From Brevibacterium limosum (GTDB lineage Bacteria > Actinomycetota > Actinomycetes > Actinomycetales > Brevibacteriaceae), in assembly GCF_011617705.1 (NCBI RefSeq), contig NZ_CP050154.1, forward strand, positions 2,170,001 to 2,234,000: 64,000 nucleotides of DNA. Reading direction: 5' to 3'. The notes under the pieces are model-generated. The model searched no databases. It saw nothing but the letters and a program-made list of their open reading frames with translations, and was not told where the DNA came from. A program made the position numbers and the translations under genes. Positions 1 through 64,000 of this stretch are shown here, one piece after another. Numbering within the stretch: the stretch's first letter is position 1; each line of letters opens with the position of its first letter.

Positions 1-138
1 TGCTCCGCCCGCCGCGATGAGCGGCAGGCCGCAGCAGAGCAGCAACGGAAGCGCGCAGCATGCCAGTAGGAGCAGCCCGGTCCCTGCGGCGACGATGGGA
101 CCGGCGCGCCGTTCGTCGCGGTCGTGATCGGCGCTCAT
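1..138 (-). CDS. Small membrane protein of mer module (partial)
   Basis: The gene starts with ATG at 138 and runs off the left edge, so only 46 residues are visible. After a charged N-terminus (MSADHDRDERR) comes a long hydrophobic stretch rich in Leu, Cys and Gly, with two CC pairs, which should form a membrane segment. A purine-rich RBS (GGAAGAGG) lies 7-8 nt upstream. It follows merA on the same strand by about 50 nt and is probably co-transcribed. Cys-containing small membrane proteins beside merA often take part in Hg(II) handling, but that role is inferred from position only. The C-terminus is not in the window. Confidence 0.6.
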   Translation of the reverse strand, partial: MSADHDRDERRAGPIVAAGTGLLLLACCALPLLLCCGLPLIAAGGA

Positions 139-187
139 CGTCTGCACCTCTTCCGGATGAGATCTCCCCGATTGCATGCGTTGCCGT

Positions 188-1612
188 TCATGCGCAGCAC
201 GAGAGCAGTGACGGGTCGGTGGTGAAGGACTTCGCGGCGATCCGGATGCCTTCGGTCATGGTCAGGTAGGGGGCCCAGGCGTCGGCGACTTCGGCGATGG
301 TCTTGCCGAGCACGTGGACGCCTGCGGCGGCGAGTTCCCCGGCGTCCTTGGCGACGGCGGTGAGGCCGAGGATCTCGCTCGTATCGGCGTTCACGACGAT
401 CTTGATGAACCCGCGGGTGTCGCGGTTGATCACCGCCCGGGGCACATACTCCAGGGGCAGCACGCGGCAGTCGCAGCGGATCCCCGCGGCGACGACCTCC
501 TTCTCGGTCATCCCGACCGCGCCGATCGCCGGTCCGGTGAACGTCACCCGCGGCAGATGGGAGTAGTCGACGGACCGGTCGGCGTCGGCGAACGCGTTCT
601 CGGCAACGAGGGTGCCGTGGTGGGCCGCGACGTAGACGAACTCCGGGTGCCCGGTCACGTCGCCCGCGGCCCAGATCCGCGGGTTCGACGACTGCAGATG
701 GTCGGAGACGACCACCTCGCCGGAGTCCCCGGTCTTCACCCCGACCGCATCGAGGTTCAAGCCGTCGGTGACGGGACGGCGTCCGAGGGCGACGAGCACC
801 TGGTCGGCGCGGAACTCCTGCGAGCCGCCGGACACGTCCGCGGTAACCACGACCTGCCCGGTCGCCGCGTCCCGGGACACCCGGGTCGGCACCGCGCGGC
901 GGACCACCCGGATGCCCTCGTCGGCGAACACCTCCTGCAGTGTCCGGGACACCTCCGGCTCCTCCTTCGACGCGAGCCGGGACCGCACCAGCACGGTGAC
1001 CTGGGAGCCGAGGCGGGCGAACAGCTGCGCCTGCTCCAGGGCAACGTAGCCGCCGCCGAGCACCAGCATCGACTCGGGGACCTCGGTCAGGTCCATCGCC
1101 GTGGTCGAGGTCAGGTACCCGGCCTCGTCCAGGCCGTCGATCGGCGGAGCCCACGGCCGCGCACCGGTGGCGACCAGGTAGTGCTCGGCCTCGATCGTCT
1201 CGACCGCTCCGTCTGCGGCGGTGACCTCCAACACCGGCGCGTCCGGGGTGCCCGCGAACCCGGCGTCTCCCCGCCGGACGTGCCACCCGTATGAATCGGC
1301 GACGTCGGCGTACTTCTCGCCCCGCATCGTCTCGACCAACGCCTGCTTCCCGGCGATCAGCGCGGGCATGTCCACTGGGCCTGCCGTCGTCGCGATCCCC
1401 GGGAACCGGTCGGCGGCGTCGGCGGCGACGTGCCGTGCATCGGCGGCGGCGATGAGGGCCTTCGACGGCACGCAGCCCGTGTTCACGCAGGTGCCGCCGA
1501 GCGTGCCACGCTCGATCATCACCACCGACTTCCCGAGCATGGTCGCGCGAATCGCGGCGGCGAACGCTCCGCCGCCCGATCCGATGATGGCGAGATCGTA
1601 CTTCGTAGGCAT
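188..1612 (-). CDS. merA: Mercuric reductase MerA
   Basis: This is a cytoplasmic flavoprotein that reduces Hg(II) to volatile Hg(0) with NADPH. The FAD-binding motif GSGGGAFAA lies at residues 11-19, the redox-active disulfide GTCVNTGCVPSK carries C42 and C47, an NAD(P)-binding GGGYVALE follows mid-protein, and the protein ends SLLSCCA, the vicinal Cys pair that hands Hg to the active site and distinguishes MerA from lipoamide and glutathione reductases. At 474 aa it lacks the N-terminal heavy-metal-associated domain found in many MerA proteins. ATG at 1612 is preferred over the TTG at 1627 because GGGAG sits 5 nt before it. A MerR-type promoter lies just upstream. Confidence 0.95.
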   Translation of the reverse strand: MPTKYDLAIIGSGGGAFAAAIRATMLGKSVVMIERGTLGGTCVNTGCVPSKALIAAADARHVAADAADRFPGIATTAGPVDMPALIAGKQALVETMRGEKYADVADSYGWHVRRGDAGFAGTPDAPVLEVTAADGAVETIEAEHYLVATGARPWAPPIDGLDEAGYLTSTTAMDLTEVPESMLVLGGGYVALEQAQLFARLGSQVTVLVRSRLASKEEPEVSRTLQEVFADEGIRVVRRAVPTRVSRDAATGQVVVTADVSGGSQEFRADQVLVALGRRPVTDGLNLDAVGVKTGDSGEVVVSDHLQSSNPRIWAAGDVTGHPEFVYVAAHHGTLVAENAFADADRSVDYSHLPRVTFTGPAIGAVGMTEKEVVAAGIRCDCRVLPLEYVPRAVINRDTRGFIKIVVNADTSEILGLTAVAKDAGELAAAGVHVLGKTIAEVADAWAPYLTMTEGIRIAAKSFTTDPSLLSCCA

Positions 1613-1654
1613 CGCTGCTCCCGTCAAGGCTTGGACTTCTGTTCCGTTTCAGCC

Positions 1655-1686
1655 ATACTGGACCTTCCAGTGCAGGGGAAGGTCAA
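1655..1686 (-). promoter_or_regulatory. merA promoter with MerR-family operator
   Basis: On the minus strand TTGACC (1686-1681) and CAGTAT (1660-1655) form -35 and -10 boxes 20 bp apart. The over-long spacer contains a perfect dyad, GACCTTCC-N8-GGAAGGTC (1661-1684). A dyad inside a 19-20 bp spacer is the hallmark of promoters activated by DNA distortion by MerR-family regulators. It lies between divergent merA and merR, so the same site probably also controls merR. Confidence 0.85.
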
Positions 1687-1718
1687 GCGTGGCCCCTGCC
1701 GAATGATCGGAGGCCGCA

Positions 1719-2108
1719 ATGCGCATCGGAGAACTCGCCGAACGCGCGGGCACCACCTCGAAGACGCTCCGGTTCTACGAAGAGCAGGGACTGCTGCCCC
1801 CGGCCGACCGGACGCCATCCGGGTACCGCGACTACGCGTCCGACGCCGTCGCCCGGATCGACTTCGTTCACCGTGGCCAGGCCGCAGGCCTCACCCTCGC
1901 CCAGATCCGCCAAATCCTCGACATCCGCGACAGCGGCCACGCGCCCTGCGAGCACGTGCGAGACCTCCTCGACGCGCGCCTGGCCGAGATCGAGCAGCAG
2001 ATCGCCCAGCTCACCGCCCTGCACGGCACCATCGCCGACCTCCGGCACGACGCCGCGCACCCGGACCCCGACACATGCAGCCCAGACCAGGTCTGCCGGT
2101 ACCTGTAG
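1719..2108 (+). CDS. merR: MerR-family Hg(II)-responsive regulator
   Basis: The 129-aa protein has the MerR winged HTH at residues 1-38 (MRIGELAERAGTTSKTLRFYE), a dimerisation helix at about 80-110, and three Cys: C77 in HAPCEHV, and C120 and C126 in CSPDQVC. MerR itself binds Hg(II) with three Cys, one at the start of the dimer helix and two in the C-terminal loop, so a soft-metal sensor is well supported. The C-terminal Cys pair is 6 residues apart, closer than the 9 of the Tn501 protein. The RBS CGGAGG lies 5-6 nt upstream. It is divergent from merA and faces a matching operator, which makes mercury the likely ligand. Confidence 0.88.
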   Translation: MRIGELAERAGTTSKTLRFYEEQGLLPPADRTPSGYRDYASDAVARIDFVHRGQAAGLTLAQIRQILDIRDSGHAPCEHVRDLLDARLAEIEQQIAQLTALHGTIADLRHDAAHPDPDTCSPDQVCRYL

Positions 2109-2147
2109 AGGGACGCGGACCGAGAAAACGAGAGCCATAACACGAAC

Positions 2148-2161
2148 ATGCGCTAGCGCAT
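2148..2161. repeat. 14-bp perfect palindrome at mer/LLM junction
   Basis: ATGCGCTAGCGCAT is a perfect palindrome placed exactly where the luciferase-like reading frame loses homology to its family, about 40 bp after merR. It could be a recombination or insertion scar, or coincidence. No target-site duplication can be tested because the other end is outside the window. Confidence 0.4.
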
Positions 2162-2395
2162 ATCGATGACCCCGGTGCCGATCTCGATCGTGCGGGTCCT
2201 CGCGGCGATCGTCGACAGCAGCGGAACCGGAGAGGCCGCCTGAGGTGCGAAATGGTGGACACGGAAGTAGGCGCCGTTGATGCCGAGTTCGTCGGCGCCG
2301 ACGGAGATCTCCACGGCGTCCCGCAGCATCTGCCCGGCGTTCAGTTCGCCTTCTGCGTCATAGTGTCCGAAGCTCAAGAATCCGAAAGACTTCAT
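2153..2395 (-). pseudogene. Truncated luciferase-like monooxygenase (5' fragment)
   Basis: The fragment encodes 80 aa that match the N-terminus of LLM-class flavin-dependent oxidoreductases (MKSFGFLSFGHY at the start, ELGINGAYFRVHHFA and IEIGTGVIDMR further on). Family members are normally about 340 aa and continue DMRYENP after this point. Here the frame reads DMR and then a TAG stop created at the junction with mer-side DNA. Three-quarters of the protein, including most of the TIM barrel, is missing, so the product should be inactive. The 3' part is not found in the window. Confidence 0.85.
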
Positions 2396-2474
2396 GGCGG
2401 ATCAACCTGCATCGTGTGACACCTATTCCCACCACAGCAAAGGTGCCTCGGCCTGGGGCCCTGCGGCCACGAGA

Positions 2475-2502
2475 AAGGCCCCGTCCGATCGGACGGGGCC
2501 TT
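2475..2502 (-). terminator. Terminator downstream of tRNA-Asn
   Basis: A perfect 28-bp palindrome (AAGGCCCCGTCCGA and its complement) lies 5 bp beyond the 3' end of tRNA-Asn and is followed on the minus strand by TTTCTCG. Its position and stability fit a rho-independent terminator for the tRNA. Confidence 0.75.
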
Positions 2503-2507
2503 GGCTG

Positions 2508-2580
2508 CTCCCCCGGCTGGGCTCGAACCAGCGACCCTTCGATTAACAGTCGAATGCTCTGCCAACTGAGCTACGGAGGA
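2508..2580 (-). tRNA. tRNA-Asn (GUU)
   Basis: A 73-nt cloverleaf on the minus strand. The acceptor TCCTCCG pairs with CGGGGGA, with discriminator G. The D-arm is AGCTCAGTTGGCAGAGC, the anticodon loop CTGTTAA carries GTT, and the T-arm is GCTGGTTCGAGCCCAGC. CCA is not encoded. Confidence 0.96.
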
Positions 2581-2610
2581 CTGCCGCAGTCTCCTGCGGA
2601 CGTGCTCTCC

Positions 2611-2640
2611 AGCTTAGCAAACCTCCCGGCCTGCGAACAA
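2611..2640 (-). promoter_or_regulatory. tRNA-Asn promoter
   Basis: On the minus strand TTGTTC (2640-2635) and TAAGCT (2616-2611) are 18 bp apart and end 30 bp before the tRNA. The tRNA-Ala(CGC) promoter has the same -10 and the same spacing. Confidence 0.65.
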
Positions 2641-2813
2641 AATGGCGCAGAGTGCTTTAGCTCACAGAATTCAGGGTTTCCCCACTCGTCGCCGCAGGGT
2701 TGCCTTACAGTCAGGACAAACACAGTCCACAGCCATCTTCGCCGCCGTCGTGCGCGATAGACTCGAAGCGATCCGCTCCCCACATCTGCACCGTCGATAC
2801 CGGAAGACTCATC

Positions 2814-3725
2814 GTGACCATAGTGGCAATCGCCCTCGCCGTCCTCGCGGCCGTGGCACTGGCCTATGGCGCCCTGTATCAGCACGACGCGGTGGCGGGT
2901 CAGGATGACTCTCACAACGGACTCAGCTGGGCGCATTTCGCCGAGCTGCTGCGCAACCGCCGGTGGCTCGTCGGCCTGATGATCCTCGGTTTGGGAACGG
3001 CAGGGAATTTCGTCGCCCTGGCCCTGGCACCGGTGATGGTGGTCCAGCCGATCGGGGCGTTCTCACTCATCGTCTCCGTGCTGCTCGGGGTGCGTCACCG
3101 CGGACTCCAGGTCAACAGGCGGCTCGTCCAGTCCGTCATCTGGTGCACCGCCGGTGTGACGCTCTTCGTCGCGCTCTCGGCCACGACCGCGCAGTCCGAG
3201 GTCCACCTCGGTGCCGATGCGCTCCCGCTGTTCTGGATCACCGCCGTCGCCGTCGTCGTCGGCCTGGTGATCATGCTGGCCTTCCGACATGCCCCGCAAC
3301 TCGTGCTCATCATCGCCGCCGGACTGCTCTTCGCCTGCGTGGCGACGAACGCCCACCTCGTCAGCGTCCAGTTCCTCCAGGCCGGGCTCGATCAGGTCAC
3401 CTGGATCAATGTCGCCGCACTGCTGGCGGGCGTGGCGCTGGGGTCCTGGTTCGTCCAGAATGCCTATGCGGCAGGGCCTCCTGAGATGGTCATCGCCGGG
3501 CTGACCGTCATCGACCCGATCGGCGCCGTCATCCTCGGCACCATCGTCCTCGGCGAGGCGGCCCACTCCCCCGTCTGGCTGATCGTGCTCATCACGCTCA
3601 CCGGATTGGTCGCCTGCGCGGCCGTCGTTGTATTGTCGCGGTATCATCCCGATGTCAGAGATCGAGAAGCTCAGCGCAGGGACGCCCGCCGTTCCGACAC
3701 CATGACCGACACCGAGGAGAGCTGA
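2814..3725 (+). CDS. DMT-superfamily-like multispanning membrane protein
   Basis: The 303-aa protein has about nine hydrophobic segments, beginning immediately with TIVAIALAVLAAVALAYGAL, and a charged cytoplasmic tail. The tandem layout and motifs such as VVQPIGAFSLIVSVLLG and TVIDPIGAVILGTIVLGE near the C-terminus resemble drug/metabolite transporter family proteins, in which the latter segment is typical of the last EamA helices. The substrate is unknown. GTG at 2814 is chosen because GGAAG lies 7 nt upstream and because the extra N-terminal residues of the longer frame overlap promoter-like DNA and are not membrane-like. The glycosyltransferase gene starts 4 nt after its stop, suggesting an operon. 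Confidence 0.7.
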   Translation: MTIVAIALAVLAAVALAYGALYQHDAVAGQDDSHNGLSWAHFAELLRNRRWLVGLMILGLGTAGNFVALALAPVMVVQPIGAFSLIVSVLLGVRHRGLQVNRRLVQSVIWCTAGVTLFVALSATTAQSEVHLGADALPLFWITAVAVVVGLVIMLAFRHAPQLVLIIAAGLLFACVATNAHLVSVQFLQAGLDQVTWINVAALLAGVALGSWFVQNAYAAGPPEMVIAGLTVIDPIGAVILGTIVLGEAAHSPVWLIVLITLTGLVACAAVVVLSRYHPDVRDREAQRRDARRSDTMTDTEES

Positions 3726-3728
3726 ATC

Positions 3729-4937
3729 CTGTCTGCGCACCGTCCCACTCAGAAACGCCGAATCCTCATTCCGGCGGAGACGTACGCCCCCGAAGTCAAC
3801 GGTGCCGCGAAGTTCGCCGAACGGTTGGCCGAAGGACTCGCCGACCGCGGCAATGACGTCCACGTCGCCTGCCCCTCAGCGACGGGCAAGCCCTCGGTCA
3901 GCGTGGAGAACGGTGTCACCGTTCACCGCCTCACCGCCCACCGGTGGCCTCTGCACCCGACCTGGATGATCTGCATGCCGTGGGAGACGAAGCCTGAGCT
4001 CTCGCGACTCCTCGACAGCGTCCGCCCCGATGTCGTGCATACTCAAGCCCATTTCGTCATCGGCCGTTACGCGTTCTCCGAATCGATCCGGCGCGGAATC
4101 CCCGTCGTGGCCACGAACCATTTCATGCCGGACAACGTCCGCCCCTACCTCAAGGCCCCGAAGGCGGTTCTCGACGGCGGCACCGCCATCGCCTGGTGGG
4201 ACCTGCGCCGGAAGTTCCAGTCCGCCGATTTCATCACGGTCCCCACCCAGCTGGCCGCCGATCTGCTCACCGAGAACGGATTCTCCTCCCCCATCCGGGC
4301 GGTGTCCTGCGGGATCGACCTGCAGCGCTTCGCTCATCTGCGTGAACTCGACTGCGCCGAGTCACGGTCCATTCCCCCGCGCGTCCTCTTCGTCGGACGC
4401 CTCTCCTCGGAGAAGCATGCCGCCGACATCGTCGAGGCCGTGGCGAAGACCGATCCGGAGCTGGGACTCGAAGCCGATATCGTCGGCGGCGGTGACCAGG
4501 AGGAGCCGCTGAAGCAGCTGGCGTCCGAACTCGGCATCGCCGATCGTGTGCATGTGCTCGGAAAGATCAGCGACAAGGCTCTGATGGAGGCTTACCAGCG
4601 CTGCACCTTCTTCTGCATGCCCTCGACCGCTGAGCTGCAGTCCATCGCCACCCTCGAGGCGCTGGCCTCCCGCAAGCCCGTGGTGCTTGCCGACGCGGTG
4701 GCGCTGCCGCACCTCGTCCGCGACGGCGTCAACGGGTATCTGTTCCCGCCGCGTGATATCGACGCGTTGGCCGATCGCTTCACCCGCATCTGCCGGATGC
4801 CCGATGCCGAACTCGATGACATGTCGAAGGCGTCACTCGACGTCGTGGCCAAACATGATATCGAATACACCCTCGACACCTTCGAAGCGATCTACGACGG
4901 AGTCATCCGAGACGCCATCGACTCGTCGGCGGCCTGA
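3729..4937 (+). CDS. GT4-family glycosyltransferase
   Basis: This is a cytoplasmic or membrane-associated retaining glycosyltransferase of the GT-B fold. The N-terminal domain opens with RRILIPAETYAPEVNGAAKF. The acceptor-side motif ATNHFMPDNVRPYL resembles diacylglycerol glucosyl- or mannosyltransferases of Gram-positive glycolipid synthesis. The donor domain has LFVGRLSSEKH and a C-terminal EALASRKPVV in the nucleotide-sugar E-x7-E region. The first ATG/GTG/TTG in frame (TTG 3825) would delete the first beta strand, so the likely start is CTG at 3729, 8-9 nt after GAGGAGAG. That makes 402 aa. Glycolipid substrate is inferred; donor and acceptor are unknown. Confidence 0.8.
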   Translation: MSAHRPTQKRRILIPAETYAPEVNGAAKFAERLAEGLADRGNDVHVACPSATGKPSVSVENGVTVHRLTAHRWPLHPTWMICMPWETKPELSRLLDSVRPDVVHTQAHFVIGRYAFSESIRRGIPVVATNHFMPDNVRPYLKAPKAVLDGGTAIAWWDLRRKFQSADFITVPTQLAADLLTENGFSSPIRAVSCGIDLQRFAHLRELDCAESRSIPPRVLFVGRLSSEKHAADIVEAVAKTDPELGLEADIVGGGDQEEPLKQLASELGIADRVHVLGKISDKALMEAYQRCTFFCMPSTAELQSIATLEALASRKPVVLADAVALPHLVRDGVNGYLFPPRDIDALADRFTRICRMPDAELDDMSKASLDVVAKHDIEYTLDTFEAIYDGVIRDAIDSSAA

Positions 4938-4950
4938 GGGCGCAGCGGCC

Positions 4951-5889
4951 TCACGAATCCGCAGGCGCGACGAAGACCATCGGTGCCGTCGACATTCGAG
5001 CGAAGTCGACTCCGGAGATCATGTCATCGACGGACTTCCACCGACCGCCGACGTCGCCGAAGCCCAGTGACTGCTGCGTCCAGGCGAAGAAGTCCGGGAC
5101 AGCCCACCCGAGGCTGCGCAGCTGCTGATAGGTCACTGCTCCATCGCGCTTGGCCAGTCGCTGACCGCTCTCGTTGAGCACCAGCGGCACATGCAGCCAG
5201 CCCGGCTGGGGCAGTCCCAACAGCTCGGCCAGATAGGCCTGACGAGGCGCTGAGGAAGCGAGATCGTCCCCCCGCAGAATCTCGTCGATTCCGCTCGCTG
5301 CGTCATCGACGACGACGGTGAGGTTGTAGGCGAAGATGCCGTCGCCTCGCCGCAGCACGAGATCGTCGACGAGGGCATCCACCCGGCCCAGCAGCACATC
5401 GTCGACGCGGTGCTCTCGATTGTCCGCGCGCAGACGCAGCGCCGGTCGACGGTTGTTCGCCTCCAGTCTCCTCCGGTGAGACTTCCGTTCACCCTCACCG
5501 AGGTTGCGGCAGGTCCCGGGATACGCCCCGGGTGGTGCGTGCGGCGCACTCGGTGCCTCGGCGATGTCCTTGCGTGAGCAATAGCATTCGTAGACGAGCC
5601 CATCCGCCGCCAGCTTCGCAATCGCGGCCGAGTATTCCTCGGCGCGTCCGGATTGGACCACAGGCGGCTCATCGGGAGTGACTCCGAGTTCGGCGAAGAT
5701 TTCGAGCTGTGAGTCGGCCGCTCCGGCCTTCACCCGGTCGAGGTCTTCGATCCTCCACAGGAACCGTCGGCCCGTCTGCCGGGCTCGCACATAGCTGAGC
5801 AGTCCGGAGCGGATGTTGCCGATGTGGAGGTCACCGCTCGGGCTCGGAGCGAAACGGCCGGCGCCGACAGCTGGGTCGGATCCGGTCAC
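4951..5889 (-). CDS. gluQ: Glutamyl-Q tRNA(Asp) synthetase
   Basis: This is a class I synthetase-like enzyme that activates glutamate and attaches it to queuosine at position 34 of tRNA-Asp. It has the HIGH-equivalent HIGN in PSPSGDLHIGN, a Zn site built from CYCSRKDI and the later YPGTCR, and a KMSKS-equivalent LAKRDG. At 312 aa it lacks the anticodon-binding domain of GluRS, which defines the GluQ type. It overlaps the preceding acetyltransferase by 4 nt (ATGA) and is converging on the glycosyltransferase gene. Whether this organism makes queuosine cannot be judged from the window. Confidence 0.9.
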   Translation of the reverse strand: MTGSDPAVGAGRFAPSPSGDLHIGNIRSGLLSYVRARQTGRRFLWRIEDLDRVKAGAADSQLEIFAELGVTPDEPPVVQSGRAEEYSAAIAKLAADGLVYECYCSRKDIAEAPSAPHAPPGAYPGTCRNLGEGERKSHRRRLEANNRRPALRLRADNREHRVDDVLLGRVDALVDDLVLRRGDGIFAYNLTVVVDDAASGIDEILRGDDLASSAPRQAYLAELLGLPQPGWLHVPLVLNESGQRLAKRDGAVTYQQLRSLGWAVPDFFAWTQQSLGFGDVGGRWKSVDDMISGVDFARMSTAPMVFVAPADS

Positions 5890-6206
5890 TGACGGGACAC
5901 GAGATCGCCGTACTGCGGGAAGCGTTCGAGGTAGTCCTGCACATAGGAACAGGTCGGCACGATTGACGACCCATCGGTCCTGATGAGGTCGAGCACCTGC
6001 GTGACGAGGGTACGGGCGAAGCCGCGTCTGGAGAAGTCTTCGGAGATGATCGTGTGCTGCAGCTCCACGGTGTTCTCATCGATGACCTGGTAGGCGAGGA
6101 ACCCGATGAACTCCCCCGGGGTCTCATCGGTGAACAGTTCGTACCGTTCGCGGTCGAGGTTCTTCACGACTCTGACCGGTATGGGGCTGAGCTGAGGCTC
6201 TGGCAT
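5886..6206 (-). CDS. GNAT-like N-acetyltransferase (YjdJ/COG2388 type)
   Basis: A 106-aa compact protein with the short GNAT fold: substrate strands ETPGEFIGFLAYQVIDENTVELQHTII, then an acetyl-CoA loop SRRGFARTLVTQVLDLIR, and a C-terminal CSYVQDYLERFPQY that closely matches the family ending C-x-Y-v-x-x-y-f/l-x-x-h/f-P-e-y. Family members are small acetyltransferases of unclear substrate. RBS AAGGAG lies 7 nt before ATG 6206, and its stop overlaps the start of gluQ. Confidence 0.8.
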   Translation of the reverse strand: MPEPQLSPIPVRVVKNLDRERYELFTDETPGEFIGFLAYQVIDENTVELQHTIISEDFSRRGFARTLVTQVLDLIRTDGSSIVPTCSYVQDYLERFPQYGDLVSRQ

Positions 6207-6251
6207 TGGTGCACTCCTTCATGGCCGACTCCTAAGTGAACGATACATGGT

Positions 6252-6288
6252 GTCGCGTGGCCCGACCGGCGACAGCCGGGCCCGCGAC
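6252..6288 (-). terminator. Terminator of the glutamate importer operon
   Basis: An imperfect hairpin, GTCGCG-t-GGCCCG with CGGGCC-CGCGAC and a 12-nt loop, lies 11 bp beyond the gluD stop. No clear T-run follows, so termination may be rho-assisted. Confidence 0.55.
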
Positions 6289-6299
6289 GACCATCGGGA

Positions 6300-7142
6300 T
6301 CAGTCGACGATCGCCGTGGTCAGCCCCTCGCCTTCGGTGTCGGCGGTGGTCTTGCGCTGAAGTCGGGCCTCGAGCCAGCGAGCGAACCCGGCGACGATCA
6401 TATTGATGATGATGAACAGGGCCGCACCGACGATGAACGTCGGCAGCAGGTTGTTGTACTCGCGGCCGATGAGGTTCACCTGGTAGAGCAGGTCCTGATA
6501 GGTGACGATGAAGCCCAGCGCCGAGTCCTTCAGCAGCACGACGATCTGTGCGATGATCGTCGGCATCATCGCACGCAGCGCCTGCGGCATGAGCACCAAG
6601 CTCATCACCTGACCCGACCGCAGCCCGATCGCCATGGCCGCTTCACGCTGACCGGTGGGCACGGCGAGGATGCCGGCGCGGATGATCTCGGCCAGCACCA
6701 TTCCGTTGTAGAGGGTGAGCCCGAAGACGACGGACCAGAAGGGACCGATATCGTTGCCGAACAGAAGGAACATCGCGAAGATGAGCAGCAGCACGGGCAC
6801 GCCGCGGAAGAACTCGAGGACGATCGTTCCGGGAACGGAGACGACCTTCCTGCTCGACAGCCTCAGGAGGGCGAAGACCACTCCGACCACCATCGCGAGG
6901 ACCGATGCCACGACCGCGACCCTGAGGGTGGCGAGCATGCCTTGGAACAGCACCGTCTGGATCTGGGCGAAGGTGAATGGGTACCACTTCTCGGGTTCGA
7001 GCTGACCGGCATCGGCGAACTTCCAGATCACAAAGGCCACGAGTGCCAGCAGAACGATCAGTGACACGATCGAGAGGATGATGTTGTTCCGGCGGGCCTT
7101 CGGGCCCGGTTCGTCGAACAGGACTTGGGTCGGTGCGCTCAT
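6300..7142 (-). CDS. gluD: Glutamate-type ABC importer permease (GluD-like)
   Basis: This is an inner-membrane permease of a polar-amino-acid ABC importer. An N-terminal membrane segment (about residues 20-42) precedes the five-helix BPD_transp_1 core, which carries the EAA coupling loop EAAMAIGLRSGQVMSLVLMPQA. The cytoplasmic tail (ARLQRKTTADTEGEG) is charged. At 280 aa it is longer than GluC because of the N-terminal extension, as in Corynebacterium GluD. It overlaps gluC by 4 nt and is the last gene of the operon gluA-gluB-gluC-gluD. Glutamate is inferred from the operon type. Confidence 0.85.
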   Translation of the reverse strand: MSAPTQVLFDEPGPKARRNNIILSIVSLIVLLALVAFVIWKFADAGQLEPEKWYPFTFAQIQTVLFQGMLATLRVAVVASVLAMVVGVVFALLRLSSRKVVSVPGTIVLEFFRGVPVLLLIFAMFLLFGNDIGPFWSVVFGLTLYNGMVLAEIIRAGILAVPTGQREAAMAIGLRSGQVMSLVLMPQALRAMMPTIIAQIVVLLKDSALGFIVTYQDLLYQVNLIGREYNNLLPTFIVGAALFIIINMIVAGFARWLEARLQRKTTADTEGEGLTTAIVD

Positions 7143-7801
7143 CGCAGAATCACCAGCTTCTTCTCCAGGTAGTCGAAGACACGGCCGAGCAGCAGAGCCA
7201 GGATCAGATAGGCCAGCGCTGTGCCGAAGAGCAGCGGGATGACGAGGTCACCACGGATTTCGATGGCGTTGCGCATCGCGGAAATGAGCTCTCGATTGTT
7301 GAACGCGGAGGCGATCGAGGTGTTCTTGAGCATCGCGATGATCACGCTGCCCAGCGGCGGGATGACCGTGCGGAATGCCTGAGGCAGAACCACTTCGCTC
7401 AAGGTCTGACCGAAGCCCAGGCCCACGGCGCGGGCGGCTTCGGCCTGTCCGACGGGAATCGTCGCGATTCCGGACTTCAACGTCTCCGCAACAAAGCATG
7501 CGGTGTAGGCGATGAGCGCGATCGTGGCGTAGACGAAGGAGTTGAACGAACTGGTCGACCCGAAGCGGATGTCGAGGAACGGCAGTCCGAACGCGCAGAA
7601 GAACATCACCAGAGTCAGCGGTGTGTTTCGGACGACGTTGATGTACGTCGATGCCGCGATGCGCAGCACCGGGGTCGGTGAGACCCGCATGGCGGCGAGC
7701 ACCGTGCCGAGGAGCATGGCTCCGACGAGGGCGACGGTGAAGAGTCTGATCGTTCCCCACGCACCGGAGAGGAACATCTGGAGAAGCTCCAGGTAATCCA
7801 T
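7139..7801 (-). CDS. gluC: Glutamate-type ABC importer permease (GluC-like)
   Basis: A 220-aa permease with about five membrane helices. The EAA motif EAARAVGLGFGQTLSEVVLPQAFR contacts the ATPase, and the N-terminal MDYLELLQMFLSGAWGTIRL is typical of HisM/GluC proteins. It should pair with GluD to form the channel. A strong hairpin in the 70 bp between gluB and this gene could lower permease expression relative to the binding protein. Confidence 0.87.
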   Translation of the reverse strand: MDYLELLQMFLSGAWGTIRLFTVALVGAMLLGTVLAAMRVSPTPVLRIAASTYINVVRNTPLTLVMFFCAFGLPFLDIRFGSTSSFNSFVYATIALIAYTACFVAETLKSGIATIPVGQAEAARAVGLGFGQTLSEVVLPQAFRTVIPPLGSVIIAMLKNTSIASAFNNRELISAMRNAIEIRGDLVIPLLFGTALAYLILALLLGRVFDYLEKKLVILR

Positions 7802-7818
7802 GGCAGATTCCTTAATCG

Positions 7819-7850
7819 ATGCGAGGGCACCGCTTTCGGTGCCCTCGCAT
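7819..7850 (-). terminator. Intercistronic hairpin between gluB and gluC
   Basis: A 13-bp perfect stem (ATGCGAGGGCACC) with a 6-nt loop lies 22 bp after the gluB stop. No T-run follows. It is more likely a partial terminator or an mRNA-stabilising 3' structure that raises the amount of the binding protein than a full stop. Confidence 0.7.
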
Positions 7851-7871
7851 CATGTCAATCTGTGGACTGGG

Positions 7872-8771
7872 TCAGTAGCGGTCGACCTCGGGCATGTCGA
7901 CATCATCGGTGGATCCGAGGGTGTATTCGAATGCCTTCTTCCAATCGCCGTCGTCCATGCCCTTCTCCAGAGCATCGTTGACCGCGTCGCGCAGGGCCTT
8001 GTCGTCCTTGGGTAGACCGACACCGTAGGGCTCTTCGGTGAAGGGCTTGCCGACGACCTTGAACTCGCCTTCGTACTGCTTGGCATAGCCGCGCAGAATC
8101 GCATCGTCGGTGGTCACCGCGTCGACGGAGCCCGACTGCAGGTCGGTGACGCACTTCGAGTACGCATCGTAGGTGACGAGTTCGGCCTTCTTGTACTTCT
8201 CTTTGATGTTCTGCGCCGGGGTCGAACCGTCGACGGAGCAGACCTTTTTGCCTGCCAGATCGTCGGGACCGGCGATATCGGAGTCTTCGGCGACGAGAAG
8301 ATCCTGACCGGCGACGTAGTACGGTCCGGCGAAGTCGACGACCTTCTTGCGTTCGTCGTTGATCGTGTAGGTGGCGACGATCATGTCGACGTTGCCCTGC
8401 TGCAGGAAGGGCTCACGGTTGGCCGAGACGGTTTCGGTGTACTTGATCTGGTCGGGCTTGAATCCGAGCTGTGCGGCGACCATCTTTGCGATCTCGATGT
8501 CGAAGCCCTCGGGCTGTTCCGAGCCCGCCGAGACATTGCCGAGACCCGGCTGGTCCTTCTTTACGCCGATGGTGATTTCGCCGGCGTCCTTCGCGGCCTT
8601 CCAGGTCTTCGAGTCGGCGATGTCCGCGCTTTCGTTCACCTTGTACTCGGGTGCTTCTGCCTTGGCTCCGTCGCCGTCGGCAGGTGCGTCCGGGGTCCCG
8701 CCCTGGCCGCAGCCGCTGAGTGCCAGCATTCCGATGGCGACCGAGGCGACCGCCAGTCTGAGCTTCTTCAT
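7872..8771 (-). CDS. gluB: Glutamate-type ABC importer binding lipoprotein (GluB-like)
   Basis: This is an extracytoplasmic solute-binding lipoprotein of family 3. A signal peptide ends in lipobox LSGC with lipidated C21, and a flexible Gly/Asp/Glu linker follows. The SBP_bac_3 core includes EGFDIEIAKMVAAQLGF, VDMIVATYTINDERKKVVDFAGPY and a C-terminal EPYGVGLPKDDKALRDAVN. The 299-aa length is normal. It captures the amino acid and delivers it to GluCD. It sits second in the operon, after gluA. Confidence 0.9.
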   Translation of the reverse strand: MKKLRLAVASVAIGMLALSGCGQGGTPDAPADGDGAKAEAPEYKVNESADIADSKTWKAAKDAGEITIGVKKDQPGLGNVSAGSEQPEGFDIEIAKMVAAQLGFKPDQIKYTETVSANREPFLQQGNVDMIVATYTINDERKKVVDFAGPYYVAGQDLLVAEDSDIAGPDDLAGKKVCSVDGSTPAQNIKEKYKKAELVTYDAYSKCVTDLQSGSVDAVTTDDAILRGYAKQYEGEFKVVGKPFTEEPYGVGLPKDDKALRDAVNDALEKGMDDGDWKKAFEYTLGSTDDVDMPEVDRY

Positions 8772-8816
8772 TGTCTCTCCTTGTGAGTGAGGTGGTGCGT
8801 TGTGAAAGCGGTGGTT

Positions 8817-9566
8817 TCAGTTGGTCAGGATCTTCGATAGGAAGTCCTTCGCTCGGGTGCTCTGAGGATTCGTGAAGAACTCCTCGGGTTCGGCGACTTC
8901 GACGATCTCCCCGTCGGCCATGAACACCACGCGGTGAGCGGCTTTGCGAGCGAAGCCCATCTCGTGGGTGACCACGACCATGGTCATGCCCTCTTCGGCC
9001 AGCCCGACCATGACGTCGAGGACCTCGTTGATCATCTCCGGGTCCAGCGCCGAGGTGGGTTCGTCGAAGAGCATCACCTTCGGCTTCATCGCCAGGGACC
9101 GGGCGATCGCAACACGCTGCTGCTGACCGCCGGAGAGCTGGGCCGGATACTTGTCGGCCTGGTGAGCGACGCCGACCCGTTCGAGCAGAGCCATCGCCTG
9201 CTTGTCCGCGTCGGCCTTCGGAATCCTGCGCACCTTGATCGGTCCCAGAGTGACGTTCTCGAGGATCGTCTTATGGGCGAAGAGGTTGAAGGACTGGAAC
9301 ACCATGCCGACGTCGGAGCGCAGCTGAGCCAGAGCCGCCCCCTCGGCAGGCAGTTCCCTGCCGTCGATGGTGATGCTGCCGGAGGTGATGGTCTCCAGCC
9401 GATTGATCGTCCGGCACAGGGTCGACTTGCCCGAACCGGACGGCCCGATGACGACGACGACCTCGCGTTCGGCGATATCGAGATTGACGTTCTTCAGTGC
9501 GTGGAAGTCGCCGTAGTGCTTCTCGACATTGCGCAAGGACACCAGTGGTGGTGATTCAGCTCTCAT
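8817..9566 (-). CDS. gluA: Glutamate-type ABC importer ATPase (GluA-like)
   Basis: This 249-aa ATPase energises the importer. Walker A GPSGSGKS is at residues 41-48, followed by Q-loop FQSFNLF, signature LSGGQQQR, Walker [15 protein letters not shown] and switch His in [13 protein letters not shown] at 9566 is preferred to the far upstream start of the open frame, whose extra 30 residues are not family-like; AGGA lies 9 nt upstream. It is the first gene of gluABCD, with the operon promoter in the 125 bp before it. Confidence 0.9.
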
Positions 9567-9691
9567 ATGTTGTGATCCTAGTGAAAATGGGCGGGCGGGA
9601 GAACGGCACGCCAGGAGCAGGCGGAACTGCAACCGACTTGTGACCTCGAACCCCACCCAGCTGCAGTTCCTGCCGGGGCGTGCGACTCGCC

Positions 9692-11383
9692 TCAGACGTC
9701 GGCCGTGTGAGCGAGCTTCTCGCCTTCTCTGCGCAGCTCGACCTTGCGGATCTTGCCCGACACCGTCATCGGGAATGACTCACGGACCTCGACGTAGCGA
9801 GGGATCTTGAAGTGGGCGAGCTTGCCGGTGCAGAACTCACGCACCTCTTCGGAGGTGAGTGAGTCGAATCCGTCCTTGAGGATCACCCATGCCATGAGCT
9901 CCTCGCCGTATTTCTCATCGGAGACGCCGACGACCTGGACGTCGCGGATCGCGGGATGGTGGTAGAGGAACTCCTCGACCTCGCGCGGGTAGATGTTCTC
10001 GCCTCCGCGGATGACCATGTCCTTGATCCGTCCGGAGATGTCGACGTAGCCGTCGTCGTCCATGATGGCCAGATCCCCGGTGTGGATCCACCGGGCCGCA
10101 TCGATGGTCTCGGTCGTCTTGTCCGGCTGCTCCCAGTAGCCGAGCATGACAGCGTAGCCCCGCGTGCAGAATTCGCCTTTCTGGCCACGCGGAACGGTCT
10201 GCCCGGTGACGGGGTCGGCGATCTTGATCTCCAGGTGCGGCATCACGCGACCGACGGTCTCGGTGCGCTTCTGCAGCGAGTCGTCCACCCGCGTCATCAT
10301 CGACACCGGGGCGGTCTCCGTCATTCCGTAGCAGATGGCGACCTCGGACATATTCATATCGTCGATGACGCGGCGCATCGTGTTGACCGGGCAGGGCGAT
10401 CCTGCCATGACGCCGGTGCGCAGAGTGGAGAAGTCGAATTCGGAGAACCGAGGGTGTTCGAGTTCGGCGATGAACATCGTCGGCACGCCGTAGAGGGAGG
10501 TGGCCTTCTCCTCGGTGACTGCCGCCATCGTCGCCACCGGGTCGAAGGCGGGTGCCGGCAGCACGACCGCGGAACCGTGGCTGAGCGCGGCGAGGTTGCC
10601 GATGACCATGCCGAAGCAGTGGTAGTACGGCACGGGAACGACGACGGTGTCTGCCGAGGTGTACGAGAGCATCTCGCCGATGAAGAAGCCGTTGTTGAGG
10701 ATGTTGTGGTGGCTGAGCGTCACGCCCTTGGGGAAGCCGGTCGTTCCGGAGGTGTATTGGATGTTGATCGGATCATCGGCCGAGAGATCGTCGATGACCT
10801 GCTGCAGCCGCACCGCGTACTTCGCCCCCGTGTCCTCGAGCATCTCGCGTCCCTGCCCGATGAGATGGGCGAAGGACTCGTGCTCGCCCACAGTCACGTC
10901 GCCGAGGAGGTCTGCGGAGACGGTGTCGAGGAACACGAGATCGAGGGCGGGGACCTTGGCAGCCACCTCGGTGGCGATGGCGTGGAAGTCCGAGTGCGGA
11001 GGCGCGACGATCTGCGAGATCATCAGACTCATTCCGGACTGTTCGACGACGAATTCGAGTTCGTGGCTGCGGTAGGCGGGGTTGACGTTGACGAGGATCG
11101 CACCGATCTTCGCCGTGGCGTACTGGACGAGTGCCCATTCGCCGACGTTCTGCGCCCAGATGCCGACTCGGTCACCCTTCTTCACTCCCCGCTCGAGGAG
11201 GCCGATGGCCAGTGCGTCCGTATCGCGATCGAACTCGGAGTAGGTCCACCTGCGGTTCGAATGCCGGTCGACCAATGCCGGCGCTTCGGGATTTTCGGCT
11301 GCGGTGCGTTTGATGTGCTCGGCGATCGTGATCCCGAGCAGCGGTTCCGTCGATGTTCCCGACGAGTAGGACAATTCGGACAC
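9692..11383 (-). CDS. AMP-forming acyl-CoA ligase
   Basis: This 563-aa ANL-superfamily enzyme activates a carboxylic acid to acyl-AMP and then to the CoA thioester. The P-loop [11 protein letters not shown], the A5 motif YGMTETAP, the A7-A8 region [33 protein letters not shown], and the adenylation Lys in [11 protein letters not shown] near the end are all present. Overall it resembles medium/long-chain fatty-acid ligases of the ACSF2/FadD type, but the chain length is not readable. The start is GTG at 11383 with GGGAG about 10 nt upstream. It follows modBC by 28 bp on the same strand, with no hairpin between, so read-through is possible although the functions are unrelated. Confidence 0.85.
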
Positions 11384-11411
11384 TGCGGTGTGCTCCCTTG
11401 CATGCCAATTT

Positions 11412-13127
11412 TCACTGTGACTGATTGCACACTATTCCGTCCCGGTCCCGCATGCAAAAGCTGGTGAGGAATTCGGCGCCCTCACCTGCGGCTTCGGGAT
11501 CGACCTGCCCGACGGGAGCCGAGTGGGCAACGATTCCGCTCTCCACCAGGACAAGGGAATCGGCCAAGGCGGTGACGTCATCGAGGTCATGAGTGACAAG
11601 CAGCGCGGCGCGCCCCTTGAGCAGCCGGACCAGCACCTGCCGGGTCTCGACTGCCACATCCACGTCGAGTGCAGCCAGCGGCTCGTCGAGCAGCAGCAGC
11701 TTCGGTTCGACGACGAGCGCACGTGCCAAAGCGATGCGGGCGGCCTGGCCTCCGGAGACGGCGTCCGGTCTGCGGTTCGCGCACTGTCCCACGCCGAGGC
11801 GGTCGAGCATCGCCTGCGCCCGTTCACGTGCGGCGCCGCGAGTCGAACCGTGAGCTCGCAGACCGAACCCGACGTTGTCGATGACGCTCAGGTGCGGGAA
11901 CAGGAGGGGGTTCTGTGCGAGATGGACGATTCCGCGGTCGTGGACGGGCGGCCACAGCCCGGCGTCGATGTCGAACACCGTGTCCTCCCCGATGCGCAGC
12001 CGCCCCGAATCAGGCAGCAGAGCGCCGGTGAGCACTTGGAGCAGGGTGGATTTTCCGGCCCCGTTGCGGCCGATGATCGCGGTGGTTCCCGGCAGTGCGG
12101 AGGTGAGATCCAGATCGACTCCGCGGGAGTTCAGCCGGACTTCGGCGCTGATGCTCTGCGCAGATCTCAACCGGTGCGCGGACCGCGTCCCTGGGCCCGT
12201 CTCTCCCCCACCTCGCGGTTTGCAGCCCACGGAGTGCGGGGCCGCCTCGGTGGGGGTTGGTGTCGGGGTGCTGTGCGGTGACCTCAGCCGGGGCGCGTGC
12301 GGGGACCGGTAGGCCAGGATGATGATGAGCACGGCGATGACGATGAGCAGAAGTGAGAGCCCGATGGCCGCCTGCGGGTCGGTCTCGCGCACGAGGTAGA
12401 TCTGCAGGGGCATCGTGCGAGTGACGCCGGACAGCGATCCGGCGAAGGTCAGCGTCGCCCCGAACTCTCCGAGAGAGCGTGCGAAGCACAGCACGGCTCC
12501 CGTGATGATTCCGTGTCTGAGCAGCGGCAGAGTGACCGTGAAGAACACGCGGTTGGGTTTCGCTCCGAGTTCTGCTGCGGTGAGTTCGTAGCGACGCCCG
12601 AGCCCCGCGGTGGCGGTCTCGACGGACATGACCATGAACGGCAGGGAGACGAAGATCTGCGCCATGATCACCGCCGACGTGGTGTAGGCGAGGCTGAGCC
12701 CCACTGATTCGAGTCCCCCGCCGAGGATGGCCGACCGGCCCCAGGTGTAGAGCAGAGCGAGACCGCTGACCACCGGCGGCAGGACGAGGGGAAGCAGGAT
12801 GAGGGTGCGTACGATGCGCTGGCCGGGGAACCGCCGGGTGGCGAGCAGGTACCCGAGGGGGAAGCCGATGAGGACGCTGATGAGCGCCGAGGTCACCGAG
12901 GTCAGCAGGGACAGCTGCATCGCCAGGCGGGACTCCTCGGCAGTGATCACGGCGAGCAGACTCTGCGGGTCGACTCGGGTGAGCATGCCGATGATCGGCA
13001 GGAGCAGGAACACGATGCCGATGACGGCGGGCAGCCACAGCCAGCCGGGAATCAGCGCATCCGCTGTGCGCCGCCTCGGTGAGCGTGTCGGGGGTGTGGC
13101 CGGTCGCGTCGGGGGTGGTGCGGGCAT
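11412..13127 (-). CDS. modBC: Fused molybdate permease-ATPase ModBC
   Basis: This 571-aa protein joins two normally separate subunits of the molybdate importer. Residues about 28-275 form the ModB permease with five or six helices and an EAA loop (ELTAAELGAKPNRVFFTVTLP). A Pro/Thr/Arg-rich linker spans about 276-325. Residues about 326-571 form the ModC ATPase, with Walker A GRNGAGKS at 353-360, signature VSGGQAAR and Walker B LLLLDEPLAALD. The C-terminal TOBE domain of classical ModC is absent. The reading frame is uninterrupted across the linker, which argues for a real fusion. It follows modA by 2 nt. Confidence 0.92.
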   Translation of the reverse strand: MPAPPPTRPATPPTRSPRRRTADALIPGWLWLPAVIGIVFLLLPIIGMLTRVDPQSLLAVITAEESRLAMQLSLLTSVTSALISVLIGFPLGYLLATRRFPGQRIVRTLILLPLVLPPVVSGLALLYTWGRSAILGGGLESVGLSLAYTTSAVIMAQIFVSLPFMVMSVETATAGLGRRYELTAAELGAKPNRVFFTVTLPLLRHGIITGAVLCFARSLGEFGATLTFAGSLSGVTRTMPLQIYLVRETDPQAAIGLSLLLIVIAVLIIILAYRSPHAPRLRSPHSTPTPTPTEAAPHSVGCKPRGGGETGPGTRSAHRLRSAQSISAEVRLNSRGVDLDLTSALPGTTAIIGRNGAGKSTLLQVLTGALLPDSGRLRIGEDTVFDIDAGLWPPVHDRGIVHLAQNPLLFPHLSVIDNVGFGLRAHGSTRGAARERAQAMLDRLGVGQCANRRPDAVSGGQAARIALARALVVEPKLLLLDEPLAALDVDVAVETRQVLVRLLKGRAALLVTHDLDDVTALADSLVLVESGIVAHSAPVGQVDPEAAGEGAEFLTSFCMRDRDGIVCNQSQ

Positions 13128-13129
13128 GG

Positions 13130-13894
13130 TCAGCCTGCGGCGAATCCGGCGTCGCGAAGCAGCTTCTGGGCTGTGTCGGAGCCGAGGAACTTCACGAAGG
13201 CGTCGGCCTCGTCCTGGTGCTCACTGGCCTTGACGGTGGCTGCCGGGTACTTGTTGATCACCTTGTCGGCTCCATCGAGGTCGACCTGTTCGACCTCGCC
13301 GTCGGCCCGGGCGATATCGGTGACGTAGACGATTCCGGCGTCGGCCTGCCCGGCGCTGACCTTGCCGAGCACATCGGTCACGGAGTTCTCTTCGCTGACC
13401 GGATCGAGTTCGGCGTCGTTGAGGCCGGCCCATTTCTCCGTCGCGGCTCCGCAGGGCACCTGGGGTGCGCAGACGACGAGGTCGTTTCCTGTGAAGTCCG
13501 CCGAGCTCGTGATCGCCTTCGGGTTGCCGTCGGCCACGGCCAGGGTCAGCGTGTTCGAGGCGAACATCTCCGGATCACCGGCAAGCAGATCGTCGGATGC
13601 CAGCGTGTCCATCGTCGTCTCATCGGCGGTCGCGATGACATCGGCGGGTGCGCCTTCGGAGATCTGGGACACGAGGTCGGACGAGCCGGCGAAGGAGAAC
13701 TTCACATCAGGAGCGTTCGCATCCGCGGCTTTGTACTCGTCGGCGATGTCGTCGAAGACCTCGGTCAGCGAGGCCGCGGCGAAGACTGTGATCTCTGCCG
13801 GCCGGTCCGCTTCGGCTTGAGATTCCGGTCCCGTCGAGCAGGCGGCCAGGGTCAGGGCTGCGACGGTGCAGAGCCCCAGCAGAGTTTTCTTCAT
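13130..13894 (-). CDS. modA: Molybdate-binding lipoprotein ModA
   Basis: This 254-aa extracytoplasmic binding protein has a signal peptide with lipobox LAAC (C19). The mature part contains TVFAAASLTEVFDDIADEY, the oxyanion-binding start of ModA, KFSFAGSSDLVSQISEGAPADVIATAD, and a late YVTDIARA where a Tyr often contacts the anion. It delivers molybdate or tungstate to the fused ModBC transporter, whose gene begins 2 nt downstream. About 95 bp separate it from the HTH-TOBE gene upstream on the same strand. Confidence 0.93.
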   Translation of the reverse strand: MKKTLLGLCTVAALTLAACSTGPESQAEADRPAEITVFAAASLTEVFDDIADEYKAADANAPDVKFSFAGSSDLVSQISEGAPADVIATADETTMDTLASDDLLAGDPEMFASNTLTLAVADGNPKAITSSADFTGNDLVVCAPQVPCGAATEKWAGLNDAELDPVSEENSVTDVLGKVSAGQADAGIVYVTDIARADGEVEQVDLDGADKVINKYPAATVKASEHQDEADAFVKFLGSDTAQKLLRDAGFAAG

Positions 13895-13989
13895 ACACCC
13901 ATTGAACCCGCAGATGCGCCTGTCTGTCGACTTCAGATCCGATTATGAGACTTCTTCGAGTCCTCCTGTCCGAAACTGCTGACAGATTC

Positions 13990-14391
13990 TCACGAACCCG
14001 GGACGGTGTCGATCGATACCATCGTCGCCTTCACCGAGGCAGTTGCGAGACTTCCCGGTTCGAGCTCGAGTTCGCGACAGGCTTCGGCCGACATCAGCGA
14101 CACCACGCGGAACGGCCCGCACTGCATGCTGACCTGAGCCATCACTCCGTCGATGCTGACGTCTGTGACGAGACCGGCGAAGCGGTTGCGTGAGGAGCTC
14201 ACCACTCCGCTGGGATCGGGCAGAGCGCCCGATGACGATTGAGCCAGTGCGGCCAGTTCGCTGCCCTCGACGACGGCTCGGTTCGAGGAGTCCTTGAGCT
14301 GGGACAGGCGACCGTCGGCGACCCACCGGCGCACCGTGTCATCGCTGACGCCGAGGAAGCGTGCCGCATCGCTGATGCGCAGCCGGGTCAT
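13990..14391 (-). CDS. HTH-TOBE molybdate-responsive protein (ModE/Mop-like)
   Basis: A 133-aa protein with an N-terminal MerR/excisionase-type helix-turn-helix (residues 1-45, DAARFLGVSDDTVRRWVADGRL) followed by a single TOBE/Mop domain (about 65-133, SRNRFAGLVTDVSIDGVMAQV). TOBE domains bind molybdate or tungstate, so this is a likely one-component sensor of molybdate for the surrounding genes, different in architecture from ModE. ATG 14391 is chosen because it overlaps the moaE stop (ATGA) and has GGAG 7 nt upstream. Its place between moaE and modA fits control of uptake and cofactor synthesis; the target sites are unknown. Confidence 0.82.
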   Translation of the reverse strand: MTRLRISDAARFLGVSDDTVRRWVADGRLSQLKDSSNRAVVEGSELAALAQSSSGALPDPSGVVSSSRNRFAGLVTDVSIDGVMAQVSMQCGPFRVVSLMSAEACRELELEPGSLATASVKATMVSIDTVPGS

Positions 14392-14819
14392 TCGAGAGCT
14401 CCTACCCACTCGTCGGAGCCGTCGCTGAAGTGCTGGTGCTTCCAGATCGCCACCCGAGCCTTGACCTCATCGATGAGTTCGGAACAGGCAAGGAAGGCAC
14501 CCCTCCGGTGCGCGGAGGCGACGACCGCGGCCAGAGCTATGTCTCCGATCGAGAGGTCTCCGACTCGGTGGACGACGGAGAGCCTGACCGTGGGGTGGCG
14601 GGCGGCGATGTCCGCAGCCACCTCGGCGATCTGGGTGCTGGCGAGCGGATGGGATTCGTAGTGCAGACGGTCCACGCCCCGACCTTCGTCGTGGTCGCGG
14701 ATGACTCCGGAGAAGCTGACGACGGCACCGCAGGTGTCGGTGAGGACGTCGGGTTCGAGTTCCTGGGTCGAAATCGGGGTCTCGACGACTCCCGTGGTCA
14801 CTACTGTTCCGGTACTCAT
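14388..14819 (-). CDS. moaE: Molybdopterin synthase large subunit MoaE
   Basis: This 143-aa protein forms, with MoaD, the heterotetramer that inserts two sulfurs into precursor Z to make molybdopterin. Recognisable parts are GAVVSFSGVIRDHDEGRGVDRLHYESHP, VVHRVGDLSIGDIALAAVVASAHR and the catalytic Lys region DEVKARVAIWKHQ. It overlaps moaC upstream and the HTH-TOBE gene downstream by 4 nt each, so translation is probably coupled. Confidence 0.95.
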   Translation of the reverse strand: MSTGTVVTTGVVETPISTQELEPDVLTDTCGAVVSFSGVIRDHDEGRGVDRLHYESHPLASTQIAEVAADIAARHPTVRLSVVHRVGDLSIGDIALAAVVASAHRRGAFLACSELIDEVKARVAIWKHQHFSDGSDEWVGALE

Positions 14820-15286
14820 GGCTCTCGAGTCCGATCTCCGCTCTTTCCGCCGGTCTTCTCGATGACCCTGATATCACCGATGACGGCCTGATTGTCGACG
14901 GCTTTGATCATGTCGAAAATCGTCAGCGCCGCTGTGGCCACGGCCGTCAGAGCCTCCATTTCGACCCCGGTCTTCGACACGGTCTTCACCGCCGCGGTAA
15001 TGGCCACCGCGGCGTCACGGAGTTCGAACTCCACGTCGATTCCCGTCAGCGGCAGCGGATGGCACAGCGGGATGAGGTCGCTGGTGCGCTTGGCGCCCAT
15101 CACGGCCGCGATGCGGGCCACCGGCAGGGCATCGCCCTTGGGCAGTCCCGCCTCGGCGATGAGGTCGATGACCTCGGGCCGGGTGGTGATGAGTCCTGAG
15201 GCAACGGCTCGGCGCTTCGTGACGTCTTTGTCGCCGACATCGACCATCTGGGCGGTCCCGGATGCGTCGACGTGGCTGAGTTTCAT
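14816..15286 (-). CDS. moaC: Cyclic pyranopterin monophosphate synthase MoaC
   Basis: With MoaA, this 156-aa enzyme converts GTP to cyclic pyranopterin monophosphate. Family motifs seen are MVDVGDKDVTKRRAVASG, KGDALPVARIAAVMGAKRTSDLIPLCHPLPLTG and the conserved KTGVEMEALTAVATAALTIFDMIKAVD. ATG 15286 overlaps the moeA stop as ATGA and has GGAAG 5 nt upstream, which makes it better than the start 12 nt earlier. Confidence 0.95.
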   Translation of the reverse strand: MKLSHVDASGTAQMVDVGDKDVTKRRAVASGLITTRPEVIDLIAEAGLPKGDALPVARIAAVMGAKRTSDLIPLCHPLPLTGIDVEFELRDAAVAITAAVKTVSKTGVEMEALTAVATAALTIFDMIKAVDNQAVIGDIRVIEKTGGKSGDRTREP

Positions 15287-16491
15287 GCGATCTTCCACGT
15301 CATCAGCCTATCTCCCGCAGCTGAGAACGGATCGTCTGCGCCCGGCTGCTCGGGTGAGACGAAGACGAGGTGGGTGGCTTCGGCGTAGCTGTGGAGCAGG
15401 TGGGACCGGGAGTCGCCGACGAACTCGAGACCAGCCTCCGTGAGCCTGGCGCGGCGGACCTGGAGCTTTCCCTCCGGAGGAGCTTCGTCGAATCCATGGG
15501 CCAAGCGGTGGTGGGCGACCTCACGGGGGGACTCGTGTCCGGCCAGTCCGAGCAGAGCGGGGCGGATGAAGAGTTCGAAGCTGATGAGTGTGCTCACCGG
15601 GTTGCCCGGCAGCGCCACCCAGGCATGGTCGGCCAGAAGTCCGCATCCCTGCGGTCCGCCGGGCTGCATGGCGATGGGTTCGAAGACCATGGAGGAGTCC
15701 GGGTCGAGTTCGGCCGCGAGTTTGACGACCTCGTGCGCACCCTTCGAGATGCCCCCGGTGGAGATGACGAGCTGTGCAGCACTGCGGCGCACACGGTCGA
15801 GCAGCTGCTGCGGGTCGTCGGGAACAGAAGCGACTTCCGTGTCCACACCGAGGCGGCGCAGCCCGGCAGAGAGCGTGACGGAGTTCGCGTCGTTGATCCC
15901 GGCGGCCGCCTCGGCGGCGATCTCGTCCCCTGTGCTCACGACGAGGACCCGCGGCAGGCCGAGCACCGGCAGGTCGTTGACCCCACACGCGGCGGCCACG
16001 CCGAGGTGGGCGGGGGTCAGCATGGTGCCCGCTCTCAGCACGGTCTCACCGATGCGAACGTCGGAGCCGCGGCGACGGACGAAGGTTCCCGGCCGGGCTT
16101 CGGCGGGACCGACGATCGTGATGGTTTCGGCACCGAAGCGTCCCGGCTCGGTGTCTTCGACCTTGACGACCATGTCGGTGCCCGCGGGCAGCGGTGCTCC
16201 GGTCATGATCTCCACTGCGGTACCCGGCTCCACTGCCTCACCGCGTGCTCCTGCGGCGACGCGGCCGCGCACGGGGACCGGGCGGCCGCGCAGCTCGTCC
16301 ACCGTGGCTGCGGCGAGTGCATAGCCGTCCATGCTCGAGTTGTCGAAGCCGGGCACATCGATCGGCGATGCCACATCGGCGGTCAGCCGCCTCGGCGAGT
16401 CGACCAGAGAACTCAGCGGCAGGGTCGTGGTGCCGGTCAGCGGCGATATGATCTCGGATATGCGCTCACGATGCATCTTCGCAGTAGTCAT
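15283..16491 (-). CDS. moeA: Molybdopterin molybdenumtransferase MoeA (copy 1)
   Basis: This 402-aa enzyme inserts molybdate into adenylylated molybdopterin. It has the N-terminal motif DVPGFDNSSMDGYALAA, EIMTGAPLPAGTDMVVKVED, the MPT-binding domain VLVVSTGDEIAA with VISTGGISKGAHEVVKLA, and MQPGGPQGCG with LPGNPVSTLISFELF. It is first in the operon moeA-moaC-moaE-HTH/TOBE-modA-modBC. A -10 like TATCAT sits 6 nt before the ATG without a Shine-Dalgarno sequence, so its mRNA is probably leaderless. A second MoeA is encoded 3 kb away. Confidence 0.93.
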   Translation of the reverse strand: MTTAKMHRERISEIISPLTGTTTLPLSSLVDSPRRLTADVASPIDVPGFDNSSMDGYALAAATVDELRGRPVPVRGRVAAGARGEAVEPGTAVEIMTGAPLPAGTDMVVKVEDTEPGRFGAETITIVGPAEARPGTFVRRRGSDVRIGETVLRAGTMLTPAHLGVAAACGVNDLPVLGLPRVLVVSTGDEIAAEAAAGINDANSVTLSAGLRRLGVDTEVASVPDDPQQLLDRVRRSAAQLVISTGGISKGAHEVVKLAAELDPDSSMVFEPIAMQPGGPQGCGLLADHAWVALPGNPVSTLISFELFIRPALLGLAGHESPREVAHHRLAHGFDEAPPEGKLQVRRARLTEAGLEFVGDSRSHLLHSYAEATHLVFVSPEQPGADDPFSAAGDRLMTWKIA

Positions 16492-16532
16492 GGGACGATG
16501 ATATCGACACGCTTTTCAAGGAGGATGACGCA
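16492..16532. promoter_or_regulatory. Divergent moeA/moaA promoter region (41 bp)
   Basis: Only 41 bp separate the divergent starts. On the minus strand TATCAT (16503-16498) lies 6 nt before the moeA ATG, a leaderless arrangement. On the plus strand AAGGAGGATGACGCA provides a strong RBS for moaA, so the moaA promoter must lie inside the first codons of moeA. The two transcription units therefore must share or compete for polymerase sites. No obvious riboswitch fits in this space. Confidence 0.6.
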
Positions 16533-17621
16533 ATGGAGAAGATCGGTCTGCCCATGCCGGTGCTGAGAACTCCGACAGTCGACCTGGGCGAGGAGTTCAC
16601 CGCTCACAACGAGAGTGCTCTGCTCGACACCTTCGATCGTCGCGCTCGGGACCTCCGCATCTCACTCACGGACTTCTGCAACCTGCGCTGTACGTACTGC
16701 ATGCCGGAAGAAGGCGTCGAGTTCATGTCTCGCGATTCCGCGATGACCGGCGACGAAATCGTCCGCTTCGTCCGCATCGCCGTGGAGAAGTTCGGCGTCG
16801 ACCAGGTCCGGTTCACCGGTGGCGAACCCCTGACCCGCAAGGACATCAACGAGATCATCGCCGGTGTCGCGGCTTTGGAGCCGCGACCGAACATCGCGCT
16901 GACGACGAACGCGATCGGTCTGGACAAACGGGCCGCGGGGCTGAAGGACGCCGGCCTGGATCGCATCAACGTCTCGCTCGACACGATCGATCCGGAGACA
17001 TTCGAGACCATGACCCGACGCCCGTTCCTCAGACGTGTACTCGAGGGCATCGACGGGGCGAAGTCCGCCGGACTCGCACCTGTGAAGATCAATGCCGTGC
17101 TGCTGCCGGGGATGAATGATGCGCAGGCTCCCGATCTGCTGCAATGGTGCCTTGAGCAGGGACTGAGTCTGCGGTTCATCGAGCAGATGCCCTTGGATGC
17201 CGGCCATTCCTGGGATAGGACGTCGATGATCACCGCAGCCGACATCTTCGCACTCCTCGAACCCCGTTTCGTGCTCACTCCGGATTCGGCTCCCCGGGGC
17301 GGTGCCCCGGCCGAGAAGTTCCTCGTCGCCGATCGACGCGATCCCGACACCATCCTCGGTGATGTCGGGATCATCGCCTCGGTGACGCGTCCGTTCTGCG
17401 CCGACTGCACCCGCACCCGCCTGACCGCGGAGGGCCGAGTGCGCACCTGCCTGTTCTCACGCACCGAGGTCGATCTGCTCACCGCGATGCGTGACGGCGC
17501 CTCGGACGAGTCGATTGCGAACCTGTGGAAGGGCGCGCATTGGAAGAAGCTCGCCGGTCATGGGATGGACACGGATTCATTCGAGCAGCCCCAACGTCCC
17601 ATGAGCGCCATCGGAGGATAA
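16533..17621 (+). CDS. moaA: GTP 3',8-cyclase MoaA
   Basis: This 362-aa radical SAM enzyme starts Moco synthesis by cyclising GTP. The radical SAM cluster motif is C49-x3-C53-x2-C56 (FCNLRCTYCMPEEG). A second 4Fe-4S cluster is bound by C289, C292 and C306 in FCADCTRTRLTAEGRVRTC. GGEPLTR is the SAM-binding GGE motif. The C-terminus ends PMSAIGG, with the GG tail needed for MoaA activity. RBS AAGGAGG is strong. moaD begins directly after its stop codon. Confidence 0.97.
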   Translation: MEKIGLPMPVLRTPTVDLGEEFTAHNESALLDTFDRRARDLRISLTDFCNLRCTYCMPEEGVEFMSRDSAMTGDEIVRFVRIAVEKFGVDQVRFTGGEPLTRKDINEIIAGVAALEPRPNIALTTNAIGLDKRAAGLKDAGLDRINVSLDTIDPETFETMTRRPFLRRVLEGIDGAKSAGLAPVKINAVLLPGMNDAQAPDLLQWCLEQGLSLRFIEQMPLDAGHSWDRTSMITAADIFALLEPRFVLTPDSAPRGGAPAEKFLVADRRDPDTILGDVGIIASVTRPFCADCTRTRLTAEGRVRTCLFSRTEVDLLTAMRDGASDESIANLWKGAHWKKLAGHGMDTDSFEQPQRPMSAIGG

Positions 17622-17867
17622 GTGCCCACCATCACCGTCCGGTTCTTCGCCGCAGCCCGGGAGGCCTTCGGCTCCCGCGAATCCCAGGTCCGCGCGGGGT
17701 CCGTCGCTGAGCTCGTCACCACCCTCGCCGAGGCGGCCGACCCCCAAGCCGCGACCGTGCTGTCGCGCTCGAGCTTCCTCGTCAACTCCGTGGCAGCCAC
17801 CGATCGGTCCGCAGCCCTGTCCGAGGGTGACACCGTCGATGTCCTCCCGCCGTTCGCCGGCGGCTGA
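17622..17867 (+). CDS. moaD: Molybdopterin synthase sulfur carrier MoaD
   Basis: An 81-aa ubiquitin-like protein ending PPFAGG. The C-terminal GG is adenylated and thiocarboxylated by a MoeB/MoeZ enzyme and then donates sulfur in molybdopterin synthase. It starts with GTG directly after the moaA stop, with GGAGG inside the end of moaA as RBS. The activating enzyme gene converges on it from the right. Confidence 0.93.
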   Translation: MPTITVRFFAAAREAFGSRESQVRAGSVAELVTTLAEAADPQAATVLSRSSFLVNSVAATDRSAALSEGDTVDVLPPFAGG

Positions 17868-17921
17868 GGGTCGGGGCCGACGGGACTGTGCCGGCGGTCA
17901 GTTTCGCTGCGCTGCCCTCAG

Positions 17922-19130
17922 TCAGCTTCGCTGCGAGGCCGGTTGGGACAGGTAGGCGAGGTAGCCGCCGTTGATCGAGGTGACGTCAAGACCCTGTCTG
18001 CGCAGCTGCGCAGCGGTCTTCGCTGAACGGATCCCCGACCGGCAGTAGAGCGCAATCCCATGTGAATGCGCGGGTTCCGAGAGGGCCGCCGTATCAGCAG
18101 GACCTGTTGTGAGGGTCGATGGTGCTTTCGGGAGTCTGCTGGGATCGGCCAGCAGTTCATCCATCGGGATGTGGACAGCGCCGGGGACCATCCCCGAGGC
18201 GACTTCCTCGTCATCGCGAATGTCGACGATGACGAGGTTGTCGCCGAGGTCCGGCCAGCTGACAGTGGCCGGGCCCAGGGTGTTCTCTGGGCTGGCACCG
18301 ACCTCCGGTGCTCTGTCGTCTGCGCTGCGAAGATCGAATGAGTGCTGTTCGTAGTCGCCGCGATGCTGCTCGAGGTCGGTGATCGGAGTTCTGCCGGGGA
18401 TCGGTGAGACCGGAACTCTCTCCCAACCGGCGTCGAGGCTGCTGTGGATGGCCACACTGCTGTACAGAGGTGTGCCGATTCCGGTCAGCACCTTGATGGC
18501 TTCCATCGCCATGGCTGAGCCGATGCTTCCGCACAGGGGTCCGAGGACCCCGGCGACCGAGCAGTCGGGCACGCTTCCCGGGGCGGGGACCTCGGGATAG
18601 AGGTCGCGCAGGGTCGCACCGTGCTCGGTGTCGAAGACGGCGACCTGACCGTCGAAGCCGAGGATGGTTCCCCAGACGAGGGGGATGCCGAGAATCTCGC
18701 AGGCATCATTGGCGAGGTAGCGGGTGGCGAAGTTGTCGCTGCCGTCGATGACGAGGTCGACGCCGTCCAACATGTCGAGGGCATTGTCAGGGGTCAGCAG
18801 CCGAGGGATCGTGCGGACCTCGATCGACGAGTTGATCCCTTTCATCCGCTGCTGGGCGGAATCGATCTTGCGGGTGCCGATGGCCGCCTCGGTGTGGATG
18901 ACCTGCCGATGCAGATTGCTCAGTTCGACGATGTCGGGGTCGACCACGGTGATCGTGCCGATGCCGACGGCCGCCAGATAGCTGAGAATCGGGGCGCCGA
19001 GCCCGCCGGCACCGATGACGAGGACATGCGAGTCGAGCAGTGCCGCCTGCGCGCTCTCTCCGAATCCGGACAGCCGGAGCTGCCGGGCGTAGCGGGACCG
19101 GTCGGCAGAGTCGAGACGTGAGATGGACAT
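17922..19130 (-). CDS. moeZ: MoeZ/MoeB adenylyltransferase-rhodanese fusion
   Basis: This 402-aa protein activates sulfur carriers such as MoaD. Residues about 10-260 form the E1-like ThiF/MoeB domain (VLVIGAGGLGAPILSYLAAVG nucleotide fold, DGSDNFATRYLANDA). Residues about 290-402 form a rhodanese domain with active-site Cys in LYCRSGIRSA, which carries the persulfide. The 30-40 residues joining the domains are low complexity. A TAGGAT box lies 6 nt before ATG 19130 with no convincing RBS, so the transcript is likely leaderless. It may also serve ThiS- or CysO-like carriers elsewhere in the genome. Confidence 0.92.
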   Translation of the reverse strand: MSISRLDSADRSRYARQLRLSGFGESAQAALLDSHVLVIGAGGLGAPILSYLAAVGIGTITVVDPDIVELSNLHRQVIHTEAAIGTRKIDSAQQRMKGINSSIEVRTIPRLLTPDNALDMLDGVDLVIDGSDNFATRYLANDACEILGIPLVWGTILGFDGQVAVFDTEHGATLRDLYPEVPAPGSVPDCSVAGVLGPLCGSIGSAMAMEAIKVLTGIGTPLYSSVAIHSSLDAGWERVPVSPIPGRTPITDLEQHRGDYEQHSFDLRSADDRAPEVGASPENTLGPATVSWPDLGDNLVIVDIRDDEEVASGMVPGAVHIPMDELLADPSRLPKAPSTLTTGPADTAALSEPAHSHGIALYCRSGIRSAKTAAQLRRQGLDVTSINGGYLAYLSQPASQRS

Positions 19131-19222
19131 GGTTCCATCCTAATGCGGCCGTTCTTGCTGTGGCTGTGCTGTTCGACCGGTGCCTGTGACGGTCCGGCAG
19201 AGTCTGTGCCCAGGTTTCGGCC

Positions 19223-20425
19223 TCAGCACTCGAGGTAGTCGATGACCGTGCCCGCGCCCAGTTCCTCTGAGCCTCGCAGGGAATCTGTGCCGCTTGGGAT
19301 TCTGATGATCACGTCGGCGACGGCGAAGTCCGGCAGTCTGGCTCGGTCGGCGGCGAGGATCTCCCCCGTCTCGGTGAAAGTGCCGGGACGGAAGGTGACG
19401 GCGTTGCCGTGCCGTCGGAGGTTCGGTCCCGCGAGGATGCCCTTCCGCCATCTCTGCCCCAGCGTCTTTCCGGCCAGCAGCGAGCCGGTGAAGAGGTGGA
19501 AGGCGACGAAGGCTCCCTGCGGTGTGCCGGGCAGGTGGAGCAGCGGCAGGGTGCCGAAGCGTCCGAAACCCTGAGGGGATCCCGGTCGCATCTCGAGACG
19601 GCGGAAGGTCGAGTGGCCGGGTTCCAAGGTCTGACGGACGACTTCGAAAGCGCCGGCGCTGATTCCGCCGGTCGTCACGACGAGATCGGCCTCGGCCTCC
19701 ATCGCAGTGAGTACGCTGCGCAGCTCGTCGGCATCGTCGCCGCAGGTGGCTTCGACGGGTTCGGCACCGAGTCGGCGGACGGCGGTGGCGAGCATCGGCA
19801 GGTTCGAGTTGAAGATCTGGGGGCCGGACGAGCCGCGTGCGTGGTCGGTGCTCTGGACTTCGTCTCCGGTGACGACCACGCCGATGCGGGGGTGGACCGT
19901 CTCGATCTCGGTGATGCCGAGCATCGCGAGGGTGCCGACTCCGGCGGCCGTGATCCGCTCCGCCGCGGGCAGGATCATGTCCCCGCGGTCCATGTCTTCG
20001 CCGATCGAGCGGATGTTCCACAGGGTGGGAACGGGTTCGGGAAGGGAACCGATCCGGATGGCTGCGGGTGCCGCCCCCGTCTGCCGGGCGTCGGTGAGTT
20101 CGACGGGCACGACCGCCTCGGCGCTGGTGGGCACGGGAGCCCCTGTCATAACACGCACCGCGCATCCCGACTGAAGGGCGACCGAATCGTGGCCGGCAGG
20201 GGTGTCGCCGACGACTCGGACGGCCTCGCCCATACTGGCGGCGGTCAGGGCTTGAGAGTCGAGCGCGAATCCATCCATCGCCGAGGCGGCAAAGGCAGGC
20301 ACCGAGCGTGGAGCAGTGATGTCTGCCCCGGTGGTGCGCCCGGCGGCGATCGTCACGGGCACCACCTCGGTGCGCGGCACCGGTGCCAGTTCGGCGATGA
20401 GCTCGGAGTAGTCCTCTGGGTCCAA
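19223..20425 (-). CDS. Molybdopterin molybdenumtransferase MoeA (copy 2)
   Basis: A 400-aa MoeA paralogue with SVPAFAASAMDGFALDS, VRVMTGAPVPTSAEAVVPVE, VVVTGDEV, VVTTGGISAGAFEVV and EMRPGSPQGFG. The central and C-terminal motifs match copy 1 but the sequences differ widely, so this is an old paralogue and not a recent duplication. Actinobacteria often carry two or more MoeA proteins, and a division of labour between metals or cofactor forms has been suggested. The start is TTG at 20425, with AAGGA 5 nt upstream. It reads toward moeZ, 92 bp away. Confidence 0.9.
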   Translation of the reverse strand: MDPEDYSELIAELAPVPRTEVVPVTIAAGRTTGADITAPRSVPAFAASAMDGFALDSQALTAASMGEAVRVVGDTPAGHDSVALQSGCAVRVMTGAPVPTSAEAVVPVELTDARQTGAAPAAIRIGSLPEPVPTLWNIRSIGEDMDRGDMILPAAERITAAGVGTLAMLGITEIETVHPRIGVVVTGDEVQSTDHARGSSGPQIFNSNLPMLATAVRRLGAEPVEATCGDDADELRSVLTAMEAEADLVVTTGGISAGAFEVVRQTLEPGHSTFRRLEMRPGSPQGFGRFGTLPLLHLPGTPQGAFVAFHLFTGSLLAGKTLGQRWRKGILAGPNLRRHGNAVTFRPGTFTETGEILAADRARLPDFAVADVIIRIPSGTDSLRGSEELGAGTVIDYLEC

Positions 20426-20510
20426 TGATGTCCTTCCCTCACGTCGATCCTACGCGTCGCGGACGAATGTTCCGGTGCGGGTCGGGCCTGGTTCGTCTAC
20501 AGTGTGGAGC

Positions 20511-21359
20511 GTGGACACTGACCGAGCAGTAACCATCGAACCCTCGCAGTTGAAACCGCTCAGCTGGGAGGCCGCTGCGGCTGCCTTGCTGGCGGTCTCG
20601 GCAGTTGTGCTCTTCGGTGTGGGAACCACGTTTCCGCAGGTCCGAGGTCTCGGGTATGCGCCGATGCTCGCGGCCCTCGTCATTGCGTGGAGCGTCAACC
20701 GGAGCTTCGCTCGGGACCTCAGCATCATCACCGGCTGTCTCGCGCTCATCTCGGCGATCTCGGTCGAGGCCGATATCTCATGGACGAACATCGCGCGGAT
20801 GGGCGTCGTGCTCTCCGCCGTCGTCGTCGGCCCGTGGCTGGTGACTCGCTATGTCTTCGACGACAAGACGATTCAGTACCCGATGCGGCGCGGCCAACCG
20901 TGGTCGCGGCTCGAATGGGGGTGGCTGGTCTTCGTCGTCGTGGTCGCCTGGGCGGTGCTGCCGCAGTACTTCATGCGCACCGGGGTCTACCTCAACTGGC
21001 CGCCGCTGACGAACTGGTCGGAGATCATCCGTCTGTTCTTCGGGGTCAACGCCGTGGGCATCTGGGACGAGCTGTTCTTCATCTGCACCGTCTTCGCTCT
21101 GCTGCGCAAACACTTCGCGTTCTGGACGGCGAATGTGTTCACCACGATCATCTTCGTCTCATTCCTCTGGGAGCTCGGCTACCGTTCGATCGGACCTCTG
21201 CTGACGATCCCCTTTGCACTCGTGCAGGCCTTCATCTTCACACGCACGAAGTCACTGCCCTATACGGTCACGGTGCATCTGCTCTTCGACGCGCTCGTGT
21301 TCCTCACGATCGTCCACGCCCATCACCCGCAGGCACTGCCCATCTTCATCGGAGTCTGA
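20511..21359 (+). CDS. CPBP-like multispanning membrane protein
   Basis: The 282-aa protein has eight or so hydrophobic segments. The C-terminal half (VGIWDELFFICTVFALLRKHFAFW, then FVSFLWELGYR, then TVHLLFDALVFL) aligns in order with the three motifs of CPBP/Abi intramembrane proteases, but the first is DE-x-x-x-I instead of EE-x-x-x-R and the second lacks the usual His. It may be a non-proteolytic member. TACAGT lies 7 nt before GTG 20511, pointing to a leaderless mRNA; an in-frame GTG at 20475 would add 12 residues. Confidence 0.65.
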   Translation: MDTDRAVTIEPSQLKPLSWEAAAAALLAVSAVVLFGVGTTFPQVRGLGYAPMLAALVIAWSVNRSFARDLSIITGCLALISAISVEADISWTNIARMGVVLSAVVVGPWLVTRYVFDDKTIQYPMRRGQPWSRLEWGWLVFVVVVAWAVLPQYFMRTGVYLNWPPLTNWSEIIRLFFGVNAVGIWDELFFICTVFALLRKHFAFWTANVFTTIIFVSFLWELGYRSIGPLLTIPFALVQAFIFTRTKSLPYTVTVHLLFDALVFLTIVHAHHPQALPIFIGV

Positions 21360-21516
21360 GGCTCCGCAACCGCCATGTCTTCCCGGTGGCACAGCATCCC
21401 TCACTCGAACTCACATAACCTACAGCTGGTCCGGCATCTGTCACTCGTCCGGCCATACCCTCGTGTTGCAACCCTCTGAAATGGCACCAGTAGTGAGGGA
21501 CGGTCGCATGCGACGA

Positions 21517-21555
21517 CGAAGGCCCCTCCGAGACGGTGACTCGGAGGGGCCTTCG
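21517..21555 (-). terminator. Terminator of the POT transporter gene
   Basis: A 15-bp perfect stem (CGAAGGCCCCTCCGA) with a 9-nt loop lies 31 bp beyond the stop of the minus-strand POT gene. It also faces the plus-strand CPBP-like gene and may act in both directions. Confidence 0.75.
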
Positions 21556-21586
21556 AACTGCGTGGACTATTCACGCGGCAGCTGCC

Positions 21587-23056
21587 TCAGCGGATTCCGC
21601 GCAGGAGCCCCAGCATCGGCTTCGTCAGGGTCAGCGCAAGCAAGCCGAGCACAACCGACGAACCGCCGACCGAGAGCCAGTACGGCGCCTGGTTGGCAGC
21701 GTCGAAGTAGCCGCCGAGCACACCGGACAGCGCAGTTCCCACACCCGAGGCGAGGAAGAACACGGCGATCATCTGCGACTGGAAGACCTTCGGAGCGACC
21801 TTCGTGGAGAACGAGAGTCCCACCGGCGAGATGAGCAGCTCACCGAAGACGAATACGGCCAGAATCAGGGCGACCCACAGCAGCGGCGTCTCATTGGGAC
21901 CGGCCTCAGCGAAGGGCAGGAACATGAGGAAGCCGATGCCGATGAGCACAAGCGACAGACCGGCCTTGACCGGGGTCGAGATCTGCTTCGGACCGAGCTT
22001 CATCCACATCGTCGCGAACAGCGGGGCGAAGACGATGACGAAGAACGCAGGGATCAGCTGGATCCAGTTGATCGGCATCTCCCACCCGAAGATCGAACGG
22101 TTGAGCTGCGTATCCGAGTAGACGGTCAGAACTCCGAAGATCTGCTGATACATCGACCAGAACACCACAACCGTGATGAAGAACGGGACGAAGGCGAGCA
22201 CGCGGGACCGCTCGTCGGGGTCCGTCTGCGGCGAGGTGTACATGACGATGAAGTAGCAGGCGGCCGCGCCGGCAGAGATTCCCGCGATCCACCAATCGAG
22301 ATTCTCAGGGTTGACGATCTTCGTCATCCACAGAATGACGGCGAGGAGAACGACGACCACGACGGCCACGATGAAGAGGTAGAGCTTGTTCTTCGGCAGC
22401 GGATTGACCGCTACTCGCGACTCCGGTGGCAGACTCTTGCGTCCGGTGAGGTAGATGATGAGGCCGAGGGCCATGCCGACGGCGGCGGCGCCGAACCCGT
22501 AGTGGAATCCGATGTTCTTCTGCAGCAGACCGGTGATGAGCGGGCCGAGGAGCGCACCGATGTTCACGCCCATGTAGAAGATAGTGAAGCCGGCGTCACG
22601 GCGTGGGTCCTTCTCTTCGTAGAGTTCTCCGACCAGCGCCGAGGCGTTTGCCTTGAGACCGCCGGAGCCGAGTGCGACGAGGATGAGGCCGACCGCCACT
22701 CCCCCGAAGCCGGGGATGAGTGCCAGGCAGATGTGGCCGATCATGATGATGATCGCGGAGTAGAAGAGCACCTTCTCCGCTCCCGCCAGCCGATCGGCGA
22801 TCCAGGCGCCGAGGATGGTGGCGAGGAAGACAGCACCGCCGTACGCACCGACGATCCCCACGGCTGTGCCCTGCTCCATCCCCATGCCGCCGTCGGTGAC
22901 GCTGAAGTAGAGGTAGATGGCGAGGATGCCGTTCATCCCGTAGTAGGAGAAGCGCTCCCACAGTTCCAGGCTGAACAGCTGCATGAGCGGCAGAGGGTGT
23001 CCGAAGAAGCGGGTATCGCTGCGGACGGCCTCGGTCGTCGAGGTGCTTGAAGACAT
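21587..23056 (-). CDS. POT-family di-/tripeptide:H+ symporter
   Basis: A 489-aa proton-coupled oligopeptide transporter of the MFS fold with about 14 helices. The signature ELWERFSYYGMNGILAIYLYF contains the ExxERFxYYG motif for proton coupling and peptide binding. GSGGLKANASALVGELYEEKDPRRDAGFTIFYMGVNIGALLGPL is the family PTR2 region, and QQIFGVLTVYSD precedes a late FGELLISPVGLSF. ATG 23056 is preferred, with GGAAAG 5 nt upstream. It is monocistronic between two hairpins. Confidence 0.92.
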   Translation of the reverse strand: MSSSTSTTEAVRSDTRFFGHPLPLMQLFSLELWERFSYYGMNGILAIYLYFSVTDGGMGMEQGTAVGIVGAYGGAVFLATILGAWIADRLAGAEKVLFYSAIIIMIGHICLALIPGFGGVAVGLILVALGSGGLKANASALVGELYEEKDPRRDAGFTIFYMGVNIGALLGPLITGLLQKNIGFHYGFGAAAVGMALGLIIYLTGRKSLPPESRVAVNPLPKNKLYLFIVAVVVVVLLAVILWMTKIVNPENLDWWIAGISAGAAACYFIVMYTSPQTDPDERSRVLAFVPFFITVVVFWSMYQQIFGVLTVYSDTQLNRSIFGWEMPINWIQLIPAFFVIVFAPLFATMWMKLGPKQISTPVKAGLSLVLIGIGFLMFLPFAEAGPNETPLLWVALILAVFVFGELLISPVGLSFSTKVAPKVFQSQMIAVFFLASGVGTALSGVLGGYFDAANQAPYWLSVGGSSVVLGLLALTLTKPMLGLLRGIR

Positions 23057-23163
23057 TGTGTGCTTTCCGTAGTGGTGTGAAATGCCACGTTCCGTGTGCT
23101 GTTTCACGATGGACCAGCGGACATATTACTCCTCGGCCACCCCCTGGTCACACCAGGCAGACA

Positions 23164-23182
23164 CTGGGACACAGCGTCCCAG
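23164..23182 (-). terminator. Weak hairpin downstream of MFS gene
   Basis: CTGGGAC-ACAGC-GTCCCAG is a 7-bp stem 21 bp after the MFS stop and just upstream of the POT promoter region. No T-run follows, so this is a weak terminator candidate. Confidence 0.4.
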
Positions 23183-23203
23183 AAAGCGGAAAGTCGGAGT
23201 GAT

Positions 23204-24514
23204 TCAGATCTCGTCTTGGGCCCCAGTGACGCGCTGCCGTGATGGCCTGGCTGCCTTCCGGTCGTCACGTCTGCCGACCACGAGATTGAGCACGCCGGCA
23301 CACAGGACGATCGCCGAGGCGGCCACCGGAACAGCCATCGCCACGGCCGTCCCCTGATCCTCGGCGAGGATTCCGTTGATCGCCGAGGACACCGATTGGC
23401 CGACGATGATCGCCGACCCCGCCATTGACATCACCGTCGCCGACCGTCCGAGCGGTGCGCGTTCGGCAGCGAGACTGAAGAGGGTGACGAGGCTCGGGCC
23501 GATTCCCGTGCCCATGAGCAGCAGAGCCATGACGATGACCGGCATCGATTCAGTCGATGCGAGGATGACAGATCCTGTGACCAGAACGGGCGCGAAGGAC
23601 AGCAGCCGGGCCCACAGCGCGAACGCTGAGGGAAAGAGCGCCACCGAGATCGCCAGCACCGCAGAGCCGATGCCCATGACACCGTAGATGAGGCCGGCTT
23701 CCTCCGGTCGGCCGATGTCGTTGGTCAGGGCGGTCAGAGCCGTGAGCGTGGAGCCGAACACCATCCCGACGCCGAAGACGCCGAGGATGATGACGAAGAC
23801 ACCGGCGGTGAATATGTCCTTCGCCGGAGCGCGCTCGCCGCGGCTGTTCGACGTCCCTGCCGAGCGTGCCCGCCCCGTCGGATGCAGGGCGAAGGCGGAG
23901 ACGAAGACGAGCGTCATCACGATGGCGCCGATGATGGGGGCGACTGGGGTGAAGAACGTTGCCAAGAGGCCGACGAGGAAGGGCCCGAAGACGAAGATGA
24001 CCTCATCGGCGGCGGATTCGTAGGCCATCGTGGCGTTGAGCACCTTCGGCCGCCTCGTCGACGGCAGTGCCGTCATGACGATGCCGACGATGCGTGACCG
24101 TGACATCGGTGCCACCTGGGGCGAGGTGGCACCGATCGCGAACGCGGCGATGAAGACGACGGAATCGGGCAGCGGACTGAAGACGACCCAGGCCATGAAG
24201 GTCAGGGCCAGACAGTTGAGGACCCCGACGATGAGCAGAACATAGCGCTGTCCCCAGCGATCGGCTGCCGCCCCGATGAACGATCCGAACAGGGCCGTGC
24301 CCAATCCGACCATGGCGGAGTTGATTCCGCCCAGGCTCAGTGATCCGCGACCGGCCACGACGAGGGTGAGGACACCGACGACGATCATCGCGAACGGCAT
24401 GCGGGCGACGAAGGCGATCGGAAAATAGCTGCGTCCGACGGCCGAGAACAGAGTCGGTGGGGACTGCTGCCCGGCGGAGAGTCGAGCCGCGGCGGGAATA
24501 TCGCTGTCTGTCAT
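23204..24514 (-). CDS. MFS transporter
   Basis: A 436-aa protein with about 12 helices in two halves joined by a charged loop (HPTGRARSAGTSNSRGERAP, around residue 215). The motif-A region between helices 2 and 3 reads GAAADRWGQRYVLL. It looks like an efflux-type MFS member, but no substrate can be named. It is divergent from the holin-like gene, with 250 bp between them in which I see no further gene. Confidence 0.8.
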   Translation of the reverse strand: MTDSDIPAAARLSAGQQSPPTLFSAVGRSYFPIAFVARMPFAMIVVGVLTLVVAGRGSLSLGGINSAMVGLGTALFGSFIGAAADRWGQRYVLLIVGVLNCLALTFMAWVVFSPLPDSVVFIAAFAIGATSPQVAPMSRSRIVGIVMTALPSTRRPKVLNATMAYESAADEVIFVFGPFLVGLLATFFTPVAPIIGAIVMTLVFVSAFALHPTGRARSAGTSNSRGERAPAKDIFTAGVFVIILGVFGVGMVFGSTLTALTALTNDIGRPEEAGLIYGVMGIGSAVLAISVALFPSAFALWARLLSFAPVLVTGSVILASTESMPVIVMALLLMGTGIGPSLVTLFSLAAERAPLGRSATVMSMAGSAIIVGQSVSSAINGILAEDQGTAVAMAVPVAASAIVLCAGVLNLVVGRRDDRKAARPSRQRVTGAQDEI

Positions 24515-24765
24515 ATCAATCCAGTTTCTGCTCCCGAACGTCCGGGAGGTCGTGCCGCCGTGGTGACCTGGATCAAATCACTCGGTAGATGCACTCTGCC
24601 AGTCGGAGAAAGTCGAACCGAAGGTTCTCCCTCAGGCTACTGTGTTTGGCCACCCGATTCGAGTGCAAGCGCACCAGGTGACGTTGAGTTTCGTCACCAT
24701 GGCACGGACCCCATTCCCATCCCCGACTCAGAAAGAACGCAGATCGGTCTGCGAGGATGACGGCT

Positions 24766-25185
24766 ATGAACTTCTTGTCTCGCGTCATCGTCAACGCATG
24801 TGCGATCTGGGTGGCCGCCTGGATTCTGCCGGGTGTGGCGATCACAGGGAACCGGGTCGTCGAAGACCAGGCCGGACCGATTCCGGCCATGATCATCTCC
24901 TACCTCGTCATCGGCCTCATCTTCGGGTTGGCGAATGCCTTCATCAAACCGATTCTCAGCTTCGTCTCCGCCCCGATCACATGTCTGACCCTGGGCCTGT
25001 TCTCCATCGTCATCAACGCGATCATGCTGGCACTGACGAGTTGGCTGAGCGGGTTCACACCCTTCGAGTTCACCATCGATTCGTTCTTCTTCTCCGCCAT
25101 CCTCGCGGCGATCATCGTCTCGATCGTCTCCGCCCTGCTCGGGTGGCTCGTCCCGGAGCGAAGCGCCGAGCACGACCGGAGATGA
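24766..25185 (+). CDS. Phage-holin-4-like membrane protein (YvlD/PF04020 type)
   Basis: A 139-aa protein with four hydrophobic helices. The pattern VIVNACAIWVAAWILPGVAI, then GLANAFIKPILSFVSAPITCLTLGLFSIVINAIMLALTSWL and a C-terminal GWLVPERS matches the family called mycobacterial 4-TMS phage holin superfamily IV. Most members are chromosomal membrane proteins, not phage genes, and some are induced by envelope stress. ATG 24766 has GAGG 9 nt upstream; the ATG at 24757 is too close to that RBS. Confidence 0.82.
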   Translation: MNFLSRVIVNACAIWVAAWILPGVAITGNRVVEDQAGPIPAMIISYLVIGLIFGLANAFIKPILSFVSAPITCLTLGLFSIVINAIMLALTSWLSGFTPFEFTIDSFFFSAILAAIIVSIVSALLGWLVPERSAEHDRR

Positions 25186-25257
25186 GCAAAGTCCTCTACA
25201 CGATGTAGACTGTGGCTGAGAGTCAGCTGACCACCAGAAACATCGCCGGAGGAGACC

Positions 25258-25488
25258 ATGTCCGATATCGCCGCCCCGAAGAGAACCCGCAATTCCGCAT
25301 CGTTTGCCGATGTCATCGTCTTCGTCTTCGCCTTCGCTCTCTTCCTGTTCGGGCTCTATCTCTTCGGAGCCGCGTTCTCTTCCCCTGAGGGAACTGAGTT
25401 CTGGGTGTTCTGGGGCGGTCTGCTCGCGTCGAGCTTCGCCTTCCTCGTGCCGATCGTCTACCGCTGGATCCGCGACTCTCGCGGCTGA
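25258..25488 (+). CDS. Small two-helix membrane protein
   Basis: A 76-aa protein with a polar N-terminus and two membrane segments (about residues 19-39 and 50-68), the loop between them acidic. The RBS CGGAGGAG is strong and a TAGACT -10 box lies at 25206-25211, so it has its own promoter. It is followed by a strong terminator, so it forms a single-gene unit. I do not recognise the family. Confidence 0.75.
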   Translation: MSDIAAPKRTRNSASFADVIVFVFAFALFLFGLYLFGAAFSSPEGTEFWVFWGGLLASSFAFLVPIVYRWIRDSRG

Positions 25489-25504
25489 TCGTCCGGTCGG
25501 TTCA

Positions 25505-25540
25505 CGAAGGGCCGCTGCGCTGTTGCGCAGCGGCCCTTCG
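25505..25540. terminator. Bidirectional terminator
   Basis: A 16-bp perfect stem CGAAGGGCCGCTGCGC with a TGTT loop lies between the convergent 76-aa membrane protein gene (stop at 25488) and the hydrolase gene (stop at 25569), suited to end both. Confidence 0.85.
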
Positions 25541-25568
25541 TCGTCCGTGAACAGTTCGCGCTTCGACG

Positions 25569-26438
25569 TCAGAGTCGTCGGTGACAGAATTCCGTGATCG
25601 CCGAGGCGGCTTCCTCCGATCGTTCGTAGTGCACGAGGTGGCCCACCCCGTGCAATTCCACGAATTCGACATCGGAGAGCTCCGCGACGAATGCTCGGGT
25701 GGGTCCGATGGGGGCGATCGCATCCTTGTCCCCGGCGATGACGAGCGTGGGCATCGTCAGGTGGTCGGCCACCTCGGTGACGGTGTGAGCGACGGATGTC
25801 GCGAAGGCCTCCGCCAGGGACGCTCGGTCGGCGAACGACGAGAAGTGCTGACCGTGCTGGTCATGGATGTACCGGCGCAAGCCGGGGTCGCGGGTCGTGG
25901 CCATGGCCACGCTCATGGCCCGGACGATCGCAGCATTGCTGAGCAGAGAGCGACCGGCGCGCTCGGGCAGCCGCGCACCGAGGGCGTAATAGGCGCGGGT
26001 CGCCCGGGTGAGGAACCGTGCAGGACCTTCCAGTGCCGGGCTGGTGATCGGGTTGATGAGCACGAGTTCGTCGACCGTCTCCCGATGCCGAGCCGCGAGG
26101 TGGCTGACCAGGATCGACCCGAACGAGTGTCCCACGAGGATCGGAGGCATACCTCTCTGCCGAGCGATCTCGGTCCGCAGAGCGACGAGGTAGTCGACGA
26201 ACGCAGAGAGTGACGACCCCGAGTCCAGAGGCACAGTGAGCCCGAAACCCGGCAGATCGGGCACGATCACCTCGCGGTCGGTGATGGCGCCGGCGATGAG
26301 GTCCATTCCGTGGTGGTCTCCTCGGAAACCATGCACCATCAGCAGGGGACGCTGCTGCCGGTCCCCCGGATAGACCCACGCGGCCGTGCTGTGCGAGCCC
26401 AGCCGAGTCGTGATCGGCTGTGATTGCCGTGACCGCAC
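25569..26438 (-). CDS. Alpha/beta hydrolase
   Basis: A 289-aa alpha/beta-hydrolase-fold protein with oxyanion motif LLMVHGFRGDHHG, nucleophile elbow VGHSFGS (Ser), acid in VIAGDKDAIAP (Asp) and His in LHGVGHLVHYE, so the catalytic triad is complete. The lid region about residues 130-200 is helical and variable. The substrate is unknown; esters or lactones are typical. It begins 1 nt after the universal stress protein stop, so the two are co-transcribed. Confidence 0.83.
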   Translation of the reverse strand: MRSRQSQPITTRLGSHSTAAWVYPGDRQQRPLLMVHGFRGDHHGMDLIAGAITDREVIVPDLPGFGLTVPLDSGSSLSAFVDYLVALRTEIARQRGMPPILVGHSFGSILVSHLAARHRETVDELVLINPITSPALEGPARFLTRATRAYYALGARLPERAGRSLLSNAAIVRAMSVAMATTRDPGLRRYIHDQHGQHFSSFADRASLAEAFATSVAHTVTEVADHLTMPTLVIAGDKDAIAPIGPTRAFVAELSDVEFVELHGVGHLVHYERSEEAASAITEFCHRRL

Positions 26439-26439
26439 C

Positions 26440-27345
26440 TCAGTCGGTTTCGGAGGTATTCAGTCGGCTGACCGCGCGGCGGGGAACGACCACGACGGGT
26501 ACGGGCAGGACACGCAGAAGTCGACGGGCACGCGCACCGATGGCCACCTTGCCTCCGCGGCCCAGACGGCTCGAGCCGATGAAGGCGAGGTCCCCGGGCT
26601 GCCACTCGATGGTCTCCGCGGCTTCTTCGATATCGGCGCCGGCCTTCGATCTCACGGTCGCACGGCCCGAGGCAAGCATCTCCGAAGCCTGGTCGGCCAG
26701 CACAGCTCCACCGTATTGCTCGGCGAATTCGGTGATCTCGGCGACCTCGTCGTCATAGAGTCCGTCATTCTCGATCAGCGAGAGCAGCCTGACGTCGACG
26801 CCGAGGCCGAAGGCCGATTCGACGGCAGCCCCGATGAGTGCCGACGCGCCCGGGCGAGCACCGTAGAGTGCGGTCACGCGCGAGATCGGTCCGATGTCCG
26901 ACCTGCCCGACGGGGCGAGGACGACGGGCACAGTCGACGAATGCAGCAGCGACGAGGCCACCGTGCCGATGCGCAGCTGCCGCATGAGGGTCGTGGCCCG
27001 TGCACCGATGACGATGCCCAGCGCACCTTCCTCCTCAGCGACCTCCGTGAGACCCTTGGACTCGTTCGAGGCGATGTGGATGGTGCCCCTAGCTCGGACG
27101 TCGTCGGGAATGAGAGCCAGGGCCTCGTTGAGCCAGTCGTCGATCTGCTGGGCGACGATTCCGGCGCCGTCCTTCGGCACGGCGCTGCCGGCGAGGATCG
27201 TCGACGATTCGGGACGGACGATGGTGACCACGAGCTCGACGTCGATGGACCGAGCGATCGAAATGGCGAGCGAGATCGCATCCCGGCCCCGATCCGTGGC
27301 GATGTATCCGACGACCAGGCGCCTGGTGGTGACGGTCTCTGACAT
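26440..27345 (-). CDS. Tandem universal stress protein
   Basis: A 301-aa cytoplasmic protein made of two UspA-like domains. Domain 1 (about 1-145) has VVGYIATDRGRDA and ends GTVASSLLHSSTVPVVLAP. Domain 2 (about 150-301) has a shorter form ending ARARRLLRVLPVPVVVVP. The ATP-binding G-x2-G-x9-G-S/T pattern is recognisable but imperfect (GARATTLMRQLRIGTVAS). ATG 27345 is chosen because AGGAG lies 7 nt upstream. It heads a two-gene unit with the hydrolase. Tandem USP proteins are common in actinobacteria and often respond to hypoxia or starvation; that is not shown here. Confidence 0.85.
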   Translation of the reverse strand: MSETVTTRRLVVGYIATDRGRDAISLAISIARSIDVELVVTIVRPESSTILAGSAVPKDGAGIVAQQIDDWLNEALALIPDDVRARGTIHIASNESKGLTEVAEEEGALGIVIGARATTLMRQLRIGTVASSLLHSSTVPVVLAPSGRSDIGPISRVTALYGARPGASALIGAAVESAFGLGVDVRLLSLIENDGLYDDEVAEITEFAEQYGGAVLADQASEMLASGRATVRSKAGADIEEAAETIEWQPGDLAFIGSSRLGRGGKVAIGARARRLLRVLPVPVVVVPRRAVSRLNTSETD

Positions 27346-28208
27346 TCTCAACTCCTGAAACTCCGCGTCCGACTGATGCACGTCTCCCCCGATTCTACGT
27401 CGGTGCAAACGGTGCTTCGAACTGCCGATTTCGGGGTTCGCTCCTCGCCCCGAGCAGTCGAACCAAAACTATTTGAGAATATAATGAACAAAACTCCCAC
27501 AGGCATTGAATGCTGTGCTAAATTCGACAGTGCAATTACGGATTCGCAGACATCACCCTGATTGCACATTGACAATAGAGGACGTTGACGCCGTCCCTAC
27601 GAGATCCACGACCATGAAAGGAGAGCAGTTACGATGATGAATTCTCTTGCAGGCCCCGACCTTCGAACGCCTTGGCATGAAGATGCTGCCTGCCCGATTG
27701 GCGGACAAGGACTCGTCGGCTGACACAGCCGTCTATTACGTCTTTTCCACCGGTTGGCTTCCGGCCACCGTTGTCCTCAAAGCCACCGGTCGCCCGAGTT
27801 CCGGCATCTTTCACGCCTGGCCCGTGTCCAGATCATTTCGGCTCGCCTACAGTGCTGTACCACCGCCCGAAGCTGCTCCTGATCCAGACACGTCACGCCG
27901 GCGTCGGTGAGTTCGGACTCTGATCTGCTGTCATAGCGGTTGCTCACGCCGCGTTTCTGGCTTCCGCCTGGCTGCTGACCAATCCGGGTTCATTGCCTTT
28001 TCGGATTTCGCTGCGATTTCAAAGAATCTGCCATTTCAACGGCGCCTTGCTCCTATGGCGCTTCTCTGTCTGTGCCGCAGGCACCCTTAATCGGGTAATT
28101 CTGCGTCATTGTCGCAGCATTTTCGGAACCTGTTTATCTGATCGCCATTCCGGGATATCTCCTACCCATTTGCGGATATCCCCTGCCTGAAAATCACGAG
28201 GAAGAATT
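27346..28208. other. AT-richer gap with little coding evidence
   Basis: These 860 bp separate the universal stress gene from a 75-aa gene. They are visibly less G+C rich than the surroundings, most strongly around 27460-27580 and 27980-28200. A TATAAT hexamer lies at 27480-27485 on the plus strand. The one 87-codon open frame (27647-27910) has no RBS and no family resemblance. The stretch may be a decayed gene, a regulatory region or an untranslated RNA; I see no stable structure that settles this. Confidence 0.5.
27634..27723 (+). CDS. Possible 29-aa peptide with upstream mini-ORF
   Basis: ATGATG at 27634 is preceded by GAAAGGAGAG at 8-17 nt and would encode a 29-aa peptide beginning MMNSLAGPDLRTPWHEDAAC. 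An upstream ATG at 27614 encodes MKGEQLR and stops on a TGA that overlaps this start, an arrangement seen in leader peptides. Nothing recognisable follows in frame. This is listed because the RBS is good, but there is no other support. Confidence 0.25.
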   Translation: MMNSLAGPDLRTPWHEDAACPIGGQGLVG

Positions 28209-28436
28209 GTGTCGACCACATTCCCATTCACCTATCCACGCCGCTGGGCCCTGAGTACCGGAATGAAGCTCATCCGTTGGGCTCGGCGTCCAGTTGCAAC
28301 CACCGAAACCCGTCGTCAGAAGGCGGCCCGTCGTCAACAGGCCCGCCTGCGCGAACACGCTCGTGAGCAGCGGTTCCGTGAACTGCGCGAACGGGACATC
28401 GTGCGCTACCTCAGCCAGGTCAGGCCATACATCTGA
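28209..28436 (+). CDS. Small highly basic protein, unknown function
   Basis: A 75-aa Arg-rich protein with a start GTG at 28209 and GAGGAAG 4-5 nt upstream. After an N-terminal aromatic segment (FPFTYPRRWAL) the rest is mostly charged helix, QKAARRQQARLREHAREQRFRELRERD, likely a single long amphipathic or coiled helix that could bind nucleic acid. It is flanked by a hairpin and then a tRNA gene. No family is recognised. Confidence 0.6.
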   Translation: MSTTFPFTYPRRWALSTGMKLIRWARRPVATTETRRQKAARRQQARLREHAREQRFRELRERDIVRYLSQVRPYI

Positions 28437-28439
28437 GTT

Positions 28440-28472
28440 CCGCGGCCCGAGTCCACGGAACTCGGACCGCGG
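28440..28472 (+). terminator. Terminator after the 75-aa gene
   Basis: CCGCGG-C-CCGAGT pairs with ACTCGG-A-CCGCGG around a 7-nt loop (one C-A mismatch), starting 4 bp after the stop codon. A 20-base T-run is absent. Confidence 0.5.
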
Positions 28473-28549
28473 GGCCACCGGATCTGAGCACAGGAACACC
28501 GTGCTTCAAGAACGGGTGCATCCTGTGGCAAGCGTCACTCTCCGCCGAT

Positions 28550-28578
28550 TTGGTCTCTCACCCGCTCGTGGGTAATAT
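28550..28578 (+). promoter_or_regulatory. tRNA-Ala(GGC) promoter
   Basis: TTGGTC (28550-28555) and TAATAT (28573-28578) are separated by 17 bp and end 13 bp before the tRNA, a good housekeeping-sigma promoter. Confidence 0.75.
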
Positions 28579-28591
28579 TGATCAGGCAAGC

Positions 28592-28664
28592 GGGGGTATG
28601 GCGCAGTTGGTAGCGCGTCTCCATGGCATGGAGAAGGTCAGGGGTTCGAATCCCCTTACCTCCA
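28592..28664 (+). tRNA. tRNA-Ala (GGC)
   Basis: A 73-nt cloverleaf. The acceptor GGGGGTA pairs with TACCTCC, with discriminator A. The D-arm is GGCGCAGTTGGTAGCGC, the anticodon loop ATGGCAT carries GGC, and the T-arm is AGGGGTTCGAATCCCCT. CCA is not encoded. Confidence 0.96.
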
Positions 28665-28670
28665 CCGCTG

Positions 28671-28704
28671 AAGGGCCGGGATCCGAGTTCGGATCCCGGC
28701 CCTT
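28671..28704 (+). terminator. Terminator after tRNA-Ala(GGC)
   Basis: A 15-bp perfect stem AAGGGCCGGGATCCG with an AGTT loop begins 6 bp after the tRNA. Pyrimidine-rich DNA follows. Confidence 0.85.
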
Positions 28705-28784
28705 CGTCATCCCCTCCCTCCCCCTGCTACCCGACGGGGGCCCAGCAACCTCGCGCGAAGTTGCTGGGCGCCGTCAGGTAGCAA

Positions 28785-29357
28785 TTAGTGGGGGGATTCC
28801 AGGGTGAGCAGGTGGCGCTTCTTCTCCTCTCCCCATGCGTAGCCGGTCATAGATCCGTCCGCGCCGATGACGCGGTGGCAGGGAACGATGATGCTGATGG
28901 GGTTCTTCCCGTTGGCGGCCCCGACCGCCCGCGCTGCACCGGGACGTCCCAGCATTTCGGCCAGCTCTCCATAACCTGCCGTGCTGCCGTAGGGGATCTG
29001 CGTCAGCGCCTGCCACACCGAGCGTTGGAATGACGTTCCCTCTGCCGCCAACGGCAGATCGAACCGTGTGCGCTTGCCTGCGAAGTACTCCCCCAGCTGT
29101 TCCTCGGTGCGGCGGAAGATCTCCAGGTCGTCTTCCGGAGTCGGTTCGACGCCGAACGTTCTGTCGAGTCGAGCATCGATCGCTTCGGAGACCTCCAGAT
29201 AGAGACCAGTGAGATTGACTCCGTCGGAGGTGAGCAGGATCGGTCCCAGCTCCGTGTCGAAGATCGTCGTATATACCGGCGCCGAGGCGGTCGGCAGGTC
29301 GATGGCGGCGGTGGGCTTCTGCGCGGTGTCGGGTTGGGCCGTTGTCGGCGTGGTCAT
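28785..29357 (-). CDS. ogt: Methylated-DNA-protein cysteine methyltransferase
   Basis: A 190-aa suicide repair protein that removes alkyl groups from O6-alkylguanine onto its own Cys. The active site IVPCHRVIG has C160, the HTH region is [47 protein letters not shown], and the N-terminal ribonuclease-like domain covers about residues 25-105. ATG 29357 is chosen over two earlier in-frame starts because AAGGA lies 9 nt upstream. It is 63 nt downstream of the Ada-AlkA gene on the same strand, so the two repair proteins are probably induced together. Confidence 0.92.
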
Positions 29358-29420
29358 GTCTGCGTGTCCTTCGTGTCGGTGAGTCATGGGTCGAATCATT
29401 CGTTCGTCTCAGTTGGAGTG

Positions 29421-30878
29421 TCAGGCTGCTGGGATGCGCGCGTGATGTGCCCACAGCAGGTGAGTGAGGTAGGAGCGCCAGGGACTGCATTTCATTGTGA
29501 CCTTCTTCCAATCGGCAGGGGCCGCTGCGTTCTCATCGAGTTCGGCGATGGCCTTCTTCACACCGAGGTCGGAGTCCATGAAGACGTCGGGATCGCCGAG
29601 GGCGCGCATCCGGATATACCCATTGCTCCACGGACCGATTCCGGGCAGTGCCAGCAGGTTCCGACTCGCGTCCTCGCGGTCGCTGCCGGTGCCGAGGTCC
29701 ACACTGCCGTCGGCCAACGCCTGCGACAGTGCGTGAATCGTCCTGATCCGACTTGCCGGCAGAGCCCAGTCCGATGCGGGTATCGCGGCAACCGCATCCG
29801 CGGTGGGAAAGACCCTGTCGACTCCGCAGAAGCTCAGCTCCTTCGGCAGTGATTCTCCTGCACCTGAGACAAGACGTTCCAGATGAGTGCGGGCGGCGGC
29901 CAAGGAGATCTGCTGTCCGAGGACTGTCCGCAAAGCCAGTTCGACAGGGTCGCTGTGGCCCGGCGAACGGAGTCCCGGATGTTCGTCGACGAGGCGGCGC
30001 AGGCCTGCCGATCGAAGGGTCTCGGCGATCGCCTCGGGGTCGGCATCGAGGTCGAGAAGGCGCCGGACCCGTGCGACGGCGCTGCCGAGGTCGCGGGTGT
30101 CGGCCAGGCGGATGCGGCAGTCAACGAAATCCCCTGGCCCTTGCCGCACCGTGATCACGGCGGAACCGTGAGCCAGCCGCATCGACCGGGTGTAGGTGCC
30201 ATCCGACACGTTTTCGATTCCGGCAACGGCTCTTGCCTCGAGATATCCGAGCAGATGCGCGAAGTCGAACGGCGGGCGATACGCCAACCGGAGCACGACT
30301 TCGTCGGCCACCGTATGTTCGGCACCGGCACTGCGTAGCTGTCGTGGGCTGATCGAATACATCGTGCGGAAGGTGTCGTTGAACTGTCGGATACTGGAGA
30401 AGCCGGCGGCGAAGGCGATGTCGCTCATCGGCATCGCGGTGGCCTCGATGAGTGTCCTGGCAGTGCGCACCCGTTCGGTGCGGGCCAGCGCCAGAGGTCC
30501 GGCACCGAGCTCGGCATGGATGAGGCGCCCGAGTTGGCGAGTGCTGTACCCGAGTTCGGCGGCTAGGGTTTCGACTCCCCCTCGGTCGACGGCGCCATCG
30601 CGGATAAGACGCATGGCTCGGGCCACGACGTCTCCGCGCGTGTCCCACTGCGGCGAATTCGGACTGGCATCTGGGCGGCATCGTCGACAGGACCGGAAAC
30701 CGGCGTCTGCCGCGGCCGCGGCGGTCACGAAGAAGTCCACGTTCTCCCGCCGCGGAGTCCTCGCCGGACACGACGGACGGCAGAATATCCCGGTGGTACG
30801 CACCGCGGTGAAGAACATGCCATCAAAGCGTCGGTCGCGGGAAGTAACTGCCTGATAGCACTGGTCGGAGGTGAACAT
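29421..30878 (-). CDS. Ada regulator-AlkA glycosylase fusion
   Basis: A 485-aa protein joining the Ada sensor to a repair glycosylase. Residues 1-75 form the Ada Zn domain with C33, C37, C64 and C67 (C33 is the expected methylphosphotriester acceptor). Residues about 85-180 are an AraC-type HTH. Residues about 190-290 are the AlkA N-domain, and about 295-485 the HhH-GPD glycosylase (LGQQISLAAA, then ALPGIGPWSNGYIRMRAL and catalytic Asp in FMDSD). It excises 3-alkylpurines and can activate repair genes. GACAAT lies 6 nt before ATG 30878, suggesting a leaderless start; the open frame upstream is out of family. Confidence 0.92.
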   Translation of the reverse strand: MFTSDQCYQAVTSRDRRFDGMFFTAVRTTGIFCRPSCPARTPRRENVDFFVTAAAAADAGFRSCRRCRPDASPNSPQWDTRGDVVARAMRLIRDGAVDRGGVETLAAELGYSTRQLGRLIHAELGAGPLALARTERVRTARTLIEATAMPMSDIAFAAGFSSIRQFNDTFRTMYSISPRQLRSAGAEHTVADEVVLRLAYRPPFDFAHLLGYLEARAVAGIENVSDGTYTRSMRLAHGSAVITVRQGPGDFVDCRIRLADTRDLGSAVARVRRLLDLDADPEAIAETLRSAGLRRLVDEHPGLRSPGHSDPVELALRTVLGQQISLAAARTHLERLVSGAGESLPKELSFCGVDRVFPTADAVAAIPASDWALPASRIRTIHALSQALADGSVDLGTGSDREDASRNLLALPGIGPWSNGYIRMRALGDPDVFMDSDLGVKKAIAELDENAAAPADWKKVTMKCSPWRSYLTHLLWAHHARIPAA

Positions 30879-30910
30879 GGTTCCATTGTCCGCCCCGACG
30901 AGAACGATTA

Positions 30911-31936
30911 CTAGCGGTTTTCGGTCACGGCAGTGGCTGGCACCAGCGGAGGGAGGACGCGCACGAGGACGATCAGAACAAGAAGCTCGATGAGGGTCTG
31001 CGTCACGACCCCTGCAGGGCCGATTCCCTCCCCGGTGATCGCACGAACGATCGGAAGCATGACCAGGGAATTGCGCGTGACGGCGGAGAGGATCACAGCA
31101 CGCGATCGCTGCGGACCGACGTGCAGAGTCCGGGTGACGCCCCACCCGACCATGGTCATCACGACGGCGAAGAGGATGAAGACGACGGCCACGGTCCCCA
31201 ACTGTCCGGCGGAACCGGCGATCATCGGGCTGACCGAGGCAGTGATGACGAGCAGCGTCAGCGTCATGATCGGATCCATCAGACGTGCGCTCGCGGCGAG
31301 GGGCCGCCCCAATCGTTGCGTATGGCGGGCAAGTCGACGAACGACGCCTGCGGCCGTAAGAGGGATGATGATGAACAGCAGCAGTGCGCCGACAAGCGGG
31401 CGAACAGGCAGATCGATGCTCAGCTGCCCTCCGGTGACCGCCCACAGCATCACGGGCAGCAACAGCAACTGAGCGATCATGAGCATGGGAGTGAGCATCA
31501 GCAGCCGATCAGCGGTGCCTCCGGCAGCGCGTGTGAATGCGATGACGTAGTCGATGCAGGGACACAGAAGCACGATGAGCACAGCTGGCAGCAGAGGATC
31601 AGCGATGTCGAAGACCGTGATGAGACCAGCGACAACCAGCGGGACGATGAGGAAGTTCAAGGCCGCCGTCACGGCAAGAAGAGGCAGATCGCGAACGGCA
31701 CGCAATCCCGTTTCGAAAGGGATGTCGAGGAACGTGAGGAAGAGCAGAGCAATGAGGCACGGCGTCAGGGCGGCTTCGGCCAGAGCGGCGAATCCGGAGA
31801 CTCCGGCACCGAGGATGACACCGAGCACGGCACCGCCGAACCACCAGAGCGTCTGCGTAGAGGGGCTGCGAACGGCGTCCGAACTCGTCTGAGCCGACGG
31901 TTTGTCACGTCCGGACGCCGGGCGGGAAGGAGGCAC
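30911..31936 (-). CDS. Arsenic-resistance-type BART transporter
   Basis: A 341-aa membrane protein with ten helices. The sequence LIVLLCPCIDYVIAFTRAAGGTADRLLMLTPMLM resembles the cysteine-containing helix of ACR3-like and related bile-acid:Na+ symporter carriers, and proteins of this subgroup are usually labelled arsenic resistance proteins. It lacks the exact ACR3 sequence around the Cys, so arsenite export is plausible but not certain. There is no arsR, arsC or arsM in the neighbourhood. The start is GTG at 31936. Confidence 0.72.
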   Translation of the reverse strand: MPPSRPASGRDKPSAQTSSDAVRSPSTQTLWWFGGAVLGVILGAGVSGFAALAEAALTPCLIALLFLTFLDIPFETGLRAVRDLPLLAVTAALNFLIVPLVVAGLITVFDIADPLLPAVLIVLLCPCIDYVIAFTRAAGGTADRLLMLTPMLMIAQLLLLPVMLWAVTGGQLSIDLPVRPLVGALLLFIIIPLTAAGVVRRLARHTQRLGRPLAASARLMDPIMTLTLLVITASVSPMIAGSAGQLGTVAVVFILFAVVMTMVGWGVTRTLHVGPQRSRAVILSAVTRNSLVMLPIVRAITGEGIGPAGVVTQTLIELLVLIVLVRVLPPLVPATAVTENR

Positions 31937-31950
31937 AGCCGATCGGCCGA

Positions 31951-32730
31951 TCAGTCGGATTCTGGCCAGTAGTGGGAATCCGGCAATGACCGTCTGCCGA
32001 ATATGGCTTGGCCGACACGGACGCAGTTCGCTCCCTCCTCGATGGCGACTTCGAAGTCACCGGACATGCCCATCGACAGCCGAGCCGGTCCGAGGAGGTC
32101 AGGATCGGTCTCCCGAACTCGGTCACGCAGGCTGCGCAGCAGCTGGAAGCAGGGACGGACACGGTCGATGTCCGGGGAGAAGACCGCGAGGGTCATCAGT
32201 CCCTGCACTTTGAGGGACTCGAATGCTCGAACATCGCGGAGGAATCCGGGGAGCTCTTCCGGGGGCATGCCGAATTTGGAGTCCTCGGCGGAGGTGTTGA
32301 CCTGGACGTACACGTCGAGGCTGCGCCCTTCCGCTTGGAGCCGGCGGTCGAGGGCTCTGGCGACCTTGAGCCTGTCGAGGGCCTGGAATTCGCTCGCGAA
32401 CTTCGCCACGTCTTTGGCCTTGTTCGACTGGAGGTGCCCGATCACCGCCCAGTAGATGTCGAGGTCGGCCATCTCTTCGGATTTCCGGTGGGCTTCCTGA
32501 ACCTTGTTCTCCCCCAGCTTCGCACAGCCGGCAGCGACGGCGAGGCGGATGCGCTCTTGCTGCACGGTCTTGCTCACGGGCAGCAGTTCGATGTCGGATC
32601 GGTCCCGGCCGGCACGCTCGCCGGCAGCGGCGATCCGGCGCTCCACCTCTGCGATATTGGCTCGGAATTCCTCGACCGTCGTCGCCGTCGAGTACTGGTC
32701 GTCATGACTGAGTCCGTTGTCGTCTCCCAT
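31951..32730 (-). CDS. YggS/PLPBP-type PLP homeostasis protein
   Basis: A 259-aa protein of the alanine-racemase-N-like fold that binds PLP without known catalysis and buffers vitamin B6. PLP Lys is in ELLPVSKTV (near residue 53), followed by LGENKVQEAHRK, WAVIGHLQSNKAKDVAKF, and the C-terminal LSMGMSGDFEVAIEEGANCVRVGQAIFG. The open frame extends further upstream but that part is not family-like; ATG 32730 has TACGAT 6 nt before it and no RBS, so a leaderless mRNA is likely. PLP enzymes lie on both sides. Confidence 0.9.
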   Translation of the reverse strand: MGDDNGLSHDDQYSTATTVEEFRANIAEVERRIAAAGERAGRDRSDIELLPVSKTVQQERIRLAVAAGCAKLGENKVQEAHRKSEEMADLDIYWAVIGHLQSNKAKDVAKFASEFQALDRLKVARALDRRLQAEGRSLDVYVQVNTSAEDSKFGMPPEELPGFLRDVRAFESLKVQGLMTLAVFSPDIDRVRPCFQLLRSLRDRVRETDPDLLGPARLSMGMSGDFEVAIEEGANCVRVGQAIFGRRSLPDSHYWPESD

Positions 32731-32771
32731 ATTTTCATCGTACTCAGGTTCTGTGCCAGTGCATGCGGTGC

Positions 32772-34256
32772 TCACGCCACGATGCGGGCCCTGCCGGTCG
32801 GTCCTCGTCTGGTCATCGACTTCGCGTCGTCCCAGGCCGCGGCCAATCGCGGCCCCACCTGCGCCAATTCGGTCTCCGGCACCGTATAGGGCAGCCGGAT
32901 CCACCGATCGAGTCCGCCGGCCGGTGCGAAGTTCGGCCCGGCGACGAGGCGGAGACCGTGCTTCCTGGCGGCGATCGAGAGCACCCCGGAGCGCGACTCC
33001 GGCAGTTCGGCCCACAGCGCCATACCGCCCGAGGGGACAATGAGCTTCCACTCGGGCAGCCAGTCCCTGATCTGGGCAGCCAGGAGGTCGCGGGCCGCTC
33101 TGAGACGGGTCCGGCAATCGGCGACGATGGTGTCGTGGTCGCCCATCAGCTCCGCGGCCACCAGCTGTTCGAGCACCGGGGCGCCGAGATCGAGGCCGAG
33201 GCGTGAGGCGGCGACGTGATCGACACGGCGCCGGGGAATGCGCATCCAACCGATCCGCACGCCGCCCCAGAAGATCTTGCTCACGCTGCCCACCGTCACC
33301 GAATCGGGGATGAGAGCCGCCATCGGAGTGAGCGGTGTCGCTTCGTCCAGTCCGAGCTCGACGAGGGATTCGTCGATGACGGGCACGACGCCGTGGCCCC
33401 GCAGGACCCGCGCCAGGTCCGGTCGCTGCGATTCGGGAAGCAGGGAACCGGTCGGATTGTGGTAGTCGGGGATGAGGTAGGCGCTGCGTGGGTGCGTCTG
33501 ACGGATCAGCTGCTCCATCGCGTCGATGTCCCAGTGATGGCCCTCAGCCCCGAATTCGAGCGGATAGCTGACCAAAGCGGCTCCGGCGCCCTCCAAGGTG
33601 GCGATCGCGTTCGGGTAAGTGGGGCTTTCGATGAGGACGCGCTTCGACGATCCTGCCCGGCCGTTCGCCTCATGCGGTTCGACGTCGAGAAGAGCCCGGA
33701 CAGCGATGGCCGTTCCTCCGAGGGAGCCCGAGGTGATGAGGATCTGGGCGGGGTCCGTCGGCGCGCCCCTGCGTGAGTAGCGGTCGGCGATGAGCTCACG
33801 CAGGACCGGAAGACCCGAAGGATAGTATCCGGTCCCTGGGAGATAGGCGCCGAGCTTCGACAGTGCCCGCTCATAGGCGCCGAGGATGTCCGGGGCGGCA
33901 ACCGGCGCGGTGCAGGTGAGGTCGATCTCCGTCTCATCCGCGCCCGCGGGAGAGAGCAGATGATCGATGCGACCCCCGGGGACGCTGGGCAGCTGTACGA
34001 CACTGCCGGAACCGCGACGAGTGAGGATGTACTCCTGGTCTCGCAGCAGTGCGTAGGCGCGCCCCGTCGTCGTCCGCGACAGCCCGGTGGCGACGGCGAG
34101 TTCGCGTTCGCTCGGCATCCTCGCCCCGACCGGGATGCGCCCGTCGGTGATCGCTGCAGCCACTGCCGCGGCCAGCGTTTCGAAGGCCGGCGACTTCCAC
34201 GGACCATCGCCGATGATGCCCGCTACGCGCTTCGCGCCCACGACCGGCGCGCTCAC
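32772..34256 (-). CDS. MocR-family regulator (YczR/PdxR type)
   Basis: A 494-aa transcription factor with an N-terminal GntR winged helix (about residues 20-85, PVGARMPSERELAVATGLSRTTTGRAYALLRD) and a type I aminotransferase-like domain (about 120-480). The PLP-binding Lys is in VGSVSKIFWGGVRIGW, with ESPTYPNAIATLEGAG and LIPDYHNPTGSLLPESQR earlier. MocR proteins sense PLP or PLP adducts of amino compounds. It is divergent from a yczE-type gene, a pairing known for YczR regulators, and direct repeats lie between the two genes. The start is GTG at 34256. Confidence 0.88.
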   Translation of the reverse strand: MSAPVVGAKRVAGIIGDGPWKSPAFETLAAAVAAAITDGRIPVGARMPSERELAVATGLSRTTTGRAYALLRDQEYILTRRGSGSVVQLPSVPGGRIDHLLSPAGADETEIDLTCTAPVAAPDILGAYERALSKLGAYLPGTGYYPSGLPVLRELIADRYSRRGAPTDPAQILITSGSLGGTAIAVRALLDVEPHEANGRAGSSKRVLIESPTYPNAIATLEGAGAALVSYPLEFGAEGHHWDIDAMEQLIRQTHPRSAYLIPDYHNPTGSLLPESQRPDLARVLRGHGVVPVIDESLVELGLDEATPLTPMAALIPDSVTVGSVSKIFWGGVRIGWMRIPRRRVDHVAASRLGLDLGAPVLEQLVAAELMGDHDTIVADCRTRLRAARDLLAAQIRDWLPEWKLIVPSGGMALWAELPESRSGVLSIAARKHGLRLVAGPNFAPAGGLDRWIRLPYTVPETELAQVGPRLAAAWDDAKSMTRRGPTGRARIVA

Positions 34257-34265
34257 GGTTCGAAC

Positions 34266-34314
34266 CTCATGAGACCACTTTCCCGCAAGTGGCTATTTCT
34301 TACAAGACCAATTT
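34266..34314. promoter_or_regulatory. Direct-repeat operator for the MocR regulator
   Basis: Two 16-bp direct repeats, CTCATGAGACCACTTT (34266-34281) and CTTACAAGACCAATTT (34299-34314), match at 12 of 16 positions and are 33 bp apart, three helical turns. Between them AAGTGGCTAT (34288-34297) resembles an inverted half-site. MocR/GntR regulators characteristically bind direct repeats spaced by whole turns upstream of divergent targets, which makes this a good candidate site. Confidence 0.65.
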
Positions 34315-34362
34315 CGGCCATGATGGAGATGCCACCTTGACCGCACCAGAGAAAGCCACCGG

Positions 34363-35055
34363 ATGACAACGATGAGAGCACCGAAACGTCAGCTGGCCAA
34401 CGTCGGTCCCATCGCACAGCTGCGCGGAGGACGGCTGTGGCGACGCATCCCTCAGCTCATCGTCGGCCTCTACCTGTTCGGTGCTTCGATGGCGATGATG
34501 GTCAACGCCGGTCTGGGCATGATGCCCTGGGATGTGCTCAATGCCGGCGTCCTGCGACATGTGCCGGTGACCTTCGGCACCGTCGTCACTGTGCTCTCGT
34601 TCGTCGTGCTGCTCATCTGGATCCCCTTGCGGCAGCAGCCGGGCATCGGCACGGTCCTCAACGCCCTGCTCATCGGGCCGTTTCTCGATCTCACCCGCCT
34701 GTTCCTGCCCGCGCCCGAACACCTCGGCTGGCAGATCGTGCTCATGGTCGGCGGCATCGTCCTCAACGGGCTCGCCTCGGCGATGTACATCGGCTCCCAA
34801 TTCGGTCCCGGTCCCCGCGACGGGCTGATGACCGGGATCGCCCGCGTCACCGGATGGTCGATCCGGCTCGTGCGCACCCTCATCGAAGTCACCGTCGTCG
34901 GGATCGGGTGGCCGCTGGGCGGAGTCGTCGGCGTCGGCACCGTTCTCTACGCGCTGGGGATCGGCCCGATCACCCAGGCGCTCCTTCCCACGTTCACCGT
35001 CGAGCTCCGCCCACGCTCGAAGCCGTCGACGACCGACGAACCCGCCGACGACTGA
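34363..35055 (+). CDS. yczE: YczE/YyaS-type membrane protein
   Basis: A 230-aa protein with about five to six helices. The family pattern is clear: IPQLIVGLYLFGASMAMMVNAGLGMMPWDVLNAG, then a central NGLASAMYIGSQFGPGPRDGLMTGIARVTGWSIRLVRTLIEVTVV near GWPLGGVVGVGTVLYALGIGP. Members are predicted transporters whose genes often sit opposite YczR-type MocR regulators. The substrate is unknown. The tail (residues 215-230) is charged. Confidence 0.82.
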   Translation: MTTMRAPKRQLANVGPIAQLRGGRLWRRIPQLIVGLYLFGASMAMMVNAGLGMMPWDVLNAGVLRHVPVTFGTVVTVLSFVVLLIWIPLRQQPGIGTVLNALLIGPFLDLTRLFLPAPEHLGWQIVLMVGGIVLNGLASAMYIGSQFGPGPRDGLMTGIARVTGWSIRLVRTLIEVTVVGIGWPLGGVVGVGTVLYALGIGPITQALLPTFTVELRPRSKPSTTDEPADD

Positions 35056-35073
35056 GCTGCAGGTCGCCGACCG

Positions 35074-36447
35074 TCAATCCATGGTGTCGAGGATGTCGAC
35101 GAGATCCTCGAACGTGGTGAGCGGATTGACGATCGCGAACCGTGCATTCGGCCGCCCCGCGTGCGAACTGGGCACAACGAACGCACGCTGATCCTCCAAC
35201 AGCCGATCCGACCACGCGTCATAGTCCGACCGTTCCCACCCATCGCGTTCGAACACGACGACCGAGAGTTCGGGTTCGCGCACGAGCCGCAGATGCTGCC
35301 GTCGCCTGATCTCGGTGGCGATCCGGCGAGCCAGATCGATCGAATGGCCGATCGCCTCCCGGTACGTTTCGGCTCCGTAGCTGGCCAGCGAATACCACAG
35401 CGGCAGGCCGCGAGGGCGTCTGGTCAGCTGGATGGCGAAGTCCGAGGGGCTCCAGTCCTGCGCGTCGGTGAGCGTATCGAGATATTCGGCCTTCTGCGTG
35501 TGCGCTCGGCGTCCCAGATTCGGATCGCGGTAGATCAGTGCGCAGGCGTCGAAGGGAGCGAAGAGCCATTTGTGGGGGTCGACGATGAGCGAATCGGCCC
35601 GGTCGACTCCGGTGAACTTGTGTCGTGCCTGCGGTGAGAGCATCGCGGCCAGGCCGTAAGCGCCGTCGATGTGGAGCCAGAAGTCGCGTTCGTCCTTGAG
35701 CGCTGCGATGCCGGCGATGTCGTCGATGGTGCCGAAGTTCGTCGTTCCCGAGGTGGCCACCACCGCGATCACGGCATCCCCGTGGTCGTTCAGTGCCTCC
35801 CGTACCCCGTCAGGGCGCAGGATTCCGTCCTCCCCTGTGGCCACGGGCGCGATGTCGACGTCCATGACCTCAGCCGCCGAGGCGACCGATGAGTGGGCTT
35901 CGGCGCTGCACACGATCACCCACCGTCCCGGTCGAGTCTCGCCGAGCTTCTCCTTCTGTGCGTTTCGGGCGGCGACGAGGGCGGAGAGGTTGCCGATCGT
36001 GCCTCCTTGGACGAACACTCCCCCGGAGCCCGCCGGCAGCCCGAATTCTCCAGCCAGCCAACGCAGGACTTCGTTCTCGGCATGGACGACTCCGGCGCCT
36101 TCGAGCCAGGAGCCGCCGTAGAGCGCGCTGGCGAAGACGACGAGGTCGAAGGCGACAGCGGCCTTCGTCGGGGCACTGGGGATGAAGGACAGGTACTTCG
36201 GATGATCGGTGGAGATGCAGGCGGGGGCGAAGATGTGTTCGAAGATCGCCAGCGCCCGCGCTGATCCCAGCCCTTCCTCGGTGACGGTGGGTCCGGCCAG
36301 TCTGCGCAGCTCGGCTTCGGACGTCGGATGGTCGAGCGGGGTGTCCTCGGCCAAGGTGCGACGACGAGAGTATTCGAGCACGAGATTCACGAGGTTTCGA
36401 GTCTCATCGGAGACGACGTGCATGCGGGAATGAAGGGTGTCGGTCAT
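35074..36447 (-). CDS. PLP-dependent (aromatic) L-amino-acid decarboxylase
   Basis: A 457-aa group II decarboxylase (DOPA decarboxylase/glutamate decarboxylase family). It has EGAGVVHAENEVLRWLAGEFGLP, GGVFVQGGTIGNLSALVAAR, SAEAHSSV (His stacks on PLP), HIDGAYG (Asp binds the pyridine N) and VDPHKWLFAPFD with the PLP Lys. The substrate class cannot be read; aromatic or acidic amino acids are possible. ATG 36447 is chosen for GAGGAG 6 nt upstream. It is divergent from the XRE-TetR regulator, 161 nt start to start, so it could be a target of that regulator. Confidence 0.86.
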   Translation of the reverse strand: MTDTLHSRMHVVSDETRNLVNLVLEYSRRRTLAEDTPLDHPTSEAELRRLAGPTVTEEGLGSARALAIFEHIFAPACISTDHPKYLSFIPSAPTKAAVAFDLVVFASALYGGSWLEGAGVVHAENEVLRWLAGEFGLPAGSGGVFVQGGTIGNLSALVAARNAQKEKLGETRPGRWVIVCSAEAHSSVASAAEVMDVDIAPVATGEDGILRPDGVREALNDHGDAVIAVVATSGTTNFGTIDDIAGIAALKDERDFWLHIDGAYGLAAMLSPQARHKFTGVDRADSLIVDPHKWLFAPFDACALIYRDPNLGRRAHTQKAEYLDTLTDAQDWSPSDFAIQLTRRPRGLPLWYSLASYGAETYREAIGHSIDLARRIATEIRRRQHLRLVREPELSVVVFERDGWERSDYDAWSDRLLEDQRAFVVPSSHAGRPNARFAIVNPLTTFEDLVDILDTMD

Positions 36448-36541
36448 GGGGGCTCCTCGGAAGCTGACGATGGCGATGGGGATCACCCACCGATAACGAG
36501 ACTATCGGCATCGGCGCCTCCTGTGAGGAAAACCGCGACCT

Positions 36542-36602
36542 ATCGCAAGTTCTGATCCTCAGTCATATCTACTTGCGATCATCGTCTGCGCTCGGGTACA
36601 TT
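36542..36602 (+). promoter_or_regulatory. Promoter with inverted repeat before XRE-TetR gene
   Basis: TTGCGA (36573-36578) and TACATT (36597-36602) are 18 bp apart. TACATT ends 6 nt before the ATG with no RBS, so the transcript should be leaderless. ATCGCAAGT (36542-36550) and ACTTGCGAT (36571-36579) form a 9-bp perfect inverted repeat whose right arm covers the -35, a likely autorepression site that could also affect the divergent decarboxylase gene. Confidence 0.65.
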
Positions 36603-36608
36603 CGCCGT

Positions 36609-37532
36609 ATGAGCGACCACCACCCTCCCGGGTCGACATCGATCCGGGCCAAGGAAGCCATCTCCGGGTCTGGACTCTCCCAGCGGCGCGTCGCCGAAGC
36701 GATCGGCATCGATGAGACGAAGCTGTCCAAAGCCCTCTCCGGTCGCCGCCGGTTCACCGCCGATGAGCTCCTCGGTCTGGCCACGGCTACGGGAGTGACG
36801 GTGCGGTGGCTGCTCGGGGACGAGTCGCAGGTGTCCGCGCTTCCGCCGAACTCTGCGACCGTCGCCGGCAGCGACGAGGAAGCGACACCGAAGCGCAGCA
36901 TCGCCGAGGCTGCTTGGACGCTCTTCGGTCGGCACGGCTTCGACGCGGTGCGCATCGCCGATATCGCGGCGGCCTCCGGTGTCTCCGCGCCGAGCATCCA
37001 CTACTACTTCGCGAACAAGTCCGAGCTCTTCGATGCCGCTCTCGACTATTCGGTCAAGCTCGCCTTCGACAGGCAGATCGCGTGGCTCGACGACATCGCC
37101 GATCCCGCGCAGAGGCTCGAACGCCTGCTCGAGCTGCAGTCGCCGTTGGGGCGCACGGAACGCGGCGAATGGTCGATCTGGCTGCAGACCTGGGCGCGAC
37201 TGGCCCTGGAGGACTCGGCATTGTCGAACTATCCGCTCAGCTACGAACGCTGGTCCCGCACCGTCCAGGCCACGATCGAGGATGGTCAGCGGACGGGCTG
37301 TTTCCGCACCGGTGATCCGCGTGCGATGGCCGATGAGCTCACCTCTCTGCTCGACGGACTCGGCATCAAAGTGCTCACGGGAGTGATGGACACCGACACG
37401 TTCGCACTCCGACTGCGCTCCTATCTCGACCGCGCCGTCACGCACCCGTCCGCAGCAGCGGCCGTATCGACCACCACTGAACCCACAACCCGAACAGACA
37501 AGTCCACCGATCGATCCAAGGAGTCATCATGA
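36609..37532 (+). CDS. XRE-TetR fusion regulator of carnitine/betaine operon
   Basis: A 307-aa protein with two DNA-binding domains. Residues about 12-70 are a Cro/C1-type HTH (SQRRVAEAIGIDETKLSKALSGRRRF, then TVRWLLGDE as in family members). Residues about 97-143 are a TetR HTH (VRIADIAAASGVSAPSIHYYFANKSELFDAALDY), followed by an all-helical ligand-binding half and a Thr/Ser-rich tail. It overlaps the BKACE gene by 4 nt (ATGA) and so is co-transcribed with its likely target operon. The ligand is unknown; carnitine or an intermediate is inferred from context. Upstream there is a leaderless promoter and an inverted repeat. Confidence 0.85.
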   Translation: MSDHHPPGSTSIRAKEAISGSGLSQRRVAEAIGIDETKLSKALSGRRRFTADELLGLATATGVTVRWLLGDESQVSALPPNSATVAGSDEEATPKRSIAEAAWTLFGRHGFDAVRIADIAAASGVSAPSIHYYFANKSELFDAALDYSVKLAFDRQIAWLDDIADPAQRLERLLELQSPLGRTERGEWSIWLQTWARLALEDSALSNYPLSYERWSRTVQATIEDGQRTGCFRTGDPRAMADELTSLLDGLGIKVLTGVMDTDTFALRLRSYLDRAVTHPSAAAAVSTTTEPTTRTDKSTDRSKESS

Positions 37533-38440
37533 ACCGCAGAGTCATCCTCACCTGTGCCGTCACGGGAGCCGGGGACACCACCGGAAAGAGCGAACACGTG
37601 CCCGTCACCCCCGCAGAGATCGCCGACGACGCGATCGCGGCGGCCCGCGCCGGTGCCTCCGTCGTCCACATCCACGTGCGTGACCTCGAGACCCGACAGG
37701 GTTCACGGGACGTCGCCTACTATCGGGAGGTCGTCCGCCGCATCCGCACTGCGGACGTCGACCCGGTCATCAACCTCACAGCCGGCATGGGCGGCGACCT
37801 CGTCATCGACCCACAGGACCCGCTGACCACGATGCCCGGCACCGATCTCATCAACGCCCTCGACCGCCTCCCCCACGTCGAGGAGCTGCTGCCCGAGATC
37901 TGCACGATCGACTGCGGCAGCCTCAACTTCGGTGAGGGATCGAACCTCTACGTCTCGACACCGGACATGCTCCGCGAAGGATCGAAACGGATCCAGACTC
38001 TGGGTGTACGTCCCGAAATGGAGATCTTCGACACCGGCAATCTGTGGTTCGCCAACGTCCTCGTCGAAGAGGGCCTCATCGACGCACCACCGCTGTACCA
38101 GCTGTGCATGGGCATCCCCTATGGCGCTCCGGCCGATCCCGGCCTGCTGGCTGCGATGGTGAATCTGCTGCCCAAGGGCGCTCAGTTCACGTCCTTCGCC
38201 ATCGGCGCCAACCAGCTGCCGTGGGTCGCCCAATCCGTGCTCGCCGGCGGTCACGCACGCGTCGGACTCGAGGACAACCTCTACCTGTCGAAGGGGGTCA
38301 AGGCCACGAACGCCGATCTGACCGCACGCGCCGTCGACATCATCACCAATCTCGGCTCGTCCGTGGCCACCCCGGATGAGGCGCGTGAGATCCTCGACCT
38401 GCGGGTGCAGACCCCGACCATCACCGGAGGCGATCTGTGA
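37529..38440 (+). CDS. cdhC: BKACE family 3-keto acid cleavage enzyme (CdhC-like)
   Basis: A 303-aa Zn-dependent enzyme that cleaves a beta-keto acid by acetyl transfer to or from CoA. Zn ligands are expected from H47 and H49 in VVHIHVRD and E248 in RVGLEDN; GANQLPWVAQSVLAGGHARVGLEDNLYL and RPEMEIFDTGNLWFA are family motifs. Next to a carnitine dehydrogenase the likely reaction is 3-dehydrocarnitine plus acetyl-CoA giving betainyl-CoA and acetoacetate. It overlaps genes on both sides by 4 nt. The substrate assignment is by context. Confidence 0.85.
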   Translation: MNRRVILTCAVTGAGDTTGKSEHVPVTPAEIADDAIAAARAGASVVHIHVRDLETRQGSRDVAYYREVVRRIRTADVDPVINLTAGMGGDLVIDPQDPLTTMPGTDLINALDRLPHVEELLPEICTIDCGSLNFGEGSNLYVSTPDMLREGSKRIQTLGVRPEMEIFDTGNLWFANVLVEEGLIDAPPLYQLCMGIPYGAPADPGLLAAMVNLLPKGAQFTSFAIGANQLPWVAQSVLAGGHARVGLEDNLYLSKGVKATNADLTARAVDIITNLGSSVATPDEAREILDLRVQTPTITGGDL

Positions 38441-39933
38441 ACGCTTCCACTCCCGCCTACCCCGACTTCGATGCCATCGACACCATCACCTGCGTCGGCG
38501 CCGGAACGATCGGCGGCGGCTGGGCCGCATACTTCCTCGCCCAGGGGTACCGGGTGAAGATCTGGGATCCGGCCCCGGACGCCGGCGACAAGTTCGCCCG
38601 CCTCCTCGATGCGGCGTGGCCGGCACTGGCTGAACTCGATATGGTCGACGGAGCCGACCGCACCGCCTGGTCCCTTCACACCGACCTCGCCGAGGCGGTC
38701 ACCGGCAGCGGATTCGTCCAGGAGTCCGCTCCCGAAGATCTCGCCCTCAAGCGCGGCCTCCTCGCGCAGATCGACGGGGCGTGTCCGCCGAATATCGTCA
38801 TCAGCTCATCGACCTCGGGCTACAGCATGACGGAGATGGCCACCGAGGCGACCCACCCCGAACGTCTCGTCGTCGGCCATCCGTTCAACCCGCCCTACCT
38901 CATCCCCCTGGTCGAGGTCGTCGGGGGTCAGTCCACCTCGGCTGCCGCCGTCGACTGGGCCGCGGACTTCTTCACCCATATCGGCAAGTCCGTGATCCGG
39001 ATGGACCGTGAGGTCCCCGGTTTCATCGCCAACCGTCTGCAGGAGGCGCAGTGGCGGGAGGCCCTGCACATGGTCGAGCAGGGTGAGGCCACCGTCGAGC
39101 AGATCGACCGCTCGATCACCGACGGCCCCGGTCTGCGCTGGCCGTTCCAAGGTCCGATGCTGACGTTCCACCTCGCCGGCGGCGAGGGTGGAATGGCGCA
39201 TATGCTCGACCATTTCGGGCCCTCGCTGAAGTCTCCGTGGACCCGGCTGACCGCCCCGGAACTCAGCCGGCAGCTGCGCGATGATGTCGTGGCCGGCTGT
39301 GACATAGAAGCCGGTGAACGCTCCATCGCCGACCTCGTGGCCCATCGTGATGCCGGAATCATCGCCCTGCGTCGGCTCAACGGGCAGTTGGCCGCCACCG
39401 CTGCTGCATCCGACAGTGCTGACCGGGCGACGGACGACGGTGCTCCGGAATGGTCCGACGACCCGGATGCGCCTGCGGCTGCGGTCGAGTCCTCCTCGCT
39501 TCTCGACGCCTGCACCAGCGAGGTCGTGCCCGAATGGATCGATTACAACGGGCACATGTCCGAGGCGTTCTACGTCCTCGTCTTCGGATTCGCGACCGAT
39601 CAGGTGATGGATCAGCTCGGCCTCGATGCCGCTTACCGGGAGTCGACGAAGGCGTCCCTGTACACCGTCGAATCCCATATCCGCTACCTCGACGAGGCGG
39701 CCCTCGGCGACCGTCTCACCGTCGTCCCGCATCTCGTGAGCGCCGGTGAGAAGAAGCTGCACCTGGCCTATGAGATGTACGTCGGCGACCGGCTCGTGTC
39801 GACCGAGGAGATCATTGCTCTCCACGTCGACCAGGCCGAGGACCGTGTCGTGGCCTTCCCCGCAGCTGTGACCGAGCAGATCACGCAGATCGAGACAAGC
39901 CGCCCGGACTGGGTCGGTCGTTCGATCGGCTGA
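38437..39933 (+). CDS. cdhA: L-carnitine dehydrogenase-thioesterase fusion
   Basis: A 498-aa fusion. Residues about 12-320 form a 3-hydroxyacyl-CoA-dehydrogenase-type fold with NAD motif GAGTIGGGW at 21-29, SSSTSGYSM, VVGHPFNPPYLIPLVEVVGG and VPGFIANRLQEAQWREALHMVEQGEATVEQIDR. A low-complexity linker spans about 325-352. Residues about 355-490 form a hotdog thioesterase (EWIDYNGHMSEAFYVLVF and SHIRYLDEAALGD). Carnitine dehydrogenases with a fused betainyl-CoA thioesterase are known in other bacteria. The pair with BKACE completes carnitine to glycine betaine. The start is GTG 38437, overlapping the BKACE stop. Confidence 0.88.
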   Translation: MNASTPAYPDFDAIDTITCVGAGTIGGGWAAYFLAQGYRVKIWDPAPDAGDKFARLLDAAWPALAELDMVDGADRTAWSLHTDLAEAVTGSGFVQESAPEDLALKRGLLAQIDGACPPNIVISSSTSGYSMTEMATEATHPERLVVGHPFNPPYLIPLVEVVGGQSTSAAAVDWAADFFTHIGKSVIRMDREVPGFIANRLQEAQWREALHMVEQGEATVEQIDRSITDGPGLRWPFQGPMLTFHLAGGEGGMAHMLDHFGPSLKSPWTRLTAPELSRQLRDDVVAGCDIEAGERSIADLVAHRDAGIIALRRLNGQLAATAAASDSADRATDDGAPEWSDDPDAPAAAVESSSLLDACTSEVVPEWIDYNGHMSEAFYVLVFGFATDQVMDQLGLDAAYRESTKASLYTVESHIRYLDEAALGDRLTVVPHLVSAGEKKLHLAYEMYVGDRLVSTEEIIALHVDQAEDRVVAFPAAVTEQITQIETSRPDWVGRSIG

Positions 39934-40115
39934 CCGACCCGCCCTCTGCTGCGGGCCGGTCGGAGACGCATCCGCCGGTCCGCGGCCGCCGGACGTTCGG
40001 CGACTCATCAGGAATCGAGAAGTCAGAGACGATTGCGGGGCGCTACCCTGATAGTCAGCGCTGCAACCGAACTCGCCGGGCACACCGCCCGGCACCGATC
40101 CTTCGAGGAGACGCT

Positions 40116-40667
40116 ATGTCCACGCACGAAGCCACGGCCACAGACATCACCTTCACCGCTGTCACCGAGGTGCTGGGCGACCGCCCCATTCTGCGCCTGC
40201 CGCAGGAGGCCAGCGATCGGCTGCCCTCCCGCGGACAGGTCGCGATCACCGGCACCCTCGACGGTGCCGAGTTCAGCACCGTCATCGAACCCGATGGTCG
40301 ACGCGGTCATTGGATCAGCCTCGATGAGGACCAGTGGGAAAGCCTCGGTGCAAGAGAAGATGCCACGGTCGAAGTCGACCTGACCCCGACGAAGAACTGG
40401 CCGGAGGTGACGGTCCCCTCGGATCTCCGCACGGCTCTCGATGCTGCCGACGATCTCGACGAGGTGTGGACCGGCCTGACGCCGATGGCCCGGTGGGAAT
40501 GGGTGCGCTGGATCAAGTCGACGAAGAATGCCGATACCCGTGCGCGCCGAGTGGAAGTGGCGATCTCGAAGCTCGAATCAGGCAAACGACGTCCCTGCTG
40601 CTTCGACCTGTCTTCATGCACGGATCCCGAACTGTCGAAGAGCGGCAAGCTCCTCGGACTGACCTGA
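40116..40667 (+). CDS. YdeI/OmpD-associated family protein with DUF1905
   Basis: A 183-aa protein. Residues about 12-95 are a DUF1905 beta barrel (FTAVTEVLGDRPILRLPQEASDRLPSRGQVAI and VEVDLTPTKNWPEVTVPSDL). Residues about 100-165 are the OmdA/YdeI helical domain (AWTGLTPMARWEWVRWIKS-like; here LDEVWTGLTPMARWEW, then KNADTRARRVEVAISKLESGKRRPCCFD). Members are linked to bacteriocin or stress protection, but no mechanism is firm. Its stop codon lies inside the first unit of the 16-bp tandem repeat. Confidence 0.8.
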   Translation: MSTHEATATDITFTAVTEVLGDRPILRLPQEASDRLPSRGQVAITGTLDGAEFSTVIEPDGRRGHWISLDEDQWESLGAREDATVEVDLTPTKNWPEVTVPSDLRTALDAADDLDEVWTGLTPMARWEWVRWIKSTKNADTRARRVEVAISKLESGKRRPCCFDLSSCTDPELSKSGKLLGLT

Positions 40668-40759
40668 CCGCAGCTCAGCCTGACCGGAGCTCAGCCTGAC
40701 CGGAGCTCAGCCTGACCGGAGCTCAGCCCGACCGGAGCTCAGCCCGACCGAAGCCCAGC
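40664..40759. repeat. Six-copy 16-bp tandem repeat
   Basis: Six head-to-tail units of consensus CTGACCGGAGCTCAGC start at 40664, 40680, 40696, 40712, 40728 and 40744. Copies 2, 3 and 4 are identical, copies 1 and 5 differ by one base and copy 6 by three. The array fills the space between convergent genes and overlaps the stop of the YdeI gene. No strong hairpin is formed by one unit. It looks like a VNTR. Confidence 0.92.
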
Positions 40760-40782
40760 CCTCGCCGGTGAGCCGGAATCCG

Positions 40783-42072
40783 TCATTCCGGTTGCGGGGC
40801 GCGCAACACCGCACGTGCAGGGTGCACCGTGAGCGTGAGTCCGGCACCGAGCACAGAGACGACTGCGGCTGCCGCGAAGAGCAGCCAGAACCCGCCGACC
40901 AGCGCAACGAGCCCGGCGCCCAGGAGCGGACCGACCAGCTGTCCGAGGTTCGCTGAGCTGTTGACGAGGCTGAGATCGCGGGCGTGATCATCAGGGTCGA
41001 GCAGCAGATCGGTGGCCAGAGCAAGACTGACCGCCATATACGCCCCGTACCCGGCACCCATGACTCCGGCGGCCACAGCAGTGGTGGTGAAGTTCGGGCT
41101 GATGAGGATGATGACCCCGGAACACGCTTGGACGAGCGCAGACACGACCGTCCAGAGTCGCCGATTGCCGCGTCTGTCCGTGACCAGACCGACGAGGATC
41201 GAGGCGGCCACGACGAAGACCGTGTAGATGACGATGAGGATGAGCAGACTGTTCTCGGCCTCGACGGCGGGGATCATGATTCCATAGAGCAGGAAGAACA
41301 GCAGCAGCGAAGTGCCGAAGGCGTTGCCGACGTTGACGATGAATCGGCTGATGAGCAGCCGAGTGAAGCTCGGGTCGACGAGCGAGGACATCCGTGGCCG
41401 GATGAGCTCCCGACGGGCGTGGAAGTCGAGCACGGCTGCGTGCGGCAGCGGCGGATCTGGCAGCAGGATCGCAGTGACCGTGCCGACGACGAGGATGAAG
41501 CCGGCCAGCACAGTGTAGGACGCACCCGTGCTCAGGCCCAGCAGCACGATGGCGGCGACACCGACGACGACTCCGACCGCTTGAGCGGAGCTGGCCGCTG
41601 CCGAAGCAGCACCACGCTGGTCATCGAGCTGGTCGGCGATGAGCGCGGTCAGTGCCGCCGATGCCACAGACACGCCGACCGAGGTGACCACCCAGGCAGC
41701 GCCGACCAGCAGCGGTCCCTCAGCACTGCCGGTGAGCACGAGCCCGAGCGCGGCGAGCACCGATCCCCCGATCGCCCAGGGACGCCTCCTGCCGTAACGG
41801 GACCGGGTGCGGTCGGAGAACCGTCCGGCCAGAGGCGCTGCGATGATTCCGGCCAGGCCTCCGGTCGAGAGCACGAGCCCGGACCAGACGACGCCGTCGA
41901 TCCAGTGCCCGCTCTGGGTGTCGAGCTGAAGGGGCAGGAGGAGTTGGATCGGTGTCAGCTGCACCGTCCAGATCGCCAACCAGGCGAGCGTGAACCACAC
42001 CATCCACCCAGGTGAGACTCGTGAGCGAGAAGCGGAGCCGCCTCGGTGAGGTGGAGGGCCGAACGCGCTCAT
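40783..42072 (-). CDS. MFS transporter (sugar-type, GH1-linked)
   Basis: A 429-aa transporter with 12 predicted helices. The region GRFSDRTRSRYGRRRPW after helix 2 is the pattern of the glycoside-pentoside-hexuronide/sucrose-like MFS branch, and VTDRRGNRR is its second-half counterpart. ATG 42072 overlaps the stop of the GH1 gene as ATGA, which ties it to that operon and suggests a glucoside substrate. The upstream frame is also open, so a naive call gives a 725-aa fusion; I reject that. Confidence 0.85.
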   Translation of the reverse strand: MSAFGPPPHRGGSASRSRVSPGWMVWFTLAWLAIWTVQLTPIQLLLPLQLDTQSGHWIDGVVWSGLVLSTGGLAGIIAAPLAGRFSDRTRSRYGRRRPWAIGGSVLAALGLVLTGSAEGPLLVGAAWVVTSVGVSVASAALTALIADQLDDQRGAASAAASSAQAVGVVVGVAAIVLLGLSTGASYTVLAGFILVVGTVTAILLPDPPLPHAAVLDFHARRELIRPRMSSLVDPSFTRLLISRFIVNVGNAFGTSLLLFFLLYGIMIPAVEAENSLLILIVIYTVFVVAASILVGLVTDRRGNRRLWTVVSALVQACSGVIILISPNFTTTAVAAGVMGAGYGAYMAVSLALATDLLLDPDDHARDLSLVNSSANLGQLVGPLLGAGLVALVGGFWLLFAAAAVVSVLGAGLTLTVHPARAVLRAPQPE

Positions 42073-42960
42073 GACCGGGCCGCGGCGATGAGATCCCGGT
42101 ACCAGCGGTAGGAGACCTTCGGAGTCCGCGACCCCGTGTGCATGTCGACGTGGACGAGGCCGAAGCGCTGGCTCCACCCGTCTGCCCATTCGAAGTTGTC
42201 CAGCAGCGACCACACGGTATAGCCGTCGATGCGCACGCCGGCCGACTTCGCGTCGAACACCGCGCCGAGGTGATCGTTGAGGTAGTCGATGCGGTCGGAA
42301 TCGTCGATCTCGGTTGTCGTGGTCTCCGGTTCGGGGAACGAGGCCCCGTTCTCGGTGATGACGATCGGCGGCACTGCGGACCCCATAGCGTCGGGCCATG
42401 TCAATGAGGAAGTCGCGCATCGTGTCCGGTCGGATCGGCCACATGGGGCCGAATCCTGTGACGGGTGCTCCGGGCGTGGGCACCATCTCGAACGGCACGG
42501 GCCCTGCAGAGGATCGGACCGTGGGCAGCGCTTCGAAGAGCAGACTCCGGCCCGGAGCCAGCTCCCCCAACGCGTAGCCCTGCAGTGAGGTCGAAGCCGG
42601 TTCATTGATCGTGTACCAGTGCCGGACACGATCGCCGAGGCGGTCGGCCACCACCTCTGCGTAGTCACCGAAGCGGTGCGCGGTGTCGCGATTGAGCCAA
42701 CCGCCGACGGCTTCGAGGGCGACCGGCAGATCCCAGTGATAGAGCGTCGGCTCAGGGGTGACGCCTGCGGCGAGGAGACCGTCGACGCGGTGGTAGCTGT
42801 CGGGTCCGGGTTCGGCTGTGCTGCCGTCGATCACGTTGCGCGGGGTGTCGACGAAGTCGTCCCAGATGCTGCGTCCGCCCTCGATCTGGAAGGCGGACGT
42901 CGCCGCGGAGAAGTGGAGACTCCGCGCAGTCTCGGCCTTGAACGGCTCCGCCCCATCCAT
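42069..42960 (-). pseudogene. Decayed GH1 beta-glucosidase
   Basis: GH1 sequence is clear: LHFSAATSAFQIEGG, the acid/base NEP in WYTINEPASTSLQGYALGELAPG, the nucleophile VITENGASF, and TVWSLLDNFEWADGWSQRFGLVHVD near the end. Two family segments are missing: the YRFSISW region (after DSYHR, junction near 42786) and about 120 residues after EALPTV (junction near 42516). A one-base insertion in a G run (42381-42384, CCCC on the plus strand) moves the last third to another frame. The remaining product is about 300 aa against the normal 450, so it should be inactive. The reading frame of the last third ends with an ATGA overlap with the MFS gene. Confidence 0.88.
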
Positions 42961-43020
42961 AGTGAGAATATGTCACGGAAAGTGAACCGCCGCAAGGTTC
43001 CCACCAGGGGGGATGATACG

Positions 43021-43377
43021 TCAGTCGGTGTCAACGGCAATCGCGGCCGAGGCCCACACGAGGGGGATCTGCACCGGCAACCTCGCCATGGCGATGGCCC
43101 GGCCCCTCGGATCGTCCCAGTACTTGACCACTGTGTAGATGTTGGCAGGGAAGACGCCGACCATGAGCGCGGCGGTTGCGGCGCCGCCGAGGCGACGTGT
43201 GCCCCTGTTGGCCAACAGTCCCGCGCAACCGAATTCAGCGATGCCGCTGGCGTAGGTCCAGAACCGCGGGCTGCCCAACCGAGGCGGGACGATGGAGTCG
43301 AAGAGGACGGGCCGGGAGAAGTGGGCAACGCCGGCGAGACCCAGGAGGCCGGTCATGATCGCCGTCTTCGTCTTCAT
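43021..43377 (-). CDS. DoxX-family membrane protein
   Basis: A 118-aa protein with four hydrophobic segments. LLGLAGVAHFSRP and YASGIAEFGCAGLLANRGTRRLGGAATAALMVGVFPANIYTVVKY are typical of short DoxX proteins. The family's function is unclear; some members join superoxide-detoxification complexes in the membrane. ATG 43377 begins the family-like part; longer starts add polar residues. It is divergent in orientation from the ferredoxin reductase gene, with a tRNA gene between. Confidence 0.78.
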   Translation of the reverse strand: MKTKTAIMTGLLGLAGVAHFSRPVLFDSIVPPRLGSPRFWTYASGIAEFGCAGLLANRGTRRLGGAATAALMVGVFPANIYTVVKYWDDPRGRAIAMARLPVQIPLVWASAAIAVDTD

Positions 43378-43494
43378 TGCGAGTCCGTCCTGACTGTCCT
43401 CGCCTCGGCTCATCCCCTGCCGGCGAGTCTGGTTCCGATTGCCTGAGGACCTCATCGCCGCACTCGGCATCGCCCGAGGTGACGGGGAGATGTG

Positions 43495-43567
43495 TGGAGC
43501 TTAGGGGAATCGAACCCCTGACCTTTTCATTGCGAACGAAACGCTCTACCAACTGAGCTAAAGCCCC
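43495..43567 (-). tRNA. tRNA-Ala (CGC)
   Basis: A 73-nt cloverleaf on the minus strand. The acceptor GGGGCTT pairs with AAGCTCC, with discriminator A. The D-arm is AGCTCAGTTGGTAGAGC, the anticodon loop TTCGCAA carries CGC with a stem TTTCG/TGAAA containing one G-T, and the T-arm is AGGGGTTCGATTCCCCT. It reads GCG, common in high-G+C genomes. Confidence 0.93.
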
Positions 43568-43578
43568 TTGCCGGCACC

Positions 43579-43608
43579 AGCTTACGCCTTGATCGGCGCC
43601 GGGATCAA
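43579..43608 (-). promoter_or_regulatory. tRNA-Ala(CGC) promoter
   Basis: On the minus strand TTGATC (43608-43603) and TAAGCT (43584-43579) are 18 bp apart and end 11 bp before the tRNA. The -10 and the spacing equal those of tRNA-Asn at 2611-2640. Confidence 0.7.
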
Positions 43609-43719
43609 AACCGCCGCTGGTCCTCCTTGCACCGTCTCCACCTGCACTGCGAGTCCCTGGTGAGGGGTGACGGCGACAGGTACAGTCGGGAGCAGATCCG
43701 CTCAACGAAAGGATGTGTC

Positions 43720-44931
43720 ATGGCAGAGGAATTCGGAACCGTTGTCATCGGTGCCGGCATCGGCGGAGGCACTGTCGTCGAAGCGCTGCGCGACGTCGGC
43801 TATGCCGGTTCGGTCGCACTCGTGGGAGCCGACCCCGCCGCGCCGTACTACCGGCCCGACCTGTCGAAGAAGGTCATGCTCGAGCAATCCGATCCCACCG
43901 AGTCCGCCCTGCGCGGTGAAGACTGGTACGCGGCACACGATGTCACTGTGCTCTTCGGCACCGCGGTCACAGCCATCGACCCGGCGGCACGGTCGGTGAC
44001 GCTCGACGACGGGCGGCAGCTGAACTACGGCCAGGCGATCCTCGCCACCGGTTCGACTCCCCGCACACTCGATGTGCCAGGTGCTCAGCTGGGCAACATC
44101 CACACTCTCCGCCACGCCGGTGACGCCGTGGCGATCCGGTCGCAGTTCGGTGACGGCAAGAAGGTCGCCGTCATCGGCGGCGGCTGGATCGGCCTCGAGG
44201 TGGCTGCTGCGGCGAAGTCCCACGGCTGCGATGTCACAGTCATCCTCCACACAGACGCTCCACCGCTGGCCTCCGTGCTCGGTGATGAGCTCGGCGAATA
44301 CTTCGAGGAGCTGCATCGGACGAACGGCGTGGAGTTCCTCAACCAGGCAGAGACGGCATCCTTCACCGGGGCCGACGCGGTCGAATCTGTCGAGACCAGC
44401 GCGGGCAGCGTTCCTGCCGATCTCGTCGTCGTCGGAATCGGTGCCGATCCCGCCGTCGATCTGGCCTCCTCGGCGGGGCTGTCCACTGACAACGGCGTGG
44501 TCGTCGACGAGCACATGCGCACCTCGGACGGCAGCATCCTGGCCATCGGCGACATCGCGAACGCGCACAACGTCCTCCGCGACGAGCGTCTGCGCGTCGA
44601 ACATTGGGACAACGCGGTGCGCCAGGCCGAGGTCGCCGCCTCGACGATCACCGAGGGAACCAGGTCCTACGACTGGCAGCCGTACTTCTACACCGACCAG
44701 TTCGACCTCGGCATGGAATACGTCGGTCGTGGCGGGCCCGAGGACGAGGTCGTCATCCGCGGCGAGAAGTCCAGCGGCGAATTCATCGTGTTCTGGCGCC
44801 GCGACGGCAAGGTCGCCGCGGCCATGAACGTCAATGTCTGGGACTATGGCGACGAGCTCCGTGCCCTCATCGGCAAAGAGGTCTCCGCCGATCGTCTCAC
44901 CGACGAACAGGTGCCTGTCGGAGAGCTCTGA
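43720..44931 (+). CDS. FAD-dependent ferredoxin/rubredoxin reductase
   Basis: A 403-aa NAD(P)H-dependent flavoprotein. The FAD fold begins VVIGAGIGGGTVVEALRDVGYAGSVALVG, the active region YYRPDLSKK follows, the NAD fold has VAVIGGGWIGLEVAAAAK, and the FAD-ribityl motif ends AIGDIANAHN. A C-terminal reductase domain ends with VFWRRDGKVAAAMNVNVWD. It belongs to the ferredoxin reductase group that feeds electrons to oxygenases or P450s. The partner is not adjacent. ATG 43720 has GAAAGGA 8 nt upstream; the longer open frame is not family-like. Confidence 0.87.
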   Translation: MAEEFGTVVIGAGIGGGTVVEALRDVGYAGSVALVGADPAAPYYRPDLSKKVMLEQSDPTESALRGEDWYAAHDVTVLFGTAVTAIDPAARSVTLDDGRQLNYGQAILATGSTPRTLDVPGAQLGNIHTLRHAGDAVAIRSQFGDGKKVAVIGGGWIGLEVAAAAKSHGCDVTVILHTDAPPLASVLGDELGEYFEELHRTNGVEFLNQAETASFTGADAVESVETSAGSVPADLVVVGIGADPAVDLASSAGLSTDNGVVVDEHMRTSDGSILAIGDIANAHNVLRDERLRVEHWDNAVRQAEVAASTITEGTRSYDWQPYFYTDQFDLGMEYVGRGGPEDEVVIRGEKSSGEFIVFWRRDGKVAAAMNVNVWDYGDELRALIGKEVSADRLTDEQVPVGEL

Positions 44932-44955
44932 GTCGGCTCTGGCATCCTGGTAGGC

Positions 44956-45678
44956 ATGGATTCGCTCTTCGCCGACGAGGCCTTCGATCGCCGTCCGAGA
45001 ATCATCGCGCCCGGTGCGGTCTGGGTGCCGAGTCACCTGTCCGCGGAGGCCCAGCAGTGGATCATCGCCCGCTACGCCGATTGGCAGTCCGGGCCGGTTC
45101 CGCCGCATGCCACGACGATCGCGGGCCATCCGATGAGTGTGACGACGATCGGTCTCGGCTGGCATTGGCAGCCCGGTCGCTACGACCGCCGTGCCGTCGA
45201 CGTCAACGACAAGGTGGTGCTGCCCTTCCCCGATTGGATGACCCGTCTGGGTCGTCAGGTGCTGCAGGCCGCCGTCACGGTCGTGGAAGACTCACCGGAT
45301 TTCGCCTCGGGCACCGCCGCCACATGGGGTTTCGACCCTGCCGGCTACCACCCGGATGTGGCGCTGGTGAACTATTACGATGAGCACGCGAAGATGGGAA
45401 TGCACCAGGACAAGGACGAATTCGATCCCGCACCCGTCGTCTCCCTGTCATTGGGCGATACGTGTCTCTTCCGGTTCGGGAACACTGAGACTCGCAACCG
45501 TCCCTTCGAGGACCTCCGTCTGGCCTCGGGCGATGCATTCGTCTTCGGCGGACCCGCGCGCTTCGCCTATCACGGGGTCAGGTCGATCCGACCCGGAACG
45601 GCACCTGATCACGGTCGACTCGACCACCTCGGCGGGGGCAGGATCAACATCACCATGCGCACAACCGGTCGGGACTGA
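44956..45678 (+). CDS. AlkB-type 2-oxoglutarate/Fe(II) dioxygenase
   Basis: A 240-aa enzyme that removes alkyl groups from DNA or RNA bases by oxidation. The Fe(II) ligands are in MGMHQDKDE (H and D) and AYHGV (His); the 2OG-binding Arg is in GRINITMRTTGRD with N-x-T-x-R. Substrate-loop VTTIGLGWHWQPGRYDR and YHPDVALVNYYDEHAKM fit the AlkB family. It is 24 nt after the reductase gene on the same strand. Two other repair proteins (Ada-AlkA, Ogt) are encoded 14 kb away. Confidence 0.87.
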   Translation: MDSLFADEAFDRRPRIIAPGAVWVPSHLSAEAQQWIIARYADWQSGPVPPHATTIAGHPMSVTTIGLGWHWQPGRYDRRAVDVNDKVVLPFPDWMTRLGRQVLQAAVTVVEDSPDFASGTAATWGFDPAGYHPDVALVNYYDEHAKMGMHQDKDEFDPAPVVSLSLGDTCLFRFGNTETRNRPFEDLRLASGDAFVFGGPARFAYHGVRSIRPGTAPDHGRLDHLGGGRINITMRTTGRD

Positions 45679-45783
45679 TCTGAGCGACCACACGGAAGTG
45701 ACTGCCGACACCGCACTGCGGCAAGGACTGACGGCAGGAACTGTCTGTGGTGGTCGACCTGCGCACCCAGAGGACGGCCCGGG

Positions 45784-46173
45784 TCAGGATCCGTCCGCGT
45801 CGGGATCGACGTCGACGACGCCCTCCGGCGGTGCTGCCAACCGATTCGGGGAGGTCTTGCGGAACACCGGCTGCCCGGACAGCACTGTCGACCTGGCCAG
45901 GGTGTTGCTCGCGACCGAGGACACGATGATCAGGCACAGGACGGCGATGACGGCCATGATCAGTGAGACCCAGGAGAACCCGGACGAATACAGGTCGAAG
46001 ATGAAGGCCGCGATGACGATGAACGGCATGCCCAGCCCGGTGGCCGGGGAGAACACGTTGATCCTGGACAGTGCGTCGCGGACGCGGAACATCGCCAGGG
46101 CGGAGCCCAGCAGCAGCAGGGATCCGGTGATTCCGAAGATTCCGACGAGTGTCGTGGCGAGTGCGTCGTTCAT
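45784..46173 (-). CDS. mrpG: Mrp Na+/H+ antiporter subunit G
   Basis: A 129-aa membrane protein with three helices in the first 90 residues (VGIFGITGSLLLLGSALAMFRVRDALSRINVFSPATGLG is the MrpG/MnhG signature) and a polar tail of about 40 residues. It is a small subunit of the Mrp complex. Its ATG shares one base with the mrpF stop. It is the last gene of the operon. Confidence 0.88.
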   Translation of the reverse strand: MNDALATTLVGIFGITGSLLLLGSALAMFRVRDALSRINVFSPATGLGMPFIVIAAFIFDLYSSGFSWVSLIMAVIAVLCLIIVSSVASNTLARSTVLSGQPVFRKTSPNRLAAPPEGVVDVDPDADGS

Positions 46174-46433
46174 CAGCGGTGCCCCCTCGTGAGGATGCGG
46201 GACAGCGCGATCGTGGCGAGGATCCCCACCATGGAGGACAGGAAGATCACGTCGAGGACGATCGATGAGGATACGGCGATTCCGAGCATCGTGACGATCG
46301 CGATGGCCGAGAAGTAGATGAGGTCGGAGACCACGGCGCGTGAACCCTGGTCGCGGGCGGTGAGCACGCGGACGAGGCCGATGATGATGGCTGCGGCGAG
46401 GATGAACGCGCAGATGCTTGCGATGACGATCAT
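46173..46433 (-). CDS. mrpF: Mrp Na+/H+ antiporter subunit F
   Basis: An 86-aa membrane protein with three helices, IASICAFILAAAIIIGLVRVLTA, SDLIYFSAIAIVTMLGIAVSS and VLDVIFLSSMVGILATIALSRIL. The last is the MrpF hallmark. ATG 46433 overlaps the mrpE stop by 4 nt and GGGAGG lies 7 nt upstream. The longer open frame is an mrpE-overlapping artefact. Confidence 0.9.
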   Translation of the reverse strand: MIVIASICAFILAAAIIIGLVRVLTARDQGSRAVVSDLIYFSAIAIVTMLGIAVSSSIVLDVIFLSSMVGILATIALSRILTRGHR

Positions 46434-46804
46434 GGGCGGCCTCCCTGCGAATCGGCGTGTGGTCCGGGTGCTCGTCCGCGGGTCATGGTGAGCAGACGGG
46501 ACTCCATGTCGATGAGCCCGTCGAGGGCGGATTCCTCCGACTCCTCGAACAGAGCGTGGACGAAGATCACCGGCGGGGTCGTCGACGTGCCGGCGGCGAT
46601 CGCAGCGACCAGGGTGCCGGGGGTGATGGTGATCGAGGATGCGAAGAGGGTGACTTCGAGGTCGGTCGCGCAGCGCATCGGCAGTTCGACTATCTTCGGC
46701 TGCGCGTAGTCGGCGCGGAAGAGCCGGGAGACGATCGTCGCCGAACCCGTGATGACCGCCCACAGGATGAATCCGACGTAGGAGATGCCGTGGATGAGAC
46801 GCAT
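46430..46804 (-). CDS. mrpE: Mrp Na+/H+ antiporter subunit E
   Basis: A 124-aa subunit. It starts with a membrane helix pair (GISYVGFILWAVITGSATIVSRLF), then a cytoplasmic domain with IVELPMRCATDLEVTLFASSITITPGTLVAAIA, the MrpE signature. Its ATG shares one base with the mrpD stop. The length is shorter than the usual 160, as in other actinobacteria that lack an N-terminal helix. Confidence 0.87.
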   Translation of the reverse strand: MRLIHGISYVGFILWAVITGSATIVSRLFRADYAQPKIVELPMRCATDLEVTLFASSITITPGTLVAAIAAGTSTTPPVIFVHALFEESEESALDGLIDMESRLLTMTRGRAPGPHADSQGGRP

Positions 46805-48321
46805 CAAGGTGTCATCACCGCCTGGATGTAGTCGCTGTGGTCGAGCAGCCCCTCGGCTGCCCTGTGCGTGAGGTCGAGCAGAGGCTCCGGCCAGCAGAAG
46901 AGCGCGACGGAGAGACCGATCATGATCGTGGCGGGCACCAGCAGACGGGCGGGGATGCGCACGCTGCGCATGATCGGCTCGGCCGGGGCACGACCGGTCT
47001 CCGCGGAGTCCGGCCGATAGGTCTGCATCGGCGGTCCCCAGAAGGTGTTGCGCCAGGTGCGCTGGAGGGCCAGCAGGCTGATCAGGGCGCCTGCGACGAT
47101 GGCTGCCACGAGAACCCATCCGAAGCCGCCTCCGGTGTCCGTGGAAGCTCTGATGAGCCCCACCTTGCCCCACAGCCCGGAGGTCGGAGGCAGGCCGACG
47201 AGGGAGAAGAGTCCGAGGACCATGAGGACGGTCGCCCACCGTTCGCGTGAGGCCAGGCCGGAGAGTCTGCGGAAGGAACCGGTGCCGTAGGTCTGCTCGA
47301 CGGCGCCCATGATCAGCAGCAGACCGGACATCGTGATCATGTGGTGGATCATATAGAAGGCGCCGGCGCCGAGTGCGGCCGAGGTCAGCAGGGTGACGCC
47401 GATGAGGATATGCCCGACTCCGGCGGTCATCTGGAATCCGAGGACATTGCGCACTCGCACCTGCCCGAATCCGGAGATCGCACCGATGAGGATGCTCGCC
47501 ACCGCGACGAGGAGCAGGACGGTCGCCCACGGAGCGGGTTCACCGTAGACGGTGGTGTAGATGCGGTAGATCGCGTAGAGCCCGACCTTCGAATGCAGAC
47601 CCGAGAACAGCGACATCATACCCGCCGAGGTGTTCGGATAGCTGCGCACGAGCCAACCGTGGAAGGGAGCGCCGCCGGCCTTGATGAACAGCGAGAGCAG
47701 CACCACGCCCAGAGCGATAGCTGCCTGACCGGTCGGACGGCCCTGATCGGCGAGGACGGCGAGGTTGACGGTGCCGGTGGCGCCGTAGACGAATCCGACG
47801 CCGATGAGCAGCATCGTCGAGGTCAGCAGATTGACCATCACGTAGAGGCGTCCGACGCCGAGCCTGCGCCAGGTGCCGGTGACGGCGATGAGCGCATAGG
47901 CGGGCAGCATCATCACTTCGACGAAGACGAAGAAGTTGAACAGATCACCGGTCAGCACGGCACCGTAGACACCGGTGAGCATCATCAGGATGAGCGCCGG
48001 AACGAACCGGTACTGGTCCTCGCCGGTGGAGATGAGGAACAGGCCGCTGACCAACGCCACGAGCGAGGTGAGCACGAGCATGAGCGCGGTGAACGTGTCC
48101 GAGACGAACACGATCGCCAGACCCGGAACATAGTCGCCGACCGAATGGGCGATCACCGGGGTCGTGCCGTGGACGCCGAGGAGGCCGACGCCGCTGCCGC
48201 CGACGAATACGGGAACCGCCAACAGCAGCAGCCGGTCGAAGGTGCGTGAGGTGATGAGCACGCTTGATGCGGAAGCCAGCAGCGGGACGCCGATGAGCAG
48301 GAGGAGCAGGGCCGAGTTCAT
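46804..48321 (-). CDS. mrpD: Mrp Na+/H+ antiporter subunit D
   Basis: A 505-aa integral membrane protein of the NuoL/M/N proton-pumping family, with about 14 helices. The conserved ALILMMLTGVYGAVLTGDLFNFFVFVEVMMLPAYALIA contains the Glu of helix 5, and FIKAGGAPFHGWLVRSYPNTSAGMMSLFSGLHSKVGLYAIYRI the Lys and His motifs of helices 7-8. It is a proton path of the antiporter. It overlaps mrpC by 4 nt. Confidence 0.93.
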   Translation of the reverse strand: MNSALLLLLIGVPLLASASSVLITSRTFDRLLLLAVPVFVGGSGVGLLGVHGTTPVIAHSVGDYVPGLAIVFVSDTFTALMLVLTSLVALVSGLFLISTGEDQYRFVPALILMMLTGVYGAVLTGDLFNFFVFVEVMMLPAYALIAVTGTWRRLGVGRLYVMVNLLTSTMLLIGVGFVYGATGTVNLAVLADQGRPTGQAAIALGVVLLSLFIKAGGAPFHGWLVRSYPNTSAGMMSLFSGLHSKVGLYAIYRIYTTVYGEPAPWATVLLLVAVASILIGAISGFGQVRVRNVLGFQMTAGVGHILIGVTLLTSAALGAGAFYMIHHMITMSGLLLIMGAVEQTYGTGSFRRLSGLASRERWATVLMVLGLFSLVGLPPTSGLWGKVGLIRASTDTGGGFGWVLVAAIVAGALISLLALQRTWRNTFWGPPMQTYRPDSAETGRAPAEPIMRSVRIPARLLVPATIMIGLSVALFCWPEPLLDLTHRAAEGLLDHSDYIQAVMTP

Positions 48322-48650
48322 GAGTCGCGCTCCTCTCCTGTCTCGGGATGTCGTTTCTGGTCGTCGTCATGGCCGAGCACGGCCAGGGCGAGCATGAAGA
48401 TCGTCACCGCCAAGGTGATGACGATGGCGGTGAGGACGAAGGCCTGGGGCAGCGGGTCGGCTGCCTCGGCGAGGTCTCCGCGTCCGGCCAGTGGTTCGCC
48501 TCTCCACGCGCCGACTCCGGCCGAGAGGAGGATGAAGTTCGCGGCATGGGAGATGAGGGTGAGTCCGAAGACTCCCCGCACCATGGACCGCTGCATCATG
48601 AGGTAGACCCCGCCGGCGGTGAGGACGCCGATCGTCAGTGCCAGGATCAT
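48318..48650 (-). CDS. mrpC: Mrp Na+/H+ antiporter subunit C
   Basis: A 110-aa NuoK-like subunit with three helices, LTIGVLTAGGVYLMMQRSMVRGVFGLTLISHAANFILLSAG and PLPQAFVLTAIVITLAVTIFMLALAV, the latter the MrpC/NuoK signature. The C-terminal tail is charged. It overlaps mrpA and mrpD by 4 nt. Confidence 0.92.
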   Translation of the reverse strand: MILALTIGVLTAGGVYLMMQRSMVRGVFGLTLISHAANFILLSAGVGAWRGEPLAGRGDLAEAADPLPQAFVLTAIVITLAVTIFMLALAVLGHDDDQKRHPETGEERDS

Positions 48651-51600
48651 GCTTCCCCCTCGTCTCCGTCGGCCGGTGGATCCCCGTAGAGGATGTGCGT
48701 CGAGTTCGCCCGCACCTTCGCCTCCTCGGCCGCTTGCGCACTGAGGCGGCGGCTGCGTTCCGGGCGTTCGCCGCGGATGGCTTCCATCGGGCCGCTCAGC
48801 TCTCCGTAGAGCAGCTCATCGGCACGTTCGCGGGTGCGCTCGACGTCGCGGCGGATGATGCCGTTGGTGAGCACATCGTCACCTGCCGGCGTCGCCGCAG
48901 AATCGGAGACCCCGAGAAGGTTGAACGAGAGCAGCATGAGGCCGAGCACCGCCAGATAGACGCCGAGGTCGAAGAGCATCGAGGTCGTCCAGTGCTGACC
49001 GGCGAATTCGGTGTGCATGGGTTTGAGGAACGAACCGGCGAACAGGAGTCCGATGATGCCTGTGACCACCGCCGTGGCGACTCCGGACCCGATGAGGTAC
49101 AGAGGCGCCCGCGGCGGGCCGATCGCCCGATCCTTCGGTGTGGACAGGTAGGCCAGTCCGATGACGGCGGACCCGACGAGAGCGGCGATGAATCCGCCCC
49201 CGGGAGAGTTGTGTCCGCGCCAGAAGATCAGCAGGGAGCTAAGCGCCAGCAGCGGGCCGAGGACCTTGAGCGTCAGCTGCAGCGGGATGACGTTCGGCCA
49301 CGCCTCGTGGACGGCACGGTAGGCGGTGGTCCCCTTGGGGCGGATCGACACCCATGGCGGACGCGGCGGTTCCGGGATGTTCTCGGCCGGAGGGTCGATG
49401 AACTTGTCCTTGACCGTCGACATCACCGCGACGATCGCGATTCCGGCCATGCCGAGGACCGTGAGCTCTCCGAGGGTATCGAGGGCACGGAACTCGACGA
49501 GGATGGTGTTGACGATGTTCTTCCCGCCGCTGATCTCCGGGGCGTTGTCGAGGTAGTACTGGCCGAGGTCGGAGCGTTCCCGACGACCGTTGAGCGCCAG
49601 CGTCAGCCCGGCCATGCTCGCACCGACGACGATCGCCAGGAGCAGACGCGGGGTCTGCTTGCGCTTCTGGTACCGCCAGAACGAACGGGGCAGCTTCTGG
49701 AGCACGAGCATGATGACGATGATCGTCATCGCTTCGACGAGCAGCTGGGTCAGGGTGACGTCGGGGGCTCCGAGAGCCAGGATCTGCACGGTGGCGAGGA
49801 TGCCGATGGCCGAGAGCGCCACGACCGTGGTCAGACGCGAATGCGAGGTGCACAGGACGAGCACCGCCACGGTGACGAGGACGAGCAGGATGACGTCCAC
49901 GGGACGGCTGAGGTTCTCCTGCAGCGGAGGCAGATCGTCGAAGACGACGGGAATCGCACCGAATGCGATCAGGCTCAGGCCGCCCAGGGACAGTGCGAGG
50001 TAGGGGCCGGAGTTCATCGGGCGGGCGAAGGCGGAGAGTCCATGTCCCAGGCGTTTGAGGCCCGTCGTCAGCGAGTCGATGACGTCGGAGCCGTCGAAGG
50101 GCAGCGTGGCCTTGTGGAACAAGACGAAGACGCGTGAACGGCGGAGGATGATGAACACGCCGACGGCGATGATGAGACCCGAGGCGAGCAGCTCGATGTT
50201 GAATCCGTGCCACAGCGCCAGGTGCACGTGTTCGGTGGCCTTCGGCACTGCTGCCCGCACCACGCGGTCGAGCGGAGTGTCGAAGAGGAAGAGGACGAAG
50301 CTCAGCGGGATCGAGGCCAGGATCGGCATGGCCGCGGCGATGAGCATGACAGGGGAACCGCGGTGGATGCGACGCGGTTCGGGTTCGCGGCCGTCGATGA
50401 AGCTGCCCCAGACGGTCTTCGCGCAGTAGGCGAAGGTGAGCACGGAGGCGCCGACGGCGACGAGCAGAGCCACCCATCCGGCCCAGGGGCCGCCCGGGGC
50501 CTCCCTGAGCGCGGTGAACAGCGATTCCTTGGAGACGAATCCCAGCAGCGGCGGAATCCCGGCCATGGACCCGCAGCCGATGATCATCACCGTGAATGCC
50601 GCTGGTGCGGTGCGCAGGAGTTTCGGGATCCGTGCCAGGTCGCGCGTGCCGGCGAGGTGGTCGACGACTCCGACCATCATGAACAGACCGGATTTGAACA
50701 GTGCGTGAGCGATCACGTGGAGAGTGGCGGCGGCGATCGCTGCCTCGGTGCCGACGCCGATCACGGCGGTGATGAGCCCCAGCTGGGACACCGTCGAATA
50801 CGCCATGAGCTTCTTCACGTCATGCTGATTGAGCGCGAACCAGCCGCCGAGGCAGGCGGTGAGCAGGCCGGCGGTGAGGAGCAGGACGTTCCATGCCGGT
50901 GTGGAGTGGAAGGTCGGTGAGAACCGCAGCATGAGGAAGATGCCGGCTTTGACCACTGCGGCGGCGTGCAGATACGCGGAGACCGGGGTGGCGGCGGCCA
51001 TCGCGTCCGGCAGCCACGGGTGGAAGGGGAACTGAGCGGACTTCGTCATGGCGGCGATGCCGACGAGCAGCGCCACGAGTGTCGTGATCTCCGGCTGGCC
51101 GGACCACACCGGGGAGCCGATCGCGTCGGCGAGGTTCGTCGTCCCTGTCACCGCGATGATCACTCCGGTGGCCACGAGCAGGCTGAGGCCGCCGATGAAG
51201 GTGAAGAACATCGTCCGCAGGGCCGGTGCCTGCCCGGGAGAACCGGAGCGGGCGATGAGGAAGAACGACGCCAGGGACGTCAGCTCCCAGCACACGAACA
51301 GCACGAGCACGTCGTTGGTGAGCACGAGAGCGACCATGGAGAAGGTGAAGATCACCATCAGCCAGTAGAAGCTCGTGTTCCGTCCAGGGCTGAGGTAGCG
51401 GGTGGAGTAGACGAACACGACCGCCCCGATGACCAGGGCGATGTAGGTGAACACGACGCCGATGCCGTCTGCCCGCAGGGCCAGGTCAACACCGAAACGG
51501 GGAATCCACGGGTAGGTCACCTCCGGATTCCGCCCGGCCATCACCTCGGCGGCGGTAGGGGTGAACAGCGCTGCCACACCCAGGTAGGCGATGGCGAGCG

Positions 51601-51685
51601 GCCAGCCGCTCTCCCGACCCGCGAAACGGGTGAGGACTGGGGTGAGAACGACGAGTGCGGCAAGAGCGATCAGCGTTAGGATCAT
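48647..51685 (-). CDS. mrpA: Mrp Na+/H+ antiporter subunit A/B fusion
   Basis: A 1012-aa membrane protein. Residues about 1-480 resemble NuoL, with VLFVCWELTSLASFFLIA, SAQFPFHPWLPDAMAAATPVSAYLHAAAVVKAGIFLM and STVSQLGLITAVIGVG. About 560-700 is the MrpA-specific central part (VTLTQLLVEAMTIIVIMLVLQKLP) and about 710-790 the DUF4040-like helices. The C-terminal 200 residues (LKVLGPLLALSSLLIFWRGHNSPGGGFIAALV, then STPK) are MrpB. No separate mrpB exists, so A and B are fused. It is first in the operon A/B-C-D-E-F-G. The promoter lies in the 122 bp shared with the divergent glycosyltransferase gene. Confidence 0.94.
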   Translation of the reverse strand: MILTLIALAALVVLTPVLTRFAGRESGWPLAIAYLGVAALFTPTAAEVMAGRNPEVTYPWIPRFGVDLALRADGIGVVFTYIALVIGAVVFVYSTRYLSPGRNTSFYWLMVIFTFSMVALVLTNDVLVLFVCWELTSLASFFLIARSGSPGQAPALRTMFFTFIGGLSLLVATGVIIAVTGTTNLADAIGSPVWSGQPEITTLVALLVGIAAMTKSAQFPFHPWLPDAMAAATPVSAYLHAAAVVKAGIFLMLRFSPTFHSTPAWNVLLLTAGLLTACLGGWFALNQHDVKKLMAYSTVSQLGLITAVIGVGTEAAIAAATLHVIAHALFKSGLFMMVGVVDHLAGTRDLARIPKLLRTAPAAFTVMIIGCGSMAGIPPLLGFVSKESLFTALREAPGGPWAGWVALLVAVGASVLTFAYCAKTVWGSFIDGREPEPRRIHRGSPVMLIAAAMPILASIPLSFVLFLFDTPLDRVVRAAVPKATEHVHLALWHGFNIELLASGLIIAVGVFIILRRSRVFVLFHKATLPFDGSDVIDSLTTGLKRLGHGLSAFARPMNSGPYLALSLGGLSLIAFGAIPVVFDDLPPLQENLSRPVDVILLVLVTVAVLVLCTSHSRLTTVVALSAIGILATVQILALGAPDVTLTQLLVEAMTIIVIMLVLQKLPRSFWRYQKRKQTPRLLLAIVVGASMAGLTLALNGRRERSDLGQYYLDNAPEISGGKNIVNTILVEFRALDTLGELTVLGMAGIAIVAVMSTVKDKFIDPPAENIPEPPRPPWVSIRPKGTTAYRAVHEAWPNVIPLQLTLKVLGPLLALSSLLIFWRGHNSPGGGFIAALVGSAVIGLAYLSTPKDRAIGPPRAPLYLIGSGVATAVVTGIIGLLFAGSFLKPMHTEFAGQHWTTSMLFDLGVYLAVLGLMLLSFNLLGVSDSAATPAGDDVLTNGIIRRDVERTRERADELLYGELSGPMEAIRGERPERSRRLSAQAAEEAKVRANSTHILYGDPPADGDEGEA

Positions 51686-51807
51686 GAGCGGGCCTCAACG
51701 GCCGCGGGCACAGGTGATGATTCCTTCACTCACTGATCCTTCATCGCGAAGCGCGCATACTGACAGACACAGACTTTCGAAGATTCAGACTATCGACTCG
51801 GAGTTCC

Positions 51808-52947
51808 ATGAGCAAAAGCACAGAGAGCCGTCACTCCTCCCCGAGGCTGTCGGTCTTCTTCGACGCGCGCTTCACTCGCACGACCCACCACGACGGGATC
51901 TCCCGGTACGGTTCGTGTCTGCTCTCGGCCCTGCTCACAGCCGTCGAGGGCACGGAGATCGACGTCACCGTGATCATCAGCGATCGGGCCCAGCTGGCGC
52001 TTCTGCCCGAATGTTCGTGGGTCGAGCTGGGCGACCCCACCTCCCCCACGGAGGTGGCTATCGCCGGGAAGCTCAATGCCCTGGGCGCCGATGTCGTGTT
52101 CTCCACGATGCAGACGATGGGCTCGTTCGGTCGCCGCTATGGGCTCATCCTGACCATCCACGACCTCATCTACTACTCCCACCCCAAACCGCCCGGCGAC
52201 CTGCCGCTGCCGGTCCGACTGCTGTGGCGGGCGTATCACCTCAGCTACGGTCCGCAGCGGCTGCTGCTCAACCGGGCCGACGCCGTGGCGGCTGTGTCCG
52301 AGACGACGAAGGACCTCATCGCCGCCCACCATCTGACGAATCGTCCGGTGCAGGTGGTGTCCAATGCCGCCGAGGTGGCCGCCACCGCAACGCGGACCGT
52401 GAACCGTCACAATGCGAAGACGCTCATCTATATGGGCGCCTTCCTGCCGTACAAGAACGTCGAGTCTCTCATTCGCGCCCTGGAACATCTGCCGGGATGG
52501 ACTCTGCACATCGCCAGTCGCATCGAGGGCCGGCGGGAAGCCCAGCTGCGCGCCCTCATCCCCGACCGCGCGAGGGTCGTCTTCCATCGGGGAGTCAGCG
52601 ATGAGGAGTATGCGCGTCTGCTCGACGAGTCGACAGCCCTGGTCACAGCCTCACGTGAGGAAGGTTTCGGCCTGCCCGTGATCGAGGCGATGGCTCAGGG
52701 CGTGCCCGTGGCCGTATCGGATATCCCGATCTTCAGGGAGATCGCCGCCGAGGCGGCCGAATACTTCGATCCGGAGGATCCGCCGTCGATCGCGCAGGCG
52801 ATCACCCGGCTCACGGATGAACAGAGATGGGCGGAGCAGTCCGCAGCCGGTCAGGAGCAGTCACAGGTCTTCGATTGGGCGGCCTCGGCCGCCTCGCTCG
52901 TCGAACTCATCCGGTCCGTCGCCGCGAACCGGAGGACAGAGGACTGA
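51808..52947 (+). CDS. GT4-family glycosyltransferase
   Basis: A 379-aa GT-B glycosyltransferase. The N-terminal domain begins LSVFFDARFTRTTHHDGISRYGSCL, with TIHDLIYYSHP and AVAAVSETTKDLIAAHH, typical of the ALG11/WbpY-like branch. The C-terminal domain has LIYMGAFLPYKNVESLIRALEHLP and the E-x7-E motif EEGFGLPVIEAMAQGVPVAVSDIPIFREI. It probably adds a sugar to a cell envelope polymer. Donor and acceptor are unknown. GGAG lies 5 nt upstream of the ATG. It ends one base before the convergent phosphatase gene. Confidence 0.82.
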   Translation: MSKSTESRHSSPRLSVFFDARFTRTTHHDGISRYGSCLLSALLTAVEGTEIDVTVIISDRAQLALLPECSWVELGDPTSPTEVAIAGKLNALGADVVFSTMQTMGSFGRRYGLILTIHDLIYYSHPKPPGDLPLPVRLLWRAYHLSYGPQRLLLNRADAVAAVSETTKDLIAAHHLTNRPVQVVSNAAEVAATATRTVNRHNAKTLIYMGAFLPYKNVESLIRALEHLPGWTLHIASRIEGRREAQLRALIPDRARVVFHRGVSDEEYARLLDESTALVTASREEGFGLPVIEAMAQGVPVAVSDIPIFREIAAEAAEYFDPEDPPSIAQAITRLTDEQRWAEQSAAGQEQSQVFDWAASAASLVELIRSVAANRRTED

Positions 52948-52948
52948 G

Positions 52949-53545
52949 TCAGCGGGAGGACGCACCCCAGCTGCGCAGCACCCAGTTGGTGCCGGTGAAG
53001 ACGAATTCTCCGTGCCCGCAGTTTCCGAGCACACCGAGGCGGCCCGTCCCGTTCATCTCGACGAGGATCTCGGCGGCTCCGCGCAACACCGCACCGTGGG
53101 CGACGATGGCGATCGTCTCGGCATCGGCGGACCGGACGATCTCGATGATGGCGTCAGCGGCTCGACGGCCCGATCGGGAACGGGATTCTCCGCCGGGCGG
53201 TGCGACATCTGCACCGGAGGCCCATTCGGCCAGTTCATCCGGCCAGGTCTCGGCCACCTCGGCGCGGGTGGAGCCTTCCCACTCACCGAAGGCGGCTTCG
53301 CGCAGCCGTTCGTCGCGAACGGGCTCGACATCGACGAACGCCGCCAGGCTGTCGGCCGTCGCAGCGGCTCGGGAAAGGTCGGAGGACACGATCAGCCCGG
53401 GTCCGAACTCAGCGAGCAGGCGGGCGGCCTGTTTCGCCTGGGCTCGTCCTGTGTCGTTGAGGGGGACGTCGGTCTGTCCCTGGAAGCGACCGGCGACGTT
53501 GAAATCCGTCTGTCCGTGACGCCAGAACAGAACGGTCTTCGTCAT
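52949..53545 (-). CDS. Histidine phosphatase (phosphoglycerate-mutase-like)
   Basis: A 198-aa histidine-phosphatase-superfamily enzyme. The catalytic RHG is in VLFWRHGQTDFNVAGRFQGQTD, Arg/His pairs occur in SSDLSRAAATA and IVAHGAVLRGA, and the acid is in EAAFGEWEG. In actinobacteria this gene follows rsfS and includes glucosyl-3-phosphoglycerate phosphatases, which is one possible function. ATG 53545 overlaps the rsfS stop (ATGA). It is last in the obgE-nadD-rsfS block. Confidence 0.85.
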   Translation of the reverse strand: MTKTVLFWRHGQTDFNVAGRFQGQTDVPLNDTGRAQAKQAARLLAEFGPGLIVSSDLSRAAATADSLAAFVDVEPVRDERLREAAFGEWEGSTRAEVAETWPDELAEWASGADVAPPGGESRSRSGRRAADAIIEIVRSADAETIAIVAHGAVLRGAAEILVEMNGTGRLGVLGNCGHGEFVFTGTNWVLRSWGASSR

Positions 53546-53934
53546 TCGTCGATGCCGGGCTCGGGCAGCTGCAGGTCGATGACGGGAACGTCCTTCCACA
53601 GCCGCTCGAGAGCATAGTATTCGCGCTGTTCGGCCGAGAAGACGTGGACGACGATCTCGCCGAAGTCGAGGAGCACCCAGTCACCTCCGCGGCCTTCGCG
53701 GCGCAGCGGAGTCCGGTCATGCACGAGCTGCACCTCTTGCTCGACGGCGTCGATGATCGCGCCGATCTGGCGTTCGTTGTCGGCGGAGACGATGAGGAAC
53801 GCGTCGGTGATGTAGAGCGTGGAGCTCACATCGAGACCGATGATGTCTGTTCCGAGCTTCTCGTCCGCGGCTTTGGCGGCGGTTCGAAGCAGCTGGGTGG
53901 ATTCGGCGATCTCGCTCACAAGATCCTTTCGCAT
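53542..53934 (-). CDS. rsfS: Ribosomal silencing factor RsfS
   Basis: A 130-aa protein that binds ribosomal protein L14 and blocks subunit joining under starvation. The family pattern is complete: AAKAADEKLGTDIIGLDVSS, TLYITDAFLIVSADNERQIGAIIDAVEQEV, GDWVLLDFGEIVVHVFSAEQREYYALERLWKD. The true start may be the GTG at 53919 (VSEIAES), with AAGGA 4-5 nt upstream; the ATG at 53934 would add five residues. Confidence 0.92.
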   Translation of the reverse strand: MRKDLVSEIAESTQLLRTAAKAADEKLGTDIIGLDVSSTLYITDAFLIVSADNERQIGAIIDAVEQEVQLVHDRTPLRREGRGGDWVLLDFGEIVVHVFSAEQREYYALERLWKDVPVIDLQLPEPGIDE

Positions 53935-53971
53935 GGATGCGGCTGTGGAGGTGGTGGGAACCGGGTGGTGA

Positions 53972-55444
53972 TCAGAGGAACATGACGAGGGCGACGACGA
54001 TGAGCGCGAGGGCGAAGAATGCGGCGACGCCGAGAACGATATAAGGCATCTTCGAAGGCTCTTCGCCCATGAGGATCTGTCCGTCGTGCCCGGTCACCGA
54101 GCTGGCCCGGATTCGTGAGCCGGGAGGGTTCACGGTCTCTTCCTCTTCGTAATCGGAGTTCGGCAGGGACCATGCTTCGGGCACTGCGTCCATCGGTCGG
54201 GTCTCCGGGTTCGCGGCCAAGGCACGTGCCGCGTCATCGGATCCGGCGTCTCCGGTCGATTCGTCCGTCTGGTCGGTTGTCCCGCCGGGCTGTGAGTCCT
54301 CGGCACGACCAGTCTGCGGCGTCTGCTCGGTGCGATCGTCCCCCGCGCGGGTCTCGTCGACCTCGGGGATCTGCGCCGAGGCGGCGGTGACGACACGGAC
54401 TCCGGAGGTCGAGGGCGGCTGCACGATCGGCATCCGACGGGATCGAGAGGAGGGCGCGGGCTCGTCCGCGGCCTCCGCATCAGGCTGCGCCTCCGCCTTG
54501 TTCGCCGGAACGGGTTCGTCCGCGGCGACGGTCTCGGCGGCGGTTGCGTCCGTGGCTGGTTCGGCCTGTCCGTCCCCGGCGGATTCGTCGGCCGAGTCGG
54601 TCCTGTCGGCTGTCTCGGTCAGATGGTCCTTCTCGGTCTCGGTGCCGAGTGCCGAAGCGTCATCGTCGAGGGCCGAATACGGCATGGACAGCGCATCGTA
54701 GGGTTCGTTCTCCACGGTCGTGGGGCGCGGAGCGGACGAGTCGGTGACAGGTGCTTCGAAGTCGCGGGCGGCGACCTCGTCGGAGTCTCCCCCGAAGCCT
54801 GCCGTGTCATAGGATTCGTGTTCGGTCTCGGCGGCCTTCGCTTCCGGTGTCGTCGGAGCGCTCGACTCATCCTGGGAGCTCGATTCATCCGGAGCCTCTG
54901 CTGCGGACTCCGAACCGGCGGAGTTCTGGTCCGCGGTGGACTCCGCATCCGAAATTTCGGGGACCGGGCCGGTCAGACGCCCCTCGGCCGCGGCCTCTCG
55001 TTCGGCCAGCTCCTTCTCATCCGCGACGACCGGCATCGCACCGGTGGACAGATCACCGTACAGCGAGAGTCCGTGTTCACGCAGGTACCGCTTCTTCTCC
55101 GCACGTGTCTGGAAGTGCGGCAGCGGAGTGCGTGTCGGGTCGAGGCGATCCTCGGCGTGGACCGGGGGCCGCGACTCCTGCGGGTGATCGGATGCCAATG
55201 CGCCGCGTTCATGGCTGGTCTTCGGCGAGGGATCGGGGTCGATGCGTGAGGCGGTGTCAGCGGTCGTTTCGGCCGCTGGTTTCGCACCGGGCTTCTTCGG
55301 CGGCAGCGGGCTGAGGAGTCCGGCGCGAGAGTTCGGCGCCTCCTTCGGCTGCTCAGGAACCTCTCGTGCTTCGAACGCCTGTTCCGCCGCCAGCCTCTCG
55401 GCTTCGCGCCGTGCTCGACGTGACGTGAACTGCTCCTCAGCCAT
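53972..55444 (-). CDS. Acidic low-complexity protein with C-terminal membrane anchor
   Basis: A 490-aa protein of unknown function. It starts with a basic helix [21 protein letters not shown], then Pro/Lys-rich sequence, then a short conserved-looking block [28 protein letters not shown] (about residues 110-140). Most of the rest to 430 is low complexity rich in Asp, Glu, Ala, Ser and Thr. A single membrane helix ([23 protein letters not shown]) ends the protein, so it is tail-anchored with a large cytoplasmic part. It overlaps the nadD stop by 8 nt and precedes rsfS. Confidence 0.75.
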
Positions 55445-56042
55445 TCTCACTCCTGTACAACTCGTATTTCGCGATGTACTGCACCACGCCGTCCGGCACG
55501 AGGTACCAGACGGGTGCACCATCCATCACCCGTTGCCTGCAATCCGTGGACGATATCGCCAGTGCAGGGATCTGCACGAGACTCAGCCGATCGACCGGCA
55601 GCCCCTCGCCATGGAGTTCGTGCCCGGGCCGACTGACTCCGACGAAGTGGGCCAGGGAAAACAGCTCATCCACATTCTTCCACGTCAAGATCTGAGCCAA
55701 AGCGTCCGCGCCGGTGATGAAGAACAACTCGGTGTCGGACCCGTAGCTGCGGGCGAGGTCGCGCAGCGTGTCGATCGTGTAGGTCGGTCCCGGTCGGTCG
55801 ACATCGGCACGGGATACGGTGAACCGCGGATTCGATGCCGTGGCGATGACGGTCATCAGGTACCGGTGCTCGGCGCTGCTGACCTCTTCGACGTCCTTCT
55901 GATACGGCCGTCCGGTGGGGACGAAGACCACCTCGTCGAGGTCGAAGGTCGCCTGGACCTCACTTGCCGCGACGAGGTGGCCGTTGTGGACGGGGTCGAA
56001 GGTGCCGCCCATGACACCGACTCTGCGTCTGTGCTCTGCCAT
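55437..56042 (-). CDS. nadD: Nicotinate-nucleotide adenylyltransferase NadD
   Basis: A 201-aa enzyme converting nicotinate mononucleotide to deamido-NAD in NAD synthesis. The nucleotidyltransferase motif [19 protein letters not shown] has the GxxNxGH-like H-x-G-H, and [12 protein letters not shown] is the ATP-binding ISST-x-x-R motif; the central [17 protein letters not shown] is typical. RBS GGTGG-like is weak; the start codon follows the 52-aa gene stop by one base, so it may be translationally coupled. Confidence 0.94.
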
Positions 56043-56043
56043 A

Positions 56044-56202
56044 TCAGTGGCGGTGCGAGATGCCCTTCCACGACCGAGTCACAATGCCCATCGTGATGAA
56101 GATCGCCAGGGTGATGAGTCCGTACCAGATCGGATCCATCGGCAGCTCGACGTGGGCTGCGTGCTCCCCGCCTTCGGCTGCGGCCATAATGGCTGCGTTC
56201 AC
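56044..56202 (-). CDS. 52-aa single-span membrane protein before nadD
   Basis: A small gene with GTG at 56202, AAGGAG 7 nt upstream and a stop one base before the nadD start. The N-terminal 20 residues are polar, then [18 protein letters not shown] forms one helix, and the end SWKGISHRH is basic. Similar small membrane proteins occur in the same place in many actinobacterial genomes. Function unknown. Its location suggests co-translation with nadD. Confidence 0.8.
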
Positions 56203-56225
56203 GTCATTACTCCTTACTCAGTGAT

Positions 56226-56248
56226 CCGACGCGTGAGAGGCGCGTCGG
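56226..56248 (-). terminator. Hairpin between proA and the 52-aa gene
   Basis: An 8-bp GC-rich stem CCGACGCG with a 7-nt loop lies 24 bp before the 52-aa gene start. It may be a partial terminator separating proBA from nadD. Confidence 0.4.
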
Positions 56249-56378
56249 CGTCATTACCTTCCCAGTTTCTCATGAACGACCCGGGAATCCGGCATCGACA
56301 TGACTTCTCCCGCCTTCGATGTCTCCCCTGGTCGGGCGTTCTGTGCCCTGTCCGCGGAGAATCGATGCCGGAGCGGAT

Positions 56379-57668
56379 TCAGGAACGGACCTGCCCGTTG
56401 CCCATCATCACCCACTTCGTGGTCGTCAGCTGCTCGAGACCCATGGGGCCGCGAGCGTGCAGCTTCTGTGTGGAGATGCCCACCTCTGCGCCGAAGCCCA
56501 GCTCTCCTCCGTCGGTGAACCGCGTGGAGACGTTGACGCCCACCGCTGCGGCGTCGATGGCCGCGACGAAGGTGTCGGCGTTGTCGAGGTCCTTCGTCAC
56601 GATCACCTCCGTATGACCGGAGCTGTAGGCGCGGATATGGTCGATGGCCTCTTCGATTCCCGAGACGAGTTTGATCGCGATCTCCAGTCCCAGGTATTCC
56701 TTGGCCCAATCGCGTCGTGAGACCCGACGGATCTTCATCCCCGCCGGTGCCAGCGCTGAGACGTCGGAGTCCGCATGGACGATGACGCCGGCTCCGTCGA
56801 GGCGTTCGAGGATCTTCGGCAGCACGCGTTTGGCGGCCTTCTCGTGGACGAGCAGGGTCTCCAGCGAGTTGCACACGCTGGGTCGATGCGTCTTCGAGTT
56901 GAGGACGAGGTCGACGGAGGTCTTCACCGTCGCGGTGGAATCGATGAACATGTGCACATTGCCCACACCGGTTTCGATGACGGGCACGATCGACTCCTGC
57001 ACCACCATGTTGATCAGTTCGGCGCCGCCTCGGGGAATGAGCAGATCGACGTAGTCGCGGGCGTGCATGAGCACGTTCGCCCCTTCGCGTCCGTACTGGT
57101 CGATGCCGTTGATCGAGTCGGCCGGCAGGCCCGCCGATTCGACTGCGCGTCGGAGGATCGAGATGATCTCCGTGTTCGAGTTCTGGGCGACCGAACCTCC
57201 GCGCAGGACCGAGGCGTTGCCGGATTTGAGGGCGAGGACGGCGATGTCGACGGTGACGTTCGGGCGGGCTTCGTAGATCGCGCCGATCACACCCATGGGC
57301 ACGCGGTTCTGAGTGAGTCGGATGCCGTTGGGCAGGGTGCGGCCGACGACGACGTCACCGACCGGGTCCGACAGATCGATGACGTCGTCCACGGAATCGG
57401 CGATCGCTGCGATGCGATCGGCGTCGAGGCGCAGACGGTCGAGCAGCGCTTCGCTCATGCCGTTCTCGGTGCCGGCGGCGATGTCGGCGTCGTTGGCTTT
57501 GACGATAAGGTCGGTGTTCGCGCGCAGCGCGTCGGCAATGGCGCCCAGCGCTGCGTCCTTCCCTGCGGTCGAGGTCGTCGCCAGCAGACTCGAAGCGGTC
57601 TTGGCGCTGCGCACTATGCGGGTGACTCCGCGCACGGTCTTCGGGTGGATCTCGGCAGCTGCTGTCAT
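56379..57668 (-). CDS. proA: Gamma-glutamyl phosphate reductase ProA
   Basis: A 429-aa NADPH-dependent enzyme, the second step of proline synthesis. The catalytic Cys is in RPSVCNSLETLLVHE, with MGVIGAIYEARPNVTVDIAVLALKSGNASVLRGG and ANVLMHARDYVDLLIPRGGAELI as family motifs, and VNVSTRFTDGGELGFGAEVGISTQKLHARGPMGL near the end. The gene starts 3 nt after the proB stop, so both form one transcript. Confidence 0.96.
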   Translation of the reverse strand: MTAAAEIHPKTVRGVTRIVRSAKTASSLLATTSTAGKDAALGAIADALRANTDLIVKANDADIAAGTENGMSEALLDRLRLDADRIAAIADSVDDVIDLSDPVGDVVVGRTLPNGIRLTQNRVPMGVIGAIYEARPNVTVDIAVLALKSGNASVLRGGSVAQNSNTEIISILRRAVESAGLPADSINGIDQYGREGANVLMHARDYVDLLIPRGGAELINMVVQESIVPVIETGVGNVHMFIDSTATVKTSVDLVLNSKTHRPSVCNSLETLLVHEKAAKRVLPKILERLDGAGVIVHADSDVSALAPAGMKIRRVSRRDWAKEYLGLEIAIKLVSGIEEAIDHIRAYSSGHTEVIVTKDLDNADTFVAAIDAAAVGVNVSTRFTDGGELGFGAEVGISTQKLHARGPMGLEQLTTTKWVMMGNGQVRS

Positions 57669-57671
57669 GGG

Positions 57672-58838
57672 CTATCTCCCCCCGCTCACGTGTGTGAGAA
57701 CGAGATCGTTTCGATGGATGACCTCTTTACGGTAGTCATTTCCCAGACGGGTGCCAAGTTCCTCGGTCGTGGACCGGAACATCAGCGGCAGCTCGTCCGA
57801 GGAGAAGTTCGTCATTCCGCGGGCTATGACGACGCCGGCGAGGTTGCGGATCTCGACCGGGTCACCTGCTTCGAAGTCGCCGCTGCACGCGGTGACGCCG
57901 ACGGCGAGCAGGGAGGTCCCGCGGGAGAGCACGGCAGTCTCGGCCCCGTGGTCGATGGTGACCGATCCGAATGTCCGGGCCAGATGGCGCAGCCACAGGA
58001 GGCGGGTCCCCCGCCGTCTGTGAGTGACCGCGAAGTACGTGCCCACGGTCTCCCCGGCCAGCGCCGAGGCGGCCCTCGATGCCGAGGTCAGGACGGCCGG
58101 GATGCCCGAATCGGCGACCATGATTGCGGCGTCGACCTTCGTGGCCATTCCACCGGTGCCGGTTCCGGCCGTGCCGACACCGCCGATGGCGAGGTCATCG
58201 AGTTCACCGGGTCCGTGGACGCGGTCGATCAGCCGAGAGCCCGGCTGATCAGGAGGACCCGAGTAGAGCGCGTCGACGTCGGACAGCAGCACGAGGGCAT
58301 CGGCGTGGGCCAAGTGTGCGACGAGAGCCGCCAGGCGGTCGTTGTCTCCGAAGCGGATCTCCTCGGTGGCTACGGCGTCGTTCTCATTGACGATGGGCAG
58401 CGTGCCCAGGGCCAGGAGCTTGTCGAGGGCACGCTGGGCGTTCTTGTACTGGGTGCGGCGGATGAGGTCATCGGCGCTCAGCAGCACCTGTCCGGGGACG
58501 AGGTCGTAGCGTCCCAGCGCTCGCGTATAGGCGGCCATGAGCAGGCCCTGCCCCACACCGGCGGCGGCCTGCTGGCTGGCCAGGTCCCGTGGCCGCTTCT
58601 TCAGACCCATGGGTTCGAGTCCTGCCGCGATCGCGCCGGAGGACACGAGGATCACTTCGTGTCCGGCCGATCGGTGAGCACCGATGACGTCGGTCAGGGC
58701 GATGAGTTTGGCCTCGTCGAGTCCGCCGTCGATGGTCGTCAGCGAGGAGGAGCCGACCTTGACGACGATGCGACGGGCCCGGGCGATGTCGTCACGGATG
58801 GACGTGGCGGAGGAGTCCGCCTGCACTGCGGCGCTCAC
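57672..58838 (-). CDS. proB: Glutamate 5-kinase ProB
   Basis: A 388-aa kinase making gamma-glutamyl phosphate, the first step of proline synthesis. The amino-acid kinase domain (about 15-275) has [49 protein letters not shown] and [14 protein letters not shown]-terminal PUA domain (about 290-370) is present. It overlaps obgE by 4 nt, so it is translationally coupled to it. Feedback inhibition by proline is typical of the family. Confidence 0.96.
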
Positions 58839-60400
58839 TCCTCGCCGGCTCCCTCAGCAGACTCCGTCGCCGGTGCCGGGTGACCGCTCTCACGCCGGGC
58901 GCGTTCGGCCAGGCGCTCCTGTTCGAACTCGGCCCGCGTTGCGGCCTTCGCATCCATCTTGTCGTGATAGGCGGCCTTGCGTTCCCTGCGTGTGGCTCGC
59001 GATTCCTCTTCGAGCCGGGCGTCGGATCCGCGCGAACCCAGCAGTTCGGCACCGCCCACGGATGTGGGATCCCAGTCGAAGACGACGCCGTCGTCTCCGC
59101 CGACGACGATCGTGTCACCGGGTTTGGCCCCGGCTTTGAACAGGGCCTCTTCGACGCCGAGGTGTTCGAGACGGTCGGCGAGGTACCCGACGGCTTCGTC
59201 ATTGCCGAAGTCCGTCTGCTGCACCCAGCGGCGAGGCTTGTCGCCGAGGACGCGGAACACCGGTCCGTCGGACGATCGTTCGGAAAGCACCTCGAAACCA
59301 CGGTCGTCGACGGCCTTCGGGCGGATGACCACGCGCTGCGGTGTGGCTTCGTTTTCGGCCCGACGTGCACGTTCAGCGAGCACGAGTTCGGCCATCGCGA
59401 ACGAGAGCTCCCGCAGACCCGCATGGCTGACAGCAGAGATCTCGAAGACTCGGTAGCCGGCAGCTTCGAGGTCGGGGCGGACGATATCGGCGAGGTCGCG
59501 GCCGTCGGGGATGTCGACCTTGTTCAGCGCCACGAGCTTCGGACGTTCGGACAGCGGGAGGAGACCGCTGCCGTCGTCGAGGTCGACGGCGTAGGCGGCG
59601 AGTTCGGATTCGATGATCGTCAGGTCGGAGACCGGATCGCGCCCCGGCTCCCAGGTGGCCATGTCGATGACGTGGACGAGGCCCGCACAGCGTTCGACGT
59701 GGCGGAGGAATTCGAGGCCGAGCCCCCTGCCTTCGGATGCACCGGGGATGAGTCCGGGGACATCGGCGACCGTGTAGCGGGTGTCTCCGGCCTGGACGAC
59801 GCCGAGGTTGGGCACGAGCGTTGTGAATGGGTACTCGGCGATCTTGGGCTTCGCGGCCGAGAGCGCCGCGATCAGGCTCGACTTGCCCGCCGAAGGGTAG
59901 CCGACGAGGGCGATATCGGCGATGGTCTTGAGTTCGAGGACGAGGCTGACCGTCTCTCCCGGCTCACCGAGGAGCGCGAACCCGGGGGCCTTGCGCTTCG
60001 TCGATGCCAGGGCGGCGTTGCCGAGCCCGCCGCGGCCCCCGGCAGCGGCAGTGAATTCGGTGCCGTCCTCGACGAGGTCGGCGATGACGTCACCGTTGGT
60101 GTTCTTGACCACTGTGCCTTCGGGGACGTCGACGACGAGGTTCTTTCCGTCGGCTCCGTGCCGCAGGTCGCCCTTGCCGATCCCGCCGTCATCGGCGCGC
60201 ACATGCGGACGGTGGTGCAGGGGCAGCAGGGTCGTGGTCTGGCGGTCGACGCGGAAGATGATGTTTCCGCCGTTGCCGCCGTCAGCGCCGTCGGGCCCGC
60301 CGAGCGGTTTGAACTTCTCACGCCTGATCGAGGCGCATCCGTTCCCACCTGCGCCGGCGGCGAGGTGAACAGTGACACGATCTACGAACTCGGTGGCCAT
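58835..60400 (-). CDS. obgE: GTPase ObgE/CgtA
   Basis: A 521-aa ribosome-associated GTPase. Residues 1-160 are the glycine-rich Obg fold ([12 protein letters not shown] and GGRGGLGNA). The G domain begins [12 protein letters not shown] (G1 167-174), with DVPGLI (G3), and NKVD (G4). The C-terminal OCT domain (about 350-440) is followed by a long charged tail with [17 protein letters not shown]. It acts in 50S assembly and stringent responses. It is downstream of rpmA beyond a hairpin, and AAGGA lies 4 nt before ATG 60400. Confidence 0.95.
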
Positions 60401-60417
60401 AATGTCCTTATATCAGA

Positions 60418-60447
60418 TGAAGGGTGAGTCGTTCGACTCACCCTTCA
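60418..60447 (-). terminator. Terminator between rpmA and obgE
   Basis: A 13-bp perfect stem TGAAGGGTGAGTC with loop GTTC, 54 bp after the rpmA stop and 17 bp before the obgE start. It ends the ribosomal gene pair, or attenuates read-through into obgE. Confidence 0.75.
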
Positions 60448-60501
60448 TGCTCCCTTCTTCAGGGAGAGATCATATTGACGACGGATCGGATCCGGGGAGG
60501 A

Positions 60502-60753
60502 TCAGGCTCCGACGATGTTGACGATCTTGCGACCGTTGCGGGTGCCGAATTCCACGGCGCCGGCAGTCAGAGCGAAGAGGGTATCGTCTCCGCCGCGGCC
60601 GACGTTGGCTCCGGGGTGGAACTTGGTTCCACGCTGGCGGACGATGATCTCGCCGGCTTTGACGGCCTGGCCGCCGAAGCGCTTCACGCCGAGGTACTGT
60701 GGGTTCGAGTCGCGACCGTTGCGGGTCGAGCTGACTCCCTTTTTGCTTGCCAT
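60502..60753 (-). CDS. rpmA: 50S ribosomal protein L27
   Basis: An 83-aa ribosomal protein at the peptidyl transferase centre. The N-terminus [47 protein letters not shown] is typical and has no extended propeptide. It lies 15 bp after rplU. Confidence 0.97.
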
Positions 60754-60768
60754 GTGAGAAGTCTCCTC

Positions 60769-61077
60769 TTACTTGATGTTCGTGATCTTCAGACGGGTGA
60801 GGTCCTGGCGGTGGCCCTGACGCTTCTTGTACCCGGTCTTGTTCTTGTACTTCTGGATCACAATCTTGGGACCGCGGAGTTCACCGGCGACCTCAGCGCT
60901 GACCGAGACCTTCGCCAGAGCGTCGGGATCGGTCGTGACCGTCTCACCGTCGACAAGAAGCACGGCATCGAGTTCGACGCTGTCTCCAGCCTTCGCCTTC
61001 ATTCGGTTGACTGTGATGATATCGCCGACGCTCACCTTTTCCTGGTGACCTCCGGCGCGGACGATGGCATAGACCAT
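60769..61077 (-). CDS. rplU: 50S ribosomal protein L21
   Basis: A 102-aa ribosomal protein of the large subunit. [26 protein letters not shown] and the C-terminal [20 protein letters not shown] are family features. A promoter about 130 bp upstream gives it a leader of roughly 120 nt, long enough for ribosomal autoregulation. AGAGGG lies 6-7 nt before the ATG. Confidence 0.97.
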
Positions 61078-61204
61078 GGTCGAACCCTCTTTCTGTTAAA
61101 ACACAAACGAACGGCGGTTGTCCCTTGGCTGTCGCAGAACGGGTCCCGCGACATCCCATTGAGAGGAATCACCAGCCGTGGTGCGTCACGCGCACCGACG
61201 CTCA

Positions 61205-61234
61205 ATTCTAGTCGAACCCGCACAGCGCAGGCAA
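61205..61234 (-). promoter_or_regulatory. rplU-rpmA promoter
   Basis: On the minus strand TTGCCT (61234-61229) and TAGAAT (61210-61205) are 18 bp apart. Transcription from near 61198 would leave a leader of about 120 nt before rplU, containing GC-rich sequence with inverted pieces that could fold. Confidence 0.7.
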
Positions 61235-61283
61235 ACCCGTTCAGGTGCCGCCTGGGCCCGAACTGCCTGCTGTGAGGCATCTC

Positions 61284-61598
61284 TCATTCGCGGGAGTCGG
61301 CGATGTGCTCGTGTCGACGGATCACCTCGGCGACGATGAAGGCGAGGAACTTCTCCGCGAGATCCGGGTCGAGCTGTGATTCTTCGGCCAGCACCCGCAG
61401 CCGTGCGACCTGGCGAGCCTCTCGGGACTCATCGGCGGGCGGCAGGCCGTGATCGGCCTTGAGCTCGCCCACGCGTTCGGTCAGCTTGAAACGCTCGGCC
61501 AGGAGGTGGACGAGGGAGGCGTCGATGTTGTCGATGCTGCCGCGCAGCTCCGACAGTCGCTCGAGGGCGTATGTCTTGTCGTCATTGTTCTGCTCCAC
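61284..61598 (-). CDS. Chorismate mutase (AroQ type)
   Basis: A 104-aa all-helical chorismate mutase of the AroQ class, prephenate-forming. It has LRGSIDNIDASLVHLLAERFKLTERVGELKADHGLP (the first helix with the Arg/Lys binding pair), DESREARQVARL, and a last helix DPDLAEKFLAFIVAEVIRRHEHI. Its own stop is just upstream of the rplU promoter, so it may share a transcript only by read-through. Confidence 0.87.
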   Translation of the reverse strand: MEQNNDDKTYALERLSELRGSIDNIDASLVHLLAERFKLTERVGELKADHGLPPADESREARQVARLRVLAEESQLDPDLAEKFLAFIVAEVIRRHEHIADSRE

Positions 61599-61627
61599 AC
61601 CCTCAGTCTAACGATGAGGGGACACAG

Positions 61628-61661
61628 CAGTGCGCCGCGTCCGAACGGGCGCGGCGCACTG
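61628..61661 (-). terminator. Terminator after alanine/glycine symporter gene
   Basis: CAGTGCGCCGCG pairs with CGCGGCGCACTG around a 10-nt loop, 64 bp after the symporter stop and 30 bp before the chorismate mutase start. Confidence 0.7.
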
Positions 61662-61724
61662 TCCTCACGTTGGGCGAATCCGCTGGAGAGCTCGGGGTGC
61701 CCCCTGCTTCGGGGAGCCGGCTGG

Positions 61725-63254
61725 TCAGGCGGTCTGCTCGACCGGAACAGCGTCGACGGTGTCCGGATCGCCCAGAGTTCCGGCCTTGCGATCGGCGAGG
61801 TACTTCTTCATCTCCTTCTTGACCACCGGCATGAGCAGATAGAGGCCGAGGATGTTGATGAAGGCGCACATGAACAGTGCCGCATCCGCGAACTCGACGA
61901 CCTTCGAGAAGGTCGCCACGCAGCCGACGACGACGAAGAGGCAGACGAGGGCGCGGAAGACGGTGACGCTGGCCTTGGCGTTGCCGAACAGGTAGCTCCA
62001 TGCCTGTTCGCCGTAATACGCCCAGGTGATGAGGGTGGAGAAGGCGAAGAGGGCAACGGCAACGGCCAAGAGCACCGGGTACCAGCTGGCGACCGTGGAG
62101 AAGGCATCCGAGGTCAGCGCCACTCCCCCGATCTCGCCGGCGCCCAAGTCCTCCCGGTAGGACGCCTGGTTGGCGACGATGATCGTCAGCGCCGTCATGG
62201 TGCAGACGATGACGGTGTCGATGAAGGGCTCGAGGAGCGCGACGAATCCCTCGGAGATCGGTCGGCGGGTCTTGACCGCCGAGTGGGCGATCGGAGCGGA
62301 TCCGATGCCGGCCTCGTTGGAGAAGGCCGAACGCTGGAAGCCGATGATCATGACGCCGACGACACCGCCGGCGATGCCCTGCGGGTTGAAGGCTCCGGCG
62401 AAGATCTCGCCGATGGCGGCGGGGATATTGGAGAAGTTGAGACCGAGCACAAGCAGGCAGGAGACGACGTAGAAGATGGCCATGCCCGGGACCAGCTTGT
62501 CCGTGACCCTGGCGATGGAGCGGATGCCGCCGAGGATGACCAGGGCGACGAGCGCTGCGAAGACGATCCCGAAGACGAGGGAGGCGAAGGGACCGGCCAA
62601 GAATCCGTCATCGCCGCCGGTGGCTGTGCGCACCTGGGCGAAGGTCTGGTTGGCCTGGAACATTCCGCCGCCGACCACGCCGAAGATGAGGATGGCAATG
62701 GCGAAGAGTCCGGTGAGCGCCGTTGCCACGGGCTTCGAGAAGCGGCGGAAGGCTACGGGGAGGTATTTGAAGGGACCGCCGTGAACCACACCGTTCTCGT
62801 CGATCTCGCGGTACTTCACTCCGAGGGTGCATTCGACGAACTTCGTGCACATGCCCAGAAGCCCGGCGACGATCATCCAGAAGGTGGCGCCCGGGCCGCC
62901 GAGGGCGATGGCGACACCGACACCGGCGATATTGCCGAGACCGACGGTGCCCGACAGCGCCGAGGCCAGTGCCTGGAAGTGGGTGACCTCGCCCGGATCA
63001 TCCTTCGAGGAGTGCTTTCCGCGGATGATCTCGAGAGCGAGCTTGGCCCCGCGCGCCTGGATGAAGCCGAAGTAGACGGTGAATGCCAGGGCCGCGAAGA
63101 TCAGCCACAGGACGACGAATGGAAAGGAGATCTCTCCGATCGTGATCGGAAAGAAGATGATGTTGCCGAGCCACGTCGCAATCGGATCGAACCAGGAGTT
63201 GATGGCATCGTCGACTGGAGAGACCGGCTCTGCTGAGATATGAAGATCGTTCAT
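61725..63254 (-). CDS. Alanine/glycine:cation symporter (AGCS family)
   Basis: A 509-aa secondary transporter with about 11 helices. AGCS features are VALGGPGATFWMIVAGLLGMCTKFVECTLGVKYRE, GFQRSAFSNEAGIGSAPIAHSAVKTRRPISEGFVALLEPFIDTVIVCTMTALTII, and TWAYYGEQAWSYLFG. It imports alanine or glycine with Na+ or H+. ATG 63254 is preferred to the TTG at 63263. TATGTT lies 8 nt before the ATG, with no RBS. A hairpin terminator follows its stop. Confidence 0.9.
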   Translation of the reverse strand: MNDLHISAEPVSPVDDAINSWFDPIATWLGNIIFFPITIGEISFPFVVLWLIFAALAFTVYFGFIQARGAKLALEIIRGKHSSKDDPGEVTHFQALASALSGTVGLGNIAGVGVAIALGGPGATFWMIVAGLLGMCTKFVECTLGVKYREIDENGVVHGGPFKYLPVAFRRFSKPVATALTGLFAIAILIFGVVGGGMFQANQTFAQVRTATGGDDGFLAGPFASLVFGIVFAALVALVILGGIRSIARVTDKLVPGMAIFYVVSCLLVLGLNFSNIPAAIGEIFAGAFNPQGIAGGVVGVMIIGFQRSAFSNEAGIGSAPIAHSAVKTRRPISEGFVALLEPFIDTVIVCTMTALTIIVANQASYREDLGAGEIGGVALTSDAFSTVASWYPVLLAVAVALFAFSTLITWAYYGEQAWSYLFGNAKASVTVFRALVCLFVVVGCVATFSKVVEFADAALFMCAFINILGLYLLMPVVKKEMKKYLADRKAGTLGDPDTVDAVPVEQTA

Positions 63255-63394
63255 AGTGTGCAAACATACTGAGACCTACGTCACATTCAAGCGTTCCACG
63301 TTGTGGGACCGTTTCAGTTATGAAACCGTTACCGAACAAGGCATCTGCAGTGCTTTTGAGATTGGCGTCTCATTAACTGGCTTAGACTGGGAGC

Positions 63395-64000
63395 ATGACT
63401 CAGAACCCTCAGCAGCCAGGTCAGCGGCCGAATCGATCATCGACCCCATCCCCCGCTCGCGGTCCCGTCCCCAGCGGTGATCCGAGCACTCATATCCAAG
63501 CCGGCCACAGTCAGCCCGCGGCCTATCCTGGGGCGGAGGCGGTGACGAATCCCAACGGACACTATGGCTCTCAGGGTGCTCAGTCCGGGTCGATCGGCGG
63601 TTCCGAGTCGACCGCGCCGTATGGCCCGCCGGCCGGAGCCCAGGCGAACACCGGCGCCCCGCCGCACCACGGTGAAGGCTCACCGCTGCCACCGGCACCA
63701 CAGCGTCGCCGTACTGCCGGGCAGGCCGCCGGTGCAGGCCCGGGCCCTAATTCCGGGTCCGGACCCGCCGCGTCGCAGGCGCCGAACCACGGACCCCGGC
63801 GCTCTGCTGTGCAGACGCCGAACTCCGCGCCCACACGCATCGTCTCCCCCGACGGTGAGCGTGTGCGCGAGAAGCCGGCCGGAGGAGTCTCGGGCTATTT
63901 CGCAATCGTCGGTGCCATCATCCTGTTGCTCGGTGCTGTGCTCATGGGCATCATCGGCTTCGTCATGAGCTTCGCCCAAGTCGTCGTCGGCGTCGTCCTC
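63395..64000 (+). CDS. Pro/Gln-rich N-terminal membrane protein (partial)
   Basis: ATG 63395 begins a frame that stays open to the right edge, giving 202 residues. The first 165 are disordered and rich in Pro, Gly, Gln, Ser and Ala (begins MTQNPQQPGQRPNRSS). Then VREKPAGGVSGYFAIVGAIILLLGAVLMGIIGF starts a membrane domain that continues past the window. TAGACT lies 6 nt before the ATG, without an RBS, so a leaderless transcript is likely. No family can be named from this part; a long Pro-rich head on a membrane protein is common in actinobacterial DUF4190-like or secretion-associated proteins. Confidence 0.6.
   Translation, partial: MTQNPQQPGQRPNRSSTPSPARGPVPSGDPSTHIQAGHSQPAAYPGAEAVTNPNGHYGSQGAQSGSIGGSESTAPYGPPAGAQANTGAPPHHGEGSPLPPAPQRRRTAGQAAGAGPGPNSGSGPAASQAPNHGPRRSAVQTPNSAPTRIVSPDGERVREKPAGGVSGYFAIVGAIILLLGAVLMGIIGFVMSFAQVVVGVVL

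Follow-up and report, generated by a model that had tools for sequence, protein, structure and literature searches.

Gene content of the locus

The window, by which we mean the whole 64,000-nucleotide stretch of Brevibacterium limosum DNA that was analyzed, contains a gene for an XRE-TetR regulator followed by two overlapping genes on the same strand, with a decarboxylase gene diverging from it (Table 1). The N-terminal domain of the regulator is of the XRE (Cro/C1-type HTH) class, matching PF01381 at 36.9 bits against a cut-off of 23. It is followed by a TetR_N domain (PF00440, 57.3 bits, cut-off 24) and a helical ligand domain (PF13977, 59.6 bits, cut-off 27), an arrangement that places the protein in the TetR family. 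With the BetI equivalog model TIGR03384 it scores 48.8 bits against a cut-off of 201.3 and thus falls outside that group. In the structure model the XRE domain and the TetR part are each ordered, and the linker between them (residues 78-90) has a pLDDT below 50. We placed the start of the regulator at ATG 36609 rather than at the TTG at 36573 given in the list of open reading frames.

Table 1. Features of the regulator locus, in window coordinates
Feature	Position	Strand	Description
Divergent PLP-dependent decarboxylase	35074..36447	-	PF00282
Arm A, ATCGCAAGT	36542..36550	+	Half-site TCGCAA at 36543-36548 (slot A)
Inner element TGA-N7-TCA, TGATCCTCAGTCA	36553..36565		Conserved between the arms; proposed TetR-head site
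Arm B, ACTTGCGAT on the plus strand	36571..36579	-	Half-site TTGCGA at 36573-36578 (slot B), also the likely -35 hexamer
Slot C position	36582..36587	+	TCGTCT here, degenerate; from sequence and comparison with relatives
Likely -10 hexamer, TACATT	36597..36602	+	From sequence and comparison
XRE-TetR regulator, 307 aa	36609..37532	+	HTH_3 (22-68), TetR_N (98-144), BetI-type TetR_C_6 (166-276)
BKACE, beta-keto acid cleavage enzyme	37529..38440	+	PF05853, E 4.3e-93; overlaps the end of the regulator gene
3-hydroxyacyl-CoA-dehydrogenase-like / thioesterase fusion	38437..39933	+	Top NCBIfam match carnitine 3-dehydrogenase

The fusion protein scores 423.6 bits with the NCBIfam model for carnitine 3-dehydrogenase, below its cut-off of 592. 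In 99 of 102 non-paralogue loci the regulator is followed by a BKACE gene; the other three are L045, where the fetched stretch ends, L074 and L149. Given these family matches and what is known of the pathway, a role of the operon in carnitine metabolism is likely. The decarboxylase is an optional neighbor, adjoining the regulator in 36 of the 47 loci from the genus. Beside it in the window lie a second divergent pair, the genes for a MocR-like regulator YczR (32772-34256, minus strand) and a membrane protein YczE (34363-35055, plus strand), both of which exceed their NCBIfam cut-offs.

An inverted repeat overlaps the likely regulator promoter

A preliminary description of this DNA had reported perfect inverted arms 20 bp apart over the promoter of the regulator gene. 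The arms are as described, since ACTTGCGAT is the exact reverse complement of ATCGCAAGT and the spacer is 20 bp. The same description had one arm overlapping the -35, and arm B does hold TTGCGA, which lies 18 bp before TACATT; the two are plausible as the -35 and -10 hexamers. A generic consensus promoter scan listed no promoter for this pair, and the -10 columns are moderately conserved (mean of 0.90 bit over 34 genus loci). As 6 bp separate the likely -10 from the start codon, the regulator transcript would probably be leaderless.

Searching for the same arms elsewhere, as had been proposed, we found a single occurrence of the exact pair in the 4,253,182-base genome. In the window the arm 9-mer is found at 0 mismatches in these two places only, and its one-mismatch copies are not enriched there (6 observed, 11.75 expected). 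Perfect 9-bp inverted repeats with spacers of 3 to 40 are nevertheless common in the window, with 87 listings, many of them nested within one hairpin. Dinucleotide shuffling of the 160-bp intergenic region produced such a repeat in 38 of 2000 cases. Taken alone, and from the window only, the inverted repeat is weak evidence for a site, so the case rests on conservation. A terminator-like site on the minus strand (36548-36533) overlaps arm A, with one found against 0.1 expected in shuffles, and we think it a by-product of that arm. An RNA element was also considered and rejected, as an Rfam search of 35000-40500 gave no match at gathering scores and transcription probably starts downstream of the arms.

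The arms and an inner element are conserved in the genus

The regulator gene is present in 47 of 57 genomes of the genus (scored at E up to 1e-30), and TTGCGA/TCGCAA half-sites stand upstream of it in all 47. The preliminary description had named absence of the repeat from other strains as a result that would speak against it; in addition to the ubiquitous half-sites, both arms are kept at the spacing of the window in 34 of the 47 loci, where the first bases of TCGCAA and TTGCGA are exactly 30 bp from each other. Thirty of these have no mismatch in the two hexamers and four have one. In nine further loci the upstream half-site is flipped to give TTGCGA...TTGCGA, 31 or 32 bp apart (one of the nine with a mismatch), and two have TCGCAA...TCGCAA 39 bp apart, without slot B. 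Half-sites are present in the last two, L041 and L045, and no spacing class fits them.

Over the 34 loci of the window spacing, arm A carries 1.96 and arm B 1.90 bits per column, compared with 0.25 in the upstream flank. Between the arms lies an inner element, similar in form to a TetR operator, that the preliminary description had omitted. Its TGA and TCA carry 1.91 and 1.72 bits per column and the intervening N7 carries 0.69, and exact TGA-N7-TCA is found in 26 of the 34 loci, the other eight departing from it. At 80% identity the 34 sequences amount to an effective 21.7; many loci are closely related, and the counts are therefore not independent. The window copy of the inner element is imperfect; some relatives, for example in Nesterenkonia and Microbacterium, show it more clearly as CTGAYT-N3-ARTCAG. 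The arms are not equidistant from the center of this core (13.5 bp for A, 16.5 bp for B), so a dimer would be expected to sit on it asymmetrically. In many relatives slot C is TCGCAA, completing TTGCGA-N3-TCGCAA with slot B. A chance repeat, which the window alone could not exclude given the shuffles, is excluded by the conservation in the genus, and we regard this comparison of sequences as decisive for a conserved composite site.

The preliminary description had pointed out that the repeat is also upstream of the divergent decarboxylase. This is correct in position, as the start of that gene is about 95 bp from arm A. The decarboxylase is not the main partner of the site, for 11 of the 47 genus loci lack it and still keep the half-sites, and we rejected an operator chiefly for this gene on the same grounds.

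The composite is found mostly at the regulator promoter

We then searched the 57 genus genomes with the composite TCGCAA-N4-TGA-N7-TCA-N7-TTGCGA, allowing up to 2 mismatches. The search returned 38 rows in 34 genomes: 34 at the regulator promoter, two that are other-strand readings of the same places, and two elsewhere (G005:C6 and G053:C1:3787140, both with 2 mismatches). At this threshold none of the 10 genomes without the regulator gene contains a match, and the reversed control pattern matches twice over all 57 genomes. Thirteen of the 47 genomes with the regulator do not match the composite in its window form, their sites being of other forms.

Within the window genome, allowing up to 3 mismatches yields the one exact place and two places at 3 mismatches. 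The latter (G000:C1:2334495-2334530 and 2933360-2933395) are identical 36-bp sequences and probably copies of one repeated element. We also considered a wider regulon and rejected it: TTGCGA-N3-TCGCAA with one mismatch is no commoner in this genome than its reversed control (7 places and 8, respectively), one of the seven being a paralogue promoter, and we claim no further targets.

Half-sites accompany the regulator beyond the genus

Among 396 genomes of the order, 38 have a regulator match, 10 of them outside the genus, and all 10 were examined. Exact half-sites lie within 330 bp of the regulator in five (L068-L070, L074, L076), and L067 has half-sites with one mismatch only. In four genomes of another genus (L071-L073, L075) the exact half-site is absent from the 6.5-7 kb around the regulator. 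ABC-transporter genes precede the regulator in L072, and for this reason we examined 12 kb further upstream in these four genomes. Each of them has a distal site of the form TTGCGA...TTGCGA-N3-TCGCAA, 5.6-5.8 kb upstream of the regulator, with direct arms 32 or 33 bp apart plus the third half-site. Three of the four distal stretches also hold one or two isolated half-sites, and we saw no clear inner element in these genomes.

From a scan of named genomes we obtained the best 80 of 223 confirmed relatives and analyzed 52 loci (L115-L166), seven of which repeat genomes already counted. TTGCGA, counted with its complement, is the commonest hexamer upstream of the regulator and is present in 52 of 52 loci. 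We counted it 117 times in the 17,117 bases upstream, compared with 60 times in the remaining 414,232 bases of these loci, or 6.8 against 0.14 per kb. Since the non-upstream background is mostly coding, the reversed motif is the better control, and it occurs five times upstream. A third half-site making TTGCGA-N3-TCGCAA is found in many of the 52 loci and is the form of the Amycolatopsis and Pseudonocardia loci, the half-site spacing being different in the Amycolatopsis group. In L069, L131 and L135, two of which are named Cryobacterium, the paired half-sites are upstream and a single TCGCAA is nearer the gene, which reverses the usual order. The suggestion in the preliminary description that a regulator with two DNA-binding domains might use a bipartite site is supported by the half-sites in every genus locus and in every one of these further loci, and the site appears to be at least tripartite, with an arm, a TetR-like core and a second arm.

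The upstream half-site has changed orientation

Spacing and orientation labels were assigned by a rule that we set, and the spread of spacings partly reflects this rule. Over the 102 loci, 62 are inverted, 15 direct and 25 unlabelled; four of the unlabelled loci became direct after the distal sites were found. On a tree of the 102 regulators the label changes between inverted and direct at least six times, or seven when the four distal sites are included. Four changes are forced by well-supported branches (five with the distal sites), and five remain when the labels of loosely placed rows are dropped. The tree is a quick one with several long branches, which makes the exact number of flips soft. 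Nevertheless, more than one flip of the upstream half-site is needed on this sequence-based tree. The flipped arm in relatives suggests that one head of the protein could be loosely tethered, and the predicted disorder of linker 78-90 between two ordered domains would fit such a tether.

Paralogues share the half-site and differ in the inner element

We also examined 10 loci of a second, paralogous XRE-TetR group, one of which was checked by Pfam. Nine of the 10 have TTGCCA-N3-TCGCAA just before the gene. These nine loci have ACT-N12-AGT starting exactly 23 bp before the gene, and TGA-N7-TCA is absent from the 40 bp before it. The ACT-N12-AGT element was spotted by eye and then counted, and the paralogue loci are related, so the nine do not amount to nine independent cases. 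The tenth, L086, has TAGCGA-N3-TCGCAA, which is outside the rule used. In the window genome a paralogue outside the window (L077 2490-6904; G000:C1, about 966.5-970.9 kb) stands before a peptide-type ABC transporter operon (SBP_bac_5, BPD_transp_1); its promoter site consists of ACT-N12-AGT plus TTGCCA-AAA-TCGCAA.

In an alignment of 29 proteins, three paralogues included, all 29 have K38, L39, S40, K41 and L43 in the predicted XRE recognition helix. The TetR recognition helix has a single invariant residue, Y132, with S126 and F134 coming close. A half-site common to the paralogues together with a different inner element fits a division in which the half-site is read by XRE and the inner element by TetR. 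We take this as support, not proof, of that assignment. It is about an even question whether a broader generalization holds, namely that these are modular operators of a four-headed repressor family in which TTGCGA is a constant XRE word, the TetR core can be exchanged between paralogues, and a tether lets the half-site flip, move or pair up without loss of control.

Discussion

We propose, with a probability of roughly 0.85, that the inverted repeat forms the outer portion of a composite operator bound by the adjacent XRE-TetR regulator, which would repress its own operon by placing TetR heads on the core and XRE heads on the arms and would let go in response to a quaternary amine. This reading draws on the conservation of the site, its spacing, its co-occurrence with the gene, the distal site where none lies near, and the arm flips. 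We envisage that a repressor dimer sets its two TetR heads on the inner TGA-N7-TCA, which would hold the dimer there, and that the two N-terminal XRE heads, on flexible tethers, reach the flanking TTGCGA half-sites. Since the downstream half-site is the likely -35, binding would be expected to shut the promoter: with slot B occupied, RNA polymerase would be excluded from the promoter of the regulator, BKACE and carnitine dehydrogenase genes, resulting in autorepression. A quaternary amine, probably carnitine or its metabolite, would then enter the BetI-type pocket and cause release. An inducer of this class is likely because homologue structures contain choline or what appears to be trimethylamine.

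The assignment of heads could be swapped or shared, so that the TTGCGA arms would be bound by TetR and the inner element by XRE. As a 15-bp palindrome, TTGCGA-N3-TCGCAA has a size that would also suit a TetR dimer, and because all aligned members, paralogues included, have both domains, the loci examined offer no natural single-domain control, such as a homologue without the XRE domain. We nevertheless consider the swap unlikely: the most constant DNA word, TTGCGA, pairs with the most constant helix, that of XRE (KLSKxL), the inner element differs in the paralogues, and variable spacing and flipped arms would suit a tethered head better than a rigid TetR dimer. Reading of the arms by a separate stand-alone regulator, such as an XRE protein that co-regulates the carnitine genes, is very unlikely. 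In its favor, the protein assigned to the arms is a prediction from sequence; against it, the composite at up to 2 mismatches keeps to the regulator gene with two rows elsewhere, is missing from genomes without that gene, and has a near-identical half-site pair as its counterpart at the promoters of the paralogous XRE-TetR genes themselves. Slighter still is the chance of a coincidental match, in which one arm would simply be a -35 and the other an accident or the -35 of the divergent gene. The frequency of such repeats in shuffles and the overlap of arm B with the likely -35 speak for this explanation; against it stand the fixed spacing of arm A in 34 of 47 genus loci and the half-sites kept in the 11 loci that have no divergent decarboxylase. 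A composite operator read by the adjacent XRE-TetR regulator therefore remains our preferred explanation.

Among solved structures, the nearest homologue is the Saccharomonospora viridis TetR-family protein 4ICH (related PDB entries 4KWA with choline, 4NEL, and 4JNN with benzamidine). Residues 32-310 of 4ICH align with profile positions 3-280 of 286 (E 6.4e-103), so the two have the same order of XRE and TetR domains over nearly their full length, and the TetR part of our model superposes on structures of the 4ICH group with TM 0.89-0.91 by target length. By sequence 4ICH has 311 residues, of which 193 are in the structure compared, and its XRE part thus seems not to be visible there. The title of 4KWA reports a homologue crystallized with choline, quaternary-amine binding being known from this entry title only, and we read the ligand of 4NEL as trimethylamine from a partial title, 'N,N-dimethylmet'. 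DNA is mentioned in none of the structure titles seen for the group, and no paper on these entries is among the matches listed in a literature search by PDB code.

Several characterized regulators share features with this protein. BetI is a choline-sensing TetR repressor whose type of C-terminal domain is matched here, and it is not known to carry an XRE domain. CdhR of P. aeruginosa is of the AraC type. Like the role proposed for our operon, its function lies in carnitine catabolism (PMC5806209). Mce3R of Mycobacterium tuberculosis, a TetR-type repressor with two non-identical HTH motifs per chain, binds a non-palindromic operator composed of two 25-bp asymmetric sites with 53 bp between them; unlike our regulator, it consists of two fused TetR units rather than XRE plus TetR (PMC11667970). 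Members of the ArdK/KorA and AraC families are HTH regulators that can accept direct or inverted repeats, and ArdK does so by rotation of one HTH domain; these proteins differ in having one kind of DNA-binding head each, as described there, and the abstract mentions no second element between half-sites (PMC9723621). A double-headed TetR repressor and HTH proteins on direct or inverted repeats are known. Passages of PMC4482099 and PMC11353897 contain nothing on the XRE-TetR family, and no carnitine XRE-TetR regulator or XRE-TetR composite operator is described among the literature matches listed, from a search that left most subscription journals outside.

Bacterial repressors are mostly considered to recognize symmetric sites through a single type of head, according to the abstract of PMC9723621. 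In the present case a single protein appears to recognize two distinct words simultaneously. The tolerated spacings and orientations can be read from about 100 natural operators, and the tree carries several half-site flips. This makes it possible to test how much freedom a tethered second DNA-binding domain confers and by what means paralogues sharing an XRE head keep off one another's sites. In addition, the regulator is a likely Actinomycete sensor of carnitine or related amines that could be used as a biosensor.

Two sets of relatives bear on what the family controls. In the upstream stretch of the L072 genome (L174), the distal site is just before the solute-binding protein gene of the transporter, and the regulator, BKACE and carnitine dehydrogenase genes follow the ABC transporter genes, so that one operator at the head of the cluster may serve them all. 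The solute-binding protein shares 57% identity with the one encoded next to the paralogue in the window genome. Uptake of carnitine or a related compound by the transporter is hinted at by this arrangement. L074 and L149 encode XRE-TetR relatives with neither BKACE nor carnitine dehydrogenase in the fetched stretch and keep TTGCGA half-sites upstream, suggesting that the family may control other pathways too.
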